Of a stretch of 37,797 nucleotides of DNA, positions 1-37,797 are shown piece by piece. The notes under the pieces are model-generated. The model did not search any database and was not told where the DNA came from. It saw only the letters and a program-made list of their open reading frames with translations. The position numbers were made by a program, and so were the translations under genes. The DNA comes from Phycisphaerae bacterium (lineage in GTDB: Bacteria > Planctomycetota > Phycisphaerae > Phycisphaerales > SM1A02), in the NCBI GenBank assembly GCA_016873315.1, contig VGXL01000010.1, positions 1 to 37,797 on the forward strand. Direction: 5' to 3'. The stretch's first letter is position 1. Every line of letters begins with the position of its first letter.

Positions 1-243
1 CACATGCAGGGCGCCGATGTTCCAAGCGCGCGCTGAGCTGCCCCATCCCGGTCCGCCGTTGCGGTTGACGAGTGCGAGCGGTTCCTTGCCATCGGTGCCC
101 GCGAGCAGCACGCGGTCAGCGGGTCCGAGGTCGGTCGCGGGCACGGCGTCGGCCACGACGGTGCGCGCAGGCAGGGCAGTCACGAGCAGGCTGACGACGG
201 CGCCGGCACATGCACCGGCCACGATGGCGCTTGGGATCTTCAT
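1..243 (-). CDS. Secreted protein of unknown function, N-terminal part only
   Basis: The window edge cuts this gene, so only the first 81 codons are visible. The start is the ATG at 243. The first ~30 residues are a typical Sec signal peptide: Lys at position 2, a hydrophobic stretch AIVAGACAGAVVSLLV, then an Ala-rich region with a likely cleavage after TVVA. The mature part contains LVNRNGGPGWGSSARAW, which I do not recognise. A TAGCAT hexamer ends 7 nt before the ATG and there is no Shine-Dalgarno, so the mRNA may be leaderless. It lies downstream of lepA on the same strand, 135 bp away. No function can be given. Confidence 0.7.
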   Translation of the reverse strand, partial: MKIPSAIVAGACAGAVVSLLVTALPARTVVADAVPATDLGPADRVLLAGTDGKEPLALVNRNGGPGWGSSARAWNIGALHV

Positions 244-250
244 GCGCCCG

Positions 251-256
251 ATGCTA
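251..256 (-). promoter_or_regulatory. -10-like hexamer TAGCAT, 7 nt before the start at 243
   Basis: Read on the minus strand, TAGCAT ends 7 nt before the ATG. This is the spacing expected if transcription begins at the start codon. A palindrome at 278-292 covers where the -35 would lie. Confidence 0.5.
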
Positions 257-277
257 GTCCGCGACGGAGCGAGAGGA

Positions 278-292
278 CGATCACCGTGATCG
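278..292. promoter_or_regulatory. Perfect 7-bp inverted repeat, possible operator
   Basis: The sequence CGATCAC-C-GTGATCG is a perfect inverted repeat with a one-base centre. It lies just upstream of the putative -10 of the partial secreted-protein gene and overlaps its -35 position, so a dimeric regulator could bind here. It has no T-run, so it is not a terminator. One occurrence only. Confidence 0.3.
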
Positions 293-378
293 CCACGCCG
301 GAGGAAAGGTTCGTCCGCTGTGGCGGGGAAGGCAGGTTCGCGGGCGACCGGTCAAGTCAGCTCGACGGGCGCAGCCGC

Positions 379-2184
<1,806 letters not shown>

Positions 2185-2206
2185 GGCTGGGTCCGGAGAG
2201 TCCCGG

Positions 2207-2212
2207 AGTCTA
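2207..2212 (-). promoter_or_regulatory. -10-like hexamer TAGACT before lepA
   Basis: TAGACT on the minus strand, 22 nt before the lepA GTG, would give a short leader of about 15 nt. No convincing -35 is visible. Confidence 0.3.
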
Positions 2213-2308
2213 CGCGACCAGGCGCTTTGTCGCACGGCTGACGGGTCCTGAAGCGTTCCCGCCTTGAAAACCAAGGGTGCCGATGCACCCACGCCGTCGG
2301 AGCCGCGC

Positions 2309-3853
2309 TCAGCGGCCGAGCACAGGCAGTTTCACGCTGCGCTCAAGGTCTTCGGTCGGCTGCATCACCAGGTCATAGCCGTCGCTCGCGACGACTGTGC
2401 AGCGCACGAGCTCGCCCGCCACGAGTGGCTCGCGACTGTGGATGTAGCTGAGGCTGTCGATCTGCGGCGCTTGGAAGTAGGTGCGGCCCGTGAAGAGTGA
2501 GCCGCCCTTGGTCACGCCCGTTGTGGCGCGACCGGTGGTGCGACCCTTGACGGCGCCCTCGATGAGCACATCGAACTGCACCTTCTGCTCCGCGAGGTAC
2601 GACGCGTTCTCGAACGCGATCTCTTGCTGCAAGAGCATGAGTTCCTGCTCGCGGGCTTCCTTGATGTCGTCGGGAACATGGAGCGCCGGATCCTTGTCCA
2701 TCGTGCCGCTGGGCGTGCCATCTTCGGGTGAGTACTTGAAGACGCCCACGGCATCGAACTGGCACTCATCGATGAACGCCATCAGATCCTCGTGGTCTTC
2801 TTGCGTTTCGCCGGGGTGACCCGTGATGAAGGTGGTGCGGATCGCCATGCCCGGGATGCGATCGCGCAACTTCATGACGAGGTCGCGCTGCTGCTTCGCA
2901 CTCGTGTGTCGGCGCATCAGGTCGAGCATGCGATCGCTGCCGTGCTGCAACGGAATGTCGATGTACTTCACGACATTGCGCAGCCGAGCGATCGTGTCGA
3001 TCATCGAGTCGGTGAAGTTCGACGGATACGCGTACATCAGGCGAAGCCACGCGCCGCCTCGCTCGTTCGCGGCCGCATCGAGCGCCGTGAGCATCCCCTC
3101 GAGCCCGCCGTCGAAGCCGATGTCCATGCCGAAGCTCGTGGTGTCCTGGCCGATCAGGTTGAGTTCGAAGGCGCCGTCTTGGAACAAACTCTTCGCCTCG
3201 GCAACGATCGCATCGACGGGCTTCGAGCGCATCTTGCCGCGGATCCCTGGGATCGTGCAGAACGCGCAACGCTGGTTGCAACCCTCGCTCACGCGCAGGT
3301 ACGCCCAGTGGCGCGGCGTCAAGCGGTAGCGCTGCTCGTCGCCCTCGAAGTAGCCGATGCCTTGACCATCTTTGCCGTGGACGGTCAGGCCCGTCGTCTC
3401 GATGCCGCGTTCCTTGGCGGCTTGGATTGCGTTGCCTGAAATCCAGTAGCGGGGAGCATCCTTCGCCACGCCCGCGCGGGCGGTGCGCTCGCCGCGTACG
3501 GCTTCGATGATGTGATCGCGGTCAAAGACACCGATCATCGCATCGATGCCGGGTGCCCACTCGAGCATCTTGGCGCGGTGGCGCTGCACCAAGCAGCCCG
3601 CCACCACGACGCGCTGCAGTTCGCCGCGCTCCTTGCGCGCGATCGCATCCTTGATCACGCCCAGACTCTCGTCCTTGCTCGCTTCGAGGAAGCCGCAGGT
3701 GTTGACGACGATCGCGTCGGGGGCGTCGTCCTCATTGACGAGTTCGAGCCCGTCCGCGCGGAGCAGGCCGAGCATCTTCTCGCTGTCCACGAGGTTCTTC
3801 GGACAGCCGAGGCTGACGAAGCTGACGCGGGAGACGGTGCCGGTGGCGCTCAT
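2309..3853 (-). CDS. rimO: Ribosomal protein uS12 methylthiotransferase RimO
   Basis: RimO is a radical-SAM enzyme with two 4Fe-4S clusters that methylthiolates the conserved Asp of ribosomal protein S12. The N-terminal methylthiotransferase domain shows its three cluster cysteines (C17 in SLGCPKN, C53 in VNTCGF, C87 in VAGCLVQ). The radical-SAM motif is C192-x3-C196-x2-C199 (GCNQRCAFCTIPGIRGK). The C-terminus (KVQFDVLIEG..GRTYFQAPQID) is a TRAM domain. At 514 aa it is longer than the ~440 aa of most RimO. The extra residues form an insertion at about 130-177, between the first two domains. TAGGAT lies 9 nt before the ATG without a Shine-Dalgarno. It starts 32 bp after the nucleosidase-NadD gene and is followed by lepA. 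Confidence 0.95.
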   Translation of the reverse strand: MSATGTVSRVSFVSLGCPKNLVDSEKMLGLLRADGLELVNEDDAPDAIVVNTCGFLEASKDESLGVIKDAIARKERGELQRVVVAGCLVQRHRAKMLEWAPGIDAMIGVFDRDHIIEAVRGERTARAGVAKDAPRYWISGNAIQAAKERGIETTGLTVHGKDGQGIGYFEGDEQRYRLTPRHWAYLRVSEGCNQRCAFCTIPGIRGKMRSKPVDAIVAEAKSLFQDGAFELNLIGQDTTSFGMDIGFDGGLEGMLTALDAAANERGGAWLRLMYAYPSNFTDSMIDTIARLRNVVKYIDIPLQHGSDRMLDLMRRHTSAKQQRDLVMKLRDRIPGMAIRTTFITGHPGETQEDHEDLMAFIDECQFDAVGVFKYSPEDGTPSGTMDKDPALHVPDDIKEAREQELMLLQQEIAFENASYLAEQKVQFDVLIEGAVKGRTTGRATTGVTKGGSLFTGRTYFQAPQIDSLSYIHSREPLVAGELVRCTVVASDGYDLVMQPTEDLERSVKLPVLGR

Positions 3854-3862
3854 GGGCCCGAC

Positions 3863-3868
3863 ATCCTA
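3863..3868 (-). promoter_or_regulatory. -10-like hexamer TAGGAT, 9 nt before rimO
   Basis: Minus-strand TAGGAT ends 9 nt before the rimO ATG, with no Shine-Dalgarno between. This suggests a leaderless or near-leaderless rimO transcript in addition to any read-through from the gene upstream. Confidence 0.45.
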
Positions 3869-3885
3869 GGCCAAGTGCGCACGCG

Positions 3886-5247
3886 TCAAGCGCGATAGAG
3901 GCGATGTCGCTCGATGATCTCAAGCACCGCCGGATGGATGCTCGTGGGCTGCTCGCCCCGACCGATCGCTTCGCGAAGGCCCGTTGAGCCGAGTTCGACG
4001 GGGTCGAGGGGCAGGATCCAGTCGTTCGTGTCGCCGAGGGCGTAGCGCTGGGAGAACTCGGTGAGCCACGAGCGGACCTCTGCCATCGTGTGCGGCGGCC
4101 TGATGACGACGGCGGGTCGCGCAAGATCCAGGATCGCACGCCAATCGCGCCAGTGATCGAACTGCATCAACGCGTCGGAGCCGATGAGGAGCCGCACCGC
4201 GTGCGGACCATGCTCTGTGCTGTCCTGGATGATCGGCAGCAGCGTGCGCAAGGTGTCGATGGTGTAACTCGGTCCGCCGCGTTCGAGCTCGCAGCTGCTC
4301 GACATGATCGCGGCGCTCGCGCTAGGCATGAGGGGATCACGCAGCGCGGCCTGAAGCATCTCCCACCGCAGGGCCGCGGGTGCAGCGTGCGCTTCTTTGA
4401 GTGGATTCGCAGCGGCCGGCACGATGATCGCGCTCGATGCGCTCAGCGCGTGGCAAGCCTCGATCAGCATGCTCAGGTGGCGGCGGTGCGGAGGATCGAA
4501 TGTTCCGCCCATGATGATCGCCGGATGCGCGGCGCTGCACGCCACGACATCGCCGTCGACCGCATCAAGCATGTGCACGAGCAGGACCTGCGCGCGGGCG
4601 AGCGCTCGAGTGCTGCGCGACTGCAGCGACATGAGCCGCGCGCCCAAGCTGGGCGACTTGAGCACGGCGGCGGCCGCAGCAGCCACCTTGGGATTCCCGT
4701 CGACATCGACGAGGTCCAGGACCTCGATCGGCATGTCATCGAGCGGTCCATCGCTGACGCCACGCACGATCGTCCACGCCATGCCTCGAGCTGAAGCGGC
4801 TTGGGCGAAGGACCAGCACTCCATGTCGACGAGCGTTGCGCCGGTGCGCGCGGCGAACGCGGCGCGTTCGGCGGGCGTCGCAATGATCGCGTCGGCGTGA
4901 GCGACCGTGGCCAACGACCGTGGTGGTGCGAGTCGAACCGTGGGGGAGTTGGCGCCCGCGCCCGTCGCGGCATCGACCACGCGATCGATGACCCATGCTG
5001 TTTCGCGATCGCACGGTTCCCGCAATCCACCCGCGATGCCAAAGAGCACGACATGGCGTGGCCGCTCGGACATGGCATCGATCCGTGCGAACGCGCGGTC
5101 GATCGCATCGCGCCCGATGCCGCACTGGATCACCGGCACCGGACGGCCGCACGACTCGGCGGCCTTGCGCTCAATCTGCATCGGACAGACGATGACGGAT
5201 GATCCGGCACGACCGGCGTGGAGCGTCGGCAGGTTCTCGGGCGGCAC
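3886..5247 (-). CDS. nadD: Fusion of an HpnG-like nucleosidase and nicotinate-nucleotide adenylyltransferase (NadD)
   Basis: Two enzyme domains share one 453-aa frame. Residues ~17-230 resemble the purine nucleoside phosphorylase/MTA-SAH nucleosidase superfamily, most like hopanoid-associated HpnG. They show VIVCPMQIER at the strand-1 position, FGIAGGL (69-75), VDMEC (140-144, the usual catalytic Glu region) and RGVSDG (163-168, the usual catalytic Asp). Residues ~243-453 are NadD, which adenylylates nicotinate mononucleotide in NAD synthesis: GGTFDPPHRRH (247-257), LLIGSDALMQFDHW, and GSTGLREAI near the end. The HxGH motif is HRRH here, a change at a normally invariant Gly. Longer in-frame starts would run antisense into tRNA-Glu. 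The GTG at 5247 is preceded by TAGCCT at 7 nt, which supports this start. No stop or frame break separates the domains. Confidence 0.85.
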   Translation of the reverse strand: MPPENLPTLHAGRAGSSVIVCPMQIERKAAESCGRPVPVIQCGIGRDAIDRAFARIDAMSERPRHVVLFGIAGGLREPCDRETAWVIDRVVDAATGAGANSPTVRLAPPRSLATVAHADAIIATPAERAAFAARTGATLVDMECWSFAQAASARGMAWTIVRGVSDGPLDDMPIEVLDLVDVDGNPKVAAAAAAVLKSPSLGARLMSLQSRSTRALARAQVLLVHMLDAVDGDVVACSAAHPAIIMGGTFDPPHRRHLSMLIEACHALSASSAIIVPAAANPLKEAHAAPAALRWEMLQAALRDPLMPSASAAIMSSSCELERGGPSYTIDTLRTLLPIIQDSTEHGPHAVRLLIGSDALMQFDHWRDWRAILDLARPAVVIRPPHTMAEVRSWLTEFSQRYALGDTNDWILPLDPVELGSTGLREAIGRGEQPTSIHPAVLEIIERHRLYRA

Positions 5248-5254
5248 GGGTTCG

Positions 5255-5260
5255 AGGCTA
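5255..5260 (-). promoter_or_regulatory. -10-like hexamer TAGCCT, 7 nt before the nucleosidase-NadD gene
   Basis: Minus-strand TAGCCT lies exactly 7 nt before the GTG at 5247, and no Shine-Dalgarno is visible. It is the main reason for choosing this start over the longer frame that overlaps the tRNA. Confidence 0.45.
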
Positions 5261-5302
5261 CCGGGGTCGGACTGGAGCCGGGCGTCGGAGTGCGCGAACC
5301 CC

Positions 5303-5331
5303 TCGCCACGGAGGGCGGAAGTCGCTATAGT
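5303..5331 (+). promoter_or_regulatory. Sigma-70-type promoter of tRNA-Glu
   Basis: The -35 is TCGCCA (5303-5308), the spacer is 17 nt, and the -10 is TATAGT (5326-5331). Transcription would start near 5338, about 13 nt before the mature tRNA 5' end. This is the best-matched promoter in the window. Confidence 0.7.
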
Positions 5332-5350
5332 CTCCGCCCGTCCACCGACT

Positions 5351-5425
5351 GGCCCCATCGTCTAGCCCGGTCTAGGACATCTCCCTTTCACGGAGAGGAC
5401 AGGGGTTCAAATCCCCTTGGGGTCA
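5351..5425 (+). tRNA. tRNA-Glu, anticodon TTC
   Basis: The sequence folds as a complete cloverleaf. The 7-bp acceptor stem pairs GGCCCCA with TGGGGTC (one G-U pair). The D arm is GTCTAGCCCGGTCTAGGAC. The anticodon stem TCTCC/GGAGA holds the loop CTTTCAC with anticodon TTC (Glu). The T arm is AGGGG-TTCAAAT-CCCCT and the discriminator base is A. The 3' CCA is not encoded (TTC follows). It has its own promoter upstream and an intrinsic terminator directly downstream. The last 19 bases are duplicated at 5645-5663. Confidence 0.95.
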
Positions 5426-5549
5426 TTCACCTTGCAGCCCCGGCATCCGCCGGGGCTGCTTCGTTTCATGACCCACCGCGCCGGCCATTGCAGCTGGCGC
5501 TGCATCGGCCGTCGCGGGGCGCGCTCGAGCTCCTCGTCCGGCGCGGCCG
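5407..5549 (+). repeat. 143-bp direct repeat, copy 1 (starts inside tRNA-Glu)
   Basis: This copy begins in the T loop of tRNA-Glu, runs through the tRNA 3' end and its terminator hairpin, and continues 83 bp past the T-run. It matches 5645-5787 at 142 of 143 positions. The only difference is C5415 versus G5653. The offset is 238 bp. No gene is seen between the copies (5550-5644) or from 5788 to the promoter at 5841. Confidence 0.95.
5434..5466 (+). terminator. Intrinsic terminator of tRNA-Glu
   Basis: GCAGCCCCGGC pairs perfectly with GCCGGGGCTGC (11 bp) around the loop ATCC, followed by TTCGTTT. It starts 9 bases after the tRNA. Confidence 0.8.
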
Positions 5550-5644
5550 TCGGCTGCGCCGCCGTGCGCGCCGAGCCTCGTCGCTCTCGCACGCCTCAAG
5601 GGGCTTTGTCGCCTGGGTCTCGGGCTCGCGCCCTCGACCCGGCG

Positions 5645-5787
5645 TCAAATCCGCTTGGGGTCATTCACCTTGCAGCCCCGGCATCCGCCGGGGCTGCTTC
5701 GTTTCATGACCCACCGCGCCGGCCATTGCAGCTGGCGCTGCATCGGCCGTCGCGGGGCGCGCTCGAGCTCCTCGTCCGGCGCGGCCG
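5645..5787 (+). repeat. 143-bp direct repeat, copy 2 (carries a tRNA-Glu 3' remnant)
   Basis: This is the second copy of the repeat at 5407. Its first 19 bases duplicate the tRNA-Glu 3' end with one C-to-G change. The rest of the tRNA is absent, so it cannot encode a tRNA. It is followed by an imperfect echo of its own internal GCAGCTGGCGCT sequence (5788-5798). Confidence 0.95.
5672..5704 (+). terminator. Duplicate of the tRNA-Glu terminator hairpin
   Basis: The same perfect 11-bp stem and ATCC loop as at 5434, followed by TTCGTTT, carried in the second repeat copy. It may act as a back-up terminator before the beta-helix gene. Confidence 0.6.
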
Positions 5788-5840
5788 CAGCTGGCGCTTG
5801 AGCGGTGCGACGAATCCGGCGGAATCGTCGCCCAGCGGCC

Positions 5841-5868
5841 GTGACAAGCCCGCCGTCCGTGCTAGGTT
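5841..5868 (+). promoter_or_regulatory. Putative promoter of the beta-helix protein gene
   Basis: GTGACA (5841-5846) and TAGGTT (5863-5868) are separated by 16 nt. Transcription would start near 5875. A small hairpin TGCCCC-AAC-GGGGCA (5873-5887) then lies at the very 5' end of the leader, 7 nt before the ATG, where it might protect the 5' end or cover the ribosome site. Confidence 0.4.
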
Positions 5869-5894
5869 CTGATGCCCCAACGGGGCACTGAACC

Positions 5895-7352
5895 ATGAAG
5901 ATCCCGACCATGCTGCTTGTCTTGGGTGCGCTGTCCTCGTCGGCGCACGCTGCCGTCCGCTATGTGAATGTGAACCTGACCTCGGGGGCGGATGACGGCT
6001 CGAGTTGGGACAACGCCTATCGATCGGTCGATGGCGTGTCGCGCGCGCTGACCGCGGCCGTCAGCGGCGATCAGGTCTGGGTGGCGAAGGGCACCTACGA
6101 GCCAACCTCCGGCACCACGCGCACGGTCTTCATCACGATGAAGACGGGCGTTGCGGTGTACGGTGGTTTCGCTGGAACCGAGGCGACGCTCGCTGAACGG
6201 GACCATGTCGCGAATGCGACCATCTTGACCGGGGACCTGTCGCGCAACGACGACGGCACGACCACGAACTTTGCGGACAACTCCTATCACGTGGTCGCTG
6301 CGACCGGAGTTGCGGCGACGGCCGTGCTCGACGGCTTCAGGGTGACCGGTGGCTACGCCAATGGCGCGACCGCATCCAACTACGACAAGGGCGGAGGGAT
6401 CATCATCCTGTCCAATGGCCAGCCCACGATCCGCAACTGCACTTTCATCGGCAATCGCTGCACCTTCGGTGGTGGTGCGGGCTATGTCCTGAGCGCAGGC
6501 GGATCCTTCACGGACTGCGACTTCATCGACAACCTCGGCGGCTCGTACGGCGGCGCCTTCGACACCAACGCCGGCGCGGTGACCTGGACCGGGTGCTTGT
6601 TCCGCAACAACCAGGCCGCGCGCGCGGGCGCGATCGAAACCTATGGCGTGGCCAATCGCTCGATCACCAACTGTGTCTTCATTCAGAACCGTGCCACGAG
6701 TTCAAACAGCGGCGGCGCGGTCTGGTCCGGCAACAGCGCCACGGTGACCGTGCGCAACTGCACCTTCGTGGCGAACACATCAGCCACGACCACGGGTGCT
6801 GGCTACCTGAACACTGGCGGCACCTCGAACCTGGCCAATTGCGTCTTCTGGAACAACACGGGATCCAACGGCAGCACGACGAACAACCAAGTCACGACAT
6901 CGGGTGGAACGACCACCGTGACGTACTCGTTGGTGCAAGGCGGCGCCACAGGAACGGGCAACATCAGCACGACCCCGCTGTTCGTCAATCTGGCAACCTA
7001 TGACCTTCGACTGCAGCAACAGTCCCCCGGCGTCGATGCCGGGAACAGCTCACTGATCCCGACCGGTATCACCGTCGATCACGACGGACTTCCTCGTCGC
7101 GTTGACATCGTGGCAACGCCCGACACCGGCGTGGGCGCACCAGTCGTCGACATGGGCGCGTTCGAGACACAAGTGCCTCCGCCGCCGCCGTGCCCCGCCG
7201 ATGTGAATGGCGACGGCACCGTGGACGGCGCCGATCTGGGCTTGGTCGTGGGCAACTGGAGCGGCAGCGGTTCTGGCGACATCGATGCGAACGGCACGGT
7301 GGACGGAGCCGACCTTGGCCTGCTCCTGAGCGCGTGGGGTGCTTGCCCCTGA
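5895..7352 (+). CDS. Secreted right-handed beta-helix protein with C-terminal dockerin-like repeats
   Basis: The 485-aa product starts with a signal peptide (residues 1-19, ending SSAHA). Residues ~22-420 form a parallel beta-helix of the polymorphic-outer-membrane/choice-of-anchor type. The start resembles the usual cap (RYVNVNLTSGADDGSSWDNAY), and rungs repeat as NCTF-GN, DCDFIDN, GCLFRNN, NCVFIQN and NCTFVAN with Gly-Gly-Ala turns. The tail has two Ca-binding dockerin/EF-hand-like units, [14 protein letters not shown] and [14 protein letters not shown], each followed by a hydrophobic helix ending in W. It is probably exported to the surface or medium. The tail may mediate attachment or sorting, but no cohesin is known from the sequence. 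The gene stands alone and the next start is 25 bp downstream. Confidence 0.85.
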   Translation: MKIPTMLLVLGALSSSAHAAVRYVNVNLTSGADDGSSWDNAYRSVDGVSRALTAAVSGDQVWVAKGTYEPTSGTTRTVFITMKTGVAVYGGFAGTEATLAERDHVANATILTGDLSRNDDGTTTNFADNSYHVVAATGVAATAVLDGFRVTGGYANGATASNYDKGGGIIILSNGQPTIRNCTFIGNRCTFGGGAGYVLSAGGSFTDCDFIDNLGGSYGGAFDTNAGAVTWTGCLFRNNQAARAGAIETYGVANRSITNCVFIQNRATSSNSGGAVWSGNSATVTVRNCTFVANTSATTTGAGYLNTGGTSNLANCVFWNNTGSNGSTTNNQVTTSGGTTTVTYSLVQGGATGTGNISTTPLFVNLATYDLRLQQQSPGVDAGNSSLIPTGITVDHDGLPRRVDIVATPDTGVGAPVVDMGAFETQVPPPPPCPADVNGDGTVDGADLGLVVGNWSGSGSGDIDANGTVDGADLGLLLSAWGACP

Positions 7353-7363
7353 TCGACGGGGCG

Positions 7364-7369
7364 TACGAT
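7364..7369 (+). promoter_or_regulatory. -10-like hexamer TACGAT, 7 nt before the acyltransferase gene
   Basis: TACGAT ends 7 nt before the ATG at 7377, with no Shine-Dalgarno. It lies 12 bp after the stop of the previous gene, so this gene may have its own leaderless transcript. Confidence 0.45.
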
Positions 7370-7376
7370 CGAGTCG

Positions 7377-9104
7377 ATGTGGCTCGGCTTGGTTGAACGA
7401 CTCCTTGGGGTGAGGAAGCTCCTCGCGCTCGAACGCGCGGCACGAGCGAGCAGCCGAAGCACGATCTTCCATGGTTTGCTGGTCGAAGGCCGTCGCACGC
7501 TCGATGTGACCGGCAGCATGGCTGAGTCAATGCCGGCAACAGGTCCGGTCGTCGTGGTTGCGAACCACGCCTTCGGCCTGTGGGATCCATGCGCGATGTG
7601 CGCGCTGGTGGCTGAGCGTCGCCGTGACCTGCGCATCTTGGCGAATGAGCGGCTTATGGATGTTGACTCGTTGCGGCCGTGGCTGATCGGCGTCGATGTC
7701 ATGGGTGGTCCCAACGCCCGCACGACCAACATGCGCGCGCTGCTCGAAGCGATGCATTGGCTTGCTGACGGCCATGTCGTGTGTCTGTTCCCTGCGGGCG
7801 AGGTGGCCCACCGCAGCAGGGACCGCCCGGTGAGCGTGGATCCGCCGTGGTCAGCCAATGTCGGGCGCCTCATGATGAAGCACCGAGCGACCGTCGTGCC
7901 CATGTGGTTCGAGGGAGAGAACTCGCCGTGGTTCCATCGGCTCGGCATGGTGCACCCGATCTTGCGCACCGCGCAGATTCCGCGCGAGGCCGTCAAGCAG
8001 TTTGGCCTGCCACTGCGTGTGAGCATCGGTCGCCCCATCCATCCCGAGCGCATGGAGCGCTTCGGCGATCCGCAGGGCGTGACCGACTACCTGCGCGTGC
8101 GCTGCGAGATGCTCGGTCGCGATCTGCGCCAACGCACGGTCAAGGCGCCCACGCTTGGACCGCAAGAGCCGCTCATCGAACGCGCGCTGCACGGACCCGA
8201 CGCACTCGAAGAGGAACTGCACGCGCTGCCGGGCACCGAGCTCTACCACCGTGAAGGTCCATACGACATCTACTGCGCGCGCGCATCGCTGATCCCACGC
8301 GTGCTGCACGAGATCGGCCGCCTGCGCGAGGTGACCTTTCGCGCAGTCGGCGAGGGCAGCGGTCGCGCCATCGATCTGGATCGGTACGACGGCCAGTACC
8401 GCCATCTCTTCGTCTGGCATCGCGAACGGCGCGAAATCGTCGGCGCGTATCGGCTCGGCCTTGCACGCGAACTCATGGAGCAGTCGGGGATCAAGGGGCT
8501 CTATCTCTCGAACACCTTTGAGTTCGCGCCCGAGATCTTGCCCAAGCTCGAGGATGCACTGGAGATGGGCCGCGCTTGGGTCCGCGCGGAGTACCAGCGC
8601 AAGCCGCTTCCGCTCTTCCTGCTCTGGCGTGGCATCGCGCTCTTCATCGCGCGACACCCGCGCATCGGATCGCTGTACGGCACGGTCAGCGTGAGCGACG
8701 ACTTCCATCTGGCGAGCAAGCACGTGATCGTGGCGTTCCTGCATGCCACGCGCCGTGCCGACGGGCTCGCCGAGCTCGTGACGGCGAAGAACCCGCCCAA
8801 GGATTTCGGCGTTCATCACGGGGATCCCGACAGTTGGCGGCAGTCGCTCGGGCAGGTGGCCGAACTTGAGCAGTTGGTCAAAGAGATCGAGGAAGGCCGG
8901 CGAACTGTGCCGGTCCTCATCCGTCAGTACTTGAAGATGGAGGCCCGCGTGCTCGCCTTCAATGTGGACCGCGACTTCGGCAATGTGGTGGATGTCCTCA
9001 TGTGGATGGATGTCCCGCGGATCCCCGAGAGAATGCTGCGCGTCTACATGGGTCAGAAGGAGATGGACGCCTACCTCGCCTTCCAGTCCGCGCGTCGGGG
9101 GTAG
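7377..9104 (+). CDS. Bifunctional acyltransferase (PlsC-like plus OlsB/hemolysin-like GNAT), OlsF type
   Basis: The 575-aa protein has two acyltransferase domains. The N-terminal part (~55-250) is PlsC/lysophospholipid acyltransferase-like. It has NHAFGLWD (63-70), an H-x5-D arrangement as in OlsF-type proteins, and FPAGE (138-142). The C-terminal part (~275-575) matches the OlsB/hemolysin GNAT family, with LYHREGPYDIYCARA, RLREVTFRAVGEGSG, HLFVWHRERREIVGAYRLG and GLYLSNTFEF. Known fusions of this kind make acyloxyacyl aminolipids: the GNAT half N-acylates ornithine or glycine with 3-hydroxy fatty acids, and the PlsC half O-acylates the product. It likely acts at the inner membrane. The amino acid used cannot be told from sequence. 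Its TAG stop forms part of the TAGCCT before aroB. Confidence 0.82.
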   Translation: MWLGLVERLLGVRKLLALERAARASSRSTIFHGLLVEGRRTLDVTGSMAESMPATGPVVVVANHAFGLWDPCAMCALVAERRRDLRILANERLMDVDSLRPWLIGVDVMGGPNARTTNMRALLEAMHWLADGHVVCLFPAGEVAHRSRDRPVSVDPPWSANVGRLMMKHRATVVPMWFEGENSPWFHRLGMVHPILRTAQIPREAVKQFGLPLRVSIGRPIHPERMERFGDPQGVTDYLRVRCEMLGRDLRQRTVKAPTLGPQEPLIERALHGPDALEEELHALPGTELYHREGPYDIYCARASLIPRVLHEIGRLREVTFRAVGEGSGRAIDLDRYDGQYRHLFVWHRERREIVGAYRLGLARELMEQSGIKGLYLSNTFEFAPEILPKLEDALEMGRAWVRAEYQRKPLPLFLLWRGIALFIARHPRIGSLYGTVSVSDDFHLASKHVIVAFLHATRRADGLAELVTAKNPPKDFGVHHGDPDSWRQSLGQVAELEQLVKEIEEGRRTVPVLIRQYLKMEARVLAFNVDRDFGNVVDVLMWMDVPRIPERMLRVYMGQKEMDAYLAFQSARRG

Positions 9105-9107
9105 CCT
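9102..9107 (+). promoter_or_regulatory. -10-like hexamer TAGCCT, 6 nt before aroB
   Basis: TAGCCT, which includes the stop codon of the acyltransferase gene, ends 6 nt before the aroB ATG. No Shine-Dalgarno is present. Confidence 0.45.
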
Positions 9108-9113
9108 GTCACC

Positions 9114-10229
9114 ATGCGAAAGGACTTGGCGCACGGTCGGCCGCCCAACGAAAGCGTGATCCGAATCGGGCTCGATGCTGCTGATGCGGTGCGGCACGCG
9201 CTCTTGGCACGACCCGCGGGCGGACCAGTGGCGATCGTCGCTGATCAGGCGGTCGTCGCGTTTGCGGGGCGCATTGCGCACACACTGCAGGGATCAGGCA
9301 TCGACGCACGCCTGTGCACGATGGTCGCTGACGAGCGCGCGAAGTCACTCGACACGGTGGGATCGCTTGCGGCGCAGCTCCTCGCGCATGGCATCACGCG
9401 CGCCGGCGTGGTCGTGGCGGTGGGCGGGGGCATCGTGGGCGATACCGCGGGCTTTCTGGCGGCCACCTACATGCGCGGCGTGCGGTGCATCCAGGTGCCC
9501 ACCACGCTCTTGGCCATGGTTGATGCGGCGATCGGCGGGAAGTCCGCGGTCAACGTCGTGCTTCGCGACGGAAGCTTGGCCAAGAATGCCGTCGGCGCCT
9601 TCGCGATGCCCGAATTGATCGTGTGCGATGCGCAGGCGATTGCCACGCTGCCGCCTCGCGAAATGCTGTGTGGCTTAGCCGAGTGCGTCAAGCACGCGCT
9701 CCTCGCGGATGCAGGACTGGCTGAGTGGCTCGCAGCGAACGCGATGTCGATCATGGCGAAGGACACCACAGCAGTTCACGAGTTGGTCGCCCGCGCCGCG
9801 GCCGTCAAGGTGGGCATCGTCGACCGTGATCCGACTGAGCAAGGCGAGCGCGCACTCCTGAATCTGGGCCACACCTACGCTCACGCGATCGAGTCGCGAC
9901 ATGACGATCGCATCAAGCATGGCGAGGCCGTTGCGATCGGCTTGGTTGCCGCGATGACCGTGGCCAACCGACTTGGGCGCGTCGGAGTTGCGCAGGTCGA
10001 GGCGTTGCGAGCGCTCTTGGAACGCGTCGGCCTGCCGACGAGCCTGCAGGACTTGGTGCCCGTCCCGGACCCGGCGGCCACGCTCCGGCGGTGCATGGAC
10101 CACGACAAGAAGCGCGCGGGCAGGGGACTCGTGCTCGTGCTCCCCGAAGGCGACGTTGGCGCGGGATTGGTCGAAGCGCCACCCGAAGACGCCGTCATGG
10201 CGGGCTGGTCCTCCGTCGGGGCTGCGTGA
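9114..10229 (+). CDS. aroB: 3-dehydroquinate synthase
   Basis: AroB converts DAHP to 3-dehydroquinate, the second step of the shikimate pathway, using NAD and a divalent metal in the cytoplasm. The 371-aa product has the normal length and motifs: NAD-binding GGGIVGD (104-110), VPTTLLAMVDAAIGGKSAVN with GGKSAVN at 141-147, LNLGHTYAHAIE, and KHGEAVAIG. The expected metal ligands are present as E190, H253 and H269, and the C-terminal DHDKKR region is intact. No other aromatic-pathway gene is in the window. It converges on the BNR lipoprotein gene with a 19-bp gap. Confidence 0.95.
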   Translation: MRKDLAHGRPPNESVIRIGLDAADAVRHALLARPAGGPVAIVADQAVVAFAGRIAHTLQGSGIDARLCTMVADERAKSLDTVGSLAAQLLAHGITRAGVVVAVGGGIVGDTAGFLAATYMRGVRCIQVPTTLLAMVDAAIGGKSAVNVVLRDGSLAKNAVGAFAMPELIVCDAQAIATLPPREMLCGLAECVKHALLADAGLAEWLAANAMSIMAKDTTAVHELVARAAAVKVGIVDRDPTEQGERALLNLGHTYAHAIESRHDDRIKHGEAVAIGLVAAMTVANRLGRVGVAQVEALRALLERVGLPTSLQDLVPVPDPAATLRRCMDHDKKRAGRGLVLVLPEGDVGAGLVEAPPEDAVMAGWSSVGAA

Positions 10230-10248
10230 TGCGCTGCGTCGCGCGGTC

Positions 10249-12621
10249 CTAGGACCCGAAGCTCGACAGCAACGCGCCCAGGTCACTGCCATCCACTTCG
10301 CCATCGCGATTCAGGTCGCCTGCGCACCCCCAGGTGGCGGTGCACGGACCCCACTGCGACAGAATCACACCGAGGTCGGCACCATCGACGGTCCCATCGA
10401 CGTTGAAATCCGCCGGATCGGGGAGCGATGACCGCCATGCACCGCGGCCGTAGGTCGCGAGCACCGCGGTTCGCGCAGCCGCGTTGATCTGCACTTGACT
10501 CGTGTTGACGTTGGGCAGCGTCGTGCCGCTGCGAATCCACGACACGCCATGGTCGAAGCTCGCGTAGACGCCCGCGCCGGAGCCGACGATGATTCCCGGA
10601 AGACCGCGGCCCCAGTCGATGGCCAAGCAGTTCGCCGTGATCCCGCTGGGCAAAGAGCCCGTTACGGATTGCCAAGTCGTGGCGTCAGAGGTTCGAAGGA
10701 TTCGCGTACTCGTATTCGTCACTCGACAGATGTACGCCGAGGTCGGATCACCGGGCATCGGGCAGATGGTTCCGATGGCGGTGTTGTCAGACGCGCGCGC
10801 GAGCAGCCAGGTGGTGCCGCCGTCGGCGGTCCGGTAGACGCCACCGCGACTGTTCCCGACCCACAGATGATCTGGCATGCCGGGGACCGGAGCGATGCAG
10901 GAGATCGTGCCGCCGCTGCCGACCGTGGTCGTGCTGATCGCGGTCCAGGTACTGCCGGTTCCTGCGGCGGTGTTGCGCCAGATTCGATTCGATCCCGCGT
11001 AGAGCGTGGTCGGCGAACTCAGGTCCAGAGCGATCGGCGAGATCCAGTCGCGGGTGTCGCCCGTCCAGGCCCCGCTGATGTCCACACACCACGAGTTGAT
11101 GCATCGGATCACGCGCAGATAGGGGTACGTCGGCCACGTCATCGACGAGGTCGCGGGATCGGTCTCGCACGCGCCACCATCGCCGGTGTAGGTCTGCGTG
11201 AAGGTCAAGGATGACGATGTCTTTCGTGCGGAGCCGGCATCCTGCGTGCCAATGGCGATGTGATTCGTGAGCGTGTCATGCTGATCGATGGCGTAGATCT
11301 GGACTGCGCCGAGGTTGCCGCTGCGATTCTGCCATGTGGAGCCCACGCGCCGCGAGACGCCGCCGTCGTGAGCGAACCACGGCACCCCGTCGGCGCCCCA
11401 GGCGATCCAGTGATGATCCGGGTGAATGCGCCCACCGTTCGAGGAAATGTCGGTCCAGGATGCTCCGGCGTTGGTGCTCTCGACGATGCCTGCCACGCTG
11501 TAGGTGTCGACGCCGCCACCGAAGTAGCGGTTGGGATTCGCCGGATCGATCGAGATTGAGGCGTCGTACCACCCCTGCGGCAGAGGGAAATCGGGCACAC
11601 CGGAGATCGCCGCCCATGTTGCGCCGTCGTCGGTCGTTCGGTACAGGCCAAGGAGGCCGCCGCTGCTGTTGATGAAGAGCGCGAGCAGCGTTGATGGTTG
11701 CGATGGGGCGATCGCGAGCACAATGCGGTGGAGGCCGGTGGTCGGAAGCCCGCCCGTGAGCTTGACGAAGTTCGCGCCCGCGTCGGTCGACTTGTAGATC
11801 CCTTGGCCGTATCGAGCGACATAGACGATGCTCGGCGTGACAGGGTGGACGACCAGACTTGAGCAATCTGCACCGAGTCCAATCCCAGCGGACCAGGTCG
11901 CGCCGCCATCCCGGCTGACGCGATAGCCGAGCGAGCCGGTCCAGTGCAGGGCACTCGGCACGGCGGGATCGTCGCTCGAGACGACCGCGATGCCTGAGCA
12001 TCTCGCCGAGCCCAGGGCCGCAGCGCCGAACTGCGTCCATGTCTGCCCACCATCGAGCGATCGAAGCACCCCGGCGCCGGTCGAACTGACGGTGTATTCG
12101 CCAGTGCCAGCCCAGATGGACTCGGGGTTCTGCCGATCGATCGCGATGGCACCGTGGTTCAGGATGGGCGCCTGGTCGCTCATGGGGGTCCACGAGAGCC
12201 CCGAGTCCATGGTCTTCCAGATCCCGCCGGAGGCGCTCGCGGCGTAGGCGATCGCTGGATCCGTGGGGTGGCATGCGATGCCGACGACGCGGCCTCCTGA
12301 GTTGCCGTTGCCAGCCCAGTAGTCGTTGGCGAGCGGCCGCGGACCGATGAAGGTCCAGGCGAGTTCGGCGCCCGGAGCAAGGCCCGCCGACCCGTTGAGC
12401 ACGGCGGCCGGAACCGCTTCACCAACGATCCTTGGGTGGCCGGGCGGCGGAGGGCCGAAACCCTTGCGCGTACGGGGGTTCTCGCCGGAAATCGTGCGCA
12501 GCGGCGAGCCGTCCGGTCCTCGAACGGGGGCAGGGGCGCAGGCTCCGACGAGCGTGCAGACGGCAACGCCGAGCGCAGCGACCTGGACAGGCAAACGGAC
12601 GGTCCATCCAAGCGAGTTCAT
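10249..12621 (-). CDS. Exported BNR/sortilin-type beta-propeller lipoprotein with dockerin-like tail
   Basis: The 790-aa product begins with a signal peptide and lipobox LVGAC (lipidated Cys 28). The body is a VPS10/BNR-type propeller with at least nine Asp-box repeats of the S-x-D-x-G-x-x-W kind ([48 protein letters not shown] and others). This fold is typical of surface glycan- or protein-binding proteins. The tail carries two dockerin-like units, [14 protein letters not shown] and [14 protein letters not shown]. Upstream in-frame residues would bury the signal peptide, so the ATG at 12621 is preferred. TACGCT ends 7 nt before it, and GGAGG lies 12 nt before, rather far for a ribosome site. 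No catalytic residues are recognised. Confidence 0.85.
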
Positions 12622-12628
12622 GCGAGAA

Positions 12629-12634
12629 AGCGTA
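12629..12634 (-). promoter_or_regulatory. -10-like hexamer TACGCT, 7 nt before the propeller lipoprotein gene
   Basis: Minus-strand TACGCT ends 7 nt before the ATG at 12621, supporting this start. It is divergent from the ParA-type gene. Confidence 0.4.
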
Positions 12635-12687
12635 CCTCCGCTCATCAGCATGTCAAAGCAGGATGCGCGACCCCGGCCGCCGCGCGC

Positions 12688-12693
12688 TACAGT
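12688..12693 (+). promoter_or_regulatory. -10-like hexamer TACAGT upstream of the ParA-type gene
   Basis: The context GCGCTACAGT is the same as before the DUF2752 gene at 16039. From here the ParA-type mRNA would have a leader of about 60 nt that contains GGAG near the start. No -35 is clear. Confidence 0.35.
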
Positions 12694-12758
12694 TCCAAGC
12701 GTCTGAACGACCGCGCTGGGCAGGATGCCCGGCCCGTGAGGAGGCCACTGGAGCAAGG

Positions 12759-13742
12759 ATGCGCGTCTCGGCCATTGTCAATCAGAAGGGCGGCTGTGGA
12801 AAGACGACCACGGCCGTGAACCTCGCGGCAGTGCTCGCCTCGCAGGGCGTGCGTGTGCTGCTGGTCGATCTCGATCCGCAGTCGCATTGCGCCGTCTCGC
12901 TTGGCGTGCCAGCCGATCGCATCCAGCACTGCGTGGGTGATGTGCTCGAGCAGGGTGCGGGGTCACCGCTCGTTCAGTCCGGGTTGCTCTGGGAGCCGGT
13001 CAAAGGCGTCTGGCTTGCGCCAAGCCACTTGCGCATGTCGCGCATCGAGTCGAGCGGCCCGCTGCTGCGCGCGAACGATCGCGACCGTCGACTGTCGAAG
13101 CTCCTCGATGTCATGGCGCCGCGTTTCGATTGGTGCCTGATCGATTGCCCACCGACCGCTGGGTTGCTCACCTTCAACGCCGTCCGGGCCTGCGATGAAC
13201 TCATCGTGCCGGTCGAGACTGGTTTCTTGGCGCTCAAGGGCGCCGAGAGTCAGGTGGCGCTCCTTGATGCGGCCGTCGCGCGCATGGAGCGAGCCGTCAC
13301 GCTGCGCATTCTGCCGACGATGCACCGCGATGGGACGAACCTGAGCGCTGACATCCTCGGTGCCCTGCAACGCAAGTTTCCTGGCCGCGTGGCGCCGCGA
13401 GCCATTCGTCACCACGAAGTGCTTCGCGAAGCCGTCTCGTTCGGCCAGCCGATCACCGAGTTCGCGCCATCGAGCGATGCGGCTGGCGAATTCCGGGCAC
13501 TTGCCGCGTGGCTCGTTGGATCGCCACCGACCGTGCAGCGCACGCAAGAAGCGTGGGCGCAGCGCGCAGCGCGCGCGATCGACGAGAGTCCCGAGCCCGA
13601 GTACGAGGCGATCAGCGAGGCTCTTCCCGCGGCGGCTCGTCAGGCGCCGCAGGTCAGCGCGCGCGCCCTCGATGTCGTGGAACGCATGCGGTCGCTTCGA
13701 GCTGCTGAAGGTGCAGCAGCCCCGCTGGAGACCAAGCCATGA
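12759..13742 (+). CDS. ParA/MinD-family ATPase
   Basis: The 327-aa product is a Walker-type ATPase of the ParA family. It has a deviant Walker [12 protein letters not shown] (residues 8-18), a Walker A' region [10 protein letters not shown], and a Walker [10 protein letters not shown]. Later motifs [13 protein letters not shown] and [17 protein letters not shown] are typical of chromosomal ParA/Soj proteins. Such proteins dimerise with ATP and position DNA or large complexes. The ATG at 12759 starts directly at the conserved N-terminus and has GGAG upstream; longer frames add unrelated sequence. No parB or parS is seen. Instead the stop overlaps the start of a coupled partner gene (ATGA), which suggests a specialised positioning or assembly role. 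The C-terminal ~60 residues are Ala/Glu-rich and outside the family core. Confidence 0.88.
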
Positions 13743-15004
13743 GTTCGCGCTCCACCTATCAGGATCTTGCGGCACACTTCATGGGAGCTGCTGAACCCGA
13801 TGCGCCCATCGGCGCCGGCGTGTCGCCGCGGCTCCCAAAGGCCGCTGTGCTCGTCGCGCTCTGCGGCAACCTCCCATCCATGTCCGGCATCTGGCTCGCC
13901 CAATTGGCCGAGCGGTTGGCCCGGACCGATGGTCCGACCGGCCTGGTTCGATTCGATGACCAGCGCATGCGCGTGGACCTCTTCCACGCCGAAGGCCGTT
14001 CGGTCGCTGTCGCTGAAGATGGGCTGCCCGATGCATGCCGCGTGGTCCGGCGATGGATCGTCGCACTTCCCAGTGGTTACGCCGCGACGGATTGCCTGAT
14101 TCCGTCGACCGAACTGGTGTTGTTGACAGGCTGCGATGAGGCCGCCAAGGCTGCCGCACGCGTGAAACTTCAGGAACTCTCATCCACGCTGGAGACCGTG
14201 CCCGCTGCGGGGCGACCCGTGCATGTGGTGACGGTTGCTGCGTCGCAGGATCTTGGCGCCGCGGCGGCGGGTGGACTCAGCCAGTGGGCCGACGGCGAAC
14301 TGTCCATGCCCGTCCGATGGTGCGGTTCGATCGAGCGCGTCGATCGCCTTGAAGGGGTCGTCACGGTCGAGATCAAATCGCGGACACGCGCCGACTTCGC
14401 CGTGGTGGTGTCGCAACTCTGCGATGCGCTGCGTGCCGTGTCCTCGCGTTTCGATGAGCCTGCGCAGATCGATCCACCCACGGACCAGCCGGTGGATTCC
14501 CCTCAGGCATCCACCACACCGGTCGACTCGCCTCAATCTCTGACCTCGTCGTCCAAGGAGCACGCCATGGCTACTGCACCCGCCTTTGTCGATCCCGATC
14601 TTGCCGCGCAACGGACCGCGCGCGTCGAGGCGCCCCGCAGCAGCTTGGTGGCGTGGTTCCCGGAATTCGTGGGCCTTCGCATCCGCCCAGCGAACGCTTC
14701 GCAGGTCGAGCTGGCCATCGACATGCATGGTCGCCTGCATCTGCTGAGTACCGATCCCAGCACGCGCGATCTGCGTGTCGCGCGCAGTTGGTGCACCGCG
14801 AACTGGTCGTTGCTGAGTTCAGCCGTGGTCGACCTGAAGCAGGTTGCTGCTCCGGAAATGGTCGATCACCTTGTGCTCGACGAAGCCAGGATGGCGGTGC
14901 CGCTGCACGGTTCGGGAATCCTGATGCATGTCGGAGTCGAAGTGGCCGGCCAGCGCCGACGCATCGACTTGAACGATGAGCAGAGCGCCGGGCTCGCGGG
15001 CTAA
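13739..15004 (+). CDS. Unknown protein translationally coupled to the ParA-type ATPase
   Basis: I do not recognise this 421-aa protein. Its ATG overlaps the ParA-type stop (ATGA), so the two are probably made together. Three parts are visible. Residues ~30-240 begin with [27 protein letters not shown], whose spacing recalls a MinD/ParA P-loop and first helix but lacks the Walker Lys and Thr. A linker at ~245-275 is rich in Pro, Ser and Thr and contains PVDSPQ twice. A C-terminal alpha/beta domain (~280-421) includes [17 protein letters not shown] and [18 protein letters not shown]. There is no signal peptide or membrane segment, so it is cytoplasmic. A pseudo-ATPase partner for ParA is a guess. 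Confidence 0.75.
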
Positions 15005-15013
15005 CTGACTCGA

Positions 15014-16000
15014 TCAGGTCAAGCAGGTCGCGCGCAGCGTGCGGTCCCACGCGCCCCACGCGAAGCTCTCGCGTTCGAGGTCCGTCCATCCGTCTGCCGC
15101 AAGCCCGGCGTCCAGTGCATCGAACTGGTCCGGTCCTCGAACTCCTTCGGGCACCTGCATCGGCGTGAACCCGCCATCAAGATCGCTCCCGAGGCAGCAT
15201 CGATCTCGCCCAGCAATCGACGCCACTCGCCGGATGTGGGCGATTGCGTCGTCGAGCGTCGCTTCGCGCCCATGCGCTAGGAACGAGCCGTACAGGTTCA
15301 GTCCGATGACGCCACCACGAGCGGCGATCGACGCAATCTGATCGTCGCGAAGGTGGCGCTGCCGCTCGTCCACGAGCGCACGACAATTGCTGTGGCTGGC
15401 CACGACGGCGCGCGGTGAAGCATCAAGCAGGTCATCGAGTGCCGCGTCCGCAAGATGGCTGGCATCGTGGAGCAGAAGGTGCTCGTCCATCGCCGCCACC
15501 GTTTCGCGACCGAGCGCCGTGAGTCCGCCATGCGCTCCATTGCCACCAGCGTGGCGCGAGCCGAGTGCCCAAGTCAGTCCGACGACACGAACGCCACGCT
15601 CGTGCCACCACGCCACATCCTCGGGCGAACGGATCGGATCGGCGCCCTCCATGAGCAGCACGACGCGCAAGGGCGCTGGCGAACCAAGGTCAGCGCATGA
15701 CCGCACGATCCGAAGGTGACCGGCACGCTCCATGGACTCGTACCACTCCAACTGCCGGACGCCCGCGTTGAACGCGCTCTGCGGATCGAGCGCGTCGTAA
15801 CCCCACGGCGTGCCCGCGGCTTCAGGTCCGCGCTCAGTGAAGATCGTGCCGAGCACCGTCCTGACGCGTCCGCGCGCCAACGCCGGAAGACTCACGCAGC
15901 GCGCGTGGGGATCGTCCACCTCGGCCAGCAGGTCGTGTCCGCGAAGAGCGAGGTAGGCAAGATCAAGATGTCCATCGCACCAGCGGGTCGGCCGAAGCAT
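15014..16000 (-). CDS. Membrane (renal) dipeptidase family, peptidase M19
   Basis: M19 enzymes are zinc dipeptidases of the amidohydrolase fold that cleave L-Xaa-D/L-Xaa dipeptides and some related amides. The 328-aa product has the family landmarks: DGHLDLA near the N-terminus (metal-binding HxD), LMEGADPI (bridging Glu), WHERGVRVVGLTW, LHDASHLADAAL (metal-binding His), VVASHSNCRAL, and GSDLDGGF near the end. It has no signal peptide, so unlike the animal enzyme it looks cytoplasmic. TAGCCT lies 6 nt before the ATG. It is divergent from the DUF2752 gene with only 38 bp between starts. Dipeptide salvage or peptidoglycan-peptide turnover are possible roles. Confidence 0.88.
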   Translation of the reverse strand: MLRPTRWCDGHLDLAYLALRGHDLLAEVDDPHARCVSLPALARGRVRTVLGTIFTERGPEAAGTPWGYDALDPQSAFNAGVRQLEWYESMERAGHLRIVRSCADLGSPAPLRVVLLMEGADPIRSPEDVAWWHERGVRVVGLTWALGSRHAGGNGAHGGLTALGRETVAAMDEHLLLHDASHLADAALDDLLDASPRAVVASHSNCRALVDERQRHLRDDQIASIAARGGVIGLNLYGSFLAHGREATLDDAIAHIRRVASIAGRDRCCLGSDLDGGFTPMQVPEGVRGPDQFDALDAGLAADGWTDLERESFAWGAWDRTLRATCLT

Positions 16001-16006
16001 GGTGCA

Positions 16007-16012
16007 AGGCTA
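16007..16012 (-). promoter_or_regulatory. -10-like hexamer TAGCCT, 6 nt before the M19 gene
   Basis: Minus-strand TAGCCT ends 6 nt before the ATG at 16000. It lies within the 38-bp divergent spacer that also carries the opposing TACAGT. Confidence 0.45.
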
Positions 16013-16026
16013 GCGAGCGCTGGCGC

Positions 16027-16032
16027 TACAGT
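16027..16032 (+). promoter_or_regulatory. -10-like hexamer TACAGT, 6 nt before the DUF2752 gene
   Basis: TACAGT in the context GCGCTACAGT ends 6 nt before the ATG at 16039. With no room for a leader, the operon transcript would start at or next to the start codon. Confidence 0.5.
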
Positions 16033-16038
16033 CCGTGG

Positions 16039-16497
16039 ATGGGCACGGTCGCACATCCCATCATCGATGCTCGGCTCACGCCGCGCGAGCGGTTCGCGTC
16101 GCTCGTGGTCGGGCTGGTGTGCGCAACGCCAGTGGTCGTGGCGGCGTTCCTGCGTCCCGATCCATCGGGCATCGGTACCCATGCGCAGCTCGGCATCCCA
16201 TCGTGCACATGGCCGACCGCCATGGGCATCACCTGCCCATCGTGTGGGATGACGACCGCATTCGCACACGCTGCGGCGGGTGATCTGCTCGCTTCGCTGC
16301 GCACGCAGCCCATGGGATTCTTGCTTGCGGTCGTCGCGACCGCGGTGGGCATGCTGGGTTTGCTTGGAGCCGTCACCGGGAGTCGGCTAGGCTATTGGCT
16401 CTGCCGGAGTCCCGGCCGAGCGGGGTGGTGGACATTGGGTTCCATCGCCGTCGCTTCGTGGCTCCTCACGACCGCTCGCCTGAAGGGATGGATCTGA
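16039..16497 (+). CDS. DUF2752 membrane protein
   Basis: The 152-aa product belongs to the DUF2752 family of small membrane proteins of unknown function. It has the diagnostic CPSCGMTTAFAHAA motif at about residues 66-79, flanked by hydrophobic segments near residues 20-40, 95-118 and 128-145. The paired Cys suggests metal binding or a redox role, but none is established. It is the first gene of a compact operon; the next start (16488) lies inside its end. Confidence 0.85.
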   Translation: MGTVAHPIIDARLTPRERFASLVVGLVCATPVVVAAFLRPDPSGIGTHAQLGIPSCTWPTAMGITCPSCGMTTAFAHAAAGDLLASLRTQPMGFLLAVVATAVGMLGLLGAVTGSRLGYWLCRSPGRAGWWTLGSIAVASWLLTTARLKGWI

Positions 16498-17159
16498 TCG
16501 TGTTGCGACCACTGGCCATTGTCACCCTCTGCCTCGCGTGCCTGCCCTTGGGGGGCTGCTGGGTGTTCGGCGTGGCCAGCGCCGTCGGCGACAACATCGA
16601 GTCGCTCAAGAAGATCGAGGTTCTGGCGAAGTACGACGGCCTCGAGAACCGCACCGTGGCGGTGCTCCTGCAGGTCGACATGCAGACTGCCTACGAACAT
16701 CCGACGGCGATGGCAAACGTCGGCCTCAATCTGGCGTGGACGCTGCGCAAGAATGTCCACGGCGTGCGCGTGCTCGATCCCACGGTGGCGCTTGCGTGGC
16801 AGCACCAGAACCCGTCGTGGCCCGCGATGTCCCTGGGCAAGATCGCGCTCGAACTTGATGTGGAGCGACTGGTGGTTGTGGACCTGTACGAGTATCGCCT
16901 CAATCCGCCCGGCAACCGCTGGCTGTGGGATGGGCTCGCCGCGGCCAATGTGGGCATCGTCGAGCACGACGGGCTCGACCCCGATGCCTATGCCGCCGAG
17001 TTCAACATCATGGGCAAGTTCCCCGATGTCGAGAACCTTGGCCGCGAGAGCGCGACCGAGCGAAGCGTGGAGATTGGCCTGCAGAAGATCTTCGTCGAGA
17101 AGGCCGGCTGGCTCTTCTACGATCACCTCGAGGACAAGTACCCGGATCGCGCTCGATGA
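16488..17159 (+). CDS. Lipoprotein of unknown function (A of a tandem pair)
   Basis: The 223-aa protein has a signal peptide with lipobox LGGC (lipidated Cys 24). The ATG at 16488 overlaps the DUF2752 stop by 10 bp; a GTG at 16500 is an alternative. The mature part has a strand-rich core (TVAVLLQVDM, KIALELDVERLVVVDLYEYRL) and ends with a helix and FYDHLEDKYPDRAR. This layout matches the next gene: same length, a central VVVD strand, and a C-terminal FYEHEDKPLG. The two are likely old paralogues. I do not recognise the family. Export to the envelope is the only supported statement. Confidence 0.8.
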   Translation: MDLIVLRPLAIVTLCLACLPLGGCWVFGVASAVGDNIESLKKIEVLAKYDGLENRTVAVLLQVDMQTAYEHPTAMANVGLNLAWTLRKNVHGVRVLDPTVALAWQHQNPSWPAMSLGKIALELDVERLVVVDLYEYRLNPPGNRWLWDGLAAANVGIVEHDGLDPDAYAAEFNIMGKFPDVENLGRESATERSVEIGLQKIFVEKAGWLFYDHLEDKYPDRAR

Positions 17160-17827
17160 TGCGTCGCTCGATCGCCATCCTTCTCCTCGTCGTGCCGTGC
17201 CTTGCGGCCGCGTGCAACATCATCATCCCGGCGACCTACATCATCGAGGGACCGCCGAAGCAGCCTGCGGCCTTCGAACTTCCCGAGAAGCGAACGCTGG
17301 TCTTCATCGATGATCCGAAGAACCGCATGACGCGCGTGGCGTTGCGCGCCGAGGTCGCCGACCGCACCGAACGACTGCTCTTCGACCATGGCAAGGTGAC
17401 TGAACTCGTCAGCTGCGCCGATGCCATCCAACTCGCGCGTCGCAGTGATGCGCAGGGCAGTCGCGCGAGCATTGAATCGCTCGGCCGCGCCATGAATGTG
17501 CAGCAGGTGATCTATGTCGTGGTCGACCGATTCACGCTCAGCGTGGATGGTGCCAGCCCGCGGCCGGGCGCGACCGTGCGCGTGAAAGTGCTTGATCTCG
17601 AGGACCAGACGCGCATCTTCCCGGGCGATGACGGCGGGCACTTGGTCGAGGCTGAGCTGCGCGAGCCGCCACAGTCCATGTATGTGTCGACATCAGGGCG
17701 ACGACAGATCGAGGACCAGCTCGCCACGCAATTGGCCACCGATATCGCCGAGCTCTTCTACGAGCACGAGGACAAGCCGCTGGGCGGCACGCTCCAGGCG
17801 CCCCGTCAGCGTGCGCAGGATCGCTAG
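17156..17827 (+). CDS. Lipoprotein of unknown function (B of a tandem pair)
   Basis: The 223-aa protein starts at the ATG overlapping the previous stop (ATGA). The signal peptide MMRRSIAILLLVVPCLAAAC has lipobox LAAAC (Cys 20). The mature part shows KRTLVFIDDPKNRMTRVALR, a helix with RTERLLFDHGKVTELVS, the strand VQQVIYVVVDRFTL, and a C-terminal helix ending LFYEHEDKPLG. Its organisation parallels lipoprotein A. The strand-helix-strand pattern with a conserved VVD resembles the small alpha/beta domains of envelope lipoproteins that assemble in rings or on partners, but this is only an impression. It is coupled to the next gene by a 1-bp overlap (TAGTG). Confidence 0.8.
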   Translation: MMRRSIAILLLVVPCLAAACNIIIPATYIIEGPPKQPAAFELPEKRTLVFIDDPKNRMTRVALRAEVADRTERLLFDHGKVTELVSCADAIQLARRSDAQGSRASIESLGRAMNVQQVIYVVVDRFTLSVDGASPRPGATVRVKVLDLEDQTRIFPGDDGGHLVEAELREPPQSMYVSTSGRRQIEDQLATQLATDIAELFYEHEDKPLGGTLQAPRQRAQDR

Positions 17828-18669
17828 TGACGCTGCATCTCATCGACATCGGTACGCCCGCCACGGTCCGCCCGACGCGGCTGCGGTCGATCGTCGCTGC
17901 CTTGAAGGACCAGACGGTGGATCCCGAGCAGATCGTCGCGGTGGGCACGGCCACTGGTCACGCACGAGCGGCTGGACTTGAAGCCGGTCGGGTGATCGGC
18001 GTGCGGCCGAGCGCGCGGCGCTTGGCCCGGTGGACGCATGGACACGGTCGTGTGGTCGCGTGGGGTGAGTGGACTCATGGCGTTCCCGATGGCGTGGCGT
18101 GGGCGCCTCAGCCCAAGACTTCATGGGATGCGGTTCCGCCATCGACTTGGAGCCCGGAACCCGGCGCCCCGCTTGTGCTCTGGTGCGGCGAGCCAGCCAC
18201 ATCGACCTGCGCGCTCACGGCCATCGAGGTGGTGGCCAGGTTGGCGCTCCTTGGCTGCTCCGCGCGTGTCGTGGTCGCAGCGGGCGCAGCTCGGTTGGAT
18301 CGCGCACGGGCGATGGAGCGCGACATGCAGCTTGGCGCCGCGCTCATCGTGCTCGACGATCACGCTGCGCTCGCCACGATCGCTGCGCACGCCGCAGTCG
18401 CCGTGGCAGCGTCCGACAACGCGAACTCGCTCGCCACGCGGGCTGCCGTTCCCGAGTGCCTTGCCGCCTTTGCCGCGGCAGGAACAGCGTGCCTTGCAAC
18501 GCAAGGCTCTGCGAACGAGTCGTGGGTTCTGACACCGCGCGAAGCGGGAATCGGTGGACTCGCCTTGTCCTTGGCCGACCTGCTGGGATCGCCCCACGAA
18601 CTCAACGCAGCGGGTGCGAGGGCGCGCGCTGCGGCGGAGTCGCATCGCGAGCCGCTGCTGACGAACTGA
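17827..18669 (+). CDS. Glycosyltransferase-like protein (GT-B C-terminal features), uncertain
   Basis: The GTG at 17827 overlaps the previous stop by one base. The 280-aa, Ala-rich product shows the kind of C-terminal segment found in GT-B glycosyltransferases: AAVPECLAAFAAAGTACLATQG (compare the E-x7 nucleotide-sugar motif followed by the AxGxPvvAt stretch), then ALSLADLLGSPHELNAAGARARAAAE (compare the usual closing helix). The N-terminal half (~1-120) is short for a GT-B acceptor domain, with no clear Gly-rich loop. Expressed with two lipoproteins and a DUF2752 protein, it may modify an envelope component. It could also be an inactive relative. Confidence 0.5.
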   Translation: MTLHLIDIGTPATVRPTRLRSIVAALKDQTVDPEQIVAVGTATGHARAAGLEAGRVIGVRPSARRLARWTHGHGRVVAWGEWTHGVPDGVAWAPQPKTSWDAVPPSTWSPEPGAPLVLWCGEPATSTCALTAIEVVARLALLGCSARVVVAAGAARLDRARAMERDMQLGAALIVLDDHAALATIAAHAAVAVAASDNANSLATRAAVPECLAAFAAAGTACLATQGSANESWVLTPREAGIGGLALSLADLLGSPHELNAAGARARAAAESHREPLLTN

Positions 18670-18680
18670 GCTTGGCGCAC

Positions 18681-19358
18681 TTAGCGCTTGCGGCCAGTCG
18701 ATCCCGATGTGGATCGTTCGCTGCCGCGCCCCGGCGCCTTCTTCGCCACGGGGCGAATGCGTCGCGGCGCAGCCTTGGGCGTGGCGCTGCGTCGCACCGG
18801 CGCGCAGGGAACAGGCTCGAGCGTGGTGGTCGCGGGAAGGTGGCGCGTGCGGAACGCGGGCTTCTCCGGTGCCTCGACGGGGCCGGCGCACAGACACGAT
18901 CCCGGCGCGTGCATGACTTGCGCGTGGTGCACCATGCCGACATAGACCTCGAAGTCCGCGTCGATGTCGAGGTGACGAACGAGTTCGCAGTCGAAGAACG
19001 CATGGGCGCGTTCGGGAACGATGCCGCGGCTCGGTGCAGTGCGGTGGGGAATGCCCAGGAACGGATCTCCGCCGTGGTCCGGCGCTCGTGCGAACATGCG
19101 GCGCAAGAGCGCCTCGTCCTTCGGGAGCACGCTCAGCGTGAAGTTCCGGCTATCGCGGATCAGCGGGCTGATGATCTGTCCCTTCTCGAGTGCGACCATC
19201 AGCATCGGAGGGTGCATGGCGCACTGCTGGACGCAACGCACGATGACGCCAGTCCGGATCTCGCCGAAGGTGGCGGTCAGCAGCATGGCGGCGTTGGGGA
19301 TGAGGGCCAATGCAGGATCGGCCAGCGAACGTGAGAGCGGGGGGCGGTCGGTCAGCAT
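18681..19358 (-). CDS. Flavin reductase-like (FMN-binding split-barrel) protein with basic tail
   Basis: Residues ~15-155 match the flavin reductase domain: PNAAMLLTATFGEIRTGVIV, VQQCAMHPPMLMVALEKG, SPLIRDSRNFTLSVLP, then HAFFDCELVRHLDIDADFEVYVGMV. Members bind FMN and pass electrons from NAD(P)H to flavin or act as flavin-dependent reductases. The last ~40 residues are a Lys/Arg/Pro/Ser-rich tail (RRSATPKAAPRR.., STGRKR) foreign to the family, like those of nucleic-acid-binding proteins. The ATG at 19358 is chosen because GGGAGA lies 6 nt upstream; the longer frame adds 7 residues. It is divergent from mraZ. Confidence 0.82.
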   Translation of the reverse strand: MLTDRPPLSRSLADPALALIPNAAMLLTATFGEIRTGVIVRCVQQCAMHPPMLMVALEKGQIISPLIRDSRNFTLSVLPKDEALLRRMFARAPDHGGDPFLGIPHRTAPSRGIVPERAHAFFDCELVRHLDIDADFEVYVGMVHHAQVMHAPGSCLCAGPVEAPEKPAFRTRHLPATTTLEPVPCAPVRRSATPKAAPRRIRPVAKKAPGRGSERSTSGSTGRKR

Positions 19359-19459
19359 GCAATCTCCCGTGGCACACAACGGGCCGGACGCCCGAGTGTG
19401 ACCTAACCGACGCCCGCATCAAGACTTATGTTCTTGAATCGTGTGAGATTATGGCTCAG

Positions 19460-19466
19460 GTGGGGC
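19460..19466 (+). promoter_or_regulatory. Outlying GTGGGGC element upstream of the mraZ operator
   Basis: This GTGGGGC is identical to the elements at 19501 and 19521 but lies 31 bp before the first phased box at 19491. It might be an extra MraZ contact or chance. Confidence 0.3.
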
Positions 19467-19490
19467 CAACTTGAGAAAAATTGTCGCACT

Positions 19491-19530
19491 GTGTTGCGTG
19501 GTGGGGCAAAGTGTCGTACAGTGGGGCCTG
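19491..19530 (+). promoter_or_regulatory. Putative MraZ operator: four GTGnnG boxes at exact 10-bp spacing
   Basis: The 40 bases read as four consecutive ten-mers: GTGTTGCGTG, GTGGGGCAAA, GTGTCGTACA and GTGGGGCCTG. All begin GTG and have G at position 6. In E. coli, MraZ binds tandem GTGGG-type repeats separated by 5 nt (10-bp period) before its own gene. The match in sequence, period and position (ending 11 nt before the mraZ start) supports autoregulation. Confidence 0.75.
19494..19522 (+). promoter_or_regulatory. mraZ promoter embedded in the operator
   Basis: TTGCGT (19494-19499) and TACAGT (19517-19522) are separated by 17 nt. Transcription would start near 19529, just before the Shine-Dalgarno GAGGT (19530-19534). 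MraZ bound to the boxes would cover both promoter elements. Confidence 0.55.
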
Positions 19531-19541
19531 AGGTCACTTGA

Positions 19542-19958
19542 GTGCTTTTCACGTCCACCTACATCCACGGCCTCGACGCGAAGCGTCGACTGGCGATTCC
19601 CGCCCAGTGGCGGGCGCGCTTGGACCCGACGGTCCACGGCGCACGGATCATGGTGTCGCCGGGCTCCGGTGGCCGGTTGTGCTTGTGGACCGAAAAGGAG
19701 TTCGAAGTGCAGGCGCAACCGTTCCGGTCGGGGCTGGTGAACGACGCCCAGGCGGCCAAGCGGGCAGCGCTGCTCTTCAGCAACAGCGATGCGCTGGAAC
19801 TCGACACGGCTGGCCGCATTCGCATTCCGGATCGGCTCCTCGACCTCTTCAAGCTCGAAGAGAAGGTCGTCTTGCTTGGCGTCGGCAACCACATCGAACT
19901 CATCAGCGCGTCGCAGTACCGGGAACCGACGCTGGAGGACATCACGGGCATGCAGTGA
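19542..19958 (+). CDS. mraZ: Transcriptional regulator MraZ
   Basis: MraZ is a ring-forming DNA-binding protein with two SpoVT-AbrB-like domains that represses its own promoter, usually at the head of the division and cell-wall cluster. The 138-aa product shows both half-domains: GLDAKRRLAIPAQWR (10-24) and LDTAGRIRIPDRLLDLF (87-103), matching the family D-x-K/x-GR-x-x-iP pattern. The start is GTG with GAGGT 7 nt upstream. It is an orphan here: no rsmH, ftsL or ftsI follows. Downstream is the multi-hairpin GGA RNA, with no terminator between, so both may lie on one transcript. Confidence 0.93.
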   Translation: MLFTSTYIHGLDAKRRLAIPAQWRARLDPTVHGARIMVSPGSGGRLCLWTEKEFEVQAQPFRSGLVNDAQAAKRAALLFSNSDALELDTAGRIRIPDRLLDLFKLEEKVVLLGVGNHIELISASQYREPTLEDITGMQ

Positions 19959-19985
19959 CGCGGAGCGCGCTGCAGCTCGAACGAA

Positions 19986-20221
19986 TGCACCAGGACGGTG
20001 CACTGGGTGCAAGGAACGCACCCAATCGGGGCACAGGGAAGGTGCCCTGACACGCTGGAACCCGACTGCACGGACGCAGCCTGTTCCAGATTCAGATCGA
20101 GCCAAGGATGGCTCGGACCACGGCCAAGGACGGCAGTGGCGGCCTCAGGGATGAGGCAAGGTGGGCGCAGGCCCGTTTCCGTCGATGCCCCTGCACCTCA
20201 CAAGGGTGCAGGGGCATTTTT
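19986..20221 (+). ncRNA. Predicted CsrA-sequestering RNA (CsrB/RsmZ-like) with seven GGA-loop hairpins
   Basis: Seven hairpins follow one another. Stem ends and loop are: 19986-20002 (6 bp, AGGAC); 20004-20024 (7 bp, AAGGAAC); 20029-20047 (6 bp, AGGGAAG); 20055-20089 (outer 7 bp, inner 4 bp, ACGGAC); 20098-20115 (6 bp, AAGGAT); 20118-20139 (4+3 bp with one G-A mismatch, AAGGAC); 20142-20157 (5 bp, AGGGAT). Every loop contains GGA, in six cases as AnGGA. Stem sequences differ while the loops are kept, as expected from selection on structure. A GGA-free hairpin (20163-20174) and a perfect 12-bp terminator follow. CsrA dimers bind GGA in hairpin loops, and sponge RNAs of the CsrB/RsmZ class are built this way. 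csrA starts 171 bp downstream. No frame of the region encodes a plausible protein. The 5' end is unknown; a further GGA at 19962-19964 may belong to it. No good promoter is visible before it, so it may be the 3' UTR of mraZ. Confidence 0.85.
20185..20221 (+). terminator. Intrinsic terminator of the GGA-hairpin RNA
   Basis: ATGCCCCTGCAC pairs perfectly with GTGCAGGGGCAT (12 bp) around a 9-nt loop (20197-20205), and the stem runs into TTTTT (20217-20221). It is the strongest terminator in the window and separates the RNA (and mraZ) from csrA. Confidence 0.9.
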
Positions 20222-20313
20222 ATGGACTTCCAAGGATAACCCTCGGCCGGAACTCGACTTTTGTTCATCTTGTGGGCGGGGTTTCCCGAATGAGGGGGGT
20301 ACCCTGAAACGGT

Positions 20314-20330
20314 CCGGGCGTGTTGCCCGG
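20314..20330 (+). other. Hairpin in the csrA upstream region
   Basis: CCGGGC-GTGTT-GCCCGG forms a 6-bp stem with a 5-nt loop and no T-run. Together with the GGA hairpin at 20346 it suggests a structured csrA leader. No clear csrA promoter was found in 20222-20391. Confidence 0.4.
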
Positions 20331-20345
20331 GTCAGCCACCGCACG

Positions 20346-20385
20346 GTGCGAACGGATGCGCGCGGTGGCCAGTCTGGGCAGGAGG
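20346..20385 (+). promoter_or_regulatory. csrA leader: GGA-loop hairpin plus GGA-containing Shine-Dalgarno
   Basis: GTGCG pairs with CGCGC (5 bp, one G-U) around the loop AACGGATG (20351-20358), and the Shine-Dalgarno GGAGG at 20381-20385 also contains GGA. A CsrA dimer could bridge these two sites about 25 nt apart and block its own translation, as in other csrA leaders. The GGAGG lies 6 nt before the GTG at 20392 and decides that start. Confidence 0.5.
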
Positions 20386-20391
20386 TCCGCA

Positions 20392-20628
20392 GTGCTGGTC
20401 ATTACCCGTCACGTCGGCGAAGAAGTCATCATCGGAAATCCCGCAGCTCCGCTGGGGACGATCCGAATTGCCGCCATCAAGGGTGATCGCGTCCGCATCG
20501 CGTTTGACTTCCCTCGAGAGATGCCCGTCCACCGCAGTGAGGTGGCCAAAGAGATCCTCGAAGAGCAGCAGCAACGGCGAACTGACATCGCAGGCCGCAT
20601 CACCGAAGACGGCACAGCTGGCGCATGA
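20392..20628 (+). CDS. csrA: Carbon storage regulator CsrA
   Basis: CsrA is a small dimeric RNA-binding protein that blocks or promotes translation by binding GGA motifs near start sites. The 78-aa product starts VLVITRHVGEEVIIG, continues VRIAFDFPREMPVHRSEVAKEI, and keeps the RNA-binding pair: I4 (usually Leu) in the first strand and R48 (equivalent to E. coli R44) in PVHRSE. It is longer than the usual ~61-65 aa because of a polar tail (QQQRRTDIAGRITEDGTAGA). The start is GTG, with GGAGG 6 nt before it. Neighbours are the GGA-hairpin RNA upstream and a convergent NifU-like gene; fliW and flagellar genes are absent. Confidence 0.95.
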   Translation: MLVITRHVGEEVIIGNPAAPLGTIRIAAIKGDRVRIAFDFPREMPVHRSEVAKEILEEQQQRRTDIAGRITEDGTAGA

Positions 20629-20711
20629 CGCCTTGACCGGGCGGGCGTTCGACCTGCCGCGTGGTCACGCAGCGTGACGCAACGCCGTGCTCGGCCCTGA
20701 GGTCGAGCAGT

Positions 20712-20969
20712 TCAGTTCAACGATTCGACTGAGACGATCTCGGGGATCCGCTCCCGGAGCAGGCGTTCGATGCCACCCCGCAGGGTCATGGACTTGCTTG
20801 GGCAGGTGACGCATGCGCCGAGAAAGCGCAGCACGATGTTGCCGCCGTTGGTGCTGACCAACTCCACATCGCCACCATCGTCACGAATGCCGGGTCGAAC
20901 CAGGTCCAGCACAGCGCGCACCCGCTCGTCGAGCGGTTCGTGTGTCTGCGCGCCGTTGCCTGGGGCCAT
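20712..20969 (-). CDS. NifU-like C-terminal domain Fe-S scaffold protein
   Basis: The 85-aa product is a stand-alone NifU C-terminal (Nfu) domain. It has LDLVRPGIRDDGGDVELV, then ACVTCPSKSMTLRGGIERLL with the CxxC that binds a 4Fe-4S cluster between two subunits for delivery to target proteins. RimO and other Fe-S enzymes in the genome are possible clients. The start is the ATG at 20969, with TACACT 6 nt upstream and no Shine-Dalgarno. It converges on csrA, and the 83-bp gap holds a small hairpin GTCACG-CAG-CGTGAC (20664-20678) without a T-run. Confidence 0.9.
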   Translation of the reverse strand: MAPGNGAQTHEPLDERVRAVLDLVRPGIRDDGGDVELVSTNGGNIVLRFLGACVTCPSKSMTLRGGIERLLRERIPEIVSVESLN

Positions 20970-20975
20970 GCCGCG

Positions 20976-21004
20976 AGTGTAGTCCAGCGTCGATTCCGTA
21001 CACT
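20976..21004. promoter_or_regulatory. Palindromic back-to-back promoters of the Nfu and lipoprotein genes
   Basis: AGTGTA (20976-20981, TACACT on the minus strand) and TACACT (20999-21004) are perfect inverted copies 17 nt apart. Each is 6-7 nt from its start codon (20969 minus, 21012 plus), and each occupies the -35 position of the other. The two promoters would exclude each other. Confidence 0.5.
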
Positions 21005-21011
21005 GGACCGC

Positions 21012-22412
21012 ATGCGCACGGCCGCGCCGACCGTTCTTCTACTCCTCCTGTCAGCCTGTGCGTCTGGACCCATCAGCGACCCGCAGGGTGTGCTGGCCAC
21101 GACGGATGCGCTTCCATCCCAGCAGATCCGCGCGATGGAACAGCTCGATGCTGAGCCGACGCCCGAGTACATCCGCCAGCTCAAGACGATCGTCGTGACG
21201 GCGGGGTATGTGCAGCAGATCCGCGACGAGGCGTTCCATCGCCTCTACCGTCTCGACAAGGCAGCGCTCGAAGAGGTCATCGAAGTCAATCTTGCACGCA
21301 TGACGGCTTTGGAGTGGCGTCGCACGATCTGCGAGCGCATCGCTCAACTGAAGTGGAACGCGCTGGTTCCGGCACTCATCCGTGCGTGGGCGACGCCCGT
21401 GCCCCTGTGGGATGACAAGCCCAAGGAGCGGCCGGAACGCCTGGCGCTCGTGGCGTTCTTCGGTGAGGACGGACTCGTTCCAGAACTGTTCCGAACGATG
21501 AATGATCCGGCGCTGCGGCAGCAAGAGAATCTTCGCATGCGCTGCTGGGAGTTGCTCGTGGCTCAAGGGCAGCAGGATCGGCTGATGGCCGAGCTCCGCG
21601 CGACCGAACCCGCCAAGGGCGACGCGCTCATGCGCGAACTCAGGACCGGTGTCCTGGATCTGGAGATCATGCCCCGCAACAAGGAAGAGATTCTGTGGAT
21701 GCGGGCGCTTGTGCAGCCGGCGCGCGCAGCGTTCTTGGCGCGGGCCAAGTCCGCGCTTGCCAAGTTGCCTGAGGCCACGCGTCGATCGCTCGAGGTGCGC
21801 GAGGTGCCCGTGGCGATGGCGGTGGTGGAAGGGTGGCCCGAACTGGCCACGCGCACCAAACTCGAGCTCTTTGAGCAGGTCCGAGCGACGATCAAGCCAA
21901 GTCGGCACGCGCCGAACTTCGACGGTTTCGACGGGAAATTCAGCGAAACGCTGTACGACCAGCGTGATCGGCTCACCTGGGGGGACTGCGCGCTCATCCT
22001 GATGCTCCACCGCGCGTTCGAGTCGCCTCAGCTGCGCGCACACCTGTTCGAGATGGGCGATCGCGATGTGAACGACCGCGGCACGGAGTACGGCGGCATC
22101 CTGCGGCTCGATGACCAGGGGCGCATCGAGGCCGTCGAGTTCACGCCACGCGTGCGTGGCAGCGATGTCCGCTTCGAGGCCAGCAAGGAGATGTTCGAGG
22201 CGGGCTACTCCGCGCTCTCGCACTTCCACTTTCACGCCCAGTCCTACGACAACAGCCGTTACGCGGGACCGCATCTGGGTGACTTCGCTTACGCCGATGC
22301 CACCGGCGTGAACGGCATCGTGTTCTGCTTCATCGACAGTTCCACGCTCAATGTGGATGTGTACCGCCGTGGGCGCGTCGTCATCGACATGGGCACGATC
22401 CGACGGCCATGA
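21012..22412 (+). CDS. Lipoprotein with helical repeats and a JAB/MPN-like C-terminal pattern
   Basis: The 466-aa protein is not one I know. The start at 21012 gives a short signal peptide with lipobox LLSAC (Cys 16). Residues ~40-340 are helix-rich and may form HEAT-like repeats (for example RMTALEWRRTICERIAQLKW, PALIRAWATPVPLW). The C-terminal ~110 residues are different: EYGGILRLDDQGRIEAVEF, then HFHFHAQSYDNSRYAGPHLGD (404-424), then NGIVFCFIDSSTLNVDVY. The HxH followed by PxxxD resembles the zinc site of JAB/MPN peptidases (HxH-x(n)-S-x2-D), though Ser is replaced by His. A zinc hydrolase is possible but not shown. The TGA overlaps the dapF start (ATGA). Confidence 0.75.
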   Translation: MRTAAPTVLLLLLSACASGPISDPQGVLATTDALPSQQIRAMEQLDAEPTPEYIRQLKTIVVTAGYVQQIRDEAFHRLYRLDKAALEEVIEVNLARMTALEWRRTICERIAQLKWNALVPALIRAWATPVPLWDDKPKERPERLALVAFFGEDGLVPELFRTMNDPALRQQENLRMRCWELLVAQGQQDRLMAELRATEPAKGDALMRELRTGVLDLEIMPRNKEEILWMRALVQPARAAFLARAKSALAKLPEATRRSLEVREVPVAMAVVEGWPELATRTKLELFEQVRATIKPSRHAPNFDGFDGKFSETLYDQRDRLTWGDCALILMLHRAFESPQLRAHLFEMGDRDVNDRGTEYGGILRLDDQGRIEAVEFTPRVRGSDVRFEASKEMFEAGYSALSHFHFHAQSYDNSRYAGPHLGDFAYADATGVNGIVFCFIDSSTLNVDVYRRGRVVIDMGTIRRP

Positions 22413-23332
22413 CCGCGCTTCCGTTCACCAAGATGCACGGGCTCGGGAACGATTACATCTACATCGATGGCTTCGTGAATCAGGTCGACGATCCTGCATC
22501 GCTCGCACGGGAGGTCAGCGATCGGCATCGGGGCATCGGCAGCGATGGGCTGATCCTGGTCATGCCGCCGGATCGCGGCATCGACGCTCATGTGCGCATG
22601 CGCATGTTCAACGCTGACGGCAGCGAGAGCGGGATGTGCGGCAACGGTGTGCGGTGCGTGTGCAAGTTCGTGATCGATCGTGGGCTTGCGTGTGCGAATC
22701 CGCTGCGCGTGCAGACCGGGCGCGGCGTGTTGAGCCTTGCCTGGACCGTCGGATCGGATGATCTCGTCGGCTCAGTTCGCGTGGACATGGGCGCGCCGAT
22801 TCTGGCGAGCGCGCTGATTCCCGCGTTGTTCGCCGGACTCGATCCCTCGGCACCGGTGGTGCGGCATGCGGGTCTGGCGAGGGCACTTCGTGATGCGGTG
22901 GGGCATGAGCGTTGGGGTGCCATCGAGCCAGTGGCCACGCTGGTGAGCATGGGCAATCCGCATCTGGTGCTGTGGTGCCCAAGCGTGGCGTCGATCGATC
23001 TGGCCGAAGTTGGCCCGGTGCTCGAGCGCCATGCTGCGTTTCCCGCCCGCATCAACGCGCATGTGGTCGAAGTCGTCGACCGGGGTCGTGTGCGCATGCG
23101 CACATGGGAGCGCGGGAGCGGCATCACGCAGGCATGCGGGACTGGTGCGTGCGCGGTGGCTGTGGCCGGCGCGCTTGAAGGCCGCACGGGCGACTCGATG
23201 CACGCCGAACTTCTTGGCGGCGCGCTCGCGCTGGAGTGGTCGGGCGGTGAGTCGAGCGTCTTCATGACTGGCCCAGCGACGACGGTCTTCGAAGGCTCGT
23301 GGCAACCATCATGCGCGGTGGTCAGGTCATGA
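22409..23332 (+). CDS. dapF: Diaminopimelate epimerase
   Basis: DapF interconverts LL- and meso-diaminopimelate for lysine and peptidoglycan synthesis, a cofactor-free two-cysteine reaction in the cytoplasm. The 307-aa product has both catalytic cysteines: C77 in NADGSESGMCGNGVRC and C243 in ERGSGITQACGTGACA. It begins with the conserved FTKMHGLGNDYIYID. The ATG overlaps the preceding lipoprotein stop (ATGA) and its own stop overlaps the M20 gene (ATGA), so all three are co-translated. That wiring ties an envelope lipoprotein and cell-wall precursor supply to the following arginine genes, or is simply operon packing. Confidence 0.96.
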   Translation: MTALPFTKMHGLGNDYIYIDGFVNQVDDPASLAREVSDRHRGIGSDGLILVMPPDRGIDAHVRMRMFNADGSESGMCGNGVRCVCKFVIDRGLACANPLRVQTGRGVLSLAWTVGSDDLVGSVRVDMGAPILASALIPALFAGLDPSAPVVRHAGLARALRDAVGHERWGAIEPVATLVSMGNPHLVLWCPSVASIDLAEVGPVLERHAAFPARINAHVVEVVDRGRVRMRTWERGSGITQACGTGACAVAVAGALEGRTGDSMHAELLGGALALEWSGGESSVFMTGPATTVFEGSWQPSCAVVRS

Positions 23333-24534
23333 CGGACGCGTTGCGCGATCGCGACCGATTGGTGACCGACGCGGTGAAGTCGCTCGAACCCGCAGCGCGC
23401 GCGCAGTGGCGCGAGTTGGTGACGCTTGAGTCGCCCTCCTCGGACACGGGCGGACTGATCCGTGTCCTGTCGTGGGTCGAAGGCGCGTTGATCGAGTTGG
23501 GGGCCACGGTCGAGCGCGTTGCCGTACCCAGCGCGGGTGGCCGGACCAGTTCTGCCGGCGGAGCGGCGCGTGGCGCCGGGATCGCGGTCGCGCGATGCGG
23601 CGCGGACGATGCGCGCCGCCTGCTCGTGTGCACGCACTTGGACACAGTGCATTCCTCGTGGCGTGGTCCCACTTGGTCCGAACAAGGCGGGCAGGTCGTC
23701 GGACCGGGCGTGGCCGACATGAAGGGTGGCGTGCTGGTCGTGCTGCTCGCGCTTCGTGCGCTCCGACAGGTCGGAGTCGAGGATCTGTCCTGGACGGTCG
23801 TGGCCACCACCGACGAAGAAACTGGCTCGTGGGACAGCCGTGACGAGCTCGCTCGGTTGGCTCGCGGACATGTGGCGGCGTTCATTCCCGAGCCCGCGAT
23901 GGCAGACGGTTCGATCGTCGCGCAGCGGCCCGGCAGTGCGCGAGTGGTGATCGAGGCCACAGGCCGCGCGGCCCACGCGGGCCGTGACGCCGCGCAGGGG
24001 ATCAGTGCCGTGACGGCACTGTGCGAGGCCCTGGTCGCAGCAGCCAAGCTCGCGGACCCGCCGCGACGCATCGTGAACATGTCGATCCTTCGAGGGGGCG
24101 AGGCGACCAACATCATCCCCGACCGCGCCGGTGCGACGGGGAACATCCGTTGGCAATCTGAAGCCGATGGTCAGGCGCTCATGGATGGTGTGCGGTCCCT
24201 TTCGCGCGGCAGTGCGGATGAGCTTCCGCATGTCACGGTGGAGATCGAGGTGAACCGCCCAGTCAAGGAACGCACGGAAGCTGTCGAGGCGCTTGTGCGG
24301 ACCATGCAGCACGCCGCATCGGCGCTTGGACTGCGGATTGGCGCGGGATTCACAGGCGGTGTGAGCGACGGGAACATCATCCAAGCAGCGGGCGTGCCGA
24401 CGCTCGACGGCATGGGCGTGCGCGGCGGCAATCTGCATCGAAGCGATGAGTTCGCCGAACTCGACAGTCTCGGCGAGCGCGCAGCGCTGCTTGCCCTGAC
24501 CATGCTGCGGGTGCGGGATAGCATCAGGTCATGA
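23329..24534 (+). CDS. M20 family metallohydrolase (CPG2/ArgE/DapE-like)
   Basis: The 401-aa product is a di-zinc amidohydrolase. The ATG at 23329 overlaps the dapF stop; an upstream in-frame ATG would add 10 residues. Metal-site motifs are CTHLDTVHSS (H103, D105), GPGVADMKGG (D130), TDEETGS (E163/E164) and, near the end, RGGNLHRSDEF (His ligand). The lid domain carries ATGRAAHAG. The overall pattern is closest to glutamate carboxypeptidase (CPG2)-type members. Family substrates are N-acyl amino acids and peptides. Because an AST-type set follows directly and no AstE is seen, removal of succinate from N-succinylglutamate is the attractive guess. Given dapF next door, a succinyl-diaminopimelate (DapE) role is the alternative. 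Confidence 0.85.
   Translation: MTDALRDRDRLVTDAVKSLEPAARAQWRELVTLESPSSDTGGLIRVLSWVEGALIELGATVERVAVPSAGGRTSSAGGAARGAGIAVARCGADDARRLLVCTHLDTVHSSWRGPTWSEQGGQVVGPGVADMKGGVLVVLLALRALRQVGVEDLSWTVVATTDEETGSWDSRDELARLARGHVAAFIPEPAMADGSIVAQRPGSARVVIEATGRAAHAGRDAAQGISAVTALCEALVAAAKLADPPRRIVNMSILRGGEATNIIPDRAGATGNIRWQSEADGQALMDGVRSLSRGSADELPHVTVEIEVNRPVKERTEAVEALVRTMQHAASALGLRIGAGFTGGVSDGNIIQAAGVPTLDGMGVRGGNLHRSDEFAELDSLGERAALLALTMLRVRDSIRS
24519..24524 (+). promoter_or_regulatory. -10-like hexamer TAGCAT, 6 nt before the aminotransferase gene
   Basis: TAGCAT lies inside the end of the M20 gene, 6 nt before the ATG at 24531. It may be an internal leaderless promoter giving the arginine genes expression independent of dapF. 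Confidence 0.4.
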
Positions 24535-25964
24535 GTCACGGATCGACCCATCACGATGTGCTTCCGGCCTTCGCCCGCGACCCTGAAGTCGCCAAGCTGA
24601 TCGAAGCGATCGTGGCCCGCGTGGGGCAGTTGCAGCAGGAGTTCACGGCTGCGCGACCTGCGGATCCCGCGCGCAAGGAGTCGTATGACGCGTGGCTCGC
24701 CCGCAACGGCGGCGTGCGTGGTCGCGGGGCGCTTTATCCGTATGTGGGCACGGGCGCAGGCCGCGGTCCGCTCGTCGAACTTGCCGACGGCAGCGTGAAG
24801 TGGGACATGATCAACGGCATCGGTGTGCATATGTTCGGCCACGCCGACCCTCGGATGGTGCGCGCTGGACTACGCGCGGCTGTCGCCGATCTGGTCATGG
24901 AGGGCAATCTCCAGTTCAACGCCGATTCGATCGCGATCGCCGAACTGCTGGTTGCCGAAGCGTCGAAGGCCAGTTCGATGCGCCAAGCGTTCATCACGAA
25001 CTCCGGCTGCATGGCCAACGAGAGCGCGCTCAAGATCTGCCAGCAGAAGACCAACTCGGCGCCTCGAGTGATCGCGTTCACAGATTGCTTCATGGGTCGC
25101 TCGACCACCATGACCCAGATTGGTGACGGACCGGCGTACCGACAGGGCGTGGTGCAGAATGTGCTCGTGGACTACATGCCGTTCTACGACTCGGCGCTGG
25201 GTGAGAGCTCGATCGAATTGGCGGCCTGGCAGCTTGAGCAGTTCATCCATCGCTACCCGGGGCAGCACAGTTGCTTCGTGATGGAGCTTGTGCAGGGCGA
25301 AGGAGGCTTCAAGGTTGCTCCGCGCGAGTTCTTCGTCCGGCTCATGACGATCTGTCGCAAGGCCGGCATCCCCGTGTGGGCAGACGAGATTCAGACCTTC
25401 GGGCGCACCGAGCGCATGTTTGCGTTCGACATGCTCGGCGTGGGCGAGTTCGTCGATGTGGTCACGATCGGCAAGATGAGCCAGGTCTGCGCGTGTCTGT
25501 TCACCGAGGCGATGAACCCGAAGGCGGGACTGCTCAGCGGCACCTTCTCAAGCAGCGTCAGTGCGTTTCAGTCTGGGCTTGAGGCGCTGACGATCCTGCG
25601 CGACGGCGGCTTCTATGGAACTGATGGGCGCAATGCTCGACTGCAGACCGCGTTCCGCCAGCACGCAGAGCGTTTGGTCTCTGCACACCCCGAGTGGTTC
25701 CCGCCCGCGCGTGATTCGCAGGGTCGCGCGCAGCCGTCTCTCGTGGGCGGCGTGGGGGGCATGATGCGCCTGACGCCCTACGGCGGCGACAAGGACCGCA
25801 TCATGAAGCTGCTCCACGCGATGTTCGACGAGGGCGTCATCGCGTTCATCTGTGGACATGGCCCGTACCACGTGCGCATGCTCGCGCCCGTCGGCGTGAT
25901 GGAACCGTCCCACATGGCGCCCGTGTTCGAGTTGATCGAGCGCGCGTTCAGGAAGGTGGATTGA
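24531..25964 (+). CDS. Class III PLP aminotransferase, candidate succinylornithine transaminase
   Basis: The 477-aa product is a fold-type I, class III (omega) aminotransferase. It has the nucleotide-cofactor region TNSGCMANESALK (157-169), ELVQGEGGF (252-260), ADEIQTFGRT (284-293, Asp 285 contacts the pyridine) and the PLP lysine K315 in TIGKMSQ. It is longer than AstC/ArgD (~400 aa) because of an N-terminal extension of about 60 residues, and resembles lysine 6-transaminase-like members. Its ATG overlaps the M20 stop (ATGA), and astA follows 4 bp later. In this setting it would transaminate N-succinylornithine to N-succinylglutamate semialdehyde with 2-oxoglutarate. Activity on lysine or 4-aminobutyrate cannot be excluded. 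Confidence 0.85.
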   Translation: MSHGSTHHDVLPAFARDPEVAKLIEAIVARVGQLQQEFTAARPADPARKESYDAWLARNGGVRGRGALYPYVGTGAGRGPLVELADGSVKWDMINGIGVHMFGHADPRMVRAGLRAAVADLVMEGNLQFNADSIAIAELLVAEASKASSMRQAFITNSGCMANESALKICQQKTNSAPRVIAFTDCFMGRSTTMTQIGDGPAYRQGVVQNVLVDYMPFYDSALGESSIELAAWQLEQFIHRYPGQHSCFVMELVQGEGGFKVAPREFFVRLMTICRKAGIPVWADEIQTFGRTERMFAFDMLGVGEFVDVVTIGKMSQVCACLFTEAMNPKAGLLSGTFSSSVSAFQSGLEALTILRDGGFYGTDGRNARLQTAFRQHAERLVSAHPEWFPPARDSQGRAQPSLVGGVGGMMRLTPYGGDKDRIMKLLHAMFDEGVIAFICGHGPYHVRMLAPVGVMEPSHMAPVFELIERAFRKVD

Positions 25965-25968
25965 ACCC

Positions 25969-27138
25969 ATGTTCGTGATCCGGCAGGCCACGCTCGATGA
26001 CCTTCCCACGCTGCTGAAGCTGGCGAAGATGGTGCACTTCATCAACTTGCCGGCCGACAAGGATCTGCTCTCCGAAAAGATTCAGGCCAGTCGCCTGAGC
26101 TTCACGGGCAAGGAAGCGAACGCTCGGGATCGCGAGTGGATGTTCGTCCTCGAGGACACCGCGAGTGGTGCAGTGATCGGGACGAGCGCACTGATCGGCT
26201 CGGTCTCGTGGCAGGGGCATCCGCACCTGTACTTTCAGGTGCGTAAGCGTGAGCACTACAGCAAGGACTTGGGAACGGGCCAAGTGCACGTCACCATTCA
26301 GCTGGGCTCAGATGAGTCGGGCGCGAGCGAGGTAGGGGGGCTGATCCTTTCGCCGGGCTATCGCGGTCACCCCGAAAAGCTCGGCGCGCTGCTGTCGCTG
26401 GTGCGATTCCACTTCATTGGAATGCACCGCTCGAAGTTCAGCCCCGTGATCCTTGCCGAGATGATGGGTGCGCTCGATCCCAACAGCGCGACGCCGCTCT
26501 GGGAGTACCTCGGCCGACGCTTCATCAACTTGAGTTACGCCGAGGCGGATCTCTTTAGCACCAAGAGCAAGGAGTTCATCCAGTCGCTCTTCCCCAAGAG
26601 CGAGATCTACATCAGTCTCTTGCCGCCTGAGGCTCGCAACCTGATCGGCAAGGTCGGTGACGAGACGGTGCCCGCGCTGCGCATGCTGGAAAAGCAGGGG
26701 TTCCGAGAAATGGACCACGTCGATCCATTCGATGGCGGTCCCTATCTGCAGGCGCGCCGCGACGAGATCCCGCTCGTGCAGTCGACGGCTCGATACAAGG
26801 TTGGCTCGCTTGGTCGCGGCAACGCCGAGGCGATCGTGAGCGCCCACGATCCTGAACATGGGTTCCGCGCGGTGCGCACGCGTGTCAGCGTGACGCGCGG
26901 TGCGGTCCGACTGCCTCGCGAAGCTGCGAATGCGCTCGGCGTGGTCATCGGCGGTGCGGTCGGCGTCACGGTGCTGAAGGAGCAGGGGCGTGGCACGTCA
27001 GCGACGAAGCGGCGCGCAGCGAGCTCCGGCGTCCGTCGCTCAAGGTCCAGTGCGAAGGGCGCTGAAAAGAGCGGCCAAACAGCGCGGACCGCTGCCAAGC
27101 GCGGCCAATCCGCGCGGACGACTTCCAAGCGGCGCTGA
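25969..27138 (+). CDS. astA: Arginine N-succinyltransferase, with a basic C-terminal tail
   Basis: AstA transfers succinate from succinyl-CoA to the alpha-amino group of arginine, the first step of the AST degradation pathway. Family landmarks are EVGGLILSPGYRGHPEKLG, LLSLVRFHFIGMHRSKF, VILAEMMGALDPNSATPLWEYLGRRF, SLFPKSEIYISLLPPEARN, LIGKVGDETVPALRMLEKQGF and VDPFDGGP. The enzyme part ends at about residue 340, the usual length. The remaining ~45 residues are a Lys/Arg/Ser/Thr/Ala-rich tail with repeated AKR and ART units, like the tails of bacterial histone H1-like proteins. The ATG is 4 bp after the aminotransferase stop. Confidence 0.92.
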   Translation: MFVIRQATLDDLPTLLKLAKMVHFINLPADKDLLSEKIQASRLSFTGKEANARDREWMFVLEDTASGAVIGTSALIGSVSWQGHPHLYFQVRKREHYSKDLGTGQVHVTIQLGSDESGASEVGGLILSPGYRGHPEKLGALLSLVRFHFIGMHRSKFSPVILAEMMGALDPNSATPLWEYLGRRFINLSYAEADLFSTKSKEFIQSLFPKSEIYISLLPPEARNLIGKVGDETVPALRMLEKQGFREMDHVDPFDGGPYLQARRDEIPLVQSTARYKVGSLGRGNAEAIVSAHDPEHGFRAVRTRVSVTRGAVRLPREAANALGVVIGGAVGVTVLKEQGRGTSATKRRAASSGVRRSRSSAKGAEKSGQTARTAAKRGQSARTTSKRR

Positions 27139-27141
27139 TCC

Positions 27142-28629
27142 ATGGGGCCTGCCAACCTGATCGATGGCCGCTGGCACCCGCTGGAAGCGGAAGGCGCCGA
27201 TGTGACGAGCGTGAATCCGGCGCGTCCCGATGAAGTGGTGTGGAGCGCGCGAGCACGGCTTGAAGATGTTGACGCTGCAATCTCGGCTGCTCGACGAGCG
27301 CTGCCAGCATGGCGCATGGCGGGGGCAGAGTCTCGCGCGAGCGCGCTCAAGCGGTTCGCGGCCGTCGTGAGCGGCCGCGCCGAGGACATCGCTCGCGCCA
27401 TCACCCGCGAGATGGGCAAGACTCTTGCCGAGTCCCGTTTGGAAGCCAAGCTCTTGGTCGACAAGATTGCGATCACGCTGGGCGATTCGTGCCAGGCTCG
27501 CGTGCGGCCGTGGGAGTTCACGGTGGCGCCGACCCGCCTGGGGCGTTGCAGTTTTCGATCCCATGGCGTGATGGCCGTGGTTGGTCCGTTCAACTTTCCG
27601 GCACATCTTCCACATGGACACTGGGTACCGGCGCTCCTCCTGGGCAACACGGTCGTCTTCAAGCCCAGTGAACGCACGCCGCTCGTGGGTCAGATCATGG
27701 CCGAGTGCATGCAGGCTGCCGAGCTGCCCGCTGGAGTGTTCAACCTTGTTCAGGGTGGGCCGAGTGTGGCCAAGGCCTTGGTGGCGCACGAGGGTCTGGA
27801 CGGGATCCTGTTTACGGGATCGTGGCCCGTCGGACGGAGCATCATGCAGGCGAATCTTGAGCGGCCCGGGCGGCTGCTTGCGCTTGAGATGGGCGGCAGC
27901 AACGCGGCGATCGTCTTGGACGATGCGCATCGTCGGCAGTCGGTGCTGGAGTGTGTGCGCGCATCCTTTGCAACGACCGGGCAGCGATGCACCTGCACGC
28001 GACGCATCGTCGTGCACGAAGCTGCCGCGCCGTGGTTCATTCCGGCGTTCTGTCGGATGGCGAGCACGCTGTTGGTGGGGGATGGCGCCGGCGGCTCTCC
28101 GATCTTCATGGGTCCGCTGGCGACGGAGTCAGCCAGGCGCGCGGCGTTGGAGTTCCAAGCGCATGCTGCTGCGCGTGGCGCCACGATTCTGCTTCGTGCC
28201 GCGGCGCTCGATCGACCGGGCTGGTTCATGACGCCCGGCATCTTGAAGTGGCCACGGCTGACGCTTGAGCACGATGGTGAACTCTTCGCGCCGATCGTGC
28301 AGTTGGCCTTGGCGACGAGCGACGATGACGCGCTCGAGCAGGCGAATGCAACACGATTCGGCCTGGCGGCGAGCGTGTTCACCGCAACCCGCGCACGGTG
28401 GGATGCGCTCTGTCCGCGGATCGAGGCAGGGTGCGTCAACTGGAATGTGGGCACGGCTGGCGCCAGCAGCGCATTGCCGTTCGGTGGGCTTGGACTGAGC
28501 GGCAATCACCGCCCAGCCGCCGCCTTCAGCGTGGATTCATGCGCGGCGCCGATCGCGCACCTTGAAGAATCAAGCGATGCCGCTGCGGTGCCCGATGGCG
28601 CCCTGTGGGACGACACCTGGCTGGGTTGA
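27142..28629 (+). CDS. astD: N-succinylglutamate 5-semialdehyde dehydrogenase
   Basis: AstD oxidises N-succinylglutamate semialdehyde to N-succinylglutamate with NAD, the fourth step of the AST pathway. The 495-aa product has the aldehyde-dehydrogenase core: GPFNFP (148-153, catalytic Asn 151), FTGSWPVGR (224-232), LEMGGSN (248-254, general base E249) and the nucleophile in TTGQRCTCTRR (C283). N-terminal INLIDGRW-like and SVNPA elements and the AstD-type GQRCTC block distinguish it from other aldehyde dehydrogenases. It begins 3 bp after the astA stop. The C-terminal ~25 residues (EESSDAAAVPDGALWDDTWLG) extend slightly past the family norm. Confidence 0.93.
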   Translation: MGPANLIDGRWHPLEAEGADVTSVNPARPDEVVWSARARLEDVDAAISAARRALPAWRMAGAESRASALKRFAAVVSGRAEDIARAITREMGKTLAESRLEAKLLVDKIAITLGDSCQARVRPWEFTVAPTRLGRCSFRSHGVMAVVGPFNFPAHLPHGHWVPALLLGNTVVFKPSERTPLVGQIMAECMQAAELPAGVFNLVQGGPSVAKALVAHEGLDGILFTGSWPVGRSIMQANLERPGRLLALEMGGSNAAIVLDDAHRRQSVLECVRASFATTGQRCTCTRRIVVHEAAAPWFIPAFCRMASTLLVGDGAGGSPIFMGPLATESARRAALEFQAHAAARGATILLRAAALDRPGWFMTPGILKWPRLTLEHDGELFAPIVQLALATSDDDALEQANATRFGLAASVFTATRARWDALCPRIEAGCVNWNVGTAGASSALPFGGLGLSGNHRPAAAFSVDSCAAPIAHLEESSDAAAVPDGALWDDTWLG

Positions 28630-28656
28630 TGCCCGGCCCCTGATGAGGAGCGCGAC

Positions 28657-29631
28657 ATGCCGACTGACCTGCCCAGTGGACGCGAGCGACCGAGGTTCAG
28701 TGGACTGCCGACCTTCATGCGGCTTCCCGAATTGGACCGCGTGCGTGCCGAGCATCAGCCCGTCGAGTGGTGCATCTACGGTGTTCCGTTCGATGGCGGC
28801 ACGACCTACCACCCGGGCGCGCGGTTTGGCCCGCGCGCGGTGCGCGATGCGAGCCAGTATGTGAAGCCGTGCAGCCCTGAGCTCGGCATCGATCTGGCGC
28901 AGCGGTTCAGCATGGCCGACGCGGGCGACAGTCCGGTTGCGCCGTACTCATGCTCGGACAACGTGGGCTTGGTGCAGGACTTTGCTACGGGTCTTGGCGA
29001 TCCCGATCTGACGCGGCTCTTGGCCATCGGTGGCGACCACTCGATCGCCCTTGCGAATCTTCGCGTGGCATGGCAACGCGCGGGCCGGCCGTCGAGCGGT
29101 CTGCCGCTTGTTCACTTCGACGCGCATCTCGACACGGTCGATGTGGTGTGGGGCGAGCGCTACGGGCATGGCAGTTTTCTGATTCGCGCGATCGAGGAGG
29201 GCGTGGTCGATCCCAAGCGCACGCTGTCCCTGGGCGTGCGCGGTCCACTGAACACGCTGAAGGATCTTGACTTTGGGCGCGAGTCTGGGGTCACCGTCGT
29301 GGGCATGTCTCGGTGGGTCGAGGACCGCGCGTCGGTGGCGGCGATCATTCAGGAGTTCCGCGCTCAACTTGGCGACGACGAGTGCTATCTGACGCTCGAC
29401 ATCGATGTCTGCGATCCATCGTGCGCGCCCGGCACGGGCACGCCAGTGAGCGGTGGATTCAGCGCGGCCGAGCTCTTCTTGGCCCTGCGGTGGCTCGCGG
29501 GAATCCGACTCGCGGGCGCCGATGTGGTCGAGGTCTGCCCGTCACGCGATCCGGCGGGGATCACCGCGCTGCTTGCCGCGCAGGCTGCGTTCCAGATCCT
29601 GTGCATCGACGCTGCGGCGCATCCTGAGTGA
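28657..29631 (+). CDS. Ureohydrolase (agmatinase/arginase family)
   Basis: The 324-aa product is a binuclear-manganese ureohydrolase. All metal ligands are present: H128 in GGDHS, D155/H157/D159 in HFDAHLD, and D248/D250 in TLDIDVCD, followed by PGTGTPVSGGFS. The N-terminal GVPFDGGTTYHPGARFGPRAVRDAS is typical of agmatinase and guanidinobutyrase. The usual DPAFAPGTGTPE reads DPSCAPGTGTPV. It starts with GAGGAG 7 nt upstream and lies 27 bp after astD. The operon lacks astB, so this enzyme may release urea from N-succinylarginine to give N-succinylornithine. Agmatine or guanidinobutyrate hydrolysis are the conservative alternatives. Confidence 0.88.
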   Translation: MPTDLPSGRERPRFSGLPTFMRLPELDRVRAEHQPVEWCIYGVPFDGGTTYHPGARFGPRAVRDASQYVKPCSPELGIDLAQRFSMADAGDSPVAPYSCSDNVGLVQDFATGLGDPDLTRLLAIGGDHSIALANLRVAWQRAGRPSSGLPLVHFDAHLDTVDVVWGERYGHGSFLIRAIEEGVVDPKRTLSLGVRGPLNTLKDLDFGRESGVTVVGMSRWVEDRASVAAIIQEFRAQLGDDECYLTLDIDVCDPSCAPGTGTPVSGGFSAAELFLALRWLAGIRLAGADVVEVCPSRDPAGITALLAAQAAFQILCIDAAAHPE

Positions 29632-29665
29632 GCGCCGACGCGAGCAACTGCGTCAAGCGCCCCAA

Positions 29666-31195
29666 CTACGGCGTGCCGAGTCGTTCGTCGAGCCAGGTCG
29701 AGACCTGATCGAGCGCCACGCGCTCCTGCTGCAGCGTGTCGCGGTGGCGCACCGTGACCGAGCCGGTTGACGCGGTGTCGCCGTCGATCGTGAAGCAGAA
29801 GGGCGTACCGGCCTCGTCCATGCGCGCGTAGCGCTTGCCGATCGATTGCTTCTCGTCGAACTCGATCGTGTGCTTGCGGCGCAGCTCGCGGTAGAGCTTT
29901 TCGGCGATCTCAGGTTGACCGTCCTTCGCGGTCAGCGGATAGACCGCTGCCTTGATCGGAGCCATGCGCGGGTGGAATCGCATGACGACGCCACTGGGTC
30001 GCGCGGGATCGGGCGTGTACGCCTCGCACAGCAGCGCGAGTGCGCCGCGATCGGCGCCGGCGCTGGGCTCGACGACATGCGGGAAGTACCGCTCGTTACG
30101 GGCCTGATCGAAGTAGCGCATCTTCTCGCCCTTGCCGCAGTGGTTGGCATGCTGCGTCAGGTCAAAGTCCGCGCGGTGCGCCACGCCCTCGAGTTCGCCG
30201 TAGCCCGGCGAGGTGAACGGGAATCGGTACTCAATGTCGCTCGTGCCGGCGCCGTTCTTGGCGTAGTGGGCGAGCTCGTCGCGGTCGTGCTCGCGCAGCT
30301 GCAAGTTCGCGCTCGTGAGGCCGATCGACTGCCACCAACCGAAGCGCCAGTCACGCCACCAGCGGTACCACTCGACGGCGGTCGAGGGGTGGATGAAGAA
30401 CTCAATCTCCATCTGCTCGAATTCGCGGCTGCGGAAAGTGAAATTGCGCGGTGTGACTTCGTTGCGGAAGGCCTTGCCGACTTGCGCGATGCCGAAGGGG
30501 ATCTTGACGCGGCTCGTGTCGACCACATTCCAGAAGTTCGCAAAGATGCCCTGCGCGGTCTCGGGTCGCAGATACGCCATCGAGTCGTCGTCCTGCAGCG
30601 CACCGCAGTGCGTCTTGAACATCAGGTTGAACTGGCGCGGCTCGGTCAGTGAGCCGGCTTCGCTGGCGGACGGACCGATGCAGCGGGCGCGCTCGTCAGC
30701 GGAAATCGCGGTGAAGGGGCGCAGCACATGGTCGGCGCCGGGGGCATCGATCCGTTCGTACTTGCAGAGTGCCTTGGTCGCGCGGGTGCGCGCATCGTCA
30801 TCGCCCTCGACGAACGCCCAGAGCCGCGCATCACCAGCCATGCGGCCGAGCACCACGAGGTGGTCAGCGCGGTATCGCTGCTTCGACTCGCGGCAGTCGA
30901 CCATGGGGTCGTTGAACCCGCCGGCGTGCCCCGAGGCGACCCAGGTCTTGGGGTTCATGATGATCGTGCAGTCGACACCGACGATGTCGATCGGCTCGCC
31001 ATCGGGGCCGGGCAATTCACGCTCGACGACATCGCTCCACCAAGCGTTCTTGAGGTTGCGCTTGAGCGCCGTGCCCAATGGACCGTAATCCCAGAAACCG
31101 TTGATCCCGCCGTAGATCTCGCTCGACTGGAAGATGAATCCGCGTCGTCGGCAGAGGGAGACGATGTCGTCCATTGTCTTGGGGCTGTCGCTCAT
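29666..31195 (-). CDS. glyS: Glycyl-tRNA synthetase, single-chain (alpha-2) type
   Basis: This class II synthetase charges tRNA-Gly. It is the dimeric type shared by archaea, eukaryotes and some bacteria, not the alpha-2-beta-2 GlyQ/GlyS type. Motifs include CRRRGFIFQSSEIYGGINGFWDYGPLG near the N-terminus, YLRPETAQGIF (208-218), motif 2 FRNEVTPRN (243-251) with FRSREFEQMEIEFF, VEPSAGADRGALALL (motif 3 region), and a C-terminal anticodon-binding domain from about residue 405. The length of 509 aa fits. TAGCAT lies 10 nt before the ATG without a Shine-Dalgarno. It converges on the ureohydrolase gene. Confidence 0.95.
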   Translation of the reverse strand: MSDSPKTMDDIVSLCRRRGFIFQSSEIYGGINGFWDYGPLGTALKRNLKNAWWSDVVERELPGPDGEPIDIVGVDCTIIMNPKTWVASGHAGGFNDPMVDCRESKQRYRADHLVVLGRMAGDARLWAFVEGDDDARTRATKALCKYERIDAPGADHVLRPFTAISADERARCIGPSASEAGSLTEPRQFNLMFKTHCGALQDDDSMAYLRPETAQGIFANFWNVVDTSRVKIPFGIAQVGKAFRNEVTPRNFTFRSREFEQMEIEFFIHPSTAVEWYRWWRDWRFGWWQSIGLTSANLQLREHDRDELAHYAKNGAGTSDIEYRFPFTSPGYGELEGVAHRADFDLTQHANHCGKGEKMRYFDQARNERYFPHVVEPSAGADRGALALLCEAYTPDPARPSGVVMRFHPRMAPIKAAVYPLTAKDGQPEIAEKLYRELRRKHTIEFDEKQSIGKRYARMDEAGTPFCFTIDGDTASTGSVTVRHRDTLQQERVALDQVSTWLDERLGTP

Positions 31196-31205
31196 GGAAC
31201 GGGGG

Positions 31206-31211
31206 ATGCTA
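31206..31211 (-). promoter_or_regulatory. -10-like hexamer TAGCAT, 10 nt before glyS
   Basis: Minus-strand TAGCAT ends 10 nt before the glyS ATG. The intervening bases are pyrimidine-rich with no Shine-Dalgarno. Confidence 0.4.
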
Positions 31212-31272
31212 ACGGCACGACCCGGCTCCGATTGGGCCGTGGACCATGGTTCACAGAGGTTGCTCAGACCGT

Positions 31273-31872
31273 TCAGCGATCCGGTCGAGGCAGTTCGATC
31301 AGCTTCAGGAACTCGGCGCGTGTCGCGCCACTCTCAAGGAACTCGCCGTAGAGCTTGCTGGTGGTTGTCCACGCGCTGGGCTGATGCACGCCGCGGTAGC
31401 ACATGCAGAAGTGACGCGCCTGAACGACCACCGCGACACCACGGGGCTTCAGGTGCTCCTCAAGCGCGTTGGCGATCTGTGCGGTCAACTTCTCCTGGAC
31501 CTGCAGCCGCTTGGAGTAGAGCTCGACGAGCTTCGCGAGCTTCGAGAGTCCGACCACTTTGCCGTTGGGGATGTACGCCACATGGGCCTTGCCGATGAAG
31601 GGCACCATGTGGTGTTCGCAGTGGCTGTGCAGATCGATGTCCGAGAGCAGCACCATCTGGTCGTAGCCCTCGATCTCCGTGAAGGTCTTGGCGAGCACAT
31701 CCTCTGGACGCATCGAGTACCCCATGAAGTGCTCATGCATGGCCTTGACGACCCGCTTGGGGGTTTCGAGCAGCCCCTCGCGCTCCGGGTCATCGCCGAT
31801 GAACCCGAGCAGCGATTTCACCTGGGCCATCGCTTCCTTGACGCGGGGATCGTTGAGGTCAGGGTCCTTCAT
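31273..31872 (-). CDS. folE: GTP cyclohydrolase I
   Basis: FolE converts GTP to dihydroneopterin triphosphate, the first step of folate and pterin synthesis, as a zinc-dependent decamer. The 199-aa product has [14 protein letters not shown], the metal and substrate motif [13 protein letters not shown] (C85, H88), [30 protein letters not shown], and the third zinc ligand C156 in [11 protein letters not shown]. The ATG at 31872 is chosen because TATGAT lies 9 nt upstream. A GTG at 31896 would add 8 residues and has no start signals. It lies 77 bp upstream of glyS on the same strand and may be co-transcribed. Confidence 0.96.
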
Positions 31873-31881
31873 GGGACGGCG

Positions 31882-31887
31882 ATCATA
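31882..31887 (-). promoter_or_regulatory. -10 hexamer TATGAT, 9 nt before folE
   Basis: Minus-strand TATGAT matches the sigma-70 consensus at five of six positions and ends 9 nt before the ATG at 31872. This decides the start and implies a near-leaderless folE mRNA. Confidence 0.55.
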
Positions 31888-31912
31888 AGGGGCCACCGTC
31901 GCGGTCGCGTGG

Positions 31913-31918
31913 TAGCGT
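31913..31918 (+). promoter_or_regulatory. -10-like hexamer TAGCGT, 7 nt before the leader ORF at 31926
   Basis: TAGCGT ends 7 nt before the ATG at 31926, not before the hutG-like start at 32015. This suggests transcription begins at the small ORF. Confidence 0.4.
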
Positions 31919-31925
31919 CCGGGGC

Positions 31926-32015
31926 ATGACTGATCGTGAACGATGGTTCGCGCGTTGGGGCGTGGCGGCAGTCGGCCCGGGACCCGCCGTCACTCGCGGC
32001 AAGGCGGTGGCGTGA
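31926..32015 (+). CDS. Possible 29-residue leader peptide before the hutG-like gene
   Basis: A 29-codon frame runs from the ATG at 31926 to a TGA that overlaps the ATG at 32015 by one base. It begins [13 protein letters not shown] and is basic, with two Trp. A TAGCGT hexamer lies 7 nt before its start, the same geometry as at established genes here, while the hutG-like gene lacks a clear Shine-Dalgarno. It may serve to bring ribosomes to the hutG-like start. It matches no family I know and could be a chance frame. Confidence 0.35.
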
Positions 32016-32977
32016 TGGCTTGGCGCCCTGCGCGTGCGGATGTTTGGTCCGGCCGGGACGACGGCAACGATCCGCGCGCGCGCCGTTGGCACCAAGCGGT
32101 CCGCCCGTGGGAGTGGAACAGCAACGAGTCGGTTCAGCGCACGGTCGTCATCCTCGGCTATGCGGTGGATGCAGGCGTGCGACGCAACAAGGGGCGAGCG
32201 GGTGCGGCCGAAGCTCCCGCCGCGCTTCGTCGTGCGTGTTCGAATCTGCCGTGCCCCGGCGCACCGATCGCGCTCGCCGATGGAGGCGACATCATCGCTG
32301 ATGGTGACGATGTGCTCGGCGCGCAAGTGGAGCTTGCGCGTCGCGTCGCGAACGCACAGTCGCGTGGCGCGCGCACGCTCGTCTTCGGTGGCGGTCACGA
32401 TGTGGCATTTGGTCACTGGCTCGGTCTGGCGACGCAGGATGGAACTGCTCCGCGTGATGGTGTGACCGCGAGCGTGAATCTGGACGCGCACTTGGACAAT
32501 CGACCTGTTCCGCCCGAGGGCCCCAACAGCGGGACCAGCTACTCGCAGATGCACGCGTGGTGCGTCGCGAACGCGCGCTCCTTCGCCGCGCTCGCGCTGG
32601 GGATCCAGCGTGCAAGCAACACCGCGGCGCTCTTCGCGCGAGCCGAGGAACAGGGCTATGCGTGGCAGGGGCCAGCGTCGCTTGCGTCCAGTCGGATCGA
32701 TGCTTCGCTCGCGGCGATCGCGCGACACGAGCGCGTGCACCTGACCGTCGATCTGGATTGCTTTGCTGCCGCCTATGCGCCGGGCGTGAGTGCCCCGACG
32801 CCGCTGGGCGTCGGCCCCGAAGCGGCCGAGAGCATCCGCCGGTGCATCGCTTCATGCCATGTGTGCGGTGCGGACCTTGCCGAACTCGCGCCGGCACTCG
32901 ATCCTGATGGCCGAACCGCCCGACTCGCGGCCGCGCTCGCCTTCGAAATCGTGGACGCTTGGTCGATGCTGCGTTGA
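32015..32977 (+). CDS. hutG: Formimidoylglutamase-like ureohydrolase
   Basis: HutG splits N-formimidoyl-glutamate to glutamate and formamide in histidine degradation. The 320-aa product has the ureohydrolase manganese ligands (H128 in GGGHD; D157, H159 and D161 in NLDAHLD; D246 and D248 in VDLDCF) plus features of HutG rather than agmatinase: the N-terminal WSGRDDGND and NSGTSYSQ (171-178). The frame is open further upstream, but the ATG at 32015 begins directly at the family N-terminus. No other hut gene is in the window, so the histidine role is inferred from family similarity alone. It converges on the sulfatase-like gene. Confidence 0.8.
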   Translation: MAWRPARADVWSGRDDGNDPRARRWHQAVRPWEWNSNESVQRTVVILGYAVDAGVRRNKGRAGAAEAPAALRRACSNLPCPGAPIALADGGDIIADGDDVLGAQVELARRVANAQSRGARTLVFGGGHDVAFGHWLGLATQDGTAPRDGVTASVNLDAHLDNRPVPPEGPNSGTSYSQMHAWCVANARSFAALALGIQRASNTAALFARAEEQGYAWQGPASLASSRIDASLAAIARHERVHLTVDLDCFAAAYAPGVSAPTPLGVGPEAAESIRRCIASCHVCGADLAELAPALDPDGRTARLAAALAFEIVDAWSMLR

Positions 32978-33010
32978 GCAGCGGCAATCGGCCCCGTGCG
33001 AGCGTGTTCG

Positions 33011-34435
33011 TCAGTGCTCTGGTTCGGTCTTGGGCGCGCGACGCTTGCCCGGGTCAGGCATCGCGGGCGGCGTGGTCGCTGGGCGTTGGCCGATCGGGAT
33101 CGTTCCATCCTGAAGCCACCGGGCAGGTGGCAAGGCTTGGCTCCATCGCTCGTGGCGCTCGCGGAGCATGGTGTACGCGTCCACCGAAACGTCCGAAGCG
33201 TTGATCGCCTCGATGGGATCTTGGTCGATGCGGTAGATCGATGGTGCCCCATCAAGTGGAATGACATACTTGAGGCCGGAGAACATCGTGGCCGCACTCT
33301 GTCCGGCTTGCCAATGCAATTCGGCGTGCGGAAGTCCCGCGGAACCGCCGGTGACGAAGGGCAACAGATCGACGCCCTCACTCGATGCGAGTGCCGGCTG
33401 GCCAAGCGCTGCGACCACCGTGGGCAGGACATCGGCGCCGGTCACGGGATTGGAGTAGGTCGTTCCAGGCTCGATGCGGCCTGGCAGTGTGATGATCATC
33501 GGCACGCGCAGGCCGCCTTCGAAGCATGTTCCAAAGTCGCCGTTCAGCGAGCCGTTCGAGGATCCCCACGCGATCGATCCGCCCGTGTCGCCGACGACGA
33601 CGACCATCGTTCGCGCCGTCTGCCCCGTTGCGTCGATCGCCTTCAGCATGCTTCCGATCGATCGATCGAGTGAACGCAATGAAGCGGCCATGTCGCGGTG
33701 CCGACCCTCCAGCGTGGGGAAAGCGGCAAGGTCATCGGCCGTCGGCAAGAGAGGTGGCGAGAGCCCCGGCATCGCGACGACGAGCATCCACGGTTTCGAT
33801 CGCTCGCGCTCGATGAATCCGGTGGCGCAGGCCGTCATCGCGTCGTCGAGGCGTTCGAACTCCTCATGCACCGCACCGAGGCTGCGCAGCGAGAATCCGT
33901 CATCCTTGCCAGGTCGAGGCTTGCGCGTGCGCGTGGCGTGGGCGAGGAAGCAATCGAACTCGAAGCCCATCGATCTGGGCGCCTGGGCGGCCGTCACGCC
34001 CATCTGCCACGAGCCGACGAATCCCGTGGTCCAACCGCCGGATGCGAGCACGGATCCGATCGTCGGAGTTGCCGGGACCAGACCGCGAGCCGCAGCATCG
34101 GGTGACGAGGCTTCGTCCCCCATGGGCATGGTGAACTCGAAGCCCAGGTCATTCGGCCAGCGACCTGTGAGAATCGCCGCGCGCGCCGGCGACGGCTGTG
34201 GCGACGCTGCGTAGGCCCGATTGAGCACCACGCCTTGAGCGGCGAGCGCGTCGAGATTGGGCGTGGCGCCCAAGGTCGATCCGAGGAAGCCGACATCGCC
34301 CGTGCCCACGCGATCGAGCACGATGATGAGCGCGTTGGTTCGATCGTCACTCGGCGCCCGATCATCGTGCGCGAGGGCCGTGTGACGCAGCAGCAGGGCA
34401 GCTGCAACAACGACGCAGCAGCGGAATCGCAGCAT
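33011..34435 (-). CDS. Sulfatase-fold protein with a degenerate active site
   Basis: The 474-aa exported protein (signal peptide ending near ALAHDD) has the sulfatase/alkaline-phosphatase fold: TNALIIVLDRVGTGDVGFLG, TPNLDALAAQGVVLNRAYA, ARAAILTGRWPND, MVVVVGDTGGSIAWGS and PMIITLPGRI. The catalytic signature C/S-x-P-x-R reads P81-S-P-A-R, so the residue that becomes formylglycine is replaced by Pro (codon CCG). The first metal pair, normally Asp-Asp, is D41-R42, and the later D-N/H is D-T. Sulfate-ester hydrolysis is therefore unlikely. A binding or regulatory role, or some other chemistry, is left. Its start shares one base with the stop of the coiled-coil lipoprotein gene, so they are coupled. 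Confidence 0.85.
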   Translation of the reverse strand: MLRFRCCVVVAAALLLRHTALAHDDRAPSDDRTNALIIVLDRVGTGDVGFLGSTLGATPNLDALAAQGVVLNRAYAASPQPSPARAAILTGRWPNDLGFEFTMPMGDEASSPDAAARGLVPATPTIGSVLASGGWTTGFVGSWQMGVTAAQAPRSMGFEFDCFLAHATRTRKPRPGKDDGFSLRSLGAVHEEFERLDDAMTACATGFIERERSKPWMLVVAMPGLSPPLLPTADDLAAFPTLEGRHRDMAASLRSLDRSIGSMLKAIDATGQTARTMVVVVGDTGGSIAWGSSNGSLNGDFGTCFEGGLRVPMIITLPGRIEPGTTYSNPVTGADVLPTVVAALGQPALASSEGVDLLPFVTGGSAGLPHAELHWQAGQSAATMFSGLKYVIPLDGAPSIYRIDQDPIEAINASDVSVDAYTMLRERHERWSQALPPARWLQDGTIPIGQRPATTPPAMPDPGKRRAPKTEPEH

Positions 34436-35109
34436 CAGCTGCCTGCAAGGGCCTTGCGGGCCGACGAGAAGAGCAGCACGACGACCGCTCCGATGACCGC
34501 GGCGACGATCGCGATGATCGCGGTGCCGCCTTCGGGCTCGGGCGGCGGGGCGGACTTCATTCCCTCGGCGACCTTGATGGCCTCGTCGCGTTCGAAGGTG
34601 GCGCGGTCCCGCTGCTCGCGCGCCGCCACGGCATCCTTGCGGGCCTGATCCAGGCTGGCATCGAGCTTGCTGCGTTCGGCGGAACTCGCGTCGCCTGCGC
34701 TCTTCGCCGTGGAGAGTTCTTCGGTGGCCTGATCCACGCGCTTCAGGGCAGCATCTCGCTGGTCCTTCGCTGCGTTGGCTTCGGCCAGCGCCGTCGCGGC
34801 GCGACGGTCGGCCTCTGCGGCGGCGCGCTTGGACTCTTCGGCGTCACCCTGCGCCTTGACGGCGATGGCCTTGGACTCCTCGGCCGCAGCGCGGGCTTCG
34901 GTGGCGACGCGAGTGGCTTCGGTCAGCGCCTTGTCCCGTTCGGCCAACTGCACGGTCATGCGTTCGATCGACCGGCTCGACTCGGACGCTTCGCCCCGCA
35001 GGGCATCCACCTCGGTCACGAGCTCGCGATTGCGCGCCTCAAGTTCGCGCGTACAGGATGGGAGTGTGGCCAGGCAGACGAGAACGAGTGCAACGATGAT
35101 GCAGCGCAT
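34435..35109 (-). CDS. Coiled-coil lipoprotein with a C-terminal membrane helix
   Basis: The 224-aa protein starts with a lipoprotein signal peptide (lipobox LPSC, Cys 19). Residues ~20-180 form one long Ala/Glu/Lys/Arg-rich coiled coil (for example ELEARNRELVTEVDALRGE, AEESKAIAVKAQGDAEESK). A Pro-rich hinge (PPPEPEGG, 188-195) leads to a hydrophobic helix IIAIVAAVIGAVVVLLF (198-214) and a short basic end. It therefore has membrane anchors at both ends. If the lipid is in one membrane and the helix in the other, the ~160-residue coil could span the periplasm. The ATG at 35109 is preceded by TACGAT at 7 nt; longer frames run antisense to the next gene. It is coupled to the sulfatase-fold gene. 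Confidence 0.8.
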   Translation of the reverse strand: MRCIIVALVLVCLATLPSCTRELEARNRELVTEVDALRGEASESSRSIERMTVQLAERDKALTEATRVATEARAAAEESKAIAVKAQGDAEESKRAAAEADRRAATALAEANAAKDQRDAALKRVDQATEELSTAKSAGDASSAERSKLDASLDQARKDAVAAREQRDRATFERDEAIKVAEGMKSAPPPEPEGGTAIIAIVAAVIGAVVVLLFSSARKALAGS

Positions 35110-35116
35110 GCTGGGA

Positions 35117-35122
35117 ATCGTA
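35117..35122 (-). promoter_or_regulatory. -10-like hexamer TACGAT, 7 nt before the coiled-coil lipoprotein gene
   Basis: Minus-strand TACGAT ends 7 nt before the ATG at 35109, with no Shine-Dalgarno. It lies in the 23-bp gap after the DadA-like gene. Confidence 0.45.
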
Positions 35123-35132
35123 GCGATCTGAA

Positions 35133-36401
35133 TCATGATCCGGCAGCCGCGAGCCGAGCCGGGTCGACCATCGACAGATCGATCGAGGGGCGGCGACCAT
35201 CGATCAGGTCGGCGACGAGCTCGCCGGTCACCGGTCCAAGCGTCATGCCCAGCATCGCATGACCGGTCGCGAGCAGCAGACCGTCCGCTCCCGGGATCCA
35301 TCCGATGGCGGGCATGCCGTCCGCCAGGCAGGGGCGCCAGCCCGACCAGTGTTCGCTGGCGCGAGCGGCATCGATGCCCCGCAAGTACGCCCGCGCTCCG
35401 GCGGTGAGCATCGCCAGCCGCCGTGGCATCGGACGCGCATCGAGCGGACTGATCTCGAGCGTTCCGGCCAAGCGCAATTGGCCGCCCATCGGCGTGACGG
35501 CGATGAAGGTCTCGTGAAGAACGCAGGCCGTGGCAGGAACGCCGGGCATGCCGTCGAGTTGCGTGTGATAGCCGCGCGCTCCCTGCATCGGCAGGTGAAG
35601 CCCTGCCTGGGCGGCAAGGCCGGTGCTCCACGCGCCGGCGGCGAGCACGACCGTTGCGCCATCCACTTCCGTGCCGTTGGCGCACACCACGCCGGTGACT
35701 CGGCCTGTTCCATCGCGCACCAAGCCGGTCGCATCCCATGCGGGGCCGGTCAACACGCGCACGCCACGACGCTCGAGCGCGCGCGCCAGAGATTTGGTGT
35801 AGGCACGAGGATCGATGTTCGCGCTGTCCTTGTGCAGGATGGCGCCAGCCACGGCGTCGGTGAAGCAGGGACTCATCGCCCGCAGCGCCGCGCCGTCGAT
35901 TCGATCATGCGTGAAGCCGTGGGGGGACAGCATGGCCGCCTCTGCCTCGGCTTCGTCCATGTTCTTCTCATGGAGCACGACATCGAGCCAACCCGTGCGG
36001 CGGTAGCCACAATCAATCGACTCGCGATCGATGGTGCGCTCGAACCGCTCGAGCGAGCGCCAACCCAACTGGCACAGCGTGACCATGCAGCGATTCAGAT
36101 GCTCTTGGTTGCAGTGCTGATGAAAGCTCCACAGCCATGAGATCAGGCCCGGATCGAGCCGCGGCCGGATGTACAGCGGGCTGGTGGGATGGAGCATCCA
36201 CTTCAGGCCGCGCACGCTCACGCCAGGCCGTGTGAGCGGGGGATGGCCGATCGAGAGCATGCCTGCATTCCCGCACGACGCGCTGTCGTGGATCATCTCG
36301 CGATCGAGGACGATGACATCGTGGCCACGCTCGCTGAGTTCGTACGCCGTCGAGAGGCCGACGATGCCGCCTCCGACGATCACGATGGTCTGCTTGCTCA
36401 T
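35133..36401 (-). CDS. FAD-dependent amino acid oxidase/dehydrogenase (DadA-like)
   Basis: The 422-aa product belongs to the D-amino acid dehydrogenase/DAO family. It has the FAD-binding IVIVGGGIVGLSTAYEL (6-22, GGGIVG at 10-15), ending with VIVLDRE at the second strand, then DSASCGNAGMLS, and a C-terminal FAD segment WSGWRPCLADGMPAIGW..GLLLATGHAMLGMTLGPVTGELVADLI. Such enzymes oxidise D-amino acids, or proline and hydroxyproline derivatives, to imino acids and pass electrons to quinones. A role in D-alanine or D-hydroxyproline use is possible, but no specificity-giving neighbour is present. TAGAAT lies 9 nt before the ATG. It is divergent from the Gfo/Idh/MocA gene. Confidence 0.88.
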   Translation of the reverse strand: MSKQTIVIVGGGIVGLSTAYELSERGHDVIVLDREMIHDSASCGNAGMLSIGHPPLTRPGVSVRGLKWMLHPTSPLYIRPRLDPGLISWLWSFHQHCNQEHLNRCMVTLCQLGWRSLERFERTIDRESIDCGYRRTGWLDVVLHEKNMDEAEAEAAMLSPHGFTHDRIDGAALRAMSPCFTDAVAGAILHKDSANIDPRAYTKSLARALERRGVRVLTGPAWDATGLVRDGTGRVTGVVCANGTEVDGATVVLAAGAWSTGLAAQAGLHLPMQGARGYHTQLDGMPGVPATACVLHETFIAVTPMGGQLRLAGTLEISPLDARPMPRRLAMLTAGARAYLRGIDAARASEHWSGWRPCLADGMPAIGWIPGADGLLLATGHAMLGMTLGPVTGELVADLIDGRRPSIDLSMVDPARLAAAGS

Positions 36402-36410
36402 GATCGGGCT

Positions 36411-36416
36411 ATTCTA
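36411..36416 (-). promoter_or_regulatory. -10 hexamer TAGAAT, 9 nt before the DadA-like gene
   Basis: Minus-strand TAGAAT matches the consensus at five of six positions and ends 9 nt before the ATG at 36401. It overlaps TATTCT on the plus strand (36410-36415), a possible -10 for the divergent gene. Confidence 0.5.
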
Positions 36417-36453
36417 GGACTGCTCCATGTCGAGGAGCGTGCAAGGAGAGACC

Positions 36454-37539
36454 ATGGCCTTCGGCATCGGCATCATTGGCTGCGGTGGGATCGCTGGCGT
36501 GCACGCGCAGGCTGCAACGCGCGCGGGCCTTCCGATCGTGGCGGTCTGGGACATCAAGCCTGATCGTGCACAGCGTCTTGCGCAGACGCACGGTGCGCGC
36601 GTGTGCGCGAGCATCGATGAACTCGTGGCCATCCATGAGGTGAAGGGCGTGGCCATCTGCGTGCCCAATGACTGCCACCATCCCTGCGCGATCAAGGCTC
36701 TGACTGCGGGCAAGCATGTGCTGCTCGAGAAGCCCATGGCGATGGACCTGCCGCAGTGTGACGAGATCGCGGCCGCCGCCGCGCGCTCTGGAACCACACT
36801 CCAGATCGGCTTCGTGTGTCGCGGAAGCCCTGCAGCGCGCTGCGTCAAATCCTTCATCGATGCCGGTCGGTTCGGCTCGATCCATCACATCAAGTGTGCG
36901 CTGTACCGCCGACGCGGCATCCCTGGGCTTGGAGGCTGGTTCACGACCAAGGCGCGGTCGGGCGGCGGCCCGCTGATCGATCTTGGCGTGCACATGCTCG
37001 ATCTGTCGCTCTGGCTCGCGGGTTCGCCGCGTCCGGTGCGGGCGAGTGGAGCGACCATGAGTGGACTGGGCGCTGCGATGCGCGACTACACCTACACCTC
37101 GATGTGGGCGGGGCCGCCAAAGTTTGACGGCGTCTGCGATGTCGAAGACTGCGCGACCGCGCTCGTGCGCTGTGAGGGTGGCCTGACGATCGAGATGAAT
37201 GTGTCCTGGGCCGCCAATCTTCCCGAAGGTCACCTGAAGGACGGTTTGTGCGTCATCGGATCCAAGGCGGGTGCAGCGTTCCAGGTCTTCGGGAAAGAGG
37301 TCACCATCGCAACGGAGGAGGAGGGTCACTTGGTCGATCTCAAGCCTCACTTCGTGGCCGACGACCCGGAGCGTCAGATGTGGGACGAGCAGTACCGACA
37401 GTTCATCGATGCGGTGGAGGGTCGGGCACAGCCACACGCCGACGCGCCGGCCGGGCGCCGCGTGCAGGCACTGGTCGAAGCGATCTATCGCAGCGCGGAC
37501 GAGTCGCGCGAAGTTGAAGTCGCGGGCAGCCGCCCGTGA
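36454..37539 (+). CDS. Gfo/Idh/MocA-family NAD(P)-dependent oxidoreductase
   Basis: The 361-aa product has an N-terminal Rossmann fold (IGIIGCGGIAGVHAQAATRAG, then IVAVWDIKPDRAQRLA), the family signature EKPMAMDLPQCDEI (about residues 92-105), and a C-terminal alpha/beta domain with GGWFTTKARSGGGPLIDLGVHMLDLSLWL, where the His is the usual catalytic position. Members oxidise sugars, inositols or related alcohols. The exact substrate cannot be read. The ATG at 36454 has AAGGAG 5 nt upstream. An in-frame ATG at 36427 would add 9 residues and lies 11 nt after TATTCT. Confidence 0.88.
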   Translation: MAFGIGIIGCGGIAGVHAQAATRAGLPIVAVWDIKPDRAQRLAQTHGARVCASIDELVAIHEVKGVAICVPNDCHHPCAIKALTAGKHVLLEKPMAMDLPQCDEIAAAAARSGTTLQIGFVCRGSPAARCVKSFIDAGRFGSIHHIKCALYRRRGIPGLGGWFTTKARSGGGPLIDLGVHMLDLSLWLAGSPRPVRASGATMSGLGAAMRDYTYTSMWAGPPKFDGVCDVEDCATALVRCEGGLTIEMNVSWAANLPEGHLKDGLCVIGSKAGAAFQVFGKEVTIATEEEGHLVDLKPHFVADDPERQMWDEQYRQFIDAVEGRAQPHADAPAGRRVQALVEAIYRSADESREVEVAGSRP

Positions 37540-37540
37540 T

Positions 37541-37797
37541 TCACTTGCCCTTCTTGTAGGTCTCGAGCGTCTCCTGCATTTCCTTCGCCATGGGAGTGTC
37601 CTTGGACAGGCTCACGGCCTTCTCCTGGAGCTCGATCGCCTTGGCGTTCTCGCCGCGTTCCCAGTGCACTCGGGCGAGCGTGTCAAGGATCGCGCCGTCG
37701 GCTCCCTTCGCGGCCTCGTTGGCGGCGGTCGCAGCCTTGAGGCAGAAGTCGAGGTTGCGCTTCATGACCGAGTCGTCCTGCACGGCGAACCAGGCAA
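37541..37797 (-). CDS. TPR-containing protein, C-terminal part only
   Basis: The frame runs off the window edge and ends at 37541. The visible 85 residues form one or two tetratricopeptide-like helix pairs: LDTLARVHWERGENAKAIELQEKAVSLS is a standard TPR helix A/B, followed by a closing helix and a Lys-rich end. A GTG at 37783 is an internal codon, not a likely start, because the frame stays open (AWFAVQDDS) beyond it. Similar C-terminal TPRs follow thioredoxin-like domains in planctomycete redox proteins, but that part is outside the window. It converges on the Gfo/Idh/MocA gene with a 1-bp gap. Confidence 0.7.
   Translation of the reverse strand, partial: AWFAVQDDSVMKRNLDFCLKAATAANEAAKGADGAILDTLARVHWERGENAKAIELQEKAVSLSKDTPMAKEMQETLETYKKGK

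Follow-up and report, generated by a model that had tools for sequence, protein, structure and literature searches.

FliW is a protein antagonist of CsrA, and the RNAs CsrB/CsrC and RsmX/RsmY/RsmZ titrate CsrA by means of a row of hairpins with GGA in their loops, followed by an intrinsic terminator. These RNAs are encoded by separate genes under the control of BarA-UvrY/GacA in Gammaproteobacteria, and titrating sRNAs of the CsrB/RsmY class are described as identified only in this group as of 2014, while the same source treats TwoAYGGAY (RF01731) and Bacillaceae-1 as predicted CsrA-binding RNAs with GGA hairpins from other phyla (PMC4333381). For Planctomycetes, among other groups, FliW has been put forward as a possible substitute (PMC4682653); as of 2020, it was described as undetermined whether FliW and sRNAs act together in any species (PMC7652899). 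The CsrA site itself has been described by the SELEX consensus RUACARGGAUGU and an ANGGAN loop (PMC7652899). RsmU of Xanthomonas, which binds RsmA/CsrA, originates from the 3' untranslated region (UTR) of the XC1332 mRNA, encoding a predicted ComEA; it is reported there as limited to Xanthomonas and as having four predicted GGA motifs, the change of which to AAU did not abolish binding (PMC7694677). The mraZ mRNA of Rhodobacter sphaeroides gives rise to an abundant RNA, UpsM, yet the untranslated region concerned is the 5' UTR, UpsM is associated with Hfq, and the term "CsrA" is absent from the main text of that report (PMC5089854).

Here, we describe a row of seven GGA-loop hairpins located 27 nt 3' of mraZ in a Phycisphaerae bacterium (assembly GCA_016873315.1, contig VGXL01000010.1), within a stretch of 37,797 nt that is referred to as the window; array, mraZ, terminator and csrA all lie on the + strand (Table 1). 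We consider it probable that the array is a CsrA-sequestering 3' UTR of the mraZ mRNA, and binding of CsrA by the array is very likely. The hairpin row with its intrinsic terminator resembles CsrB/CsrC and RsmX/RsmY/RsmZ, such that titration would be expected, but the array appears to be the tail of mraZ in Planctomycetota rather than a separate gene in Gammaproteobacteria. It shares with RsmU the putative origin from an mRNA 3' UTR, with UpsM the proposed origin from the mraZ mRNA, and with TwoAYGGAY and Bacillaceae-1 the occurrence of predicted GGA hairpins outside Gammaproteobacteria. What appears to be new is a conserved CsrA-type hairpin array outside Gammaproteobacteria, in a planctomycete family and tied to mraZ; in the titles and abstracts of the open-licence literature, we recognised neither a CsrA-binding RNA behind mraZ nor a CsrA sponge in Planctomycetota.

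Table 1. Features of the mraZ-csrA region (positions in the window).
Feature	Position	Strand	Description
Putative MraZ boxes	19492-19526	+	TGTTG, TGGGG, TGTCG, TGGGG; 10-bp period; read by eye
mraZ	19542-19958	+	PF02381, 65.3 bits
Hairpin 1	19986-20002	+	loop AGGAC; in minimum-energy structure; GGA invariant in 8 genus sequences; fails strict rule
Hairpin 2	20004-20024	+	loop AAGGAAC; in minimum-energy structure; passes strict rule
Hairpin 3	20026-20050	+	loop AGGGAAG; in minimum-energy structure; passes strict rule
Hairpin 4	20066-20079	+	loop ACGGAC; sits on longer outer stem; passes strict rule
Hairpin 5	20097-20116	+	loop AGGA, A-U closing pair; passes strict rule
Hairpin 6	20123-20134	+	loop AAGGAC; fails strict rule
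Hairpin 7	20142-20157	+	loop GGGA, A-U closing pair; passes strict rule
Intrinsic terminator	20184-20221	+	15-pair hairpin 20184-20218, T-run ending at 20221
Putative autoregulatory CsrA site	20375-20389	+	small hairpin, csrA Shine-Dalgarno AGGAG in loop
csrA	20392-20628	+	GTG start; PF02599, 52.6 bits (cut-off 27); presumed ligand

All seven hairpins are present in the minimum-energy structure, where they span positions 19986-20157, and the fold of 19960-20250 has a z-score of -6.1, with none of 200 dinucleotide shuffles being as stable. The seven GGA-loop hairpins of the original prediction are thus real, its unrelated stems do differ in sequence from hairpin to hairpin, and the neighbours that it named mraZ and csrA match the corresponding profiles. 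The stems had also been called well paired, but the stem of hairpin 6 has only 3 bp in the window versus 4 bp in seven aligned congeners; the predicted terminator with its T-run was recovered, but with 15 pairs instead of a 12-bp stem. One extra hairpin, which lacks GGA, is found at 20163-20174 between hairpin 7 and the terminator.

Hairpins were counted as strict if the loop, including the closing pair, reads A-N-GGA-[ACT], with a loop of 3-8 nt and a stem of at least 4 bp that contains at least three G-C pairs, and five of the seven window hairpins pass this rule. The gap between mraZ and csrA in the window holds six strict hairpins, one of which (20346-20363) lies past the terminator and before csrA, as gap counts include everything from mraZ to csrA. 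The array is the sole site with at least three strict hairpins starting within 300 nt in 437,797 bases scanned on both strands (the window and 20 further stretches, about 18% of the genome). At gathering thresholds, the only Rfam match in the window is a tRNA elsewhere, none falls on the array, and no CsrB, CsrC, RsmY or RsmZ family was found at the loci of 16 chosen relatives. The array matches listed at gathering, or with E values up to 10, do not include TwoAYGGAY or Bacillaceae-1, and the best match of a relaxed search was PrrB_RsmZ with 13.4 bits (E = 1; gathering 44). Membership in a known Rfam family was therefore rejected, so that the array has the hairpin-row anatomy of the predicted CsrB/CsrC/RsmY/RsmZ architecture but is no member of those Rfam families.

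Conservation was assessed at the csrA loci of relatives, which were fetched and oriented; 71 of 111 hold both mraZ and csrA, yielding 59 distinct mraZ-csrA gaps from the window's family after gaps identical to another and L074, with its unusual mraZ/csrA order, had been left out. By a loose definition, 296 hairpins with GGA in the loop were counted in these gaps, whereas shuffled sequences gave 74.3 (maximum 98); when the 64 triplets are ranked by loop fraction, GGA comes first. Strict hairpins number 208, whereas shuffles contain 5.4 (maximum 10) and the opposite strand 2; at least two are present in 53 of the 59 gaps, at least three in 43 and fewer than two in six. If the window's genus is counted once, 160 strict hairpins remain in 52 gaps (4.7 in shuffles), while 860 background tiles of the same loci hold a mean of 0.073 and never more than two. 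The number and spacing of the hairpins differ from genus to genus.

Both the loop rule and the rule for MraZ boxes (discussed below) had been framed after some of the sequences were seen, hence the strict rule was applied unchanged to new genomes. This hold-out comprised 82 regions from 84 new genomes with an mraZ match, as G393, with 44 nt 3' of mraZ on its contig, and G387 (L314), with 169 nt, were too short to be counted; the latter nevertheless carries three strict hairpins. In total, 247 strict hairpins were found against about 5.6 in shuffles and one on the opposite strand, and at least two are present in 75 of the 82 regions, at least three in 55 and fewer than two in seven. When 18 regions near-identical to the first set are removed, 61 of 64 have at least two. 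The first batch of 63 regions, which are the better MraZ matches, contributed 197 strict hairpins (shuffles 4.5, opposite strand 0; 61 regions with at least two), and the second batch of 19 regions contributed 50, compared with 1.1 in shuffles and one on the opposite strand, and 14 of its regions have at least two. A natural loss of the array is possible in genus g44, where mraZ is divergent and each of three new genomes (L315-L317; G342, G354, G322), near-identical to the first-set member L028 (G051), has one strict hairpin.

Outside the family, the signal declines. In 34 regions 3' of mraZ from five other families of the window's order, 55 strict hairpins were counted against about 2.9 expected and one on the reverse strand, but unevenly, with at least two in 13 regions and none in nine. 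Samples from the class and the phylum consist of the best-scoring MraZ matches and are not random: 30 class regions hold 26 strict hairpins (2.3 in shuffles, 2 on the reverse strand), of which 21 are found in the 27 regions outside the window's order and five in the three regions within it, and 29 other regions of the phylum hold eight (2.3 in shuffles), all in four genomes of family f42. These counts show a strong array signal for the window's family, a patchy one for the order and a weak one for the rest of the class. The f42 genomes, which lie outside the class (L185, L196, L208, L210), each carry two A-N-GGA hairpins behind mraZ, and the association with mraZ may accordingly be older than the class.

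The loops share more than the GGA triplet. A logo of 299 loop GGAs reads C (.74), A (.73), N, GGA, T (.44) or C (.29), G (.75) and is absent from 474 other GGAs; the resulting consensus, CANGGAYG, closely resembles the CsrA site from the literature, so that one transcript could hold several CsrA dimers. In 164 hairpin comparisons from 25 overlapping pairs of the genus, not one of the 492 loop GGA bases has changed, whereas the base before GGA is the same in 99 of 164 and identity is 0.90 over all aligned bases and 0.95 over stem bases. The same holds for 21 wider pairs, with 152 of 159 GGA bases kept, the base before GGA in 21 of 53, all aligned bases at 0.69 and stem bases at 0.76, and this pattern indicates that selection acts on the loops. 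Among stem pairs of the wider comparisons, 43 were changed on both sides and still paired, 23 were changed on one side, 45 were broken and 4 gapped, compared with 7, 16, 31 and 2 when partners were shifted by one. The original prediction had looked to close relatives for covarying stems with kept GGA loops. There the GGAs are kept, but covariation is thin: 99.1% of cells in the genus stems are paired, only one of 57 pairs changed on both sides (in hairpin 5, A-U in four and G-C in four genus sequences), and the covariation term is -0.09 kcal/mol.

We assign the array to mraZ and not to csrA because it stays with mraZ where csrA is convergent or lies elsewhere. Where a family gap holds two or more strict hairpins (53 gaps), csrA is on the same strand in 22 and convergent in 31; some family members have the csrA-nfu pair (20392-20969 in the window) in the reverse orientation with respect to mraZ. 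In the five other families of the order, mraZ is apart from the best csrA match in 33 of 34 genomes examined (the place of csrA is not listed for G084), and G041 and G038 of the window's own family, in which mraZ is also away from csrA, have two and three strict hairpins behind mraZ (L132, L133). Conversely, none of the csrA flanks of L079 and L083 reaches two, and across 37 csrA loci that lack a neighbouring mraZ, 11 strict hairpins were counted, or 2, 2, 5 and 2 per combination of side and strand, with only L081 reaching two on one side and strand. These 37 seemingly include one genome twice (L062 and L101) and leave out L009 and L038, with csrA at the contig edge, as well as L029 and L074. 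L081 (G036) has six loose hairpins, two of them strict, upstream of csrA on the opposite strand and near the contig end. High numbers of strict hairpins behind mraZ without csrA beside it were seen in L116 (G065), L141 (G092) and L146 (G098), with eight, five and four, respectively. A loss of mraZ in G029 was considered and rejected, as a divergent mraZ-like ORF can be read in L029, with four strict hairpins behind it. A sponge array "upstream of csrA" had been predicted; the array of CsrA-type sites is retained, but its placement is defined by the tail of mraZ, and the array most likely resides on the mraZ transcript. In dcw clusters, mraZ usually lies beside rsmH. In the window's genome rsmH is on another contig (C77), and in the single-contig G017 it is about 536 kb from mraZ, which places mraZ outside the customary dcw context in both genomes.

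In the proposed mechanism, transcription would start from the mraZ promoter with its MraZ-box-like repeats, and MraZ would autoregulate the mRNA that bears the array. RNA polymerase would read mraZ and then the hairpin row, and would stop at the terminator. The loops would present CANGGAYG to CsrA, and the sponge would be either the full transcript or a piece cleaved from its 3' end, by which CsrA would be held away from its mRNA targets, the leader of csrA itself probably among them. Titration and the control by MraZ are what we infer from these elements, and titration may be too weak in the cell. If the proposal is true, one RNA would wire the global post-transcriptional regulator CsrA to a transcription factor of cell division, and division control would be linked to CsrA. 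Of the 53 gaps that hold two or more strict hairpins, 37 contain a terminator-like hairpin (1.55 expected) and the other 16 none by this rule. MraZ boxes have been described upstream of the dcw cluster in E. coli, as have direct repeats with the sequence AAAGTG[T/G] in Mollicutes (PMC8475190). In the family, 34 of 59 regions have at least three consecutive TG-rich repeats of 10-bp period upstream of mraZ, versus 0.37 expected from shuffles; under this rule, which the window's TGTCG fails, the window and six of seven aligned congeners score only two.

The main rival of a sequestering 3' UTR is a role in cis, in which CsrA would bind the mraZ 3' UTR and stabilise, destabilise or process the mraZ mRNA, with little CsrA removed. 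The array is fixed to mraZ and not to csrA, as this account would have it, and the direction of control is indistinguishable by comparison alone; however, one or two sites would serve such a role, yet at least three strict hairpins are present in 43 of 59 gaps and in 55 of 82 hold-out regions, and we regard a purely cis-acting array as unlikely. The leaders of mraZ provide a weak further argument against it, which concerns translation only: GGA occurs near the start in 24 of 47 placeable leaders but in a hairpin loop in none, with about three expected (null 0.113). The compact unit with its own terminator could also be a separate sRNA gene, transcribed from a dedicated promoter within the last part of mraZ as a stand-alone sponge like CsrB. 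Against such a gene, which we think rather improbable, stand the short and variable distance of only 3-165 nt from the mraZ stop to the first GGA-loop hairpin in the family gaps and the last two 30-nt bins of mraZ, which are conserved at 0.93 and 0.97 in the genus and so fall within the 0.90-0.98 seen over the rest of the gene.

Recognition of the GGAs by a protein other than CsrA, or the spread of a repeat element, deserves consideration since CsrA binding is predicted from sequence here, but is very improbable in view of stem sequences that differ between hairpins, the lack of a second cluster in the 437,797 bases scanned, loops that match the published CsrA site and a strand bias of 208 to 2. 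That csrA lies downstream on the same strand in the window would suit a csrA leader or attenuator, but there the terminator separates array and csrA, and as a general account a leader is refuted by convergent csrA and by arrays that persist without csrA nearby, which leaves it scarcely credible. The nearly bare csrA loci without mraZ likewise led us to reject the array as a feature of csrA. A CsrA-sequestering 3' UTR on an mRNA under MraZ autoregulation is the simplest reading.

The presumed ligand is a regular member of its family by sequence: the window's CsrA aligns with the solved CsrA 1y00, with L4 replaced by I and the VHR arginine kept, which corresponds to the conserved RNA-binding R44 of E. 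coli CsrA. Among 86 distinct csrA leaders that contain GGA, 59 place the Shine-Dalgarno GGA in the loop of a small G+C-rich hairpin immediately ahead of the start codon (null 0.113), as expected for CsrA autorepression; the corresponding hairpin of the window was read from the sequence, as the G-U limit of the scanner excludes it. FliW was found in 81 of 101 relatives and in 41 of 61 genomes of the window's family, and many relatives have a second, divergent csrA match close to fliW. With FliW and a second csrA copy being common in the family, sponge RNA and FliW would share cells, and we tentatively suggest, with somewhat less than even confidence, that MraZ autocontrol and a CsrA-sponge tail are combined on one RNA, while sponge and FliW coexist on different CsrA paralogues. 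The array makes the questions of the range of such sRNAs and of FliW acting alongside sRNAs directly testable. In the window's genus (G000-G008), FliW was found in none of nine genomes, its loss, perhaps together with motility, being a guess, and each of the nine has a single csrA match.
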